Assembly: GCA_025174535.1 (NCBI GenBank)
Contig: JALBUN010000017.1
Coordinates: 1 to 64,000 of the forward strand
Length of the DNA: 64,000 bases
Direction: 5' to 3'
Origin: Cantharellus purpuraceus
Taxonomy: Eukaryota > Basidiomycota > Agaricomycetes > Cantharellales > Hydnaceae
Made by a program: the position numbers and the translations under genes. Positions within the stretch are counted from its first letter, which is position 1. Each line of letters begins with the position of its first letter. Below are positions 1 to 64,000 of the stretch, in pieces. Under the pieces are notes generated by a model. It saw only the letters and a list, made by a program, of their open reading frames with translations, was not told the DNA's origin and made no database searches.

Positions 1-224
1 AAGTCAGCTGGAGTCACCTGGACAACTGACTCATTTTTGATCACATGACTCATTTCAATCTCCGACTCAATCTGGTCACCACTGCCAGTAAATGCTCAAT
101 ATCTTCCCAACCACTGCACCTCCTGACTTCATTTTCGGTGGAGAGTTCAATAGAAGCCATGCCTACCCATAGCTGTGCTAATCAGCCTGGGAAACGAAGT
201 ATTGACCAAGTTATTTGAGTAATG

Positions 225-413
225 GTGACTCATGCAATGACTCCTGCCATGACTCATGCTATGACTCCTTCCATGACTCATGCTATGACTCCTTCCATGA
301 CTCATGCTATGACTCCTTCCATGACTCATACCATGACTCCTGTGATTACTCATACTATGACTCCTGCTCTGAGTCACACTATGACTCCATCCATGACTCA
401 TGCCATGAGTCAG
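225..413 (+). repeat. 24-bp tandem array rich in TGACTCA sites (LTR U3)
   Basis: The array is built from 12-bp half units of the form ATGACTC plus five variable bases, paired into 24-bp units. Many half units contain TGACTCA, the known binding core of AP-1/Gcn4-type bZIP factors. This copy has two more 24-bp units than the copy at 45504-45645, so the array changes length. ORFs read through it in several frames are by-products of the repeat. Confidence 0.8.
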
Positions 414-543
414 AGCAAATCCAAGCAGCTCATTGGCTAGGAAACTTTCACCCCCTTCTCACATATTCCACTAGCTTCCAGTAGTTTCCATCTATTAATA
501 GGTAGAAGTTTCCAGTAGTATTAGTCAGCTCCTGTAAATACAA

Positions 544-550
544 TATAAAA
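544..550 (+). promoter_or_regulatory. TATA box of LTR A
   Basis: TATAAAA sits about 130 bp downstream of the TGACTCA array and is kept in the second copy at 45776-45782. Its place in the LTR fits the U3 promoter and sets the element's transcription on the plus strand. Confidence 0.55.
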
Positions 551-1248
551 GGAGGCCATTCTGCCTCTGAAATAAATAACCATTTCTACCCCATCATTTG
601 CACATCAGTGTGACTAGAGTGACATACAGTGTCATCCTCTATATCTCAGTAACTGTTGATTGTCCAGTTCAAGGGTTGCTTACAGTTGTGTAACTGTATT
701 CAATTGCACTCGAAGTAGTGATTGTCCTGCTTTGGGCGTGAGTGTAGTATCTACCTCGCATGACTACAAATCTACAGGGTGAGATTGTCTGTCGATAGTC
801 CTGCCATTATTGCTCTTGTTTAAGTTACTAGTGTGTACTGCCTTTGCAGAGCATTAGGATCTTGAACTCATGTGAAGCAGTTGCTAGACTACTTCACACA
901 TTGCTGTTACCTGCTTCAGAGTGTCACTGGTTGGATGGTTGGATTCATCCACCTACTTCCTCTAGCCTCTAAGTGCATTCCCCTCTTTTTGGAATATCTG
1001 GACCCCTAAGCGTCCGTGAACTCTAGACTCTGGAAGTCTTATTCAATTCTTGCTGCTAAGAAATGTATTACTTTTCTGTGTATAGTCTGCATTGACCAAT
1101 ACAAAGGATTGTAACCAAAGTACAAACGTTAAATCGTTTCTGGAGTTGTGCTGCAGCAGGGTTTGATATTCTTCTCAGCTGTTCATTCATGGAATTGTGG
1201 TGATTTAGAGTTTGCCCTAACACCATAATTTTGTGGGTTCCAAAACAG

Positions 1249-1315
1249 TTATATTCATATGTATATCTCATATACATTAGGATATTGTATAATGGTATCA
1301 TTCCAAACAAGTGTC
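1249..1315 (+). repeat. Diverged end fragment of the 567-bp repeat R
   Basis: This piece matches the last ~65 bp of the two R repeats (49846-49912 and 57005-57071), including the palindromic ATGTATAT-CTC-ATATACAT core and an end resembling AACAAGCGTC (here AACAAGTGTC). It abuts the end of LTR A, suggesting that the LTR landed in or beside an old copy of the element described at 49346-57071. Confidence 0.55.
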
Positions 1316-3218
1316 AATTATTGGTTTGGCATATGTCAGGTTCACTGATACTCACCATAACCATGATAATATTAAGCTTGACACATCTGACATGTCTAAT
1401 TACCACTACATGCAGTGCCCTGTCACACACTCCAGCCCCATTTCTGTAATATATGCCCACCACTGGGACTCAGCTTGAGATGAGGAGATGCAACACTAGC
1501 TACCGCATTGGCCATGCTTATTACCAGATCATCATCCTCAATATTTGAAGAGGCGGTAGTGAGGATAGTCATCAACGAGTATGGCAAGCAGAGTCCGTCT
1601 CTGCCTCTCTGAAAGTCCAGAGGACACCGTGACGAACATGCAGGAAACCACGCGTTCGGGCGCTATTGATGGCTCCAGCGCTCATACCATCTGCCTGACA
1701 AAAATTATTAGTTACTTGATAATTATTTGCAAACAAATACACTCTAATATCACTCTTTCGTGTCTTTGGCCTCCGTATATTCTCAACACGAACCTCTGCA
1801 CAGTAGCGAACATGAACCTCATAAGATGAAAGCTGTGTGAGTATACCGCCCAATCTCATAGGCTTCCGCAGCTGAATTCCAGTGTCGCTGACAGCTGTGT
1901 GTATCTTACAGGGCAAGTAATGCCATTGGCGCGGATCTTCATCGCGATCACAGGTGTTACCGTAATCAGGGCTGGGTTTGGAGTCTCTAAGATTGCAACC
2001 AGCCAGTCAGTCATGTGCCCGAGTCAAATGCAATGCTCAACACTATTCAAAGCTTGTGTTCTCCAGCCGCGTCGACCACACTCCTAACTCGAAGGGAGTC
2101 ACACGATGCAATTTGACATGAATAGAAGCAAGCCGTGGCGATCCCGGACCAATACATGCTGACGGCTGAGACGGGAGCCATGCATTGCCAGCATCAACCA
2201 GGATCTCATCTAACACCTGTCGTCTCCGCAAGGCACCGCGTATAATACCCCGGATGCTTTATCCCAATAACCCTAGCAAGATACTTTGCGTTATCGTGAC
2301 CGAGAGTGACCGTGGACGATTCGATGATCGATGGCAGAATGAAACAGGATGGACTCAGATCGAAACTCGACCTCCATTCAGGAAATTTGATCGTCTCCCG
2401 AATGAAGATAACAAATTTGGGACAATAAACTGTGACATCAATCATGACAGGCGGTACTTTTTTGGGTTAATCAATCGGAGTTCATCTTGGCCGTTGTAGT
2501 TAGGACTGCACAACCATCTGCATCCCTGTTGTAGTGTACAGTATAGCTTAGCGCCTAAAGCTGCAATGCGACACAAGACGGGATTAGACCGATCAAATGC
2601 AAGACATCCGTATTATCGTGCGGTGTGATAGGATATTACCTTTGGTTTGCCAGTTGTGATGCGCACGGTGAGCAACGCGTGGACAGGGCTGTGTGAGGGT
2701 ACCCGTGCACGGAATGAGATGGTACATCGGAGGCGGTAGGAGGCAGCGAAGGAGGCGGTGACGACCGCATATGATTTTCAAATGGGCGACTGTAGGCGGC
2801 TATCAGGGCGCGGTGTGGAGTGACCGGAGACTATCGCGAACCGAGACCAATGAGAAGTAGAGATTTGATTCATGTGACCGGTAAAGGTACGAACAGCAAA
2901 GCACCATGCTTTGTTGCCCCGTCGGGAACCGCCGCTTAGGAGAGAGGATGCAAGTTGAGTTGAGAAAAGCAGTTGAGAGAAAAGTAGTATAGAACTATGG
3001 TTTTTAAAGTCGTCAGGTTCTTAGGGCTCTCAATTAATCGAAGCTAGTTAGTGGATTGCATTGATGCTCCCTCAAGTCATAGGCGCCGGATGATAGGGCA
3101 GGTTGGTTCAAATGCATGTGGAGTGCCTGGACAGCCTTGCCAACACCCGAAAGATCCATTCCCACGTCACTCTATTCCGAGCTATTTCTTCCTGCAACCC
3201 CATCTCGCAGTCCCCTTC
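1316..3218. other. Gene-poor stretch with possible minus-strand coding remnants
   Basis: I recognise no gene here. On the minus strand some short frames look protein-like (about 2445-2045 and 1916-1572) and can be joined over plausible GT-AG introns, for example a 3' exon starting near 2205 that ends in a stop at 2043. They match no family I know. They could be a small hypothetical gene or decayed exons. The end of the stretch holds the promoter of the permease gene, where I see no clear TATA box. Confidence 0.25.
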
Positions 3219-3239
3219 ATGCCGTCCCCAGTTGCCTCC

Positions 3240-5991
3240 ATGGAAGGAAAGCAATACGACAACTCGGATATAGAAAAGTCTGTCGAGGTCGTTGTCGCGA
3301 CCGATCTGGCAGGAGACAAGGAGGGCGAGGGGTTGCAGAGACAGCTGAAGAATCGTCATGCTCAGATGATTTCCATTGGTGAGTCCATCCCGTCAAACCC
3401 CTCTTGTCCACCCCATGGCACTCATACCATCTCTGCAGGTGGTGTCATCGGCACAGGTCTTTTCCTCGGGACAGCTAGTTCACTTTCACACGGTGGTCCT
3501 GCTGGTCTTCTCCTGGGATACCTCGTCGTGTCCTCAGTCTGTGTATGCAGTACGTCGCGTCCTGCCTGTTCTCCCTCACAACCCTCTAATTGTTGTCCGA
3601 TGCAGTGATGTTATCATTGGGTGAACTCGTCACCTTTCTGTGCGCTGTCCTGTCTCGCTGTAGCATTCGGCCTACTAAATATGGTGTACAGTCCGGTTGC
3701 AGGAGGTCAAATGACCTTGTCGGGTCGTTTCGTGGACCCCGCACTCGCATTCGCGATGGGTTGGAATTACTGGTATTCGTGGATTGTGACATTGCCAGGT
3801 GGGTATTCGCGTCGCAAATTCCGGGTCACGCTGACTGGTAACTTGGCTCCCAGCTGAACTTTCAGCCGCTGCCGTGCTCATCAACTGCAAGTCACTCTTC
3901 CTTTTTTTCTAGGCTACGCTGACCGTTTCCATGCAGACTGGAACACATCGATAAATGTGGGCATTTCCATACCTTCCTCTTCATCATATATCATGTCACC
4001 TTTGTGGTGTTGTAGAACTCAGCATGGATCACCATCTGTCTCTTTGTCGTTGTCCTCATCAATTTCTTGGGCACCCGCGCCTTTGGAGAATGCGAGTTTT
4101 GGTTCGGTGAGTCAAGTGTCTTTTTCTTTTTTGTTTCCTTGTTCCCATCTGCGAGATTCGGATGGAGGAAAATAGCATGGCAAACTTTGGGTTGGTTATG
4201 AGTAGCATTCTTGTACTGGGCTGCCTTGCGCACAGGATTGCGCTATGACCACACTGAGGCACCTACTCCGATATACAACTCGCCCTCGATAGTCTACCTA
4301 TGTTATTCTAGCGCCTGCGATCCGTTTCGTCTCATTGTTGACCATGGTAATTTAGCTTCCATCAAAGTCCTTACAATCGTTGGGCTCATTCTACTTGGGC
4401 TTGTCATCGATCTTGGGGGAGCACCCAACCACGACCGTCTTGGGTTCCGCTTCTGGGTATGTACGCATGCACACACCCTTTAGTACTTCTCCGGCTTTGT
4501 CTTTTCTTCCCGTGTCCTCCTTTGCGTAGTGCATTCGTTGACCTGACATGCAGCATCATCCCGGACCATTTGTGCAATTCCAAGACATTGCTGGAGCCAA
4601 AGGCCGCTTCCTCGGTTTCTGGTCCGTCCTCATCCAAGCCGCTTATGCCTTCGTACGTGTCCGTGTCACCTTGTGTATCACTGGCTCAGATCGCGCTCTC
4701 TACAGCTCGGCACGGAAATTCTCGGCATGACTGCTGCAGAGATGCGTCATCCCACCAAAAATATTCCGCTCGCTATCAGAGGCGTGTACGTCCGGATCCT
4801 CATCTTCTACATCCTTGGGGTCTTCGTACGTGTTTACAATCTGCAATTGCCCTCTCGCCCTGGCTGACCATCCTCCCTAGATTCTCGGCCTCATCTGCGC
4901 TTCAAATGCCGACGGTTTGACCCTTGGTAGTGGGACCGCCGCGTCGTCTGCGTGGGTGATTGCTATTCGTAATTCTGGCATCAAGGCTCTTCCCAGCATT
5001 ATCAATGCTTGTCTCTTGAGTGCGTGCTATGTTCTTTTCACTCATCAATGTGCGTTGTTTTAGTCCTAACGTCTCATCCACCGCCTTTTAGCATCTGCAT
5101 GGTCTGCTGGTTCCTCTGATCTATACACATCGTCGCGTGCGCTCTATGGTCTTGCGAAGACCGGACAGGCCCCGAGGATTTTCACAAGGGTGCTTGCATA
5201 CACTCTTCTTCCCTGCCCAAGTTTACTGATCTACGTGACTACGCAGACCAACCGCCGTGGAACGCCATGGGTGTCCCTCTGTGTCAGCACAGCGGTACGT
5301 GCCTCATCCCGTATCATTCCTTGCGAGTGAGGCTTAACGCAGCTGCGATCAGTTCGGTTTCCTCGCTTACATGGGTGTCACCAGCGGTTCGTCCAAGGTC
5401 TTCAACTGGTTCGCGAACATGAGTTCGGTTACTGGTATGCTAAACTGGATGGGAATCTGCATCACCTTCATCCGCTTCCGTGCCGGTCTTAAGGTAGGCG
5501 TCCATGCTTTGCGGACCCTATGACTTGCATCTGACGTGCTGGTATGTACGGTCTGTGTAGGCACAAGGCCTGAGTACGTCGATGCTGCCGTATTCCAGCC
5601 GTCTCCAGCCGTTTGCCGCTTGGTGGGCATTGTTGTACGTCGTCTCTTCTCTCCAGGTACTCGTTGACGTTGAATGTGTGTACCATCAGCTGGACTCTTG
5701 TGATCATTATCTTTGCGGACTGGTCTGTGTTCCTCAAAGGAAACTGGGATGTCGCGTCTTTCGTCACCAACTACATCCCTGTCCCAGTATTCATCATGTA
5801 TGTACATTTCCCAGTCCAAGTGCTCTCGAACCTTACGCCCCGTTCAGCTTGTTTGTTGGGTACAAATATGCCAAAGGCACAAGGTTCATCAAAGGTGGGT
5901 ACATCAACCCTCTATTCCACCACATGTTCAACTCAACAATGACACAGCCTCGGAGATGGACTTTGTCACATTCGTCAATTTGGACCGATAG
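3240..5991 (+). CDS. Amino acid permease (yeast AAT/APC family), 18 exons
   Basis: The spliced protein is about 517 aa and has the hallmarks of the fungal amino acid permease family (APC superfamily, plasma membrane): the first helix motif IGGVIGTGLFLGTA, the segment PVAGGQMTLSGRFVDPAL followed by GWNYWYSW, then LGTEILGMTAAEM in the middle helix, and TPWVSLCVSTA and FRAGLKAQG later on. Exons run 3240-3378, 3439-3549, 3606-3639, 3692-3798, 3854-3886, 3937-3956, 4016-4106, 4356-4456, 4554-4652, 4706-4825, 4881-5019, 5092-5189, 5247-5294, 5353-5493, 5561-5634, 5690-5797, 5848-5894 and 5948-5991, totalling 1554 nt with the frame open throughout. An in-frame ATG at 3219 would add seven residues. 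Intron 5 begins GCAAGT (GC-AG type) and intron 7 is unusually long (249 bp). Substrate range cannot be told; it should import amino acids with protons. Confidence 0.92.
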
Positions 5992-6514
5992 TGCTGACCA
6001 CCATGTATCCTGCACCATAACATATTATGTGATAGCTCAGCCGGTTTAGTCATAATAATGCATCGGGTCTATTTCTGTTTATCTGTTTCACTTGGTGCTA
6101 TGTCTATTCAGGTGCAAGGAGTTATGCCCGCGCTTCGAGGTGTCTTCAACCTGCCATATAATATTACCGTCTATGTGCATGGTATATGTTATATAATTTG
6201 CATTATCATGTGTGCATAGTCAATTTGTGGGGTGAAACACTCAATTAACCGCTTGTTTTTCGTTGCACCAGACTCTCCAATTGTCCTCATGAGACGAACA
6301 TATGTTTCTGATCTGGCGATGTGCGATCCTGGCTGCCACTTGTTTCTATCAATACCACCAGGGCCACCGCGGTTGTCAGAACATGGGTCTACATCAGATA
6401 AGGTATTTAGCGTGGCACCACCCACTTCTTCTAACTACGTTTGGTGATATTTTGGCCATGTCACCCTGTGAGCAGCAAGTACTTTGAGTAAGTACTTGGA
6501 TCGTATTTATAGAG

Positions 6515-7008
6515 GCTCATTAGAGAGTATTTGTTACCAATATTTATCAGGACGGCTAATGAATTTTTATAAACTAATAATACAAGCGCCAAGGTCACTA
6601 ATAATTCACACAGATGCTCTATACGTGACAGGAACGTGACATACTCAGACCTCAATTGGCACTGCGCTGAGCAGTTGATAAATCTTCACATGGCTTGCGT
6701 GAAGGTTTTTGAACGGAAGGGAGGCTGGTTGTGGTGAGAGAGGTGAGCCGGCTGGGGGAAGGTGTGCTGAGTTCATGCGTACAAATGAAACGTCGGGTCA
6801 GCCGGTGACAAATGGAGGGGGTGTGGTAGAAGGGGTAGAGGAGCCGTACAGCTCAGGCGGGATGGCAGCCATGTGAGGTGAGACGCGGTGTGTTGTGGGT
6901 AGGGGTGGATGTGTTCTTTACTATTAACTTTCCACAGTCTACTAGTAACTATTATTCTGCCTGGCATACACTGGAGTCAATAATTATTGGTAATAAATAC
7001 TCTCTATT
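6515..7008. repeat. Possible MITE-like unit with inverted ends
   Basis: About 28 bp starting TAGAGAGTATTTGTTACCAA near 6518 recur inverted (TTGGTAATAAATACTCTCTA) ending near 7005, with few mismatches. The ~490 bp between them are non-coding. This is what a small non-autonomous DNA element would look like, but no clear target-site duplication is visible. Confidence 0.35.
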
Positions 7009-7628
7009 GAATACAACTACTATTAAACTCTCCACTTGTGCAAGTGACCTTATCCGGGTAACAATCATCTCAATTCAAATATATTCGCCCCTCTCTAGTT
7101 CTTCGAGTTCCCGCTTACCAGTGATTGCAGTGCGAATAATGTGCAGCACCCCCAAACAACCCTGAAATCATCCTCAAAGTCCCATCAGTCTTATATAACG
7201 CACGTATGTATGTACCCTGCCAAACCTCTGATCTACTTTTGAAGTCAAGCCTGGGACGACTTGATAAAGCACGTCTGTCACTCCCTTCATAACCGGCTTC
7301 ATAAAAGGATGACGCTTTGCAGCAAGCACCCCAAAGGAGCACACTCTCATCATCGGAATCAATTCGGCATATCTGTTGCTTGCATCATAAGTGCGACACT
7401 TGACGAAAAGATCGAGGTCCACTGTTCACACCCAGACAGGCCACGGGGCTTTTCTCCGTGTAGCCCCCAGTCTAGAACCATCGTGAAATATTGAAAAAAA
7501 TAACATTCCGGATCATACTGCAGAGGAACACCTACGCGACGGAACTGACGAAGAATAAGAATAATACGACTCACCGTCAATGCGGACGCATATGGGTCCG
7601 TGACTTAGCAGGGCTTGACTGGCGCTTA

Positions 7629-7725
7629 CTGGAGTTCACGCCCTTTCTGCTGAACTCCAGGTAAGTGATCCGGTATTATACTAGTAGTGTTAGTGTCTAA
7701 TATACGCCCTTTCTGCTGAACTCCA
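7629..7725. repeat. 10-bp-stem hairpin plus 22-bp direct repeat
   Basis: CTGGAGTTCA and TGAACTCCAG (7629-7660) form a perfect stem around 12 bases. Its right part, 22 bases starting ACGCCCTTTC at 7638, recurs directly at 7704-7725. It may be a footprint of a small mobile element. Confidence 0.45.
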
Positions 7726-8759
7726 ACCCCTATCCCAGCCTTCGCCTGCCCAGGTTGTCAGGAACCCATCCTTGGAAGGGGTCGTGTATAGGGCAATGTC
7801 AGTGTGGTCACAACTAACGACATTCATCCGCTGTGGCCACCGGTGATCATCTGCAAGGGGATAAATTACCAGGACCTCTGCCGAGTCTGACATGGGATCA
7901 CCTTCACGTGTCCATCCTTTGATGGATACTGACCGACGTGCGAAACAGGCACTGCTCACCGTTGCATATCCTTCACAAGCTGAAATTCCCAAGCCACTAT
8001 GAGTGATTGCTGAATGATAACGTTTGCTACTAGAACACGTCCACAATCATTTGACGAACTGCGAGCCTGTGACTAGGACCGTCACATTAATTCTAGTATA
8101 CTTGTACACATGACCACGCAAGTTGCCACGCGTTTGGCGGTTGTAGCCTCTAAGCCCTGCTGACTCGGACTAGTGAATGTCGCGCTCAAAAAGCTCTTGT
8201 TTGTACTGCAGGGCCTGCAGTGCATCTCGTGGGGGTCTTGGGTTTCGAAGGGGACGACTGTCAGCCCTGAACAAGGTGTCTATGGTCTTTGAGTCTTCAA
8301 ACGCCGTCTTCCAAGGTTACATGAATGGCTGGGTTAATTTGACGGTATGATGATAGTTATCCACGAAGTCTTGGCTAATCCATGTAGCGTCGTCTTCCCA
8401 CATGACACTACCGTATCCGTAACTTTGCCTCGCATCAGTAGTGCAGTTGCTAGAATGCATCACTACTTCCTTCACTTATTCCGATTGCTGGTCCAGCATC
8501 TGAATGCTCGTATGCGTTCAGCATATAACATCCCATGGTTCCTCCGAGATTATCCTGTCAAGTAGCAATTTGAATCTACTCTCTGCCTTTGTTAGGCTGC
8601 ACATGGATAAATCTCGGCGCTCTCAACGGTCCGTCCAGAGAACTTTCGGCTAATACAGACCATGCATTTTTGGGATAGACGCGCAGGTGAATGTTCTTTG
8701 AATCGCTGAGTATAAAGTCCCTTCAGAATACATTGTTGTTTCTCTGGTACAGCGTAAGG

Positions 8760-10528
8760 ATGAAAACTCTCATCAGGTTCTTGACATTCTTCGTGCCTGT
8801 TGCATTCGGTTTATCCACGGGTGCTGGCCTTAATAAAATAGCAAAGGCAACAGGAAAACTGTATTTTGGTACAGCGACGGATAATCCAGGTAAGCTTTTC
8901 TGCGTGTCACAAGTGAAATACATGCTACATTCCAAATTTCGAACCAGAACTCACGGACACGCCTTATGTGGCCATACTAAGTGATACCCAAGAGTTCGGC
9001 CAAATCACCCCCGGCAATAGTATGAAATGGGTGTGTCCGCCACATTCCTTTCCCCAATCCCTAATACATATTGTCCCTGTAGGATGCGACCGAACCGAGC
9101 CAGAATACTTTCACCTTCGCTGGTGGAGACCAGATCGTCAACCTGGCCAAGAGAAATAATCAGATTGTTCGGGGGCACAACCTCGGTGCGCTTCATTCCT
9201 ATAATATTTTTAGCTTAAGCACACAACTTCCACTCTCAGTGTGGCACCAGCAATTGCCGACATGGTACACATTTGTCGCTCCTTCCTCGTCCTTGTATTC
9301 TAATAACGCTTGATTGGGCAGGGTTACAAGCGGCACATGGACCAATGCGACATTAACAGCAGCCCTTGTGAACCACATTTCAAACGTGGCAGGACATTAT
9401 AAAGGACAACTTTATGCCTGGGGTAAACAACTCTCTTTTCAGACCGTCAATTCCACTTTGAATGCCCTCCTTGCTATCGTTTCCAGATGTCGTTAATGAG
9501 CCTTTCAACGATGATGGTTCGGATTTCATCCTCACAAGTACCATGACATAGTGCTGACACAAATTTCTTTGGAAGGCACTTTCGGAAGCAACGTTTTCCT
9601 CACGCACATCGGCGAGGCCTATATTCCCATTGCCCTTCGTGCCGCCCACGCTGCGGACCCTAATGCTAAACTGCACGCTGTTTCATTTCTTGTTTTCATT
9701 CATCGAACTGATTCGCCCATTAGGTACATTAATGATTTTAATATCGAAGGTAAGCCTTCAGGAAATAGGGGAACTCGTTTTTAGTTTCTTCTATGATTAA
9801 GGAACGGGTGCAAAGGCCACTGCCATGATCAACCTCGTCAAGTCCCTGAAGGCCCAAGGTGTTCCTGTCGATGGTATAGGCGTCCAGGTGAGTGGACAAT
9901 GCCCTCACAGCTTCCGCCATGCACACCTGAACACATACTCTTCATAGTCACACTTCATTGTCAATGAATTGCCAGGCGGTATCCAACAGAACCTTGAAAC
10001 CATGACGGCCTTGGGAGTCGAAGTTGCCATCACTGAGTTAGACATTCGTGAGTGAACTATACGATCTGGCTGTTCAACTACAGACCTCTGACACGCCTTC
10101 CCTTCCAAACAGGCATGACTTTACCATCCACTCCTACACTTCTTGCACAACAAAAGGCAAACTACCAGAGCATCGTAGCCACCTGCAATGCTGTCCAAAA
10201 GTGTATTGGTGTCACCGTATGGGACTTTACTGACAAGGTATTCTTTGATTCCATTAGCCAATAATTTGAACAACTAATCAAGATCGTTTCATCAGTTCTC
10301 ATGGTAAATATCTCGCAGGATGTGTAGACTGAACCTCTATATTCACACGATTGGCAGGATACCAAGCACTTTCCCTGGGCAAGGTGCAGCTTGTCCCTGG
10401 GACGAAAACCTCTTGCTTAAGGTTCGCCTAACTCATATCGGAAGACTTTCCAGAAGAGACTAACATTCTGAACATAGCCTGCGTACAACGGTATTATCGC
10501 TGGCTTTAATCCTTCGATTGCTCATTAA
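8760..10528 (+). CDS. Secreted endo-1,4-beta-xylanase, glycoside hydrolase family 10
   Basis: The spliced protein is 342 aa. Residues 1-20 form a signal peptide; no CBM1 cellulose-binding module is present, so this is a catalytic-domain-only GH10. It shows the acid/base motif DVVNEPF (Glu ~152), the nucleophile motif ITELDIR (Glu ~257), the N-terminal [13 protein letters not shown] and VRGHNLVWHQQLP, and a late WDFTDK. The 105-residue spacing of the two glutamates suits the family. It should cleave xylan outside the cell. Fourteen exons: 8760-8889, 8948-9030, 9083-9185, 9240-9264, 9322-9422, 9487-9516, 9576-9672, 9724-9749, 9802-9887, 9948-10047, 10113-10237, 10296-10303, 10358-10421, 10478-10528 (1029 nt, open). 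Exon 12 is only 8 nt, and intron 7 is best read as GC-AG. The next gene is a sugar transporter on the same strand. Confidence 0.93.
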
Positions 10529-11317
10529 AAATCATGTTGGATATCCACATTGTACCTGGGTTTGTTCGAAAGTGTGCGTTATTGGGAATGCAATGACACC
10601 TGTCAATATTGACCTTTTCCGATCGACGTCGATGTGAGATTGATGGGATAGACCCCCGAACTCATTCTTACAGCCGCCCCTATCCCAAGTTAATCTGCGA
10701 CACAAAACACACATGAGTATTATTAACCTCGCATTAAGAATTGACTTAGCATTCTTGCTAAGAGATTATGTACCATCACTGCCCGACAAGTGACAGGGGC
10801 TGGTTATCAGGAGGTTAGCACTTGGTTTACTTCTCTAAGACATGAAAAAGATAGTCTGCGATACCCCGATAGAATATGCTTCAAAGCGGCCGCAGAACTT
10901 GACGGGCCGGCAGTCAAGAAGAAAATCAGCAATTTCAGTATCTTTGGTGGGTTGGCGTTGAAGCAATTGGTCAGGGATGATGGTGCCGAGGCCTGTAATT
11001 TCATGGCCAATAAGAAGCAGACAGCACGGCGTACGTTCATTACTTCACTGTTAGAATGTCCTGTTCGTATGGAGCACTTGTGGATCACCTGGCACGCTTC
11101 GGCATTCGCTCTCATGACTTGGCAACTGACTTCCGAATCAGTGGCTGTGTCAGCCTTCTGAATAATTTCGTTTTCGACAAGGGCCCCTAAGCAAGTCTTG
11201 TGATCATGAAAACTCGACGCGGAAGAGGTCAAGAAGCACCCCCATAATAATACATCTCAGGACTTGCTGGCTCTCTTTTTCACGGTCGTCTCAGGCTGTG
11301 CTCAGTCTCTAGCATTC
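10529..11317. other. Interval between xylanase and sugar transporter
   Basis: No gene recognised. Overlapping ORFs on both strands near 10790-11232 have no family signature and look like chance frames. The stretch should carry the xylanase 3' end and the transporter promoter; no clear TATA or terminator is seen. Confidence 0.4.
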
Positions 11318-13713
11318 ATGACAGTGTTCGAGCTGCGAGGCAGAGGGTTGACTTGGGCTATAACAGGTGTGATTGGCATACTGGTCTTCACTTTAGGTTA
11401 CTCATATGCTTGTGCGGCGTAGCCTGCTGCGCTACAGGTATGTGCATTTTCGGGAAGTGCCTGCCTGTCAGCTGCAAAGCCATCACTCAGGGTTCCTGCT
11501 GCAGGGATATGATCAAGGTGTCATGTCTGGGATCGTGAGCAACTACGTTACTAGATTAGCCTCACGTGTTATACGGCTACTTTAGATCGGGGCAGACAAC
11601 CAATTCGGACGTGATTTCAACCATCCTAACCCAACAACACAAGGAACCATTGTAAGCAAGGCCACAGGATGCGTAGAAACTGGAGTTGATGGTACCTTTT
11701 CCACAAGGTCGCGATATACGACATTGGGTGTGCTCTAGGCTCGATAGCAACATTCGTATTTGGAGAATGTATCGGTCGGACGCGCACTCTCATGACAGGA
11801 GCTTCCATCATGCTTATCGGAACCGTGGGCATGATCATTTATCAGTGTCCTCTGACTATTGACATCATTTAGGCAATCTTGACCAGCTCGACCACACGGG
11901 CGCAGTTGATTGTAGGCAGAATCGTGACTGGATTTGTCAGCACCTTATAGCTGTATATTGTATGGCCTTTTGACGATCGCATGGTCAGGGAAATGGCTGT
12001 AATTCATCGTCCATACCAGTTTACCAGTCGGAAACTGTAAACGGCACCGTGCGTGGAGCACTAGTATGCTTAGATTGTGCGATCACAATTGTTGGGCTAG
12101 TCATTGTATGTGAATTATCAAAGTCTTTTACCCATCTTCTACAAACATATACAGGCGTATTGGCTTGATTATGGTTTAGACCTCGTAAGTGGGCCAGTCC
12201 AGTGGAGGCTCCCCATCGGTTAGTTCCTCATTTGAGGGTTTAGTAGGTTAATTGATACGGGAAAATAGGTTTCCAGGCTACGTTTGCGTTGGTTTTGCTC
12301 CTGCAAGCATGGGCACTTCCGGATTCTCCTCGCTGGCTCCTTGCCCATGGACGCGAAGCAGAAGCTGTCAACATCTTGGCTCGACTTGCGGACGAGGCAG
12401 AGGATTCACCTTCAGTTTTGCAGAAGAAGCGGGAAATAGAGAGCTCCATTGAGCTTGAAAGTGCAGGCGGTGGGTCGTCCTTCGACCTACAGCAAAGTGG
12501 AGGTATCATTAGTGCCGTCACAGGTCCTTTCAGGTACTCAGAACTCCTGGAAAATGGGAAGATTGGGAATTTTCGACGAATCCTTTTGTGTGCTGGAATT
12601 CAAGCAATGCAAGTCAGTATTTTTCCGCGGGGTCATGTATCAAACTGATGACTCTTTCCTTTCAGCAATTCTCTGGGCATGTGATTCTCATTGACTCTGC
12701 CAACTCTGTAGACTGACCATAAAAGCTGTATTACTCAATAGAGCAAACATGATAAAGTCAGTGCTGTGCCTACTCACCCGGATCTGCAGCATACGTATTC
12801 ACTGTTACCCAACTTTCCTATCAGTTATTTAGCGCCAGTTGTTTACCAGAACGCAATGGGTCTCTCACGGCAACTCTCTCTGATTCTAGGTGGGGCAACT
12901 GCAGTGACTTTCCTTGTCGGATCTATAATTCCTATCTGGGTGCGTCCTCAGCTATGTTATGTATTACCCTAATGGCACAGGTCTGCAGATTATTGACCGA
13001 TATGGACGTCGACCTATTCTCATGCTATCCTCTGGTGGCCTCTGTTTCTGCTTCTCGATGACCGCAATTTTGCTGTCCTTAGGCACAAAGTCGACTGCCT
13101 TTGGTGCCACTGCAATGATTTTCTTATTTCAGATCTGTCTAGGCATCGGGTTCTTGCCAATTGTGCGCCTTTCGTATCTACCCAATGTTCAAATTTAACA
13201 GTAGCAACCTTTGTAGCCGTGGCTATATCCTGCAGAGGTACCGAGCATGCCTACTTCGTTGATATGCATTTCACACTGATTGAGAATATCTCTAGATCTC
13301 TACAACACGCATTCGCGCACGCGGCGGTGCGGTATCCAGCTTTGCAAATTGGATGAGTACTTTTGTAATTGTCCAGATCACCCCGCCCGCGATTGCCAAC
13401 ATCAGCTGGCGCGTATTCATCATTTTTGCGATTTTGAATGCACTGTGGCTGCCCATTATATATCTTTTCTTCCCTGAGACAAAGGCGAGTTATCATTAAT
13501 ACCCTAAATCGTGAAGTCAGTCTGTTTTCTCACTCCCCGAATACGTGTATCCGATTGCAGGGATTGGAGTTGGAAGATATTGATCACATATTCGAGAAAG
13601 GCGGAATAAAAGGTGGGGTGTGGGATGCGAAAGGCGGTATGACGGTGCAGAGGGGAGTGCATGCAGAGACGGGTGCAAAGGAGTCCTCAGAGAAAGGGGA
13701 AGTGTGCATTTAA
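11318..13713 (+). CDS. MFS sugar transporter (sugar porter family), 16 exons
   Basis: The spliced protein is about 514 aa with sugar-porter motifs in order: GYDQGVMSG near the N terminus, GRIVTGFGNG, IPVYQSET, PDSPRWLL, VVYQNAMG, RYGRRPI, GIGFLPIPWLYPAEIS and FFPETKG near the end. It should import hexoses or xylo-sugars with protons at the plasma membrane. Exons: 11318-11368, 11423-11437, 11505-11534, 11586-11651, 11708-11824, 11873-11935, 11989-12105, 12155-12218, 12269-12612, 12666-12676, 12742-12756, 12825-12939, 12989-13162, 13217-13237, 13296-13484, 13561-13713 (1545 nt, open). Four exons are 11-21 nt. Introns 10 and 15 start with GC rather than GT. The first three exons are the least certain part, because the usual FG before YDQG is absent. 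It follows the xylanase in tandem, hinting at uptake of its products. Confidence 0.9.
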
Positions 13714-13915
13714 ACTGGGTTGGGGGAATGCAATTATGTGAGTGACTCGTTGCGTTGATAAGTATCATATTTTAAGAGAACTTTTTGGAATACAGGAACA
13801 AGAAGTCTTCAACCACTTACTTGCCAAGTCAGCAAGTGGGTTGATGAGTTACATAGTACAGGGATAAGAGACTGTCGATTGCGTCGCACGATTGCACGGC
13901 AAGAGATATTTAACC

Positions 13916-14753
13916 TTAACCGCGGTGATGGTGGTGGTGGTGGTTGTGACGATGATGTTCTTCTTCATACCCCTGCTCGTATCCTTGTGCTGGGTAGCCT
14001 CCATAGCCTTGTGCTGGGTAGCCTTGTGCTGGGTAGCCTTGTGCCGGGTAGCCTTGTGCCGGGTAGCCTCCATAGTCCTGCTGGCCTTGATAAAATTGCT
14101 GCGGTGGTGGCTGCGGATACCCTTGGGGAGGTGGGTAGTATCCTCCGGGGGGCGGCGGCTGTGGGTATCCTCCACCGCCGTACCCGTACGCTGCATACCC
14201 TCCGTGCCCCTGTGCACCCCACGGCACACCTCCCCCATAATTATATTCTTCAGCGTATCCACCCTGAGCCTGCGCATACTCCCAACCGGTTCCACCGCCG
14301 TATCTATGGGCAGCGAGATCATGCGCTTGTCTCTCGGCCAGCTTCTTAGCCTTATGACGGTCGATCCAGTCCATGCCTTTCGTCTCAACGAGCTTGTCAA
14401 CCTCCGCAGCTGCGATGCCCGCAAGGATTTCCTATGTGTGAAGCAAGGTTAGATACTGTTTGAGGAGTGTAATTCGAAGGGTGAACCTTCATGAGCGCAT
14501 GGGATGGTTGGTGACCGGTGGCGCGAAGGTGAGACTCATAGGCCCTCATTGCGGCAAATCCAGCTGCACCAGCAATAGCTGTTAAGAAACATTATCAACT
14601 TGGCGCTCGCAAATGGTCTAGGGTGAAGATACCTTCGTGTGTAAAACTGGCTTTGTGGTGCGGATGAATTTGTTCAGTATGATAGATTTGCTGATAGTGA
14701 TTATGGGCATCGTCGTGTCCAAAGCTAGAGAATGAGCTCAGGAGGGCATCCAT
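13916..14753 (-). CDS. CipC-like protein (DUF3759) with Gly/Tyr/Pro/Gln repeats and His tail
   Basis: Three exons on the minus strand (14753-14633, 14578-14487, 14431-13916; 729 nt) give 242 aa. The first ~100 residues carry the CipC/DUF3759 pattern: HHKASFTHEAIAGAAGFAAM, then HALMKEILAGIAAAEVDKL and VETKGMDWIDRHKAKK. CipC proteins are small fungal proteins of unclear function, reported as induced by concanamycin or other stress. The second half is low-complexity: Gly/Tyr-rich segments, Pro/Gln-rich runs, five GYPAQ units and a C terminus of nearly all histidines, which could bind metal. Such a long tail is unusual for the family, whose members are often about 110-130 aa. The gene converges on the sugar transporter, 200 bp away. 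Confidence 0.88.
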
Positions 14754-17674
14754 GGTGTCTGAAGTCAAGGAAGGGGGAAACTGGGGTACTTTGAATGTCG
14801 GCCGTCTTGTGCCCTTCTTATGTCGAACCTTTGGGCGTTAGCTAAGCCATTTCGAGAACATGCTGACGTCACCAGAATGGGATCTGCCCTGGAAACAGGT
14901 TTTAGGCTATGCTACTGTGGCGGAAGCGCAGTTTCTCCACTGTGTAGATGCCAGCGGATCACCGGTATGCTGCAAGGCTATAACCAGTGGGCGTGTCTAA
15001 ACTTTGGTGACATTCCTGTGCAAGCCGTTTTCAACACACCCTAACGCATTGTTTTCCCAAGGTCCTTGGACTCCACAACAACATGACACGCCATAGAATG
15101 CTATGGACACGGTTGACATCTCCAGCCAGGGGATTTGAGAAGAATGTAAATAGACGAGACAATTCATGTGTCGAAACGTGCATCAAATGAACTGATACCC
15201 AGCCTCGGAGGACTCTATGCATATCATGATATATGTTAATCCTAACGGTATTGCTTCATTCCAACTTCCTACTGAGTGCACAGGCGTGATTTCATCGTGT
15301 CCGCCTGGAGCCCCGCGCAACATCGGAAGATCTGCTCTCCAGGAGCATTGTCAAATCCATGAAACAATCTCTCCCATTGGCCACCAATGTTTTGTAAAGG
15401 TGTGGCGAATATGGTCTATGTTGATATGAGTGATGATGACTAGATAATTGCCCCTATGGTTTTAGCAGCCCATGCTTCCTCTCCTTCCCACCTAAGCCTG
15501 TACAAACACTTGATAGATGGCGATGTTTGTCGTCAGGTAAGCTGTCTGTATGATACTTACAGATATATTCAATCCCACCACAATCATTCTAGCTACATGG
15601 GATGGGGTTGGAGACTCCGAGCTCAAGAATTGCGGCCCGATGTTGGTGCATAATATTTACAACCTTTTAAATGTGGAGCTTTCAACGCGTTCAGTGAGTA
15701 CAATCCAGCCACATACGCCGGTGTCAGTCAGTTCATACGTTATGTATACACATTCTTCCCACGTGTAAATTACAAGACGATAGGAGGACCATTATGCTTC
15801 AGCATAGGTACGTTGTACCTTCATGTCCGGATTTGACTCTATTCATTCAGATTGTAATACTATTCGATACGCTATAGGCAACTCGGCATGTCCTCGTCAA
15901 TGTTCACAGCTCTTGCTCCTGCCAGCTGTCCCCCCTAGCTCAGGGAGAGCCTGCCTGTCAACGTATCGTGACTGTCAAATTTGCGAGTATATAAGATTAC
16001 CCATCAGAGCGCTTGGAGGCCGAGCCACAACGCCACCTAGTATATATGTAAGCACCTACTGGCTCGTGCATGCTGCGCACGGCAGTCGCTAACTCAAACT
16101 TCGTCGGTTACATATATGGCGGCGTAAGCAATTGGCCGATTGTACCTCTGGAATTCTGTTTCGTGGCCTGAAATGTGTTCTTGCCTCCACATGTTACCAA
16201 GATGGCTATTGAGTAGGTCACTGAGAATTTTCATTCATTCACCTCAAAAGGGTGCTGTTAAGATGTCTTCGGGCATACATAGATGGTCCTGAAGTGGTGA
16301 GTGATGTCAGCATGGCTGGGCGAAGATATTGCCCTAAGGGGGGGGGGAAGGGATGAGCATGTCTTAACCGGTGTCTTCATCATAATCTTTTGCTTACATT
16401 ACTCCTCCCTAGCTCGGTGAGACAGTCTTCAATGGCTACCAATGGGCCCCCACTTCTTTAGACCTCATCCAAACATCAACATATAACCCTCTCCCCGCAT
16501 CGGTTAGCTCTCACACCTCTAACAATAAGTTTCATTAATGTGACTGTGTCATCGCACACACTAGAAGTCACATTGCAATGTCACACTCCCCAGCTCTATT
16601 GTCCTTGCCATCTTTGCTGTGGAGGGGTTCGATGCATGCACTGCTAGTACGACTATGACGCCTGAGTTTGAAAGTGTCTAAAGGTGTGTCCGGGTTACAA
16701 CAACTGGCATCGGGCCATTTCAAGTTGCCTGTAACGCGTCGCACAAGTTAGTCGTGGCTGCTTCCCTCTGTGCATTGGCCTGCTTCTGCTTCTGTGCAGT
16801 GGGTACTGGTGATATACTCCGTGAATGCATCATGGCCAGACGTCTCTCTGTTTGAATAACACCCTGATAAGCTAAGCAAGGAGTGGCATAGCATGATGTC
16901 TTCAACGTATGGACATGGAGCTTTATGGCTTGGGCATCATTCTACTCTAGCATATGAATACGTCGCGCATGATGTGATTTACCTGGGCTCAGCGCTCAGC
17001 AACAACAGTTACCCGGACCCGGCTTGGAGTGAGTGGCTTACCATGATGCAGGGTGCCTCTGGAGCTTGTTGCGAATGTCGGGTCCACCCATATCCAATGC
17101 AGAAGACGACTTACCGCTCTATGAGTGTCGCCTGCTACTTTCGCCGAGCGAGCGATCACGCGGATCGATATTGGCGCACTATGACTCCTTCCGACCTGGC
17201 GCATCCAACATGTGACAGAATAAACCAATGGATTTCCCGCTATCATTTAAGGATAGCCATGGTTGCTCTTCTGAATATTGGACATCATTTGAAGGATCCA
17301 GGGGTCACATGGCAATTATCAGAACATTATAGTTAAAAGCTATGCACGACGAATGGTGGAGTACGGGTTGGTCATCTTTCCAGACGAGGAGGGAGAGGAA
17401 CGTCTGACTCCACCCTAGGCACTCAGCTGACACGTGCCGATGGATTGTGTGTGACGCCCGTGGCATCGGAGAGCCTGCTTTAAAGGTGACCTAAGCTGGG
17501 AAAAGCGAAGCCAGTTGGAGCCAGCCCACGAATACCCGTGATCAATACTTCAACAGATGAATCGGAGGATGACAAAAAGCGCTGACATAATGCCGATGGC
17601 AATGGGCGCACGGTTCGCGACAGCAGTACAGAATCATATAAATGGCCCAGTGACTTGAAGAACATCCCCCTAAA
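14754..17674. other. 2.9-kb gene-poor interval with decayed coding traces
   Basis: No intact gene was found. Plus-strand fragments near 15575-15810 read like real protein (for example EYNPATYAGVSQFIRY and FFPRVNYKTIGG, before a GT donor), and further fragments follow to about 16200, but stops and frame shifts prevent a full model. I suspect a decayed membrane transporter but cannot name it. A 147-codon ORF at 16893-17336 (+) has no recognisable domain. A run of nine G lies near 16339. Confidence 0.3.
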
Positions 17675-19056
17675 ATGTCTCTTCCCGCCAAAGTTCAAGT
17701 ATTGATAGTGGGTGCGGGACCGACTGGTCTCGTCGCAGCACTCACGCTAGCTGAGCGTGGTCTACAAGTAGCCATCGTCGACTCGTCACTACGCAATTCG
17801 AATGGATCGCGTGCTGCAGTCGTGCACGCGCATACATTGGAGGTACCTCTCTATGAACCCAACCCTTGCATATAAAAGCTAATTTTGAACCGATGTTAGG
17901 TCCTACACTCGGCTACCGCAAAGCTGCTCATAGAGAGTGGGACTTGTTGCGACAGGGTGTTGCTTCGCGGATCAACGAACAAGATTCTGGAAGTTGACCT
18001 ATTCCAGCTACGCGATGAAACCGAATTCCCGTTCTCATTGCTAATTCCACAACATGAAGTGGAGAGGATCTTCAGGGAGCGGCTTGCATCCCAGGGCATC
18101 CACATTTTTAGAAATCAGACCACAGTTGGGTTAAGAGAGAATGACCACGGCGGAGTGGACGTGTCTTTTGAGGATGGGAGTGTCGTCAACACCCAATATG
18201 TAGTTGGCGCAGACGGTTCGCGTTCAACGGTTTGTCTCATCCCACCCTTGCACGCTGTCACGGCCTCTCAAACACGGCCTTGCTGCAGATACGCCGCCTC
18301 ATGGGAATCGAATTCGTAGACCCACACACCGGCATTTCCTACGATGATAGGGCTGCCCCTCCCTCCTTCCACATTGTCCTTGCCGATGCCTACCTCGACG
18401 AGCCTCTTCCTGACACAATCCCTCGAGACAGTCCATCTATCCATCTAAACAAGTTTATGCTCCTCCTCCCGCTTCGCGAGAAGAAGAGCTCCGAATCCGA
18501 AGGCACGCCGTTCTGGCGGATCGCATGCATACTGCCTGTAGGCGAACCCAAGCCACCGAAAACACCCTCCCTGGAGTATCTCCAGCAGATACTAGACGCC
18601 CGAAACCCGTGGAGCACCAGAATAACTATTTCGTCAGTCCTCACAGCATCAAGTTATAGGGTACGGGCCGCGGTGGCGGACACCTACTTCCATAAACTAG
18701 GAGATGGGAATATTCTCCTAGCGGGTGACTCGGCACACGTTCATTCTCCAGCAGGTGGCCAGGGGATGAACCTAGGGATCTGTGACGCAGTTGCTGTCGC
18801 ACATGCCATCCAGTCGCATTCAGAGTCAAGAGATTCTGAGCAGAAAGATAACATCCTTCGACAATATGCCGAAACGCGTCGAAGAACAGGTATAAAGGTA
18901 ATCGGCCTAACTAAGGGTTTAACGACCCTTGTCAATGCTGGGTCAGGTTGGCGGAGGATCGTCAGGAACCTAATTCTGCGGATAGTGTCTTATCTGCCAT
19001 TTGTGAACAGGGTTGCGGCATGGAGGCTATCTGGCCTGGGAAATCGAGATAGCTAG
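17675..19056 (+). CDS. FAD-dependent aromatic-ring hydroxylase-type monooxygenase
   Basis: Three exons (17675-17842, 17900-18229, 18289-19056; 1266 nt) give 421 aa. The dinucleotide-binding motif GAGPTG is at residues 13-18, the GADGSRS motif near 159-165, and the FAD ribityl-binding GDSAHVHSPAGGQGMN starts near 312. This is the PF01494 (phenol hydroxylase/PheA/TfdB-like) group of flavoprotein monooxygenases, which use NAD(P)H and oxygen to hydroxylate aromatic or polyketide substrates. The enzyme lacks the C-terminal thioredoxin-like domain of true phenol hydroxylases. No transporter or synthase neighbours point to a specific pathway, so the substrate is unknown. The start is the first ATG of the frame, directly before the flavin motif. 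Confidence 0.92.
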
Positions 19057-19778
19057 CCACCCACCGAGTTGTCTGTGTCTTGTACAACACTAGTATAATA
19101 GCACAATGGAATAATAAGTAGACTGGCATGTAACCATAAAGTCGTACAGTATATGACAGCTCTGAAACGCCAAAGGGAGCCACAAAAATCAATTAGTCAA
19201 AGTCTCACCAGAATTGTCTGTGAGCGCAAGGAATAGTACCGATCATAGCTGCCTCAAAAGATGGAGGAAGATGATCAAAAGGGTAACAGACGTATGTCGC
19301 GCAGAGCATGTAGTTTCCAGGTAAGGAGGCCTATCATCCATATGGCGCCTAGTATCCAAGTTGCCAAAGCGTGTAAGGACCAGGAACGCGGAAGGCTTTA
19401 TCACAGCTGGATTAGCAAGCCATCTTATTTGCGCGAATCTGCATGTGCACCATATATCACTGCTCGACCGCAAGTCGACAAGCATTAGATGCATTCCAGC
19501 CCTGGTAGTCCTGTGTGAAAAGCAGGTCGCCGGGGAAATATAATGGGTGATGTCGGCGTGCCGAAGTGAACCGTGGTTTTTTGGTTGCTACACTGGAGCA
19601 TACGCACAGCTTTTCCTCGGGGTAAGTAGTAGTCGAGTCACAGAGCTGAGTGACCTGCGTGACGGGTCACTGACTCACTGCATTGAACACGTCAGCAGCG
19701 CGGTACCGTAAACAGTTTTTTAAATACTGACAGCAAAAGGAAAACTACAACGACAAAGTACATCACAACTTAAACTTG
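19057..19778. other. Interval between monooxygenase and F-box gene
   Basis: No gene recognised. Overlapping ORFs at 19243-19494 occur on both strands without family features. The last 200 bp should hold the F-box gene promoter; a tract of short GTCAC/GAGTCAC motifs lies at 19633-19675. Confidence 0.4.
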
Positions 19779-21319
19779 ATGGCTTTACACAGCCAAATCC
19801 ATAGAAGACTTACTTTGGACATACTTCCCGAAGACATTATCCTGAGTGTCCTAGCTTATTTGAATATTGCATCTATAGCTAGTCTTTCACAGACTTGTCG
19901 CGTCCTTCATGCTATAGTGAGTGACATCATCTTGTACTTACAACTCAATTTAACTAAGAAGGAAACTTTTTTGATCAGGTGGAGGAATGTGGATGGAAGT
20001 TTTACGCATTAGAACACCCTCTACCCTGCCAGAGTCTTACTCTCGCCCTCGAAAATCACCAATGGTCGATGCGCGACCTCTTGCGTCATCAAAGAATCGC
20101 ATATCACTCATGGAACAGCCGCAGATTTATATCCCGCCCTCTGAGTCCTGAATGGTCCTCCAAATTTCACCCAGTGATGGCAGTCAGCTCCTCACGCCTA
20201 GTAGTGGCAGCAGGCAATTCATTGTTCTGTTACAAATTCGCACCGCCAATGTTAAAGCGTTCAGAGGCGCCGCGTGTCGTCTTCGAACGCGTGGTGACAT
20301 TTCCCAAAGACGCCAGGAGAGATATCTCTGGCGTCGCATTTGAGCCTGACGGACTAGGTCTCGTGCTGTCATTCGTCCACGGGGCTGTGGGCCGTATGTC
20401 ATTGCCACACTCCTCTGCATCCCTGCCACGGAAACGCGTGTCTGTCAGGGCTCCTGACCTCTCATATTTCCGTGTGCAGGGATACCCGATCCGATCCATG
20501 TCCGTGGTCGGAAAGACGGTCCTTACCCTTGATTCTGCCGGACTTGCCTCTTTGTACTCACTCTCTGACCCAAGTCCGCCTTCGACCTCTAATATCACTG
20601 TCTGCAGCGACTCGTTATCTGCGAGAGGCTGGTCCACACATTTATCCCTCAACTCGTCCGCGGGCTATGCAGTGTTCGGAACGACATCCACGACACCTCT
20701 CGTTGCGCATGCAATCACCGAGTCTGGTATTTCCCCAACCCCCCACGCCATCCTTACAACTACACGTTCGTCCCCCCGCCGCGCAGTCTACTCTATCACA
20801 GGCGCCACATCGTCCGACCAAATCGTCATCTCTGGCTGGTACCACGGGATCATCTGCGTGCACGACCTCCGCCTCCCCTCGCACTCCCATCCCTCCCGGA
20901 GCGGACCTCTCCTAACCCCCGTCCAAACGTTCGAGGACCGGCTCACCCTCTCGCCCATCTATTCAGTCTCCAGCGCCGGCGTTCACATTGCAGCAGGATC
21001 TGCACGAAACAACGTCGTACACCTCTACGATATTCGCTCACCCAGAGCAGGGTGGAGTATCTACCTACCCCAGGTGCAGAGGCAGGGATACGCACAGGGG
21101 CGCTCAATGTCGTCCCCCGTGTACTCGTGTATCCTCGAGAGCACTCGTCTGTGGGCGGCCACCGAATCCCGTCCCTATGTCGTTGATTTCGGAGAGGCCC
21201 ATGAGTGGACATATCCCCCCGTAACAGAGCGGAACATCGGCATGAGGAGGGACCTCTCTGGCACTTTGGGTTGGTATGCTCCTGTATGTGAGCATAGCAT
21301 GTTCAATAGATCCATGTGA
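19779..21319 (+). CDS. F-box protein with C-terminal beta-propeller-like region
   Basis: Two exons (19779-19916 and 19979-21319; 1479 nt) give 492 aa. Residues ~13-46 are an F-box (LPEDIILSVLAYLN, then SLSQTCRVLHAI), which would bind Skp1 in an SCF ubiquitin ligase. The rest has recurring short beta-strand blocks of WD40-like spacing (for example VAFEPDGLGLVLSF, QIVISGWYHGIICVHDLRLP, and NNVVHLYDIRSP), so the substrate-binding part is probably a degenerate WD40 propeller. The intron follows the F-box, as is common for this architecture in basidiomycetes. The substrate is unknown. The start is the only ATG before the F-box in frame. Confidence 0.85.
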
Positions 21320-21672
21320 TGAAATCTACGTGATTGTACCTACTCAACCTGTTCGAACTTTGATGGGTTGATCAATGAATATCACAAAGAAACCCGTTAA
21401 GTCCGATCTGGTTCCAAAAGTCTTACGTTTATTATAAAGGGGTCTTTAGAGACAGACGCATGAGTGGAATATCCCTCGAGAGTACTAGTTGGGACTTCAT
21501 CTAGTCATGGCGATGATGTTTGCTCACGCCATCGGTTGTCTTTACATGTGTACTGTATAACTAATACAGCGAAACAGTCCAACGCTGCCAACTAATCAAG
21601 ACTGACATGATAGTACACAAAACATAGCAAAATGCACGAGCACTCACTCAAAAACACAGCTTATTCAACGCA
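21320..21672. other. Convergent 3' interval
   Basis: 350 bp between the convergent ends of the F-box and REEP genes; it should contain both 3' UTRs. No other feature seen. Confidence 0.5.
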
Positions 21673-23021
21673 TTACTCAGTCTTCACTCGCTCGTACCCG
21701 CTCCCCTGTGGGGATCCTTTGCCCCACCACCACTGCGACCAAGCCGGTAGCCCTGCATCCGGTCCGCCTTGCAAACGCCGGTGCAGTTCTGCAGCTCCAT
21801 CTTCATCACTATCAATCTCGTCTCTCCTAATCTCCTCATACCGCCCCCGCTCATCGCCCGCCGCCGGGAGATATGCAGACGACGCGGGGCGCGGCATGGC
21901 AGAAGATGACGCTGACATCTGCTGCTGCTGTGTCCCGGAGAACGCAGCCGCACCCGCAGCAGTCGTGAGCTGGGGGGTCGGGAATGCCGGAATCGCGTCG
22001 TGATTGGAGGTATGGTCGTGTGGGTTCGGCAGCGGGAGAGTGGAGAGCTCGGCCTCGAGGGCGCGCCGGCGGGCGAGGAGCGCGGCGTCGGGGTGCATGT
22101 CGAGTGCGGACGTTGTCCCCCTTGGGAGCTGGTCCGTCGTCGGAAGCGAAGTGAGGGTCGAAGAGAGGACTGATGTGATGGGATGAGACGTCGAGGGTTG
22201 TGCTTGGGCACGGGTTGGGGACGGGGACGGAGAGTGAGACGGTTGTGCGGTGTTGGACGGAGGAGGATTAAGGAAAGCAGCTAAAGCGGGGCCGTAGGTC
22301 TGCCAGAGTGTGTACGCGAGCTGCATAGGACCAGTGGGTACTGGAGGTGAAGCTGGCTGTTCAGGCCGTTCAGCTCTCTTCCCGGCGCCCGCACCGCTTC
22401 CCGCGAGCTCACGCGTGGCGTCGCCAGTTGTGACGTGGTCCCACAGACCTTTCACGCGCAACATCACCCATCGCCATATTTCCTCTTTGACCCGCCCTAG
22501 AGCGGCGTCGATCTCCACTTCATGCTTGGCGACGAATGGATGCAGGTGCACTTTATAAACGTAAGAGGCTCCGCGGGTCTGTGGCAGGGCGAGGTACAGG
22601 AGAAAGAGAGATTTGAACGTGTGGTAGAAGGGGACCCTGCCGCCATTCCACGCTCTGAGGTTAGCCGGGCTCAGGCGTGGCGAATGATTGCGCGCAGACA
22701 TACCAGCTAACGCTCCACTCGGCAACGTACTCGAGACCGACAATGGTGCCTAGGACGGACCTGATTGAAATGCGACGCATTGAATATTGCAATAATATCA
22801 ACCAATGGATCTGGTGCTCACCAGTACATTAGCCATCGCTCAATGTCCACTTCCGAGGCAGGTCTCTTGGAAAGCGTCTTATAGGACGCATACGCCGGAT
22901 AGACGAACGCTCCGGTTGCACTGCAAAAGCACAAGTGCCGCTAAGGTTGGCTACGTCTAAGCAATTATGTAAAGTAACATCGTATTCACCTGGTTATGCG
23001 AGAAAGGAAATAAAGCAGCAT
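21673..23021 (-). CDS. REEP/Yop1 (TB2/DP1/HVA22) family ER membrane-shaping protein
   Basis: Four minus-strand exons (23021-22990, 22920-22822, 22760-22704, 22636-21673; 1152 nt) give 383 aa. The N-terminal ~115 residues match the TB2/DP1/HVA22 domain: YPAYASYKTLSKRP, ERWLMYWSVLGTIVGLEYVA, WVPFYHTFKSLFLLYLALPQ and the following LHPFVAKHE. Such proteins insert hairpins into the ER membrane and help form tubules. The remaining ~250 residues are rich in Ser, Pro, Thr and Gln and predicted disordered, which is longer than in yeast Yop1 (180 aa) but common in basidiomycete members. The long uninterrupted frame reaching 22743 reads through the last intron; the upstream exons, needed to complete the domain, were found by splice sites in phase. 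Confidence 0.9.
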
Positions 23022-24611
23022 CAACGTCCTCTCCTCCAAGGTGGTGGCAGAAAGACGCAACTACTTGGTCAGCTGTTTTATGTAACCAGTTGCTATCGAT
23101 GCACGTGTTAGCCACGAAGCCTGAATAAAGAATTCTATTTGTCGACCGCACATTCTGCTTCCTCTTTATAACGGAAATCCAACCCCTTTTGGTTCTGCAA
23201 GTACACGACACTCTTCGTAAAACATCATCACTGTCAATTTCTGTCGAGATCTGGCACAACAATTTCGACAGACTGTGCCGAACGCGCAGCCATCGCAGTG
23301 ATGCCCACGTGTCTCTACGTTCCACGAAAGAACAAAACGACCCTTGCAAAGCAAACCCTATATACGCCCGATATCGGGAACTTGTTTGCTTCAAGTAAAA
23401 TATCTGCCCTACAATCGATGGAGCTTTGGAGTGCAATAACGCGTGCGTTGTTTACTGTAATCTTTCGCAGTATACAACAGATGACACGTCTGTACTGTAT
23501 CCCGAGTCAGAACCACTGGTGTACGCGTGTTCATTGATATGAGGTGAGACGTGCCGATCTCTCCTTTCTACACCCGCGCGCAGTATCTTAGATCCGCCCG
23601 GTCTCGTATAAACTTTTCAGAGGGATAGGCTACGACGTGCCAAGACGAGACATCACGGCCGTCCCCTAAGGAATTGTTCTACGGCTGATACATTCGCAGT
23701 AGTACGGCCACATTGTACACCATCCACAGGGGTACAGACCAAACTTTGGCCCACATGCGTGTCGGATTTCGAGTCAGGGCGATGGACAGCGTATGCGTGT
23801 CCGAGACTCATGATGAGAAATACACGCTTCCATGTCTCCACGTCTAATACTAAGTCTACTCTTAAATTTAGCGAAGTTCTTCGACACCTCGAAGAACACC
23901 GCCCTTCTCTGAGTTTGCCATGAGCAACATACAGAATATGTATGTCATGAAACTGACATTTGACACATCCACGATAAACTCATATTAACACATGTACTAT
24001 GTTCAATTTCTGTGACGATGAAGTCTGCGTGTCTGAAGGCTGGACCTGTGTCAATTTGGTTCTCCCTTGTGGCCGTCAACGTCAGTTTCCTTGGCATGAT
24101 TAGATTCTTGTATGTTTGGCACACTTGGGGGCATGCCTACGGTAGGGCTTGACTCTGGCACATAGTCCATGAACACTGCATGGTGCGAATCAAAACAATA
24201 TGCCATTCACAACATATGTCTCCTTGCTTATTATGACGATAACATGATTATTGGTGACACGAGTTTCAATCACTGCTCACCTGCCACTGGCGTACACTGT
24301 TTGTACTGTACTGTCTCATTGCACTTGCGCAACTTGATAATTGCCCCAGACCAAATTTGGTTGATGCACATCCCTTCTTCATGGTTAGATGCAGTCTCTA
24401 ATGCCCCGGTGCGTCAATCGTTTTGTCCAGCGGTCCGTTAATCCAACCAACTGTGTTTCCTCAAGCGAGGCTGAGCCAGAGGTCGGCTTCATGCTTTCCA
24501 TACACGGTATAGGTATTAGGTATTGCAGGATAGGTGTTATGATATCCACCAGGTTCAACTCAGCAAACAAAGCCCAAGTCCGCTCAACACACGAGTAACA
24601 GTTCCCTTGTA
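23022..24611. other. Gene-free interval before the DUF6533 array
   Basis: 1.6 kb without a recognisable gene. ORFs of 60-90 codons occur on both strands without domain features. The REEP promoter should lie within the first few hundred bases. Confidence 0.4.
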
Positions 24612-26349
24612 TTACGGCTTGTCAGCAGACATTTCTCTTGCCCCATGCATCCTTTTCAACGGCCCGTCGCGCCGATCAACAGACATGCTTCTAGCCCTAT
24701 GAGTCAGTTCAAAAACCTCATCATGCTGGACCCTGGTGAAAGACTCCTCAAAGTCACGGGAAGCCTGCTGATCCTGAGCAAATGACATTTCACTAATAAA
24801 CGGTCTGCTCGGTGACCACGTCACATTATCTTGTGATGCAGCGTTGCGCAGGTTTAGCAGTATGCGTTTTATCAAGATGACGTGCAACACCCTGTGCATA
24901 CTGAGGACGGCATCAGTTCAGAAAAGGTTGCCTGGGAGGCTTAAGATTATGATGTACTCACGAAACGAGCGGTGCCCTGTTTGGCTACATAAGTAGTTAG
25001 TGCGCGGAGTACACTTGGGATCTGGCGTGCCGTACCATGATAATGAGCGTTATCATGTTTACCACCGAAAATCCTTCGTCGTATCAAAGAAATGCACCAC
25101 TCTAGGTGAACACCCCGACTTACCGAACAGGCAAACGTAGTAGACTATTCCTATTTTAGAATATCAGTTTCAGTGTACGCTAATGGAATTATGTACATGG
25201 ATCTCACCATCTCGCCAGAGCGTCACGTACAGTTTAGATGCATACGAACCTCGCGGTACTATAGGGTTTTAGCAATGTAGCTATCGAATGGCTAATATCT
25301 CGACTCACAATTGCTCCGAGTAATGTAGAGCGTCAAGCCCACGGTAACTACGCATCAAGGTTGATTTTCAGACGCCAAATATGTACTGCGCTGACATACT
25401 AGATTCCAGGACGGTGAGTGTTAGGTAGCCTACAAATCCGGAAGCCTTGACACCCTTGAGTAAGACACAGTTAAGGGTCCTTGGAGATAGCCGTGGAATA
25501 ACTGTTAAAGGTGAGGACGGCCATACGGTGTGATATCAGAGAATAACGGACACTGGATTGATTTTATACTAATGTCAACAACAAGAAGTAAGATCAGTTG
25601 GGCTACAGCCCAGGTGGCCGCAAAGATAACGGCCAGCTTCCGTGTTCTTCCCCAGATCGCCCAAGTCCTATACACCAAGACAGCTTGGTCGAAAGGAAGG
25701 TGAACAGTCCATCCTAGGCATCTGAGGAGAACCAACCTTCTGCAAGGGACATTCCGCACACCAGCATCCCTAAGAGCCACAATACGTAAAAGCCTCTCCA
25801 AACAAAGGTTGGTGTTGAAGAGTGTGGCTCACATATTCTAGCTTTATAACGCCTTGCACAGCTTTGAAGGGAGGGTGCTGTGCCTCCTGGATCTGGTGAC
25901 ACCGCTCAGTGTGTACGCATCGGGTGAACTGGATGGGAGGAACGCACAGTCCATGTAGATGTTCATACCAGTCTCGGCAAAAGCCAGGTATGGAGTTAGC
26001 AAGTAGAGCACCTTTCCTAGGCTCCAGGGAGCGGGCCAGACGAGACTGGTCTCGAGACTCAAAGTTAGGATGTGGTCATAGACCTTTCAAGAGAACCGTA
26101 GGCATAAATTCCATCTGGGTGGCGAGCGTATATGGCGTACCAACATCACGAAGCTGCATACTGAGTTGTAAAGTGGTTAGTGGAGCGGTACAGCTATTAT
26201 TCATTCTACATACCATCGAAGTACTAGAACCAGCAGACGTCGCATCAGAGTACGAGTAACAGGAGTTAGAGAATCAGGCCCACTGTAACCAGCACGGTGG
26301 ATGTGAGAGCTGAAATGGCCAACTGTGCCTCCATTGCGATATGTGTCAT
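24612..26349 (-). CDS. DUF6533 membrane protein, paralog 1
   Basis: Fourteen minus-strand exons can be joined in phase: 26349-26290, 26223-26214, 26160-26141, 26083-25948, 25892-25833, 25769-25737, 25683-25552, 25501-25400, 25347-25309, 25258-25208, 25150-25124, 25073-25036, 24984-24962, 24900-24612 (1020 nt, 339 aa). Exons 2-4 give YFDVCSFVML then VYDHILTLSLE and SLVWPAPWSLGK, the DUF6533 signature of basidiomycete multi-helix membrane proteins of unknown function. A second conserved block is AVLVYRTWAIWGRTRK. The C terminus starts MHRVLHVILIKRILLNLRNA and ends in a polar tail with two RSMS/REMS units. The 63-nt intron 25832-25770 has no in-frame stop and could be retained, adding 21 residues; paralogs with stops there show that it is an intron. 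It lies divergent to paralog 2, separated by the foldback repeat. Confidence 0.82.
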
Positions 26350-26681
26350 AGTGAACCAGCGACAAGCAGTATCAAGTCATGGGGATCAAGTTGCCGTTGA
26401 AAAAGAGGGAAAGGAAAATCCCCTTAAGAAGCTCGAAGGGCTTGTGCGCTTGTGGTGCACCGACATCATAACTACTATTACATGAACTGCCTGGTGAGAT
26501 ACAATTAAATGAATTGGAATGCACTGTACATTGTATTGGTTTCTAATGCTTTTCAACCTGAAGTGTCATACTTGCGTAATTTGCACCAGATTAGTGTGCT
26601 CCGTCAAAGGCTACGCGGAGAAGGGAGCAATTTCCCTATAGATGTCACGCTTAAGGCTTGATTGGACTGGACTCAGAAACG
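26350..26681. other. 5' flank of DUF6533 paralog 1
   Basis: About 330 bp up to the foldback repeat; expected to hold the promoter of paralog 1. No motif stands out. Confidence 0.4.
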
Positions 26682-27327
26682 TTACAACCGTTTGCATTTG
26701 GCTTTGCACTCCGACGCGCGGCGCATTTTTGGTGTGGTTGACAGCACTGGAATTTTCCACTCCAATGCTTGAAATTTGACATTAGATAGCATAATAAAAA
26801 TTTGATAGTTAAAGACTCTCGAAGAACTTTTAGCCTGCCGACCCTTGATTCCCGCACTGTTGCGCAAGGCCCCGGGGGAGTCTACTCATATTTTTCCAGC
26901 ACATCTAGGCCACTTTGCATGGATGGTCCTTTCTCAAACTGTCGATAACACCATTCCCTGAATTTTTTCGAAGAGATTTTCTAAGCTGGTGTGTCCAAAC
27001 TTTGACCATTAATCTCTTCGACAAAATTCATGGAATGATGTTATCTACAGTTTGAGAAAGGACCGCCCATGCAAAGTGGCCTAGATGTGCTGGAAAAATA
27101 TGGGTAGGCTCCCCCAGAGCCTTGCACAGCAGTGCGGAATGGAGGATCAGCAAGCCAAAAGCTCTTGGAGAGTCTTTAGCTATCAACTATAGGAACAGTT
27201 TTTATTATGCTATCTAATGTCAAATCTCAAGCATTAGTGTGGAAAATTCCAGTGCGGTCTGGCTGTCAACCGCACCAGAAATGCACGGCGCGCGTCGGAG
27301 TGCAAAGTCAAAGGCAAACGGCTGTAA
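26682..27327. repeat. Foldback element: two ~310-bp inverted arms
   Basis: The left arm (26682-26985) is followed, after a ~25-bp spacer, by an inverted copy of itself (about 27010-27327) with scattered mismatches and small gaps. Shared blocks include CCGTTTGC near the outer ends, GCACTCCGACGCGCG, ATTTGACATTAGATAGCAT, CCACTTTGCATGG and TCGAAGAGATT near the centre. The ORFs that start MLSNVK on either arm are mirror images of the same sequence and not genes. It could be a foldback/MITE transposon, or an inverted duplication that could make hairpin RNA. No target duplication was seen. Confidence 0.75.
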
Positions 27328-28178
27328 GAAAAAGCCGAGGGCGTTCACAAATTCGCGTCCGCTGGGAAAATTACCATGACCGCTTGCCATGGCAGAGCGA
27401 CCATTAGTCAGCGGCCTGGACTCTACAGAAACGTAAGAATTAAGGACACCGCGGCAGAAAAGGTGCGCGTAACAAGCGAATTCCTCCATCTCGGTTGCGT
27501 TTCTTTTATTTCACTCCTCTTTTATTTCTCCGCCCCCGCCCTTTCACTTTCCTTGGATATGGGCTGTCGCATCCTCAAGTACGGTAATCATTTAATTTTT
27601 CGTTAGCCAATTACCTTCGCCCAAGTCTGAGTTTCAGGTGGATAAGTGATATGAGCGTCTCTCTTTTTGCCTTACGATTCCGTCCTGTAATCTTGCTTTC
27701 TTCCTTCCTCGTCTTGTCTTGACAATCCATGACCATTGCATCAAGCCTTCATATGTATCGACACGTTCGAACGCAGCAGGTGACTTCCCTGGTACAGTGT
27801 GCCAATTGCCTTGACTACAGCTGAGTTCAGACCTCGATTCGATTTAAATTCCGGTGGGAAAGGCGTAGTAAACCACCAATGGTCTGCATTCATCACTTCC
27901 ACCTACCACCTGTACAATGTCTCAGCAACGCATCTGGTATAGGTATTACTTGCGCTCCTGTTGAGGGTAGACACGACAAATGGAGATATTTGCGCGCGGT
28001 TCGCTTGTAATAGACGGTGTTCCCGATTGTTCGTAACCGATGTTGGAGTGCCAGAATACAGTCGCCAAGGTTTATCGATTGTCTCTAGTCACTACTAGAC
28101 GCGGTGTGATCGCAACCCCCACGACTTCACTCAACTCCACTGACTGACCATCGGTCAGTGCGATATAACCTTCCCGCA
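27328..28178. other. 5' flank of DUF6533 paralog 2
   Basis: 850 bp with no gene recognised. A pyrimidine-rich tract lies at 27495-27560. The promoter of paralog 2 should be in the right part. Confidence 0.4.
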
Positions 28179-29844
28179 ATGGAGGCGCAGTTGGCGATAC
28201 AAGCTCTTAAACCCAACATACTGGCTGCAGTGGGTCCGAGTCTCTGGATTTAACCATGATTTAATGTCGTGTCTGTTGATTCTAGTATTTTGATGGTGTG
28301 CAGGACTGCAAGAATTGTTATGACCGCACTGACTAGTACAATGATCATCGATCAGTATCTAGCCTCGCAATGCTGGTACGCCACATATGCATGCCACCGT
28401 AATGAGGCCTGCGCTCACGGGTTTTTTCACAGATCTACGACCACAGTCTGACGATGGGTCTTGAGATTAGTCTCATCTGGCCTGCTCGTTGTGATCTGGG
28501 AAAGGTCCTCTACTTTCTGATTGCATATATAGCTTTCGCAGAGAGCAGCATGAACCTTTTTATGGACCGTATGTTCTCCTTTTCAATCTACTGGCCAAGG
28601 CTGAGGTCTTGCCAGGTCCGGGAGGTGTAGCAACCTCTCTTCGTACTTGTACAAGAATTTTCAAAGCTAGGATATGTGTGTTACACTCTTGTATCGCTTC
28701 ATGAAATCTTTACGCGTCGTTGCTCGCTCAGGGATGTTGTCATGCGGATTATCTCTTGCAGAATGTTGGTCCTTTACGAAGGTTAGTATGGCATACTGAT
28801 CTTTCGACCCAGTTGTCTTGGTGTACAGGACATGGGCGATCTGGGGAAGGACCCGGAGGCTGGCCATTATCTTTTCTGTTGTCTGGGTAGCAACGCAAGT
28901 GGTTATACTCGTTGTCGCTGACCGTAGTTTGCAACCAGTTCAATGTACGTCACATTCCCACAAATGCACAATGCTAGTCCAATCTTCCCGTGTTTTGACA
29001 GTTATTCCGAGGCCATCCCCAAGGAGCATCAATTGTGTTCTATTACACAGCGTGGGTGCAATCGCGTTTGTAGATTACTTATTGCTCGCAATCATCGAGT
29101 CTAGTTTGTCATCCTAGCCTTTGCTTCGCTTTTAAAACTAACTCATCTTTCACCGCGGGATAGCCATCTTGGGATTAACTTTGTACATTCTTCGGAGCAA
29201 GTGTGAGTGCAGATTTGTAGACGGCCTTGTCCTTGTTACTAGGTACTCTTCACAGTACAGCGGGGCTCGTCGAGCCTGTACATGACACTCTACAGAGATG
29301 GTGAGAGCACATCCTTGTTTCTCCATTGTCTGTTGGCTGATGACGCACACTTTCTACAGGGATTCTCTTCTATGCCTATCTGTTTGGTATGTCAATCAAC
29401 ATCCTTCAGAATCAAGAGTGGCTTTGACGTTCGAAGGCTTCTCTGTGGTGAACATCATTACAATTGTTGTCACGGTGCGACATGACGTATCTCTGGATGT
29501 ACCCACATCCTGACCAGTCGATATGTAGCCAAATCTGACACCCCTGGTACCGTGAGTCCATCATAAACATACGTTTCGGAAACGTGAGTCTGAAATGGTT
29601 CCGTATTATCAGCATACACCGGATACTACACGCCATCCTGATAAAGCGCATAATGCTGAACTTGCGCAAAGCCGCATCGAAAGACAGTGTAAACTGGTCG
29701 CCAAGTACACCGTTTATTACTGACATGTCATTCGCCTCTCGTGATCAGCAGCCATCCATTCATAACCAGCCTGAGGAGTCCACTGTCCAACACGATGGGG
29801 CTTTTGAAATGGCGCACATGACTAGGAGCACGTCTGATAATTAG
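28179..29844 (+). CDS. DUF6533 membrane protein, paralog 2
   Basis: The only paralog on the plus strand. Exons in phase: 28179-28229, 28286-28295, 28356-28375, 28433-28568, 28616-28675, 28732-28764, 28813-28944, 29002-29103, 29164-29202, 29256-29300, 29360-29386, 29437-29474, 29529-29551, 29613-29844 (948 nt, 315 aa). Micro-exons 2 (10 nt) and 3 (20 nt) encode YFDVSSLAML. Exon 4 gives IYDHSLTMGLE and SLIWPA; exon 7 gives VLVYRTWAIWGRTRRLA; exon 14 starts with the family C-terminal motif IHRILHAILIKRIMLNLRKA. Most exons have exactly the length found in paralog 1. Function unknown; several hydrophobic helices predict a membrane location, possibly receptor-like. Confidence 0.83.
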
Positions 29845-30891
29845 CACAAGTCGCTAGACGTGATGCACAGGGGAATGAGAGTCTACTGACCAGCTGTAAC
29901 GCACATATACCGATCTATGGACACAAATATTTCCTACTTTGCTCCTATTATTATCGCCTGTGTCAACGAGCCCTCGACGTCCCATTTAATTTTCATTGAG
30001 GAGTCGCAAATCTACAGTACCAGAGTAGGACTTCGAGGCGACCTTAATGTCCCTATTCTAGAGTAAGCGAGCGAGAGCGAATGCGGTGACCACTCTACGT
30101 GAGGTGTCAATTAGTCATATATTATACATATACAACATTTTTCGCTCTTTCCTGTCTCGTCAGCAAATACCGGGCCGGGCCAGCCCTTGTCTCCAATATC
30201 AGTAGACCGAAGTTGCCATCGTCCTTAGGGATATCCTGCCATATACTATCATAATAATTACCAGACCAGGGGGTACTTGGAAAGATTGACCCAGCCACAT
30301 TGAAGGGGACACGAATGAGGGGGAAAATTCAGTTGGATACGTTGGGACGCTAAGGCATCACTTGTGATAGCGCCCGAATGAACCGAGGTGAATATGAGCT
30401 GCACCCTACGATGTACATGACGACCATTCAAGGCACTGACAACAATATTTCTGCGACCAGAACCTGGGGCCACCGCGGCCAAGATTTATCATAGTCAGGA
30501 ATTACTGCACGTTAGAAGTTTGGATGTGTGGAGCATTTTCAAGTCAGCATCGCATGTTACATTGTGGTGGAACTAAAATAACAACTACGTCACGTCTTTC
30601 AAAGTTCTGCGTTTAGTTTAGTGCACACATGCTCAAAGGTCCTTGGTTGGAATCCTTAGGCAATGCCTGATCACTACGATGAATACTCTAAGCTGGTGTG
30701 ATACCTTGCCAGGAATCGAAAGCTAATCTATGAGACAGATCAGTGGTAGGCTAACTGGAGTTCTGATCATCATAAGTCTATGCCCAGTAAAATGAGTTTG
30801 ATAGCTGTGACAACTACAACTGTCAGATGACTCTATTACATACTGACTAACAATACATTTGGCATCTCATCGTGTCATTTTTTGTTGGAAG
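29845..30891. other. Interval between DUF6533 paralogs 2 and 3
   Basis: 1 kb at the convergent 3' ends of two paralogs; no gene or repeat was recognised. Confidence 0.4.
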
Positions 30892-32567
30892 TCACACTTG
30901 GTGTTCCAACGGTTGCCTCCTCCTAGACGCCAATTCCACTGACTCGGTAAGGGGGTCAAACGATTCCCGGATGTCATGATGAAGGTTTTTCTGATCCTGG
31001 CTGGTGAATGATATGCTGCTATTGTGTGGTCTGCTTTGAGAATAACGCGTACTATCTCGCGATGCGGCGTTGCGCAGATTGAGTAGGATGCGTTTCACGA
31101 GGATGGCGTGCAATATCCTATGTATGCTGGAGGCAGTGAAAACTTAGATAAACATGATATTGGCAGTTTTGTTACAGGGTACCCACTGAGCCAGTGGTGT
31201 TAGATGAGGCTACATTTAAAAAGTTAGTACACATAACCGGAAGTGTGACAGCCATACCTCAACAAAAAAAGATATAATATTCGCCACAGAAAATCCTTGG
31301 AGATGTCAAAGTGATGTACGGTTCTGGAAGTAATACTCTGACATACCAAGCAGATAACAGTAATGCAAAATCCCTATGGAAATTCAGTAGTTAGCGAAGC
31401 ACGAACACTGACAAGAAACAGGGGTGAGATTGACTCACCATCTCTGTAGAGGGTCATGTGCAGCGCCGACGTTCTCCGCCATGCTGTGGAGTGTATGAGG
31501 ATACGAGTAACGAGGGGACAGACGGTTGTACCCACAATTCCCGCGAACTATGTACACAGTCAAGCAGAGAATTACTATGCAAGAGGGTCAGAAAATACAA
31601 ACATGAATGCACAAATAAGGCAACTTACTGGATTCGACGATCGTGAGCATTATATAATCTACAGAGGCGACGGAACCTATGCTTTTTGATATGAGACAAT
31701 TGGGACTTTTTGGAGTTGGTCTTGGCGCAACTATTGGAAAGAAGGGAAATTTAAGATGGAGTGCACATCTCTGAAGAGCTCGACGTACATTGAACGGGTT
31801 CAAGGCTAAGGTGAACGATGAAAAGTACGACTGCTATTATTGCAGCCCAGAAGGAAGAGAATATAATGGCCAGCTTCCGTGTTCTTCCCCAAATCGTCCA
31901 TGTCCTATGCACCAGAACGGCTGTGTCGAGGAGAAGATCAGCGTGCCAAAATCCAGTGAACAATGAACTAACATTCTGCAATCAGTAACCCTATCACTAG
32001 CATCCCTGGAAGCGATACCACTTGAGGGTTATACCAAGATATAGATATAAAAGTGTGGCTTACAGGTCCTAGCCTTGAAAATTCTTGAACAAAGGAGAAC
32101 AGAGGATACACCTTTCGGAACTGTCAATCAATCAATCAAAAAGCACGATAACAGACTACAGTGAGAAGAACATACGGATTATAAAGATGCTTAAGCAGCT
32201 GTCCACAAAAGCGAGATACGCTGTCAGAATGTATAACACCTTTCCTATGCTCCAGGGAGCAGGCCATATGAGACTGATTTCAAGACTTATCGTAAGGCTA
32301 TGGTCATAAGCCTGTCGAGGATGCGTGAGCACAAGACCATTTACAGTGACATATGCGTGGCATACCAACATAACAATGCTGGATACTGATTCTCATTGTC
32401 AGTACGGTCACAAAACAACGATGGCATGGCTCCACACACCATCAATGTACTATAAATTTAGAAGTGTCGTTAACGACAGAGTACGAAAACCAAAGAACTA
32501 GGCTCACTGAAGAGACTCTGTTATTCTCGAGAATTGAACCCTCGTCTGAGAGAGTTGTCATTGTCAT
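30892..32567 (-). CDS. DUF6533 membrane protein, paralog 3
   Basis: The same 14-exon plan as paralogs 1 and 2 can be followed from ATG 32567 (a second in-frame ATG is at 32561) to the stop at 30892, giving about 318 aa. Landmarks: micro-exons encode YIDVSSIVML, exon 4 AYDHSLTISLE and SLIWPAPWSIGK, exon 7 SVLVHRTWTIWGRTRKLA, exon 10 ends in LYRDG, exon 11 encodes ILHYCYLLG, and the last exon starts IHRILHAILVKRILLNLRNA. All introns looked at have GT-AG ends and no frame break was found. The C-terminal tail differs from the other copies, so it is not under the same constraint as the helices. Confidence 0.8.
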
Positions 32568-33763
32568 GAGAGAGGAGCGACCATTGCAAGATAATGTCAC
32601 TCTGATGTCACTGATTTAACTCTCGATCAGCCGTAATCTCGTGTGTTGCACTGTGAGCCCTGAGTCTTGCGCGGCGCTAAAAACGACCGTTCCCATTCAG
32701 CACTGTGTATATTCATAGAAGAGTGCTTGTTTGGCCAGAGTTAGGCGATGTGTATGGGTACCCTCGGATTGGAATTCTCAGGGCACATGGACAGACAGCG
32801 GTGTACTTTCATGCACTGTCTGCGTTTTGTGCATCTTGAGAAGATTAGTGAATCGGGCCGGCCTATTCTGTGTGGTCTTCTCTTAGTTGGATTAGGGAAA
32901 ACCGAGGAAAAACAACCAATTCGGCATAGCCGGCGCCTAAGAGTGTGGAAGACGATCGCGACCGATCATGGGTAATCGGACCGAAGTGAGATGATCATCA
33001 GTCTAATACAAGCCTACTAGAAGTTCTTTTACTTTGGTTCGCCTGCTCACGAATTGCTCGAGATTTTATCACAATTCAGTGCAGGAGTGAATCTGCTCAG
33101 TCACGGTACCTGTGCTACACTTTGATGTCTCTCGGGGGCAACTGGCGCGTTTGTTTGGCTAGCGGTGGTCCCTTGATGCCCCAACGAACGATCATCTTGA
33201 ATATTCCGGGCATCAGAATAACCCTAAAACCTGTTTGACAACCGCGATCAAGGGTGCTTCGCTGTCCCCTCGTCTTTGCATATGCAGCGAGAGGCGGGAG
33301 AGCCTCGTAGTCCATGATAGAAGTCTCGATTAGTCACGGTCATTTCCTGAAGAATATGCAATGCTAAGCGTGCAGAGTGGCCAAACCGGGAAACGTCTGG
33401 ACTACGGCAAAGAACGGTGTTCTTCATCCGCCGGCGAAGCATCAATGATTTCAGGAGTGCGTGCGGTATCTTAAGCATGTGCATTCTAGATATTACAGTA
33501 ATTCTGATGGCAGTGGGTCTGCAGTCCGATAATAGCATATGTAATACGTATATATACATTTAAACAAGGGATGCTAACGGTATGGCGCAACCAGTGTGTG
33601 CAGGTGCCGAAAGGGAGTCAAGTAAAATGATATACTATCAGAAGGGATGGCATACAGATTCAACCAGAAATCACACTTTTACTCGATTCCTGGAAGGTGA
33701 TCACCACATTGTAACAGTGTATATTTGATTGTCATAAGGCTCAACATAACGTCTGTCCCTCAA
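32568..33763. other. 1.2-kb interval without clear genes
   Basis: ORFs at 32748-32975 (+) and 33115-33559 (-) show no family features and no convincing splice partners. Probably intergenic, including the promoter of paralog 3. Confidence 0.35.
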
Positions 33764-34235
33764 TCAATAGCGGCTCACTTCGTGTGCGTCTCCGATGATA
33801 CGCCAGCTTGCACGGGAAGCGCGTCTCATAGTGATGAGTTGGATGGCGTCAACATCCACAGCATCCGCATAGTGGTGCATAACAGCAACCGAGACTGAGT
33901 CGCCACTCGCAACACGCTGAACCTTCTCCAAGACCCCATCGACCCCATCCGCACGCACCACTTGAAGCTGCGTCAGGAGCCCGTCCCTCATCCATCATAT
34001 TATGTGGCCCCACAACCTGGGAACGCCGCTCCACCGTGCCAGAGACAACTTTCAGCGAGTGCACCAACTCGGCACTCATGAGAGGAATCCCATCCATATT
34101 CCTTCTAATCAGTCTAGGGTGATGAGTCGTATCTATTTCTCGATGCACAGGATCTGGCAGCCATGGTGGATAGCTGTAGGAAGGTATTGCAGGATTGTTG
34201 AGGTGTAGGGTCGGAGGCTCCGTAGTGGCTCGCAT
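33764..34235 (-). CDS. Small hypothetical protein, two exons
   Basis: Minus-strand frames 34235-34017 and 33967-33764 join across a 49-bp GT-AG intron without breaking phase and give 140 aa. The N-terminal half is Pro/His-rich (PSYSYPPWLPDPVHREID). The C-terminal half looks like a compact domain: VDGVLEKVQRVASGDSVSVA and DAIQLITMRRASRASW. I recognise no family. The good intron and even amino-acid use support a real gene, but the start is only the first ATG of the frame. The large DUF6535 gene lies 390 bp upstream on the same strand, and no shared pathway is evident. Confidence 0.5.
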
Positions 34236-34627
34236 CAGTGTCAGTAGTGGATGGCGATGACGAAACAGGTGTTATTTGCACGTATCAAGGTCTGTGAGGC
34301 ATTGGATACCGTTGTGAGGCAATGTGGAGGAGTATTGGGGTTATATGACACGCATCGACTTGCACTTTTGTTGTGAGGCTGCGTATTATTGTTCCAACTT
34401 CAATAACAGGTGACCATCAGCGACTGTATTCGCGTTTACGGGGAGTATACGCGAGAGAACTAGTGGCTTGATCAGTAAGAGCTCAGACGTGAGAATAGAC
34501 CAACCTTAGTATCGATGTGAATAGAATCAGTCCATTAGACATTTCTCCGGGAGGCATTAAGCAATTCGGATATTTGTTGGCGTAGAGCTGGGAGGACCTC
34601 CTTCCAAAACGGGACATCTTGTATGTG
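34236..34627. other. Short interval upstream of the hypothetical gene
   Basis: About 390 bp with repeated TGTGAGGC words near 34290-34380; no gene seen. Confidence 0.4.
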
Positions 34628-37600
34628 TTAGGTACCATCCCCTTCACGTTGTGGATCTTCTTCGCTAAGTTTACCGCAAACCTTTTCAACGAGCTCTATT
34701 AGACGGTTTGTTGCTTCACTCTCGTTCCATTGTCTCCTTGCATATTCAAGAAGCGATGGAAGAGCTGCACGGCACTCCTCAGTAGAAATATCCCATATCT
34801 TGGTCCCGCACCTCGCTCCAAAACCGTCGAGGTCAAACATGTAGCGCCAGGCTCGCAGAACAAGTGGCCAAATTGAATCTGCCTGAATTGCCGTAGACAA
34901 CGGGTGTTCTTCGCCCGCTGCATCAATGGTTGCAAAAATATGCGCCACAGGTACAGCATAGATGTCAAACTCATCATCTCCCTGGGAAGACAGTGTTTTT
35001 GCGATCATAAGACAGTTGTTAAAATGGGCATTCTGCTGAAGTTGAGGATGCCAAGTGAGCCCTTGGGAAAGGGTGCAAAGTGACCTGAGGTATGCAATAT
35101 AATAGAAGATGGCAATGACATTTATTAATGGATTATCATCGGTGGGTGCCTGTGGAGCAAATATGAGGAATGCTGAAGCCAGTGCTTGTGAGAACTGTTC
35201 TCGGAGTGAATCATCGTCTCGACCCATTGAAGTCACTGTTGACCGAATGGCACAAGCCGCATGCAGGGCTCCAGTCTCACCCTTGCCCATGAAACGCATC
35301 AACATGTCAACGTAGCGGCGCCTTTGGTCCAGGGTACTTGGCGAACCCCACAACCGCTCCAACAGCCGAAAAGTGTCACTAATTGTGTCATTATCTGTAC
35401 CGTCACAAATGCGTAGCTGGTAATCCACCAGCAGGTCAAACTGCTCCTGGGCGTGAAGCTGACTTTCATGCCAGGGCAGGAATCGAGCAAGGATACGAAT
35501 GAGACTGACGACACTCTTGGATCGGACTTGATCATCGCCCAGTGTGTCTAAATCATCCTGGAGTAAAGAACAACAAAGTTTGAGAGCCCGCTTGTACCCG
35601 CGACGATCGCTGAAATGGAAGTTGTTTGTGTCAAAGTATGCAAGTAGTCGGTAAATTAGCCTCAGTGCGTTCTCGTGCCATCTACGACCATGAATCTCAT
35701 CAAGAAGCACAGCTAGCGTGTGATTCATAACTGCCTGTTGAAGCGTTCCAATGGCTTGACTGCAAAAGCGTAAAGTCAACAGCTCATGCAATGGATTATT
35801 GAAAATGTCTATCTTCTTACCTGTTGTCAAGCCTCGCCAAACCCCGTCGATCGATCTGAATGTCAACTAGCATGCCTGCCAGTAATATGCAGTCCGCTAC
35901 CAGACGGCGGGGAGAGAGGGGCGACTCGGAGTCAAGGCAGATGCCAATGAATTTAATCACAAAGGTGTCAAATTTCGGGTCATGTTCACCTTTATGCAGG
36001 CGGTAGGTGAACATGTGTGCCATCCACATCCGGTCTGACAAAGGGAGGGACATAATATCCAGACTGTCAGGGGATTGATCTACCGCAGAGGAAACAACGA
36101 GAAAGCCTGGATCATCTGGGACCATGTGCCAGTACGTGCCACGGATATAATCACCTTCAAAGGCTATGTCACCGTCTGTGAAATATCAAACGGATCGTCC
36201 AGATTTTGTTCAACACAAAGTCGCCATATTGCTTTCAGGTATGCCATCGCACCTGCCCGTATGAGGGGAAGGACCTGCTGATTAGGATCAAAGCACGCAT
36301 AGAAGCCACTTTTCAATCGGCCCACGAGCATGTCTGGCTCCTCGACCTTGGTTGGCCATTCAATTTCCAATACCATTCCAGCTGCAGCAGCTATAACGTC
36401 TGTATCCGTAGATATCTCGATTACCCATTTGACGGCATGGGAGGGCACTAGTGTATCTACTTTGGCGTGTGATTCCATGGAAGTCAAGTTCAACACTGTC
36501 GGCGACGCTTCTAACCGCTCCAAAGGTATACGTGTTTCTGGCTCATCGTTCAATGATTGGACTTGACACCGAGTGGAGGGTCTTGGGGAGAGATACGTGA
36601 CAAAGGGTGTGAGCGAGTTGACGATCAGATCTGCTGCAGCGCATAACGCATGTTTTGAGGCCTCGTACAAGAAGTCCACGAAGCCTGCCCAGGTCCTTGG
36701 CCGCTGTTTCCACTTCTCTTGGAACACATGTCGAATGTTCCTTAGCGCCACCTTTTGAATTGTGCTTCGAACGGCCTTTCGATAGGGAGCCATGAATGTA
36801 AAGACACGCTGAAGTACCGTCGACACTGGCGTCTGGAACGGACAGTCGGGTGATTTCAACGACGACACCACAGTGAATAAATAGAATATAAATCCAAACG
36901 CCATTGTCGCCATAATCACACTTGCAACCGTACGTTGTAGAATCCAGATGTTTGCCGCCAGAGCAATGCCAAAGAAGAGCAGCGATATCTGGAGTAAGAT
37001 CGGAAGAGTGGCGATGATGGTGTTGAAATGCCAAGTTGCCAGTGCGTCCAGCTTCTTCTGCCTTTGTTGGCCGCGTTCGTGCAAGGAGCCTTGTCCAAAA
37101 CGCATTGTTTTGAAGTGGCCTAGCCATTGTTTTCCTAGAACTGCACCGAATGCAGCCAATAGACTGCTCGAGAGGCTCGTGTATGCCAGCGTCTGGATCC
37201 ATATTGTTGTAGAACTCGGTCCAGTCCAGACGGGAAGGGATGCCTGTTGCGCAGGAAATGTAGAGCTGTTGATGGTGTTGATTAATACCATCAAGAGGGA
37301 GTTGGTGGTACCTGGTGTGGTTTTAAGTGATGGTCGACGCAAGAATGGAGCACATACGAATATTAGCAGTACATCTAGACCACCGTTGTGTCTCTCGATC
37401 AGCTCGTCATCATGCTGTTTAGCCACCCGTTCATATGTAGACCAGAAACGAGAGGGGGCGTCCTTTCTGGTGCGTTCAAATATGTCTGATTCGTACATGG
37501 TGTCGAGAATGTCTTGGAGGATCGCTTCAGATCTGGTCCCCAACCATCAGAGTGCAGGTAAATCAAAAAGCGTGGACACTCACTTTGTCGTTGGTTTGTC

Positions 37601-38078
37601 CGATACGATAGGCTCGGGATTACTGGCCTCAGGTTCCTGTGTCGCCAACGTTGTTGGGACGCCAGTTTGAGGGGGATCTAGACCTTGCAAGGGCGATTGT
37701 GGTTCGTGCGTGGTGTCTATCACACCTTGTAGGTTGGCTTCCGGCCTGGTGGCAGGCCATCCTTTCCACATGTGAGTTCAAGAAGTGCGCACCCAATAAG
37801 TAGTCGTATTGCCCTCACCGTTGTATGATGTGTCAATTGACCCATCCTGACCCTGGTGAGCTAGAGGAGGCCCGGTGTGCCAAGTCCCAGCAGGTGGCGG
37901 AGTATGTGATTCGTGCCCAGTGTCTGTCGCGTCGTGAAGGGGGGTCTCTGGCCTGATGGCACCGTCAGCGTCCATTTTACAAGTAAGATCAGGAGGCGCG
38001 TACTCACCGAGTCGACTGTTGGCTCTGAGACTATGCAAAGACCGGTGTATTACTTGCTTGCGCTGTGAAGTCAGACAT
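34628..38078 (-). CDS. DUF6535 domain protein, large multi-exon membrane protein
   Basis: Minus-strand exons: 38030-38008, 37952-37819, 37716-37584, 37532-36217, 36175-35821, 35759-34628, about 1030 aa. The first exon is unresolved: an ATG at 38078 precedes a stop, and another splice is needed, so the N terminus is uncertain. After a Pro/Thr-rich leader, the DUF6535 pattern is clear: RFWSTYERVAKQHDDE, TTIWIQTLAYTSLSSSLLAAF, GAVLGKQWLGHFKTMRFG, GSLHERGQQRQKKLDALATW and two further helices. The 41-bp intron 36216-36176 restores an apparent frame break. The long C-terminal part is helical and soluble-looking. The first transmembrane segment that normally follows DVLLIF appears to be missing; the frame reads VCAPFLRRPSLK instead. 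DUF6535 proteins are expanded in Agaricomycetes and have no known function. Confidence 0.82.
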
Positions 38079-39180
38079 GGTGGTGGTGCGAGTAGAAGGT
38101 ACGCCTAACTGCCAGGTCCCGTGTTCTGCTTCTCGAGAAGTCATCGCTTCCTTTCGCTTCTGCAACTAGCGCTAGACCATCATCACATAACGTGACAATA
38201 TGTAGTCACACCTAACATCACGTGCACGTATGTACCGCCGTTCTAACATTGATAGTGCTCGTGGATCTACTCGGGACAGGTGAGTTGGAACCAGAGCTTT
38301 GTGGCCTCTTATTCTGCCTCTTAATAAAATCCATTAAGAGAGAATATTTCTGAGAAAGATCCGAAGGCTATTGAACATCATTTTTCTGATACAGCCTGTC
38401 ATGATCACCCCCACCCCCCAAAGGCGAAACGCACGCCCCAATACCAATGCTTATCCATGGGAAACTTTCATGTGGCGAGACAAACGTTGTATGATTCCGT
38501 TATGAAAGAGTTGGATAGTCTATTCTCTGATGGGCGCAATGGATACGTCGCCTGGAGCTTCAGGGACTGACTCAGGCTTTCGACCAACCTTCTATATCTT
38601 GGTAACTGCTCATTTCAACAAAAAACACAAACACCGCCGGCTGTAGACATCTACGTCCAACTCCACACATTTCTGTATTGCTCCAGTTGTCATTCAAGCC
38701 ACCATTCAACAATAAGAAATGCAGAAAACATCCCAGGCCTGTTGAAACGCCTACTCACTACACGTGTTGCGAAGCAAAATTCAAGCTGCACACGGATTTT
38801 ATCCAGAAAATCATGATATTGAATGTTTCTGGTCGAGCATTCAAGCGCTTCGTACATAGTATTGGTGACGGCCTCGACTATCCGGTCGTGGACATGCATA
38901 CATTATTCTATTGACGCACTCGAGCTCATAAGCTTTCGGCGCGAGGAAGCGACAGGATCCTAACTTGAAGTGACGCGTAGAAAAGCAGAGATGTATAGGT
39001 ATGTCATTATGTGCTAGTGCATTATAACAATGATATCAATAACGGGATCGCATATCACCAGCATCACCGATGGGAATAGAAGATGGGTGAATGCCGTTGG
39101 TACCACCTTCCATATATTTTTTAACCATCATGCCATTCAACGCTCCCCTCGTTCCATCAGCAGACGCCATTTCCACCGTT
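38079..39180. other. Interval between DUF6535 gene and DUF6533 paralog 4
   Basis: 1.1 kb without a recognised gene; short ORFs on both strands near 38680-38910 overlap each other and lack features. Confidence 0.4.
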
Positions 39181-40825
39181 TCAGTGTGGGCGGCCAATAG
39201 TCGATAGTCGATAGTTATTGGACGGTAGTTGACCCAGGTTAGCGAACGATATATCAGTAAATGGTCTGCTTGGCGACCAATACACGCTATCTTGCGAAGC
39301 GGCTTCACGCAAATTAAGCAGGATGCGTTTTATGAGGATGGCGTGCAATACCCTGTGTACACTAGATACAGGCCTTCAGTGGAAATGGCGCTGGCACTTT
39401 CATGCTCTGGTACACTTACTGGACAAGGGGCGTCGAATGCTGGAGGGACTACATGTTAGATTGTTAGTATATGGAGCATAAAACTAGAAAGATGACAGCG
39501 ATATACCTCTATGAAAAATGTCATAATGGTCGCCATGGAAAATCCTTTGACTTGATCAAGGTGCTGCATCATTCCAGAGAAACCATTTCACATACCAAAT
39601 AGGTAAGCGTAGTAGAGAACTCCTATGGGTAGTTGTCGTGAGCGTGACACAGTGGGAAGGTCTTTTCTAAGAAACGCGAGTGGACTCTTACCATCTTTGT
39701 AGAGCGTCGTAGACAGTGCTGATGAACCCAACCGCACTGTGAAGTGCGTATGGACATACAGTTGGCAAAGACATAGATGATTGTACCTACAATGTTTCCG
39801 AGAGACATACAGAGTTAAACCTAAGATAACTATGCAGAGGATTATATTGTAAAGCATATATCAGGAACCAAGACAACTTACGAGATTCGGCAACTGTGAG
39901 TAATAGGAAATTTACAACCGCAATCGTGCCTACACCTTTTGATATGACGCAATTATTACTCCATTGTGTTGGTCTCGGAATGACTTGGGAAGGCAAGGAT
40001 TTTCAGAGGAATATATGCATCTGACACTGTTGACGTACATTGGACATGGTGCAAGCAACGTTCAGTGACAAAAAGAGCAACAATTAAGGCTGCGGCCCAT
40101 GCTGCCGAAAAGACGATGGCTGACTGCCGTGTTCTTCCCCAGATCGCCCATGTCCTACACACCAAGACAGCTGAATCGAGAGCAAGGTCAGCATCCCATG
40201 AGCAGATTAGCCAATGACCGACATTCTGCAAGGGGCATTCCTATCGCCACCATCCCTATGAGCGACAAAGCCTCAGAGAGTCTGCCCTGGAGATATACGT
40301 ATGTGACTCACATATATTAGCTTTGAAAACTCTCGTACACGCAAGAACAGAAGATGCCATTCCAGGACCTATTGATGTTTCAGTTTACATTGGGGGTTAA
40401 AATAAGTAACAAACGGTTCATGAAGATGTTCATGCCGCTACCCGCAAAGGCTAGATACGTAGTCAGAAAGTAGAGCACTTTCCCTATATTCCAAGGAGCA
40501 GGCCAGACGAGACTGATTTCAAGACCCATCGTCAGGCTGTGGTCATATATCTGGCATGGGGAAGGATAAGCACCGGCTTCTGGGCGGCCACATATATGCA
40601 AGGCATACCAACATCGCGACGCTGGATACTGACGCGTGTGGTCAGCATCCTTGCACAAAGGCTGCATGGCTCTGCATACTATCAAAATACTAGATTTGAT
40701 TATTCGCAATAGTGATGAGCGATGAAAGACAGCTAAATTAGAAAGAGAATTGGGCTCACTGAAGCAAGGTTGTGATTTTTGAGAATTGAGATCGCCGACT
40801 GAGCCACTTCTGAATGAGACATCAT
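39181..40825 (-). CDS. DUF6533 membrane protein, paralog 4
   Basis: The 14-exon plan can be followed without a break from ATG 40825 (alternative 40822) to TGA at 39181, about 300 aa. Landmarks: exon 1 MMSHSEVAQSAISILKN, micro-exons YFDISSVAML, exon 4 IYDHSLTMGLE and SLVWPAPWNIGK, exon 7 SVLVCRTWAIWGRTRQSA, exon 8 FIPRPTQWSNN, exon 13 six bases longer than in paralogs 1-3, and exon 14 starting VHRVLHAILIKRILLNLREA, ending in a short tail. The long ORF 40868-40380 reads through introns and is not the real frame. It stands in tandem with paralog 5. Confidence 0.8.
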
Positions 40826-41792
40826 CACACATGTGAGAGGGCTCTACGAATGTTCGTTTACTCCCCAAGATTATAAGTATGAGGCATAGCTGGGTTAGAG
40901 CTCCATCATGACCGGTTCATCTACTCGTTACGAGCTCAGCTGAATACAAAACGGTCGGGCACTGGCGTCTAGGTTTACCTCCATGGGGATATCTGCACGT
41001 GAAAATGATACGTCACTTGAGACGGCTAGCCATGAGCTGGGGGGCACCACATAAGACCGGCTCCATGGGCGCTAGCAATACAACTGTGTCAACACCGCCG
41101 TGGAGGTGTATATGTGCCACTCGTTAGCGTATCCCAATAGCTACACCCCCGTACGTCTATTACAGGTAACATAGACCGGCGTTTATGTAACTATCTCTAC
41201 TAGGAAGAGCAATGTGTAAGAAATCAGACGCGGGATTGAATATACTCAGACGTTCAGGCAATAGACCAGTCCGAACGAGTACGTGTTCAGTCCCTAGAAC
41301 TCTACTCTACATACATCGGAGTACTACTCTTATACTATCTAAGAATGAAACGAACTCCGATGGGTCCAGGCTCCTTTCACAGTGCCACGATTTAGCCAGA
41401 GCATCGATGCATCAAATTCGGAAGTTGTTGTAACTCTCTGGCTGAAATGGAAGAAACGCTCATCCGCAGGTAAACACATATGTACCCTATTCTATAGATT
41501 TGGGCCGTTTGCCGGATGATCTCATACAGCGATGAGGCCACCAGATCTCAGAACTAACCTAGCGGGCAGATAGATAGACATGTGTAGATATGTCCTTATA
41601 TCATTGATTTACTTAAACGAAATATGAAATATAACGAGTCATACGATGCCCGAAGATGGGGAGAACACCCTGGTATCGCCTTCCATATAGTTCCTCGCTA
41701 ACATGGTTAGACAAAGCACTCCTCGTTCTAGATGTTGTATTCACCGACTCGGCATGGCGGTGAATAGTCGATTCCCTGCAACAATTGGACGA
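40826..41792. other. Interval between DUF6533 paralogs 4 and 5
   Basis: About 970 bp; no gene recognised. It should contain the promoter of paralog 4 and the 3' end of paralog 5. Confidence 0.4.
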
Positions 41793-43361
41793 TTACTGAT
41801 CCGGATCAGCGAATGAGATATCAGTAACAAATGGTCTGCTAGGCGACCAATGCAAGCTATCTCGCGAGGCGGCATCGCGCAGATTGAGTAGTACGCGTTT
41901 TATAAGGATGGTGTGCAATATCCTGTGTATACTGGATGCAGGGTAATCTTCAGCGGAAATGAGGTTCTTATATGTTCTATGTGCTTACTGGGCCAAGGGT
42001 AATGTGTTGTGGAGAGGCTACAGGTTAGATTATCAGATACGGAGGTTATATGAGACGCATAACAGTCATACCGAGAAAAACATAGCAATGTTTGCTACAG
42101 AGAATCCTTCGACAGGTTATAGTGCTGCAACATCCAGAAGTATACTCTCTGACATACCAAGCAGATACACGTAGTAGAGAATCCCTACGGAAGATCCATA
42201 GTCGTGACGCTCTATACAGAGAGAAAGAAATGAAACCCTACCATCTTTGTAGAGCGTCGTAGACAGTGTTGATGTGCCCCATCGCACTGTGGGGTGCCTA
42301 TGGTCACACAGCTGACGGATGGAAAGATAATGTACTTACAATTGTCCCTCGCAATATACACAGTCAAACCCAAAATAACTATGCAGAAGATTCAATAGTA
42401 CAACTTGTATGAGGGGCTGGAACGACATACGGGATTCGACGATGGTGAATAATAGGTAGCCTACAAATGCGATTGGAGCTAAACCTTTTGATCTGATACA
42501 TTTGGAACTCCCTAAAGGCCCAGAAATTACTTTGGAAGGAGGGGTGATTTCAGAGTATGCATCTCTGACAAAAATTGGACTTACATTGAACCTGTTGCAT
42601 GCTACGTTCAATGATAACAAATACGACCACTACCGCTGCGGCCCATGCGGCAGAATAGATAATGGCTGACTTCCGTGTTCTTCCCCAGATCGCCCACGTC
42701 CGATACACCAGAACAGCTGGGTAGTGAGAAAGGTCAGTATGACATGATGTGATTGGACAGTGTACCAACATTCCGCAAACGATATTCCGCTCACTAGTAT
42801 CCCTATGAGCGACAACACGTCAGCATACGGCGCGGAGGTAAGCAAGTGTAGTTCACATATGTTAGCTTTGAAAACTCTTGTACAAACGACTGCAGAGAAC
42901 GCTGCTCCCGGACCTATTGACGCTTCAGTCTATTCCAACAGTGGGAGATTGCGACGAGCAACAGACGCAGCATGTAGATGATAATGCCGCTATCCACGAA
43001 GGCTGCATATGCGGTCAGAAAGTAGAGCACTTTCCCTAGACTCCAAGGAGCAGGCCAGACGAGACTCAATTCAAGTCCCACAGTCAGGCTGTGATCATAG
43101 ATCTGTCACAGGGATGATGAGCGCCGGCGTCGTAGTGGTGACATGTGTGTGTGGAACATACCAGCATCGCAACGCTGGAAACTGAGGCTCATGGTCAGTA
43201 TGGTCGCGCAATGATAGCATGGCTCTTCATACCCTCAAAGTACTAATTTTTAAATATTAAACAAAAATTGGGGTAAACCACAGAATCAGGCTCACCGAGG
43301 CAAGTATGTTAGATGCGAGAACTGAAATCGCCAACTGAGTCTCTTCTGACAGAGTGTTCAT
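41793..43361 (-). CDS. DUF6533 membrane protein, paralog 5
   Basis: From ATG 43361 to TAA at 41793 all 14 exons of the family can be placed with GT-AG introns in matching phase, about 295 aa. Landmarks: exon 1 MNTLSEETQLAISVLASN, micro-exons YFEVSSVAML, exon 4 IYDHSLTVGLELSLVWPAPW, exon 7 SVLVYRTWAIWGRTRKSA, exon 11 ILYYVYLLG, exon 14 IHRILHTILIKRVLLNLRDA and a tail ending ISFADPDQ. Exon 1 closely resembles that of paralog 7 and of the broken copy at 58396, so these three form a subgroup. No sign of decay was seen. Confidence 0.8.
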
Positions 43362-43668
43362 CGTTACGGACAAGAAGGTAATCTTGGTATGGTTTCCAGG
43401 ATAAAAAAAAAACAGGGATCGATCTAGACTGAGATCATTTTACACTTGATCAGAGGCTATGTAGCTGCTTGACTCACTGGCGTTGCACACACGCCACCGC
43501 GTAATTCCAGTTACGTCGCGATACAGGGGTTCACCGAGGTATTCTAATGGGTGACTATCCGTAAGCCTAAAGTCCTAAAATCTGCGCTCGAAAGCCACTC
43601 GGATCACCGCACCGGTAGCTAGCCGAGAAGTTTAAGCTCTGCTGACAGGACCAGCGCGATCCTAAAAC
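43362..43668. other. 5' flank of DUF6533 paralog 5
   Basis: About 300 bp expected to hold the promoter of paralog 5. Base composition becomes AT-rich just to the right. Confidence 0.35.
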
Positions 43669-43712
43669 AAAAAATCTAGAGAGGGAGTACCGACCCCCTC
43701 TCTAGATTTTTT
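43669..43712. repeat. Perfect 17-bp inverted repeat with 10-base loop
   Basis: AAAAAATCTAGAGAGGG (43669-43685) and its exact reverse complement (43696-43712) flank ten bases. The strong hairpin sits on the border between the CpG-rich gene array and the AT-rich repeat block. It could be the joined ends of an excised DNA element, a transposon terminus or a transcription terminator-like hairpin. Confidence 0.7.
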
Positions 43713-45266
43713 CAGCGGTTCCAGATGTTGCTCATGCCTTTTTTGGTAATGGCACATCCTTCTTGACATTTGCTCCCGTTACAGCGGTTTGCAGTATGTA
43801 AGGCCAGCGCTTGTTTGAAGTGCGCAAAGCCCCACATTTGAATATCTGTATCATTTCCCAATCAAATGACATGAAATAAAGTAGACGTAGTATCTGATGT
43901 ATGATCTGGTGTTTAATCTAAAAAAATTAGCAGAAATATGCCTTGATAAAACTTGCATTTTTCTGTTTACATACACTTCTGAACACTTGTGCAAGATTTG
44001 AATATGAATTTTAAGTTGTTCCATATGCTCATGTCATTTAGTGATTGTTGGTTACCCTTGGGGTGGAAAATATCGATTGAAGTAAGGATTCTGGCTCATT
44101 AGTTTTTTTCATAGACAAAAGACTATAGACTTATATACAAAAACAACTTGCAGTAGGGAGTCCTTTAAGAGAATCAAATCCCCTTATTCCCTTTATCCCA
44201 TTGTCTGAGATAAGCCACAGTTATCCCATTGTCCCTTTGATGCAATGCACATTGTTCCAGCAACACCAAGGCCAAATTGTTGTCTAGTCAACACTTATTA
44301 CATCTTGTAATACCAAGTCTGATCTCCACACTCCAACTCCATCTCTTACAACCCCAAACTTTATTTATTGCCTTGTTGATAAGTAGTTTCCTTGATATGG
44401 GACAAAATGTCACCTTTTTATATTGATTAGTATTAGTTCAGACTTGAGTCCAAACTCCAATTCCTTTCTGTGTTGTATTCCTTTCTGTGTTGTATTCCTT
44501 TCTGTGTTGTATTCCTTTCTGTGTTGTATTCCTTTCTGTGTTGTATTCCTTTCTGTGTTGTATTCCTTTCTGTGTTGTATTCCATATCCATCTTATTGTT
44601 CTCTGTTATGACTATATTCATTAATGCCCAGATCCCCATCCGATCCACTCAGATCCTCATGCATATGAAATCTATACTCCATTTGGAAACTGTCACGTCT
44701 CCCTCTACCTGTCCGATTGCCACCGCCGATTCCACCCATCTGTCTCCAGTTCTGATTGATGCATCAGCATCACCATAGGAACCCAGACATCCGTCCCCAT
44801 CGGACTCAGACATACTCATGTAAGGCCGTCGGCCTTGGAGACCCATCACCGGAGTGTTTTGGAACCATGAACTTCAACCTAAACTGTGGTGTTAATCACA
44901 ATCTAAGTTTAGCCCAAGGATGTATGACCTTTCAAGGCTAGCAATAAGCTTGAAACTATTTTAACAGAGAACCCAATTAAGAAATTATACTCTGGTGAAC
45001 AAACACAATCAATGTTGCCACAGTGTATGGGAACTGGTTTTCCCTTAAAAAAAGATCTTGTTTAAAGTCCCGAAACTGTACAATTCCGCTTGATGGCCTT
45101 AAAATATCAGCATATATCTGCTGCTTTCTCTTGATTCAGGGCCATTCAAATATTCTCTATTTTTTCATATTTTTTCGGGAATTTTCCATGCAGAAATGAG
45201 TCTACAAACTTATTGTTCTGCTGGGCGAAGTTTTGGGACCCACATGGACCCACAAACCTTCGCAGA
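43713..45266. other. AT-rich repeat-derived stretch
   Basis: No gene recognised. It is CpG-poor, contains the 17-bp minisatellite, and a ~110-bp segment (about 45090-45205) that recurs inverted at about 47945-48060, with blocks such as TTCTGCATGGAAAATTCCC on the complementary strand. It is probably mobile-element debris. Confidence 0.45.
44461..44583. repeat. 17-bp minisatellite, seven exact copies
   Basis: TTCCTTTCTGTGTTGTA is repeated seven times without change from 44461 to 44579, followed by a partial unit. ORFs on both strands across it are artefacts of the repeat. Perfect copies suggest recent expansion. Confidence 0.9.
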
Positions 45267-46477
45267 TGTCAGCAGCCTCAAAGTCAGCCGGAGTCACCCG
45301 GACAACTGACTCATTTTCGATCACATGACTCATTTCAATCTCCGACTCAATCTGGTCACCACTGCCAGTAAATCCTCAATATCTTCGCAACCACTGCACC
45401 TCCTGACTCCATTTTCAGTGGAGAGTTCAATAGAAGCCATGCCTACCCATAGCTGTGCTAATCAGCCTGGGAAACGAAGTATTGACCGAGTTATTTGAGT
45501 AATGGTGACTCATGCAATGACTCCTGCCATGACTCATGCTATGACTCCTTCCATGACTCATACCATGACTCCTGTGATTACTCATACTATGACTCCTGCT
45601 CTGAGTCACACTATGACTCCATCCATGACTCATGCCCTGAGTCAGAGCAAATCCAAGCAGCTCATTGGCTAGGAAACTTCCACCCCCTTCTCACATATTC
45701 CACTAGCTTCCAGTAGTTTCCATCTATTAATAGGTAGAAGTTTCCAGTAGTATTAGTCAGCTCCTGTAAATACAATATAAAAGGAGCCCATTCTGCCTCT
45801 GAAATAAATAACCATTTCTACCCCATCATTTGCACATCAGTGTGACTAGAGTGACATACAGTGTCATCCTCTATATCTCAGTAACTGTTGATTGTCCAGT
45901 TCAAGGGTCGCTTACAGTTGTGTAACTGTATTTGATTGCACTCGAAGTAGTGATTGTCCTGCTTTGGGCGTGAGTGTAGTATCTACCTCACGTGACTACG
46001 AATCTACAGGGTGAGATTGTCTGTCGATAGTCCTGCCATTAGTGCTTGTTTAAGTTACTAGTGTGTACTGCCTTTGCAGAGCATTAGAATCTTGAACTTG
46101 TGTGAAGCAGTTGCTAGACTACTTCACACATCGCTGTTACCCGCTTCTGAGTGTCACTGGTTGGACGGTCGGATTCATCCACCTACTTCCTCTAGCCTCT
46201 AAGTGCATTCCCCTCTTTTTGGAATATCTGGACCCCTAAGCGTCTGTGAACTCTAGACTCTGGAAGTCTTATTCATTCCCTACTGCTAAGAAACGTATTA
46301 CCTTCCTGCGTATCGTCTGCATTGACCATTACAACGGATTGTAACCAAAGTACAAACGTTAAATTGTTTCTGGAGTTGTGCTGCAGTAGGATTTGATATT
46401 CTTCTCAGCTGTTCATTCACGGAATTGTGGTGATTTAGAGTTTGCCCTAACACCATAATTTTGCGGGTTCCAAAACA
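45267..46477 (+). mobile_element. LTR of retrotransposon family A, copy 2 (complete)
   Basis: It starts TGTCAGCAGCC and ends CCAAAACA, with TG...CA ends, and matches copy 1 at the window start throughout. It holds the TGACTCA array (45504-45645, two 24-bp units shorter than in copy 1) and TATAAAA at 45776-45782, so transcription is plus-directed. No matching 5-bp duplication flanks it (left GCAGA, right CACAG) and no gag/pol frame adjoins it, so it is probably a rearranged or solo LTR. Confidence 0.72.
45504..45645 (+). repeat. Shorter copy of the TGACTCA tandem array
   Basis: Same 12/24-bp units as at 225-413 but 48 bp shorter; otherwise nearly identical in order, so the difference is a clean gain or loss of two units. 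Confidence 0.8.
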
Positions 46478-47682
46478 CACAGGAAGTGAAGCAATAGAGA
46501 TTTGTATGCTTGTCACATGTAGTTCACGCTTTACTGCTGATGCAATGTAAAGTCAAAGATTGACAGGTGTTCAAGTTCAGATACTTCAAAGGGGGAAGTA
46601 ACCTAGTGCCTTAGTACTGTGGGTTGAGTGGATTAAAGCTAACAATAATCCCTTCAACATAAAAAGATAGATACACACTTGAACACTTCCTTCTGAACAA
46701 GTGTATTCACTGTACGTGTTTATCCATGATAGAATCAACAGTCAAGGGATATTAATCTCATCTCAAAGAGGTGAGTTAATAGACTGTGTTGTTGATTTAT
46801 TGAAATGCCCACAATTGAACCAACCGATCAATAGCAAAGTACTTGTTAACCTGACCAACCTCAGAGTCTCAATTAAATGTGCAGTATTCTTGACCAATCA
46901 ATAGCCTAGTATGTATTAACCTGACTAACCTCAGAGTCTCAATTAAACGTGCAAGATTCTTGATTATAACCAATAGCCCAATACATGATAATTTGACTAA
47001 CCTCAGAGTCTCAATTACACGTGTAAGGTTCTTGATCAATGAATAACAATTAATACACTTCAAGTTACTGCTCTGAGTGGGCTTGTAGTGTGTTAATTAC
47101 TAATCAGTTACTCCGTATTAACCTCTTCTCTGGGTTTGATTAATATTAGAGCCTGCTGTGCTTGTAATATAATAACTTCTGGCTTCTCCGAGAGTCAATC
47201 AAAGTTAATATACACTAAGAGTAGCTGATATAAGTGTGATGCTTATGTGATGATTACTCAATGCTTGAGTAGACACTGCTCTGTGTGTGTGGTAAAAAGA
47301 TCTTATTTTTGCACTGCTGTTGCAGCCCTTTTTATATACATGGACTATCTAGCTTATGTAACTAATCAGAGAACATTCCTGGCACTTAGGGAAGCCCCTG
47401 GAAGGAAAGAGAAGGCCAGGGAACCCTGTGAAAGGTCCAGGAAGGTGTCAGAACCTTCTGTGGCCACTTTTGGCTGAAGTGCGCGAACTCCGATGATTAT
47501 GTAATGCATGTGAGTGCTCATTGGAGTTGAATGACAGATTATATCAGCAACCGACCCCTTGTGTACACTTGTGGGCTCAAATACACAAAAAAGTGAAATA
47601 TAAGTACATTCAATAGAACATTTGAAATACCTTTAAACTACTAAATAATAGTCCTTATTTGAAGTAGTTTAGTACTCCAACA
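46478..47682 (-). mobile_element. Probable LTR-type element B, minus orientation
   Basis: Read on the minus strand it starts TGTTGGAGTAC at 47682 and has a TATA box (TATAAAAAGGG) near 47336-47327, typical of an LTR U3. At 47682/47683 it cuts into a fragment of LTR A. Its other end is unclear; the sequence to 46478 is unique here. A ~70-bp imperfect unit containing CTCAGAGTCTCAATTA is repeated three times (about 46815-47040). No coding region is visible. The minus-strand frame 47063-46869 spans this repeat and is not a gene. Confidence 0.5.
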
Positions 47683-47926
47683 CCCTAAGTGTCTGTGAAC
47701 TCTAGACTCTGGAAGTCTTATTCATTTCTTGCTGCTAAGAAACATATTACTTTTCTGCATATAGTCTGCATTGACCAATACAAAGGATTGTAACCAAAGT
47801 ACAAACATTGAATCGTTTCTGGAGTTGTGCTGCAGCAGGGTTTGATATTCTTCTCAGCTGTTCATTCATGGAATTGTGGTGATTTAGAGTTTGCCCTAAC
47901 ACCATAATTTTGCAGATTCCAAAACA
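47683..47926 (+). mobile_element. 3' fragment of LTR family A
   Basis: Starting at CCCTAAG, this matches the last ~244 bp of both LTR A copies and ends at the same CCAAAACA. Its 5' part is lost at the junction with element B. Confidence 0.75.
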
Positions 47927-48433
47927 GAATCAGTATATTCTGAGTGAAGTTCTGCATGGAAAATTCCCAGAAGAAAAATAGGGAAAAATAGAGAATATTT
48001 GAATAAGTCCACTCCAGGTAAAAACACTATGTATATGCTGATATTTAGAATGGAAAAGTGAAATAAAGCACATTGGTGCTGCATAAATAGAATCTGATAG
48101 GGAAAAGGTGTTTCCATACACTGTCTCTAATACCTCTAGAGAGAAGGGATGCACACAAGAGGTGAGCACAAGCAGAGATAGCACTACCTCTACCAGGACT
48201 TCATGCAGAACAGAGAGATGTGAAACCCACCAACCAATCACAAGATTGACCAGGCATCTCATGTGAAATCAGCATAAGTTACAGAGCATTAGTGATGCTA
48301 GTGCTCAGGAAGCCAAAATGGCTGCTATAGCAGAATGTGCTGCCACCAATATAAGGCAGCAAATCATGAAACTAGGGGTGATACTACAATTACTCCAAGA
48401 CAGCTCTGAATGGTGCAGGTCATGCCACTGATG
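47927..48433. other. AT-rich stretch, repeat debris
   Basis: Contains the inverted partner (about 47945-48060) of the 45090-45205 segment. A short plus-strand frame near 48290-48400 is protein-like (AQEAKMAAIAE) but is not extendable. No gene called. Confidence 0.35.
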
Positions 48434-48920
48434 GTGTGATATCAGGTACTAGTGTCTAGCTGTCTTATTCCTCCAAGTTTGATAGAGTGTTTAACTGGTC
48501 CATGACAGTTCTAGCCTTCTGCATACAACACAAAGTCATTACCCAGAAATCCCATACTTGAGCATGCAAGCCAATATTGTAATGTCATTATATATGCTTA
48601 TGGTTCAATATTAATACTAGATATCTACCATGGTTTCACACCTCCCAGCCATTCACTTATCCTTGTCTACATGGCTTTTGTTGACTATGTTTCTCATTGA
48701 CTGAAAGATTCATTATCAGGAATGATAAACTCACAGTTGGTGAATACAAGTTACTGGATATATGCCATATGGTCTCCATATAGCATGGGTTATCCAAGTC
48801 CACTGTCAAAGATCCAGAGATACTATTCAACTTATTACAGTACACACATGTTGCACACTGTAGTAAGAACATCATTGGCACTGCATTTATATAATGCCAT
48901 TCCTGAATAGCATGGCTGGT
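48434..48920 (+). pseudogene. Decayed fragment of the receptor gene (copy of ~60092-60690)
   Basis: The segment follows the intact receptor gene at 59226-61030 from the end of its exon 6 through intron 6, exon 7 and beyond, at clearly reduced identity. Every CpG in the best-aligned 180 bp of the intact gene is TpG, CpA or TpA here. Exons are shifted and shortened, so no protein can be made. Confidence 0.7.
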
Positions 48921-49007
48921 CATTCAATGCTTCCCTTAGCCTACTAGATGCCATGTCTGCCAATTGGCAGGGAGGTCAACAATTGATTCCTGACAGTCAC
49001 TGCCTGA

Positions 49008-49345
49008 TTATTGATCCAGATCAGCAAATAACATCTCTGTATCAAATGGTCTTGCTTGGTGACCAATGTATGCTATCTTCTGAGCCAGCCGCATGCAGAT
49101 TGAGTAACATACATTTTACAAGGATAGTGTGCAATACCAGTACATACTGGATAAAGGCAATCTTCAGCAATAGACTTGATACTCTACTGAGCCTACCAAA
49201 TGGGGGCATTATGTCTAAGAGAGGCTGCACTTTGGGTTGTTAGCTTATAACTGGATATATGACAGCAATACTGGCATAAAAATGACAATGTTCTGGAGGA
49301 AGCCATCTGACATACTAGGTGGGGGGCATAATAGAGAACCCCTAT
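49008..49345 (-). pseudogene. DUF6533 paralog 6, 3' part (exons 11-14), decayed
   Basis: On the minus strand it keeps the family exon 11 start (VLYYAPHL), remnants of exons 12 and 13, and exon 14 (VLHTILVKCMLLNLHAA, then HWSP) up to a stop at 49008. Splice sites and several residues are changed. The 5' half of this gene lies 7.7 kb away at 57072-58396, beyond the inserted element; the equivalent of exons 7-10 (about 600 bp) is gone. Confidence 0.75.
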
Positions 49346-49912
49346 GACGCTTATTCAGAAATACAACAAATACGTATGTACAACCTATTTTCCTCAAATT
49401 TTATACAATACACTTCAATTCAAACTTATTTTCATATTTCAACATGATTCTCAAATTTTACACAATATACTAGATTAAAACATATTTTGATATTTTGGCA
49501 TAATTCTCAAAAATAATTCTTTTTTTCCTGATTTAGTGGTGGCAACTCTCTTGAAGGAACATCCAAATATCATTGATTCTTTCTTATACAATACTTGTAA
49601 CATAATTTGAACTATCTTTAATCCCCACCTGGTATTTGTATATCTAAATACCCTATATAATACCAATTATATTAATACATACATTCCTATTATATCCATG
49701 TAAATAATTATGTTCATCTCAACCAAATGTCTTATCTTTAAAAGTTTATTAAAATATAGAATATATGTTTATATTTATGAAAATTTCACACATCCAAAAT
49801 CTTTTAAGATATCCAAATTGTAACTCCCTGGCTTTATGTATCATTGAAATTCTGATGTATATCTCATATACATCAGAATATTGTATACTGACATGATTCC
49901 GAACAAGCGTCT
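49346..49912. repeat. Terminal direct repeat R-left
   Basis: 567 bp with mini inverted ends GACGCTT...AAGCGTC. Near its right end (49849-49879) a perfect 14-bp stem (ATTCTGATGTATAT and its complement) encloses CTC. A 63-codon minus-strand frame occurs in both copies but has no domain. Confidence 0.88.
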
Positions 49913-49990
49913 AGGGAGGTCATTTTAAAAACAAAAATCATCACCTTATATCATCAACAAGCTTCTTTCTCCATAGATTTAGACATGCCA

Positions 49991-50488
49991 TTATGAATTC
50001 TTATCTTCATTGGTATGTCTGGACACTGTCCAACACAGCAAAGCCAATAGTATACCAATACTAGTTATGTAGATCATGTGCACTGTACGGCCAAGATATA
50101 GTTTCTGCCTATTTATATCTGGGCCTGGCTGTCTAACAAACGCCTGATTCACATGTGTGGTTATAATGTGTGCATATCCAGAGGTTGGATCAGAACCACT
50201 TACAAATCTGTTGGTTTTATTCAGAAAACCTGCAAATTCTGCTACAAAAATAGGATCACTTTCATTATAGCCTATTTTATCAGGTTGTAGACCAAGAAAT
50301 ACATATTTGATATGAGGATACTTTGAAAGCTGGAACACTTCACCTTCAGCATATGAACGGTCCAGATACTGCCCAAAGGGGTACCAGTCACACGTTGTAC
50401 AATTAGCTAGCCGGTGTGGATTGCTGTGAAAAGGCTTTTGGTAAAACTGTTGATTGAGACGCTGTTTCAGTAATGGATCAGTCTCCAT
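49991..50488 (-). CDS. Unknown protein with C-terminal membrane anchor (element ORF 1)
   Basis: 165 aa with no family I recognise. The first ~125 residues are soluble-looking, with CTTCDWYPFGQYL near the N terminus and a Gly/Pro/Asp-containing middle; residues ~140-156 (ITSIGILLALLCWTV) form one transmembrane helix followed by a short polar tail, so it may be tail-anchored. It is the first gene inside R-left and is transcribed toward it. Composition (AT-rich, CpG-poor) matches the rest of the element, unlike host genes nearby. It may be a cargo gene. Confidence 0.55.
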   Translation of the reverse strand: METDPLLKQRLNQQFYQKPFHSNPHRLANCTTCDWYPFGQYLDRSYAEGEVFQLSKYPHIKYVFLGLQPDKIGYNESDPIFVAEFAGFLNKTNRFVSGSDPTSGYAHIITTHVNQAFVRQPGPDINRQKLYLGRTVHMIYITSIGILLALLCWTVSRHTNEDKNS

Positions 50489-50670
50489 AGATACCTATAA
50501 GTATAAAACATACAAATATTCAATTTTATTCTGGGAAAAAAATTTACAGTTGAATGTAGCATAGGTATACAATAATACTATTACTATTGTCTTTCCAATA
50601 CTCTTTAATACATTCTGTAGATTTAAAGCTTGATGTTGCTTCCCAAGTTTTCTCTGCATAACATTTCCAT

Positions 50671-51741
50671 TTAACTAAATATTCTACGTACTTTCCTTTT
50701 TCTTTGCCTTATTATTTGTTCTACTTCATTTTCAGTCTCATAATGCATCTCCACATCATACTCACATCTTTCTAATAGTCGTTGTTGAGATAGAGTCATC
50801 TTGTCAACATCTTCTGCTCTTTCCAGTAATGATCTGGGTGGCTCAATATCTGGGTCCTCTTCCTCAGGGTAATCAAAATATTGTTCACACCATTTTTCAT
50901 GATAAGGGGATGGTTTGATCTTACGTAGTTCTACAAATTTCTTAATATTCCATAATAGACATGCTACCTTTAATTCCAGATTAAAGACAGCAGGATTTGT
51001 AGTTCTAATAGATCTCTTATTATCAAATTTTTCAAACAATATTGCAAACCCTCCAAAGAATGCTTCTACTGTTGAACGAAAGGCACCAAACTTCTTATTA
51101 AAAATCTTTTCTTCAGGTTTAAGTTCAACATTTTTTGGCTTCCGAAAAGGATAAAAGAAGTTCTTAGGCTTTAATATACTTGCCTTTACTACTTCTGGAA
51201 TAGCAGATGGATAAGCTCCATCAAAGCCTATCTGATCATTCTTATCTATTTTATTCCATACAGCCATCTCTACAAACATTTTTGCATCAGGATTTAGTTT
51301 ACATGCCAATGAAGGTGAGGTGAATAGAACCATTTGATTGATGTCAATGCATACTTGAGTACGAAATCCTGCCTTTTTAAATTTATGTGAGTACCCCTCT
51401 TCAGATGTCGATCCAATCAAAATTCCTCTTGTATCATGACCATCAAGAAGTAATGTCACTGATTCCATTTTTGGAGGATTCTTTATAAGAGCTGATAATA
51501 TCCTTATTATTATATTTGAGAACATTGTACGCAGTGAATCAGTAACTTGTTTATCTAGATCAAAGTTAAGATGATGCAGACGACCATAAAATTCCTTATG
51601 AACATCATAAAAGCTACTTGATGGCATGAAATTTCCTATTTCTTCATAAGTAGGACCTTTGAGTAGATGATATAGTACTAACAAGCCTTTTTCTATCTCT
51701 CTATAAGGTGTAGAATGTTCTTCAACTGAAAACAATACCAC
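50671..51741 (-). CDS. DDE-superfamily nuclease-like protein (DDE_Tnp_4/Harbinger type)
   Basis: About 356 aa. The order of blocks suits the DDE_Tnp_4 fold of Harbinger-type transposases: LLLDGHDTR (first Asp, residues ~97-105), KAGFRTQVCID, then IGFDGAYPS (second Asp) and FNKKFGAFRSTVEAFFGGF (Glu of the third motif, ~240). A C-terminal basic tail (RQRKRKVRR) could bind DNA. The frame opens with a GTG codon just before a possible 3' splice site (TTTTCAG at ~51729), so an upstream exon is likely and the true N terminus is unknown. It is the best candidate for the enzyme that moves the element. Only the TA-flanked R ends are of a kind such an enzyme might recognise. Confidence 0.65.
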   Translation of the reverse strand: MVLFSVEEHSTPYREIEKGLLVLYHLLKGPTYEEIGNFMPSSSFYDVHKEFYGRLHHLNFDLDKQVTDSLRTMFSNIIIRILSALIKNPPKMESVTLLLDGHDTRGILIGSTSEEGYSHKFKKAGFRTQVCIDINQMVLFTSPSLACKLNPDAKMFVEMAVWNKIDKNDQIGFDGAYPSAIPEVVKASILKPKNFFYPFRKPKNVELKPEEKIFNKKFGAFRSTVEAFFGGFAILFEKFDNKRSIRTTNPAVFNLELKVACLLWNIKKFVELRKIKPSPYHEKWCEQYFDYPEEEDPDIEPPRSLLERAEDVDKMTLSQQRLLERCEYDVEMHYETENEVEQIIRQRKRKVRRIFS

Positions 51742-51782
51742 AAGAAAGAAAAATACTGGTATTGGTCCAAGCTTGTTATATA

Positions 51783-52019
51783 CTACTTTTTTACATCATC
51801 CATGTCATTCATATCTTTTAGTTTTGTTCTATGATATTTTTTGTGTTCTAAGACAGGCCACTTTGTGTATAGAAAATTCCAATGATTGTCCATCAACTTA
51901 TTATATGCTCTGTCCCTTTGATCATTCCACATTTTAAGTTGCTGAAGCTCTTTTTCTTCTTTCTCTTTTTGCTCTTTCTCTTTTTGCTCCTTTGTGCGTT
52001 TTTGCTGGTCTGAGGGCAT
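51783..52019 (-). CDS. Small Lys/Glu-rich protein (element ORF 3)
   Basis: 78 aa, starting with a strongly charged helix made of KEQKEKE-type repeats, then a Trp/Tyr-rich part (NHWNFLYTKWPVLEH). It ends 40 bp before the DDE frame on the same strand and could be its first exon, though I found no splice that keeps phase; alternatively it is a DNA-binding partner, as Harbinger elements usually have a second protein of Myb type. No Myb motif is evident. Confidence 0.45.
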   Translation of the reverse strand: MPSDQQKRTKEQKEKEQKEKEEKELQQLKMWNDQRDRAYNKLMDNHWNFLYTKWPVLEHKKYHRTKLKDMNDMDDVKK

Positions 52020-52115
52020 TTTGACTAAGATACTCTTATATTACAGTAAAACAAAAATATGTTCATTTTTTTGATAATTGAATTTTAAATTAAATAATAT
52101 TTATTCTATGAAGCT

Positions 52116-52766
52116 ATGTTGTCTGTCTCTAAGCAAGTTGTTCGTAAAATATCTACTGTCTTTGTTAAAAAAGAACCAGAGGATGATGAAAATCCTTTGT
52201 ATATAGACTCTGACACCATCTACATAAAATTCAGATTAAGAAATCCCCCAAAGGACTTCTTTCCAGCTGGATCGGTTTCTCAGGAAAGAGATAAAACACC
52301 AGAAGCGCTGTACAATAAGATGATTGAAAAGGGCAATGAAATAAGTAATTCAACCTGGATTCAACAAAATCATTGTATGTCAAGTCTGCAAACCATGCAA
52401 CAGGATAATCTGCCTAGTTGTAATATTTCTATTGCTAGAGAAACTGGCAAGAAGTGTGATATTTCTATTGCTGGGGAAACTTGTAAGAACTGTGATGTGT
52501 ATAACAATTTGGTTACATCAATGGTTGTTGCATTGAAACAACAGCAGAGAGTTTTCAAGAAAAGTAAAATCACAATCTATGGTATGATCATAACTAAGGA
52601 TGGTAGGTTAAAATTATATGAAACCACCAATAACAATCAGGGTGTTTCAATTGTTGTATATCCTTCCTCTGGATACAGCATAGAAGCTCAGTTTGAAGAG
52701 TGTTCTAATGCTATTGACATTATATTCCAAAGTATAAGAAATCAGATGTTCAAAGAATCCTCATAA
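52116..52766 (+). CDS. Unknown 216-aa protein (element ORF 4)
   Basis: The only long plus-strand frame of the element core. It starts about 100 bp from the divergent ORF 3, with an AT-rich shared promoter region between. The N terminus is basic, then acidic (KKEPEDDENPLY); two related cysteine-containing segments (CNISIARETGKKC and CDISIAGETCKNC) look like an internal duplication at ~residues 103-126. The C-terminal half alternates strands and helices. No domain recognised. Confidence 0.5.
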   Translation: MLSVSKQVVRKISTVFVKKEPEDDENPLYIDSDTIYIKFRLRNPPKDFFPAGSVSQERDKTPEALYNKMIEKGNEISNSTWIQQNHCMSSLQTMQQDNLPSCNISIARETGKKCDISIAGETCKNCDVYNNLVTSMVVALKQQQRVFKKSKITIYGMIITKDGRLKLYETTNNNQGVSIVVYPSSGYSIEAQFEECSNAIDIIFQSIRNQMFKESS

Positions 52767-52852
52767 GGAGTTGATTTAAAAGTCCTAGTTTCTACACTCA
52801 CAACATTTTTCATCTATTTTCACTTGGATAATTTCAAGATTTGAACTTTTGT

Positions 52853-53008
52853 TCACACAACAATAAGTACCATTAGTATCATGATGAGTATTTTTGAATG
52901 TTCAGAGCTCTTAGGACATTTAATATCCTTACAATCTGTAACTACAGATGTAGTAGTTATATGATTGCACTTCCAAGTAATTTGAATTTTTTCACTATCA
53001 CCACACAT
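52853..53008 (-). CDS. Possible 51-aa cysteine-containing membrane peptide
   Basis: A short minus-strand frame with five cysteines before a hydrophobic C-terminal segment (ILIMILMVLIVV). An alternative frame continues with further cysteines, so a frame slip or intron is possible. Listed because all neighbouring frames of the element look coding. Confidence 0.3.
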   Translation of the reverse strand: MCGDSEKIQITWKCNHITTTSVVTDCKDIKCPKSSEHSKILIMILMVLIVV

Positions 53009-53059
53009 GCCTTCATTTGAGTGAATAAAAATATTGCATATTCACTTATCTGATTTATC

Positions 53060-53239
53060 TTATACTTGTTGTAGTGCACGTAGTGGTAGCTGAATCTCAT
53101 TGTCATCATAAGTAACAGTTATTAGCAAAGTGTCATCTGACAAAGTGCCAGTTACTAATGTAACAATACCTGTCACTGTCATTTGTGTTCTTGCATTGAT
53201 AAATGATACCTTATCACCAATCTCGGGTATATTCAACAT
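53060..53239 (-). CDS. 59-aa beta-rich small protein (element)
   Basis: A complete minus-strand frame from ATG 53239 to TAA 53060. Its alternating hydrophobic pattern (MLNIPEIGDKVSFINA, then VTVTYD-like strands) suggests a small beta barrel of SH3/KOW type, but no family is certain. It lies in line with the two short genes upstream. Confidence 0.45.
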   Translation of the reverse strand: MLNIPEIGDKVSFINARTQMTVTGIVTLVTGTLSDDTLLITVTYDDNEIQLPLRALQQV

Positions 53240-53277
53240 GGTGTCTCTGGTTATTATATATTAATTTTCAAAACTCA

Positions 53278-53523
53278 TTATTTCTCATCTAATTTCCTAT
53301 CAAGTATATCTACAAACTTCTTAAATGCTTCAAAACACTGTAGAACATTCTTTCTACTATTAATATGTTTCATACCTGTTACTGTTACAGGGAAACAACA
53401 CCTTACATTTGTTATCACTTCTGAAAACAACCCTTCTGTGATAGCATGATCAAGCTCTCTTGTAACAGTTACTAGGTAAAACTGGGGGACTTTTCTCGAT
53501 GTTTGAATGCAAGGTATTGTCAT
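53278..53523 (-). CDS. Unknown 81-aa protein (element)
   Basis: Minus-strand frame with a strand-rich N-terminal half (QFYLVTVTRELDHAI) and a helical C terminus (FEAFKKFVDILDRKLDE). Spacing to the genes on both sides is 20-40 bp, as in a compact gene row. No family recognised. Confidence 0.45.
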   Translation of the reverse strand: MTIPCIQTSRKVPQFYLVTVTRELDHAITEGLFSEVITNVRCCFPVTVTGMKHINSRKNVLQCFEAFKKFVDILDRKLDEK

Positions 53524-53545
53524 TTCCTCTAAAGCACTTTTTCCC

Positions 53546-53770
53546 TTATTCTTCCTTATCTAAGTATGTAAAAAATTTTCTTGAAGACTCCTTTAAACAT
53601 TTCACATCATCTTTTTTGTAATCAAAACTGAGGATCTCATCATCAGTATCTAAAGTAATATCTCTAAAATCTGTCTCAAAAAACTGTTTAGTCCATTGTG
53701 TGTCAACCATTATACCATAATCCCAAAGATCATGAGAACTCCAATCATTGCACTTCTTATCTTTACCCAT
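53546..53770 (-). CDS. Unknown acidic 74-aa protein (element)
   Basis: Minus-strand frame rich in Asp, Lys and Trp (NDWSSHDLWDYGIMVDTQW, then DTDDEILSFDY). Followed 22 bp later by the 81-aa frame on the same strand. No family recognised. Confidence 0.45.
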   Translation of the reverse strand: MGKDKKCNDWSSHDLWDYGIMVDTQWTKQFFETDFRDITLDTDDEILSFDYKKDDVKCLKESSRKFFTYLDKEE

Positions 53771-54039
53771 GATGTCAATAAAGAAGGATATATAAAATTT
53801 ATTTACTAGATATGTGCATAGTTCTGAAGAGCAGAATGTCCATATTTTTATCTAATATTTATAAATTGAATTATATATATTTTCTAAAGTTGTCAATAGC
53901 CAGATGCATGCACTCGTTCTGAATACTACAACAAAGTCCCATACAGAATTCCCTGTCCTTTCATCTATCATTCTTCTACCAGTTCCTTGTTTCCTATCTT
54001 GCCAGTCTTTCATTCCAAATTCTTTGCTGCATAGCTAAA

Positions 54040-54896
54040 TAGGTGTACCAGCCGATTGGATATTATCATATCATGGTAATGACATCGGATGGAAGGTCAC
54101 CTTGTCAGGAGCAGTTTGATCACATTATCAAAGGACAGCCTTTTGGCTGTGAGGGTTGATAATGATGCACTTACTGAGCAGACAGTAGGTGAGACTTTGC
54201 AGCGGCATGGTGTACCAGATAATTGAATCGTTGTCCTTGAGCAGCCCGATGATGTCACTCGGTGTCGGTTCGCTTATGGAATAGATCCTATAAGCCTGCG
54301 CGCAATGGTCCTAGCAAGCAGACGGTGTGTAACACAGTTGTTCAGCACTCCAAAGATCAATCAGGGCGAGGGGTACGTAACAGGGAAGTGGGATAGTGCT
54401 CTGTGGTTGGATGAGGATGGGAGCAAAAGGTCGGTCCCGATGGCTGATCGTGCTCTGTGACTGGATGACAATGCGGAGCCCGGTTGGGAGGTACGCGAAA
54501 GCTGGTTTCAGGAGAATCAACCTCTCGGTGGCGGAGGGAAATCTGATCATTGAACCAAGGTGTTTTACCTCAGTGTAGAGATGATGGATTGTGATGTAGA
54601 GTGTAGACTTAGAGCTTGGACTTTGACTTTAGAGCGTTGGCTGAAAACTTGTTTTTGGATTCCAAAGGCGAAAACTAGCGCCCTTTTATATACAAATTCC
54701 CAGGGCACAACGACACAATATGAGGAGCAAATGATGCAAGAAATGCTGATCAAGCCAGCTGACGAAGCGTGTGAAGTTGAGCTACTAAAGGGGAAATCAT
54801 GGAGAAATGAAACGACAGATAGGGACATCATTAGACTGCTCATGGACAGCCATTCACTCCAAGGTGACCTTGTATCCTACGTCTTCGGAGGCTTAC
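54040..54896. mobile_element. CpG-rich insert inside the element, with an LTR-like end
   Basis: Base composition changes abruptly: CpG-containing words are frequent here but nearly absent on both sides. On the minus strand 54896-54561 starts TGTAAGCC, has TATAAAAGGG near 54693-54684 and ends AAAACA, then continues CCTTGGTTCAATG, reminiscent of an LTR followed by a primer-binding site. A ~57-bp near-repeat (GTGCTCTGTG...) occurs at 54393 and 54450. The ORFs on both strands here look like by-products. It is probably a retrotransposon fragment nested in the element, just beyond the stop of the coiled-coil gene. Confidence 0.4.
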
Positions 54897-54897
54897 A

Positions 54898-55716
54898 TTA
54901 CTGGGTTCTCCCTCTACATCTTTTTCTTGAACTAGGAATTTGAGATTGATCAGAGTCTGAATCAGATCGTTCCTTAGACCTTTTTTCTTGATGCCTTGAA
55001 CTAGGAGTTTGAGATCGTTCATTAGACCTTTTTTCTTGATGCCTTAAACCTTGAGTCATTCCTTGCTTCCATGTTTGAAAATTAATCCTATTACCATCTA
55101 CGTCATATGATGACATTTCATTCTTTCTAGTATATATTGTAGATAGTTTTCTAGGCTCACCATTTATGAATAATTCCATTCTATTTAGTCTACAAGACTG
55201 ATCTGAGTCTATAAGTATATAGTCTACACCTCTTTTCACTATCTTAAATGTCACCTTTCTGGTACCATTTTCCTGTAACCTTGTTACCTCCTGTTCTTGT
55301 TTTCCAGCCCAGTGATTCATATCAAATTTCCAGTCAACAATCTCAGATATTATTGCTTTATATTTATCACCCTGTTTCTGAAGTTTATTAATGTCTGTTC
55401 CAAGTTCCACTACAGTATCATCTGTTTCTACAATCCACTCATGCACTTCAGATTTCCATTCCACAATGTCTGATATTGTTGCAATACATCTATTAACCTG
55501 TTTCTGAAGTTTATGAATATCTGTTCTATAGTCCAATATAAGATTCTCTGCATTATGTGTATTGACCTGTTGATGAATATCTGTTCCATGGTCTGATATT
55601 GTGGCAACACACCTATTAACCTGTCTCTGAAGTTTATGAATATCTGTTCCAAATCCTGATACAATATCATTCATTTCACTCATCCATTCATCTAAATTCT
55701 CTTTCCTGTCTGTCAA
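54898..55716 (-). CDS. Coiled-coil protein with internal repeats and Arg/Ser tail (element)
   Basis: 272 aa on the minus strand. Residues ~20-130 contain four related ~34-residue units built on GTDIHKLQRQVNRCVATIS, with heptad spacing typical of coiled coils. A basic/polar middle follows (TRKVTFKIVKRGVDYILID), then a tail with two RHQEKRS(N/K)ERS units and a run of Ser/Asp. Such a tail often binds RNA or DNA. The frame 55970-55722, also coiled coil, ends 5 bp before this one and is probably the same protein's N-terminal exon or a frame-shifted part. No family recognised. Confidence 0.55.
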   Translation of the reverse strand: MTDRKENLDEWMSEMNDIVSGFGTDIHKLQRQVNRCVATISDHGTDIHQQVNTHNAENLILDYRTDIHKLQKQVNRCIATISDIVEWKSEVHEWIVETDDTVVELGTDINKLQKQGDKYKAIISEIVDWKFDMNHWAGKQEQEVTRLQENGTRKVTFKIVKRGVDYILIDSDQSCRLNRMELFINGEPRKLSTIYTRKNEMSSYDVDGNRINFQTWKQGMTQGLRHQEKRSNERSQTPSSRHQEKRSKERSDSDSDQSQIPSSRKRCRGRTQ

Positions 55717-55721
55717 AGTAG

Positions 55722-55970
55722 TTATAATTGTATTTTTTCCTCAACCTGTTTCTTAAGCACCTGAATTTCCTGACTCTGGGAATTAACCTGTTGTTCAAGC
55801 ATAGTGATCTGCCTATCCTTTTCACTCATCCAAGACTTGACATTTATAAGATCAGATATTAATTCATCTTTTACTTCCATTTGACTTGCCATAGCTTTTA
55901 TCAGTGCATCATTGTCACTTATCCAGCCTTTGATTGCTTTTATATCTTCAAAGATTTGTGGCATTTTCAA
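55722..55970 (-). CDS. Coiled-coil segment, probable N-terminal part of the 54898-55716 protein
   Basis: 82 codons, starting MKMPQIFEDIKAIKGW and continuing as one long heptad-rich helix (KDRQITMLEQQVNSQSQEIQ). It would extend the downstream coiled coil, but no splice keeping phase was found, so it may be a separate protein, a frameshift or an unseen short exon. Confidence 0.45.
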   Translation of the reverse strand: MKMPQIFEDIKAIKGWISDNDALIKAMASQMEVKDELISDLINVKSWMSEKDRQITMLEQQVNSQSQEIQVLKKQVEEKIQL

Positions 55971-56111
55971 ATCCCTCTCTGCTTATAAAACAGAAATGAA
56001 AAAACATAATAATCATTTTTTTCTGAACATTTGATATTTTGTATAGGCAGTAGATATATACATCTTGCTTTCTTAATAAAATGATTATTATGTTTTTATG
56101 TTATAAGCATT

Positions 56112-56438
56112 ATGAAGATGCTCTCTTTTATGCTTCAATGCAAATTAGAGTTTGATAGAAGAGTTAATGATTGGTATATATCTCGGATAGGATCCCTCCA
56201 TGATTTGTTTCTGAGGTAAGTTCCTTTATAAATATCAAGATTCCAATCACTGACTTTATACAGATGTACTGATGGCACACTTCTGGAACAGAAATTAACA
56301 GAGTTATATACTAGTATGGAGCAGGATCATTATTTTCCACCACTTTGGATGGAAAATCTGATGGTATTGCACCCTAAAGTACGAGGGATAGTCATACAGT
56401 CTTATGTTAGAACAAGATTATCTACCACTATGCCCTAA
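56112..56438 (+). CDS. Spliced 92-aa unknown protein (element)
   Basis: Two exons (56112-56215 and 56264-56438) join across a 48-bp intron with GTAAGT donor and TATACAG acceptor; neither half is long enough alone to attract notice. The protein is helical (KLEFDRRVNDWYISRIGSL, then MVLHPKVRGIVIQSY). A canonical intron shows that the element is expressed as nuclear eukaryotic DNA. It faces R-right. No family recognised. Confidence 0.55.
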
Positions 56439-56504
56439 CTAAGTTACTTTGTTTTAAAAGTAGCTTCACTGCATTAAAGGTGTTTGTTTCCAAGACTTTC
56501 CTAA

Positions 56505-57071
56505 GACGCTTATTCAGAAATACAACAAATACGTATGTACAACCTATTTTCCTCAAATTTTATACAATACACTTCAATTCAAACTTATTTTCATATTTCA
56601 ACATGATTCTCAAATTTTACACAATATACTAGATTAAAACATATTTTGATATTTTGGCATAATTCTCAAAAATAATTCTTTTTTTCCTGATTTAGTGGTG
56701 GCAACTCTCTTGAAGGAACATCCAAATATCATTGATTCTTTCTTATACAATACTTGTAACATAATTTGAACTATCTTTAATCCCCACCTGGTATTTGTAT
56801 ATCTAAATACCCTATATAATACCAATTATATTAATACATACATTCCTATTATATCCATGTAAATAATTATGTTCATCTCAACCAAATGTCTTATCTTTAA
56901 AAGTTTATTAAAATATAGAATATATGTTTATATTTATGAAAATTTCACACATCCGAAATCTTTTAAGATATCCAAATTGTAACTCCCTGGCTTTATGTAT
57001 CATTGAAATTCTGATGTATATCTCATATACATCAGAATATTGTATACTGACATGATTCCGAACAAGCGTCT
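56505..57071. repeat. Terminal direct repeat R-right
   Basis: Same 567 bp as R-left, at a constant offset of 7159 bp with no indel; one substitution seen (A at 49794, G at 56953, within ACATCCRAAATC). Hairpin copy at 57008-57038. Same flanking CCTA on the left and TA on the right. Confidence 0.88.
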
Positions 57072-58396
57072 AACACTAACATCCCTACAAGCAACTGCAT
57101 GTCAGACTAAGTAGCAGAAAAGATGCAAGTGTGGCTCATAAAAGTGATATTAGAGGATGCCATACCTCCTGTGTGGTTTGACGCTTCAGTCTATATCTGA
57201 AATGAAGCACTGCAATGAAGGATTGCAAAGAGACAGATGGTTCATGAAGACAATTATGGCACTACCTGAGAATGCCAGATACATGGTCAGAATGTATAGT
57301 ACTTTTCCTATGTCAAGAATCTATTCTAAAGGTGTGAAAGAAGTGAAGAGGCGTGAAAAGGCATTAAGAGGTATTAAAAGGTGTAGAAAATATAGTTATT
57401 GGATGGGAACAGGGTATTAATTTTCTTGTGAGCCCTCCTTTCATCTTCAGGGGGGGAAAATTCCATTCAAAAGGGACCATATTATGACGATTAACACTCA
57501 TCATAAGTCCCATAAGATGTGGATAAAATCCCATCAAGTTATAAAAGTTTTTCCCATATGATATCACTTATTATAAGTATCTGCATCATTTCTTTCATCA
57601 TATGTTTCAATCTTACTAAAAGGCTTTCTTATCATGTGATTGCCAAATTGTATATTAGCTACAACTATGTACAAGTATCGATCATCAGATTCATTATGTT
57701 TATCCCTTCCAAGTTGTAAATCAAACAACTTATGTCATTTTTCAGTCGTTCCTGGAATAACTCCTAAATGATCTAACAACTTCAAATATTTTTGCACATT
57801 CTATTAGAATATTGCAACAGCTATCACTATCTCAAATTAAGAACGTTTTGGACCACAGGATCCATCTCTATTGAACATACATTCACTTAAAGTGACATCA
57901 TCCCCCACTGCCTCTTAAATCATCTGTAGCAGGCGCAATTTCTAACCGTATATTCCGATATTTGGTAACATAATTATACTGAATGACACCTCTCCATCGA
58001 CCCCGCATATATCTGCCTCCTCGCAGTAATTGATCCTCTATTCAAAATCTACTTTGCCACCATCCCTCACCTTCATTTCACACTCACCCACATACACCTG
58101 CAATCTATCCCTCATCTTTTCCTAACATCCTAGACTCCAGGGGGAAGACTGATTTAAAGACCCATCATCAGGCCGTGATCATATATCTGGTACTAATAGC
58201 ATGTGTAGGACATACCGACATCATGATGCTGCACACTGGTGCTCATAGTCAGCTTTGCGGCACAACGATGGCATGGTCCTTCACACCATGAAAGTAATAG
58301 ACTTGAACGGTGATCAACCACAAAACACGGGTGAGGTAGGAAACCAGGATCACAGAGGAGTGTTTGTTGAGAATTGTCTCTTCTGACAGAATGTTC
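57072..58396 (-). pseudogene. DUF6533 paralog 6, 5' part (exons 1-6), decayed and twice interrupted
   Basis: Minus-strand exon 1 (MNILSEETILNKH) starts at 58396. The splice site before micro-exon 2 is lost, exon 4 begins IYDHGLMMGL but then hits a stop and lacks the LVWPA segment, and the rest of exon 4 (GKVLYILTMYLAFSGSA-like) appears only after an 817-bp LTR insertion. Exon 6 is cut after its first codons by R-right at 57071. This copy cannot make the family protein. Confidence 0.78.
57311..58127. mobile_element. Solo LTR with 5-bp target duplication
   Basis: The 817-bp insert begins TGTCAAGAATC and ends TTTCCTAACA, and is flanked on both sides by TCCTA (57306-57310 and 58128-58132). Removing it with one TCCTA restores the TTTCCTAGACTCCA reading of exon 4 found in the intact paralogs. 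No coding region is inside, so it is a solo LTR. It is not similar to LTR A or B. Confidence 0.85.
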
Positions 58397-59225
58397 ATTG
58401 TCACCAACGAGAAGCTACTCTTGGTGTAAAGTCGATCTCCTGCGTCATAAATGCTGAATATGGAGACATTGTCTCGGTTGAGATAATTTTGCCTAGAAGA
58501 GCCCATGTGCTTGTAACAACCGTCGCGTTGGGTTCATCTGGGTGTTCTGAACTTCTTCTATGATGAGAGATGATGATTACTCACGCTTGGTTTGCCGAGG
58601 GCTCCAATGATCATCGTTCATGAGTCGTTCCCAGCCGGCTTCAATACAATCCTTAATGCGTCTTCGGAACATGCAGCCACATCTTCTAAATGATTATCGG
58701 AAGGCTTCTCTGAGGCCGAAATCAGGAATCAGTACTACACTTTTCCCAGTGCCAGCCAGTCGATTCACATAGCATTCCCAGTCGCCTCCAAATCTCTCGG
58801 TCACCGTCCACGAGATCAATGCTACCTACTAAACAAGATACTACCCAGCATTTCACTAAGACGCTTAGTTGAACTAACTGCGCTGGTGAGCTGGACGTTC
58901 ATCAATGATTGGATCCTTCCAAGTCGGAACAGCACTATGTATCCGGCGCACAGCATCAGCGCTCAACCCGGACAAGTAACACTCCCACCCGGCAGCCTGA
59001 GGGGCTACCTCGTGTCAGAATGTGTTCCGCTCCACTTTGAAAGATTGACATGCATGCGTGCTGCTGTGTCAGAGGGATTCAATTTCAATTTTGTACCCTT
59101 ATTTTGGTCGTGAACGCTTTATATGTAGAACTTCCTCTTTCCAGATAGTGCTCCTTAGTCTCTGGTTACCTCTGTCAGCCATCGCTTTTGCTTTGCCACC
59201 CCCCGCCTTTTTGTTCATATCCACT
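58397..59225. other. Interval between broken paralog 6 and the receptor gene
   Basis: No gene called. A plus-strand frame at 58886-59113 has no features. The sequence CTAAGACGCTTA at 58856 resembles the outer end of repeat R but does not continue. The receptor promoter should lie in the right part. Confidence 0.35.
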
Positions 59226-61030
59226 ATGTTTGCCACACATCGGCGATCAATTACGGTTTCTCAGGCTAAATTCACGTGAGTCATCCTCGTTCTGTCGCTA
59301 CACTGCTGACTCACGAAAGTACCTGTACACAGCGGTATACTTGCATATTCCTGTACAATTCCCGGCACAATATTGTGCTTCCTGGTTTTGGTTGCGTATA
59401 TCATCACGGCATGTCATCGGGTATCAAGGCCATACCTGGATCGTGTCACTTTCCGTCTGCTCACTTACGCCATAATATTCAAGTAAGTGCTCCACTTGCA
59501 CATAAAGCATCTTGCCATTCACTTATAGCTCATAGCATACTCTATGGCATTGCATTTTCTGTGACTGCGAGTCAGGTCGGGCCTGGTCCATTGTGCACTT
59601 TCGGCGCCTTCGCCGTCAATGTATGTGAGGAGTGATCCTCGCTGTCCTATGTCTGCTTAATACGCCAGCTCAGTTCACTCTAACTGTCTCCTCGGTTTTG
59701 ACCTTCTGCATTGCCTTAAACTTGCAGTAAGTATGTGTCTATCGATCATGTTTTTCAAGCCATAACGCATACCATATATTAGACTGGTCTTGATTCATAA
59801 TATCAAGGGGAAGGTGATGGAGAAGTACTACCTCATTGCTACAACGATCATTAGTCTCGGCCTGACAGTGCCTGCCTACGGGCTGGATCAATTTGGGTGC
59901 GTATCATCACCGCAGCCCCACTGCATGTCCTTATAACCAAATACAGATGGCAAGCAGACAACTCAACCTGCTGGTTCAAAAACCCGAATCACAATCTCCG
60001 CTTACGTTGGTTGATAGGAAGTCAATCATTTTGGATGCTGCTTATCGCTACCGGAGAGACCTTTTGCTCCATGACAGTTCTCTGGAAGATTGTGCGATAT
60101 CAGGTACTAGTGTCTAGCTGTCTTATTCCTCCGAGTTTGATAGAGTGTTTTGACCGGTCCATGACAGTTCCGGCCAGGGAGTCTGAGAACCAACTCTTCT
60201 ACATACAACACGAAGTCATTATCCAGAAATCCCACACTTGAGCATGCAAGCCAATATCGTAATATAATTATCCGCATTGGTGCGAGATATTGGCATTTCT
60301 ACCTCTTGTTGTTATCTGATCCCGACAAGCTTTGTATCCGGTCGCGTCTATGCTTACGAACTATTCAACTTCGATCCTGGACATCTACCAAACTGTTAAT
60401 GGTGTTCACACCCAGCTTGTCCGTGTACTTAATTGTTATTCTCACGCCGTTTTTTAACTGAAAGATCCGTTATCAAGGATTTTAGACTCTTAGTACTTGG
60501 TGAGTGCGAGTTACTGAAAATCCGGCCTAATAGATTAACCTCTCAGGGAAGATCTATGCCTATACGGTCTCCGCACAGCTGTATATGGCGTATTAGCCAT
60601 GGGTGATCCAGTAAGTCTACCTTGTCCGAGATCCAGAGATACTACTCATTCGATCAACACTTACTAGTCATTTATCCGTGCTGTTCGTGCACTCCGTAAG
60701 TCACGGAGCACAAACCGTCCAGGTTCCACTACATTGGGGAGCTCCTTCCCTAATTTTGCCACTTCTGGTACCTCTAGCTCTAGCAGGGGTACTGCGAGCC
60801 GGTTGAACGTCAACATTGAAGTCGAACGTATAACTCAAAAAGACGTTGAGTCGCGAGAGAGGTTCGAGCTTGAATCGTACCACCCTCTGGGAGACAAGAA
60901 TGTTACAGAGCTTGAACGTAATGGTGTTCATGTCGTAATACCCCACATGATGGATGCAGATATCTTGCCAAGAGAGATACCAAGACTAGAGCAGGAAGTA
61001 AGCGTTCAGGACTTCCACCGCCAGCTCTAG
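59226..61030 (+). CDS. Seven-transmembrane receptor (fungal cAMP-receptor-like GPCR)
   Basis: Eleven exons in phase: 59226-59275, 59333-59482, 59536-59620, 59674-59726, 59783-59896, 59947-60103, 60168-60279, 60330-60418, 60486-60499, 60547-60610, 60668-61030 (1251 nt, 416 aa). Hydrophobic segments: GTILCFLVLVAYIITA, NILYGIAFSV, FTLTVSSVLTFCIAL, YLIATTIISLGLTV, SFWMLLIATGETF, ALYPVASMLTN and LCLYGLRTAVYGVLA. The turn after helix 7 reads MGDPSFIRAVRALRKS, typical of this basidiomycete receptor group (Dictyostelium cAMP-receptor-like). A pair of cysteines (PLCTF, and STCWFKNPN) could form the extracellular disulfide. The cytoplasmic tail (~115 aa) is Ser/Thr-rich, then charged. Exon 9 is 14 nt. 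The ligand is unknown. It directly precedes DUF6533 paralog 7, convergently. Confidence 0.86.
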
Positions 61031-61461
61031 GATTCACATTCGCAATGCTCTTCGACCACAATGGTGTCGCCAGGCTGCTGTCGTCCGGATTGGGTATACC
61101 ACAGAATATATATATATATACGTACCGCCCAGAGTTTTATACATCCGCTTCCTGATGATGTCGGTGCAGTAACCCCACCCGATTTCACTCATTGCTGGGG
61201 GCGGCTAAGATCCCTCTCTCGTTTATGTCAACGTAGGAACTCTAGCATATCTGATTGAAAACCTATCATGTATTGCTCAACAGTTCAATGTGTCCATTCT
61301 TGGTCTGGCCTAAGTTGCAGTCACTTAGAGCCATTTTCAATGCTTTTTGTATGGTTTCCAACCATCATGGCTAGTCATCAAACTCTTCTTGTCCTAACTG
61401 TCATTACCACTGACTCTGGAAGGCGGTCAATAATCGATTCTTGACTGGCCATGGATAATTG
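61031..61461. other. Convergent 3' interval, receptor / DUF6533 paralog 7
   Basis: 430 bp with a short TA microsatellite (ATATATATATATA near 61110). No gene seen. Confidence 0.5.
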
Positions 61462-63023
61462 CTAGTACACGTCAGCAAACGACATATCAGTATCAAATGG
61501 TCTGTTTGGAGACCAATGAATGCTATCTTGTGATGCGGATTCGCGCAGGTTGAGCAGGAGACGTTTGATGAGTATCGCATGCAATATCCTGTGTATACTG
61601 TATGCAGGCAACCTTCAGTGAAAATGATGTAAGTAGACTCATGATCTTACTGAGCTAATGGTATCGAGTCAGGCTACACGATATGCAGTTAGGAAAGCAT
61701 TAACTGGTGGTCTGACAACCATACCACAACAATAAATCCAATGATGTTTGCCACAGAAAACCCTTCAACATATCAATGTGCTGCATCCTTCCGTAAGACA
61801 TCCTTAACATACCAAAGAGATAGGTGTAGTAAAGAAACCCTATGGAAAGTCGGCAGTGAATTGTGAAAATCACTGCACAGAAATAGGAGCGGAACCTTAC
61901 CATCTCTGAAGAGTGTTGTAGAAAGACTTGATGAACCCCGCCACTCTGTGGAGCTTGTATGTTCACACAGCTAAAGAACGAAAGATAATCATACCTACTC
62001 CGAGAAGCATACACAGTCAAAACCATGATAACTATGCAAGCGCATCAACATTAAACATAGATAAGGAACCAGGATGACATACGAGATTCGACAATCGCGA
62101 ATAATAGGTAGCCCACAAACGCGACCGTACCTATGGGTTTTGACGAAACGCAGTTGAGACTCCTCGGGGTCGGGCTCGGAATAACTATTGGAAGGCAAGA
62201 TGATTTCAGTGACGTATGCATCTTTCAGAAGAAAATTGACGTACATCGAATTGATTGGAGGCTAAGTTCGGCGACAAACAGCATAACTAATACTGTCGCA
62301 GCCCATGATACAGAAAGGATGATGCCGAAATTTCGTGTTCTTCCCCAGATCGCCCATGTCCTATACACCAACACAGCTGATCGAAAGGAAGGTCAGTACG
62401 CATGCAATGAGAAGATTACTAATATACCAACATTCCGCAACAGCCATTCCGCTCACTAATGCCCCTACGATTGACGGTGCGTCAGGTATATTCCATGAAT
62501 ATATTAGTGTGGCTCACATATGCTAGCTTCAAAAACGCTTGTACACGCAACAACGGGGGACGCCACTCCTCCATCTATGGACGCTTCAGTATAGACGTAT
62601 AATGAGTGATCACGATTGATAACAGACGGTCCATGAAGATGCGCATGCCAATATCCGCGAACGCTGGATACGCGGTCAGGAAGTAGAGTACTTTTCCTAC
62701 AGTCCAAGGGGCAGGCCAGATGAAATGTATTTCAAGACCCAAAGTCAGGGTGTGGTCATAGACCTGTCACGAAAATGGTGAGCACTGGCGTCATTACAGG
62801 ACATGTGTAGAACGTACCAACATTGCGATGCTGGACGCTGATGCTCATGGTCAGTATTGTCGCAAAAAATGGCAACACTGTTCTTCATACCAGCAAAGTA
62901 CTGGAGTTTAATAGTTATTATGAACAAAGCATGGGAGAGGGGGTGAATTTGGCTTACAGTGGCATGTATGTTAGATTTGAGGATTGTAATTACCAATTGA
63001 GTCTCTTCTGACAGAATATTCAT
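61462..63023 (-). CDS. DUF6533 membrane protein, paralog 7
   Basis: From ATG 63023 to TAG at 61462 the family's 14 exons can be joined in phase, about 290 aa. Landmarks: exon 1 MNILSEETQLVITILKSN, micro-exons YFAASSIAML, exon 4 VYDHTLTLGLEIHFIWPAPW, exon 7 SVLVYRTWAIWGRTRNFG, exon 8 FIPSPTPRSLNC, exon 11 FLYYTYLFG, exon 14 IHRILHAILIKRLLLNLRES and a tail ending SFADVY. Exon 9 is six bases shorter, with the donor GTAGGT. It is the intact twin of the broken copy 6, whose flanking receptor fragment is also duplicated. Confidence 0.8.
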
Positions 63024-64000
63024 CGTCACAGACGAGGAAGAAATCCTGGTGTAAAGTTCTGTAATCAATCCCCAGCATCATATATGTTGAAGTATAAGCA
63101 CATAATCTAAACCGAGATCATTTTGCGTTCCATCAGAGGCTACGCATCTGTTACCAACCCGATGCACAACGTCGCCATGCTGTGCTGTTTAAAAATACTG
63201 GGATGTAAACCAGTGCCCGTGATACGCCACTTGGACCATGATAACTGTCCAACGAGCGTCGAGCGGATCACGGGTGCAGACTCCGACAGCCAATTTTGAA
63301 ACACCGACTGAAATCACTGTAAACGCCGATAATTGCAGCGAAAGGTAAGACGAGCCCTCATGCAGATCAATTTTGAAACATCGACTGAAATATTGTAAAC
63401 GCCGATAACTGTAGCGAAAGGTAAGTAGACTGCTCAGGAGATGGTCGCGGCAGAATGCACCTTGTTGGAAGAGCGGTTCGTACATAGTGATTGCCGCCAG
63501 GGTGGGTAGTCGTGATGCACGAAGTGCCACCCATATGGCATCACAAATTATACAGTAACAACCAACTGCTTTTCAAGGTTAGGGTTAGGCTCTCTGGGTG
63601 TCCTGAAGCCATGAAATCCCCATGGAGATGGAGATAAATAACACCCGCTTGACAGTCGTCGACTATTGCATCATCGTGGACAATGTATCGAAAAATGCCA
63701 ACAGTCTGAATTATGCTTGATAAATTGACTTCTATCTCATTAGTTCAGCCATTGCTTGTTTCTGAAGACAACGCCCAACTGCCACGTCATAGAGCCTCCA
63801 TTTTCAGACTCACTAGTCTCTGCTTGCCAGTCAGCCATCGTTTCCCTTGCAATCCCCCCTATCCAATGCAGAGGAGATTGACAGAAGCCTCTCTTTCACA
63901 TCATGACAGACGTATCTGACTGAAACCCATCCACCTTTAGTCCATGGTTTTCATACTATTTTGCCAAGGCCGCTCGATGTCGTGGCCGGGTACATGCTCT
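63024..64000. other. Right end of window, no gene recognised
   Basis: Expected to begin with the promoter of paralog 7. A ~75-bp direct duplication lies at 63291-63425 (units starting CAATTTTGAAACA, each ending GCGAAAGGTAAG). The frame at 63713-63919 has no features; a gene may continue beyond the window. Confidence 0.35.
63291..63425. repeat. Two-copy direct duplication of ~58 bp
   Basis: CAATTTTGAAACA...GCGAAAGGTAAG at 63291-63349 recurs at 63368-63425 with a few changes; both copies share GTAAACGCCGATAA. Confidence 0.7.

Follow-up and report, generated by a model that had tools for sequence, protein, structure and literature searches.

The genome of the fungus Cantharellus purpuraceus contains a family of mobile elements in which two long direct repeats (R) enclose an internal region (INT) with several genes. 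With a probability of roughly 0.72, we consider the element a PIF/Harbinger-type DNA transposon of composite-like build, with R-INT-R as its unit and both Rs derived from a single template by way of an R-INT circle or concatemer. A preliminary description of this DNA had already suggested a composite transposon, which was essentially right, and had proposed long direct terminal repeats that are each bounded by short inverted ends; the latter arrangement recurs in R-INT-R copies throughout the family.

One family copy lies in the window (the whole 64,000-nucleotide stretch that was analysed), where 566-bp direct repeats surround an INT of about 6.6 kb (49912..56504) whose junctions with R are constant across the genome. 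The 5' R (49346..49911) and the 3' R (56505..57070), both on the forward strand, run from GACGCTT to AAGCGTC and match along their entire length with a single internal mismatch. This one difference had been noted before, but for repeats of 567 bp: elsewhere in the family the repeat stops at AAGCGTC where the adjoining target duplication starts with a base other than T (ATA, AAA, CAA), which makes base 567 the opening base of that duplication. The perfect inverted ends of R (GACGCTT/AAGCGTC) measure 7 bp only, and according to the window's list of open reading frames R holds no ORF of at least 80 aa; it does contain a palindrome with 14-bp arms and a 3-base loop (49849..49879; z of -3.1 for 93 bases folded). 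The TA flanks reported earlier do not hold as such, since the family rule is a 3-bp duplication; the triplets of the window copy are mismatched (TAT at 49343..49345 on the left, TAA at 57071..57073 on the right). The block is indeed AT-rich: counted per 1 kb, GC content is 28-36% from 49001 to 58000, except for 46% in 54001-55000, against 38-58% in the remaining window. INT contains a GC-richer block (54030..54900), for which 37 of 40 scored matches fall inside paired INTs of the family. A DUF6535 gene is also present in the window, which agrees with an agaricomycete host.

The ORFs of INT lie on both strands. On the reverse strand we find g1 (49991..50488; 165 aa, with a hydrophobic C-terminal stretch seen by eye), the locus of a Harbinger-type DDE transposase (50671..52020, its extent set by correspondence with another copy, L014), g4 (53278..53523; 81 aa), g5 (53546..53770; about 74 aa, placed by eye and by correspondence with L014), a repeat-built coiled-coil ORF with a serine/arginine-rich tail (54898..55716) and a second coiled-coil ORF of 82 aa (55722..55970); g3 (52116..52766; 216 aa) is on the forward strand. 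The DDE_Tnp_4-like, coiled-coil and small ORFs announced in the preliminary description are all present, whereas its 'about ten' compact genes is a count that depends on gene models. The set tested against Pfam comprised eight ORFs, each at least 74 aa long, with the transposase as the largest.

The transposase locus carries one in-frame TGA in the window copy and is open (449 aa) in some other copies. Because this longer ORF runs through the same place, an intron, as suggested by the window copy, was dropped in favour of an in-frame stop, and the transposase of the window copy is broken. PF13359 (DDE_Tnp_4) is matched by 42 of the 42 members of A2 at E 0.01, and the family's own protein from L014 reaches 23.0 bits, just below the gathering score of 24.8. 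Relatives of the transposase carry a chromodomain, and a chromodomain-like tail was seen by eye at 50560..50690 (reverse strand), in a frame other than that of the transposase ORF. Searched against the PDB, the transposase sequence gave only unrelated matches (E near 1), and no Harbinger structure was among the 50 rows of a structure listing, an absence that carries no weight; the predicted model of g3 was too poor for use (mean pLDDT 34.5). A search of a protein collection detected no relatives of g1 and g3, and NCBIfam returned for seven ORFs just two weak coiled-coil matches, far below the cut-off. The g1 ORF is free of stops in 63 of 63 loci. The pN/pS values within subfamily A (1.11 for g1, 0.74 for the transposase, 0.39 for g3, 0.81 for g4 and 1.64 for the coiled-coil ORF) are uninformative on constraint.

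Across the 40-Mb genome we counted 59 left and 59 right INT ends, next to 527 right ends of R; with R and INT recurring dozens of times, the block is no chance arrangement. The expected further copies with the same internal genes bounded by R are thus found, and so are empty sites, in the form of paralogous sites within the genome. Solo Rs occur, as do tandem R-INT-R-INT-R arrays, yet R is not confined to independent singles that share no genes: it adjoins the shared INT at 58 of the 59 left ends and at all 59 right ends, the sole exception being a degenerate older copy. Most of the 38 copies that were read have different flanks, each with its own 3-bp duplication. Some loci have flanks in common (L011 with L018, L035 with C15:76170) and were probably duplicated; this is what could speak for an assembly artefact or a host segmental duplication, an explanation that the separate flanks, individual duplications and empty sites refute for the family and to which we attach a negligible probability.

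The two Rs of one element resemble each other far more than they resemble the Rs of other elements. Among 28 duplication-flanked elements they differ at 1.8 positions on average, about one sixth of the mean between elements (about 12), and mosaics in R are common to both Rs of an element. Both observations show, statistically and for most duplication-flanked copies, that an insertion usually derives its pair of Rs from a single template, in the manner of LTR elements. The near-identity equals the behaviour of LTR elements, whose repeats are identical at insertion; it is a likeness in behaviour and not a sign of membership. It also qualifies the earlier idea that near-identical ends imply a recent arrival: recency is not the sole cause, given that in most duplication-flanked copies the Rs are near-identical, divergent R types included. 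Elements with mismatched target duplications retain discordant Rs, and discordances in the same direction between Rs recur.

At C-TWA-G targets, a duplication of 3 bp is present on both sides of 29 of the 38 full copies and of 8 of the 9 solo copies. TAA and TTA (11 each) make up 22 of the 37 duplications, followed by TAT (4) and ATA (3); the remaining eight sites represent seven further kinds. This extended palindromic target is shared with PIF/Harbinger elements; that of maize PIF, CWCTTAGWG, is similar. By its anatomy the element is joined to such targets with the 3-bp duplication, and the transposase encoded in INT would be the enzyme that acts on the R ends. Along the most likely route, recombination of one R with the other would free an R-INT circle, and a solo R would stay behind together with its duplication; the circle or its concatemer might then integrate to give a new R-INT-R in which both repeats are fresh copies of the same R. 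Integration could proceed either by replicative joining of a single R (a cointegrate), or a homogeneous multimer could be the source from which one R-INT-R segment is excised. For solo Rs we prefer the explanation as recombination products, with R moving alone less favoured. R as a freely excising MITE lacks support, since hardly any INT end is without an R (none of 59 on the right, 1 of 59 on the left).

One specific version, copy-in of the circle, we regard as unlikely when taken by itself. Here R-INT would exist as a circular, perhaps self-replicating molecule with a single R, and a Harbinger-type transposase would connect the two ends of this R to the target. Replication through R would then produce an R-INT-R whose repeats are identical, in the manner of bacterial cointegrates; the circle would be restored by recombination of one R with the other, with a solo R left over. 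Under this scenario INT and its orphan genes would amount to a replicon resembling a plasmid or virus. The broader notion of such a replicon integrating through R, with the small genes serving replication or particles, fits the compact ORFs on both strands, the lack of detectable relatives of g1 and g3, the uninterrupted g1, the tandem arrays and an R homogeneity as expected from a single-R circle. Still, it seems quite improbable: no known replication or capsid domain was matched in eight ORFs (Pfam) or seven (NCBIfam), three stretches in IMG/VR fitted a pattern for transposase relatives but none was confirmed, and no extrachromosomal form was observed.

Ordinary composite cut-and-paste transposition, in which MITE-like Rs flank cargo, the outer ends move R-INT-R as a whole and occasional gene conversion keeps the Rs alike, is a doubtful alternative, albeit one with arguments of its own: R has its own inverted ends, solo Rs mostly show duplications, and the recurrent same-direction discordances suggest that some R pairs are inherited. 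Against it stand the roughly sixfold lower difference within elements together with the shared mosaics, and the scarcity of R-less INT ends that excision of a single R should leave behind. Moreover, the persistence of discordant Rs in elements with mismatched duplications indicates that conversion is too slow to erase them. An LTR retrotransposon, or an element reverse-transcribed by an enzyme in trans, would account for direct repeats that seem to be reset when the element inserts and for target duplications around solo repeats, which are an LTR hallmark. Nonetheless, we rejected it as very improbable: the eight ORFs tested have no Pfam match to reverse transcriptase, protease or RNase H (in agreement with the DNA-transposon enzyme named in the preliminary description), the ends are not TG..CA, ORFs on both strands are ill-suited to a full-length genomic transcript, and a DDE_Tnp_4 transposase occurs with a target that fits Harbinger. 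Structure-based annotation tools could nevertheless call such elements LTR elements.

With the PIF/Harbinger (PHIS) elements the family shares the DDE_Tnp_4-type transposase and the TTA/TAA-like 3-bp duplication (PMC2213677, PMC12730594). Harbinger elements have terminal inverted repeats, with no long direct ones mentioned in the available parts of these accounts, and often a Myb/SANT protein (PMC2213677, PMC12730594), whereas the fungal element has long direct repeats, a chromodomain in its transposase relatives and no Pfam match to Myb/SANT in the eight ORFs tested, which a divergent version could escape. The accessory protein is absent from some PHIS lineages (PMC12730594). Plant Harbinger terminal inverted repeats are described as 14-25 bp long with G(N)5GTT (PMC2213677), a motif without exact occurrence in the fungal R ends. 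Among the matches listed from the open-licence literature (titles and abstract openings), none showed a Harbinger element whose terminal direct repeats are long. Bacterial IS26/IS6 pseudo-composite transposons and translocatable units are likewise described as cargo enclosed by direct copies of a single mobile unit, with a one-repeat circle and tandem arrays (PMC11102541, PMC9587614); there the repeat encodes the transposase, which in the fungal element is encoded by INT.

Within the open-licence literature, as far as its accessible text goes, we found the layout described only for one unrelated animal element family, KolobokP of the Kolobok superfamily (LTDR-INT-LTDR; Kojima and Bao 2022, PMC9587614), reported there from animals only. 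The preliminary label of an undescribed or new class does not extend to the architecture; the element is a counterpart of KolobokP in a fungus, with a Harbinger-type enzyme and several genes. A second enzyme type in another kingdom suggests that this layout is a recurrent way of life and not a single accident. The upkeep of the composite structure, a question raised and left unsettled by the KolobokP authors in the available text (PMC9587614), becomes testable in a fungus, where young copies are numerous, the target duplication is clear and R haplotypes reveal the template behind each insertion.

According to the same report, KolobokP repeats are about 450 or 660 bp long with their own short inverted ends, a DDD/E transposase is encoded between them, and solo repeats, tandem multimers and short target duplications occur (PMC9587614). 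Inverted ends on each long repeat are thus common to both. Kolobok transposases are marked by a C/DxxH signature and a TTAA-type duplication; the fungal family shows a 3-bp duplication at C-TWA-G in place of the TTAA type, together with DDE_Tnp_4 matches. The autonomous oyster families measure 4.0-4.7 kb, and KolobokP has a His-Me finger nuclease in INT (PMC9587614), without a match in the fungal ORFs (eight with Pfam, seven with NCBIfam); fungal elements are mostly about 7.1-8.4 kb, with a Harbinger-type transposase and several ORFs without known relatives. KolobokP copies with one LTDR missing are reported for one family as 40 INT-LTDR and 6 LTDR-INT beside 90 monomers, and for a second as one of each beside 118 monomers (PMC9587614), whereas the fungal family is nearly without R-less INT ends.

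The window copy is bounded by two direct terminal repeats (R) of 566 bp (49346-49911 and 56505-57070), each starting with GACGCTT and ending with AAGCGTC, which differ by a single internal mismatch. The internal region between them (INT) is 6.6 kb long and AT-rich (GC by 1-kb windows), and the flanking triplets, TAT on the left and TAA on the right, are a true mismatch. Close to the right end of each R lies a palindrome with 14-bp arms (49849-49879 and 57008-57038), a candidate that could serve as a binding, resolution or termination site.

A survey of the genome (40.15 Mb in 50 contigs) gave 59 left INT ends and as many right ones (at most 2 mismatches). R adjoins INT at 58 of the left and all 59 right ends (junction patterns, at most 3 mismatches); only one left end lacks the pattern, in an older, degenerate copy on contig C23 where an R-like sequence is present but interrupted. 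The ends were joined by script into 52 pairs, 50 of which span 6.0-7.3 kb; one of 12.4 kb contains an insert, and one (C24, 9.6 kb) joins the left end of an older copy to the right end of a younger one. R right ends number 527 (at most 2 mismatches), so that, set against the INT-attached ends, roughly 400 Rs are detached from INT (by subtraction, not by count); among the best 40 R matches, 14 do not adjoin a paired INT. Tandem arrays in which neighbouring INTs have one R in common occur at C44 (locus L040), C38 (L039) and C45:1749773, and paired INT ends reveal four junctions with a single R common to both units.

Identical 3-bp flanks are found in 29 of the 38 full elements examined (including one locus pair with the same flanks, L011 and L018), against 259 of 1406 pairings when flanks are taken from different elements. 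The other nine comprise two elements in tandem arrays (L039, L040), six true mismatches and L035, whose end was misplaced by the script (L035 and C15:76170 have TCG flanks in common). Solo Rs carry a 3-bp duplication in 8/9 cases (nine solo Rs at eight loci; L029 and one R of L030 have common flanks), and the target consensus is C-TWA-G (37 sites). For one element inserted in a multi-copy repeat, the 240 bases of joined flank gave 40 scored matches, all of which cover bases 5-234 or more. At the two loci read among these 40, the empty paralogous site is intact with a single TAT. Taken together, the anatomy and the duplications show that integration took place at the outer ends of R and is of transposase type.

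The two Rs were compared in 38 elements, of which 28 were kept. Those left out are the six whose duplications do not match, the two in tandem arrays, and L018 and L035, which duplicate another insertion. Within these 28 elements the Rs differ by a mean of 1.8 (median 1), against between-element means of 11.6 (5' with 5'), 12.1 (3' with 3') and 11.9 (5' with 3'); none of 2000 random re-pairings was as low as observed. When the T-run and the last columns are excluded, 14/28 pairs are identical and the remainder show 1 to 6 differences. At 27 informative columns only 19 of 756 cells are discordant (mean 232, minimum 181 in 500 shuffles), and several elements have, in both their Rs, a variant combination unseen in any other element. 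Thus, the two Rs of one insertion usually stem from a single template. With those T-run and last columns likewise excluded, the pairs of the six mismatched-duplication elements differ by 1, 4, 5, 6, 12 and 12 (p 0.001). At the T-run (R alignment columns 174-175) the 3' R has one T fewer in seven elements, with the reverse in one, and one T more in two; the difference may be inherited, or polishing may have introduced it in a 3' R distant from unique flank. Together with same-direction discordance at three R columns (each in two or three elements), these differences count against a strict reset of the Rs.

The cycle might run via an R-INT circle or concatemer, which would fit the common R template, the tandem units with a single common R and the duplication-flanked solo Rs. 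If homologous recombination alone brought such a circle into a solo R, two different Rs would be joined and discordant pairs would often be expected, so this route is disfavoured. Given the R pairs observed, a step in which one R is duplicated is favoured. For KolobokP, an animal DNA transposon with the layout LTDR-INT-LTDR (LTDR corresponding to R), the authors' section on multimers discusses a single-LTDR circle and leaves the pathway open (PMC9587614). The element described here, whose host is a fungus to judge from the element's relatives and a DUF6535 gene, has the same layout; its enzyme type and target are those of Harbinger. It is KolobokP-like in architecture, yet not a KolobokP member, and is filed as Harbinger-type by enzyme and duplication. 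No Harbinger-type element with the KolobokP layout is described in the literature searched, among the matches listed and as far as their available text extends.

The transposase of the window copy (50671-52020, minus strand) contains an in-frame TGA. In 15 of the 20 copies retrieved the transposase ORF is shortened, and six of these share one best match of 318 residues. A chromodomain-like stretch (50560-50690, minus strand) lies downstream of it in a different frame, likewise in other copies where matched, whereas in relatives elsewhere the chromodomain is in frame with the transposase. The small ORF g1 (165 aa; 49991-50488, minus strand) is complete in 20/20 fetched copies and stop-free at 63/63 genome loci (six being partial matches), though the neighbouring transposase is often broken; no g1 locus clearly outside the family was seen in an examination that covered the paired loci (C10:373035 and C23:2773929 are among the unpaired ones). 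Complete copies are also frequent for g3 (216 aa; 18/20) and g4 (19/20), against 5/20 for g5, 12/20 for the coiled-coil ORF, whose tail is a length-variable repeat, and 8/20 for a second coiled-coil ORF, which misses three residues in the other 12. Of the small ORFs, g1 and g3 were searched against a protein collection, with no detectable relatives.

Three degenerate copies (L041, L042, L043) form an older subfamily, for which no intact R pair was found (C35 checked). Identity to the young family is roughly 70-77% for R (longer matches) and 78-79% for the transposase, against 90-94% for g1 and 95-99% for g3 to g5 where present (one or two copies); R and transposase have therefore changed in step, whereas the remaining genes are still similar. 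This pattern, from few and degenerate copies, would fit an exchange of an R-plus-transposase cassette. Decay contributes to the transposase divergence, since its dN/dS is 0.85-0.90 and each older copy has one stop; for g1, dN/dS against the older subfamily is 0.20-0.33.

A GC-richer block within INT (54030-54900), possibly captured sequence, has 647 first-look candidates in the genome, and of the 40 that were scored, 37 lie inside paired INTs of the family. Elsewhere in the window, a gene for a DUF6535 protein is seen at 36167-37546 (minus strand), and a 63-bp fragment at 1253-1315, with 84% identity to the right end of R, is perhaps an old solo R remnant.
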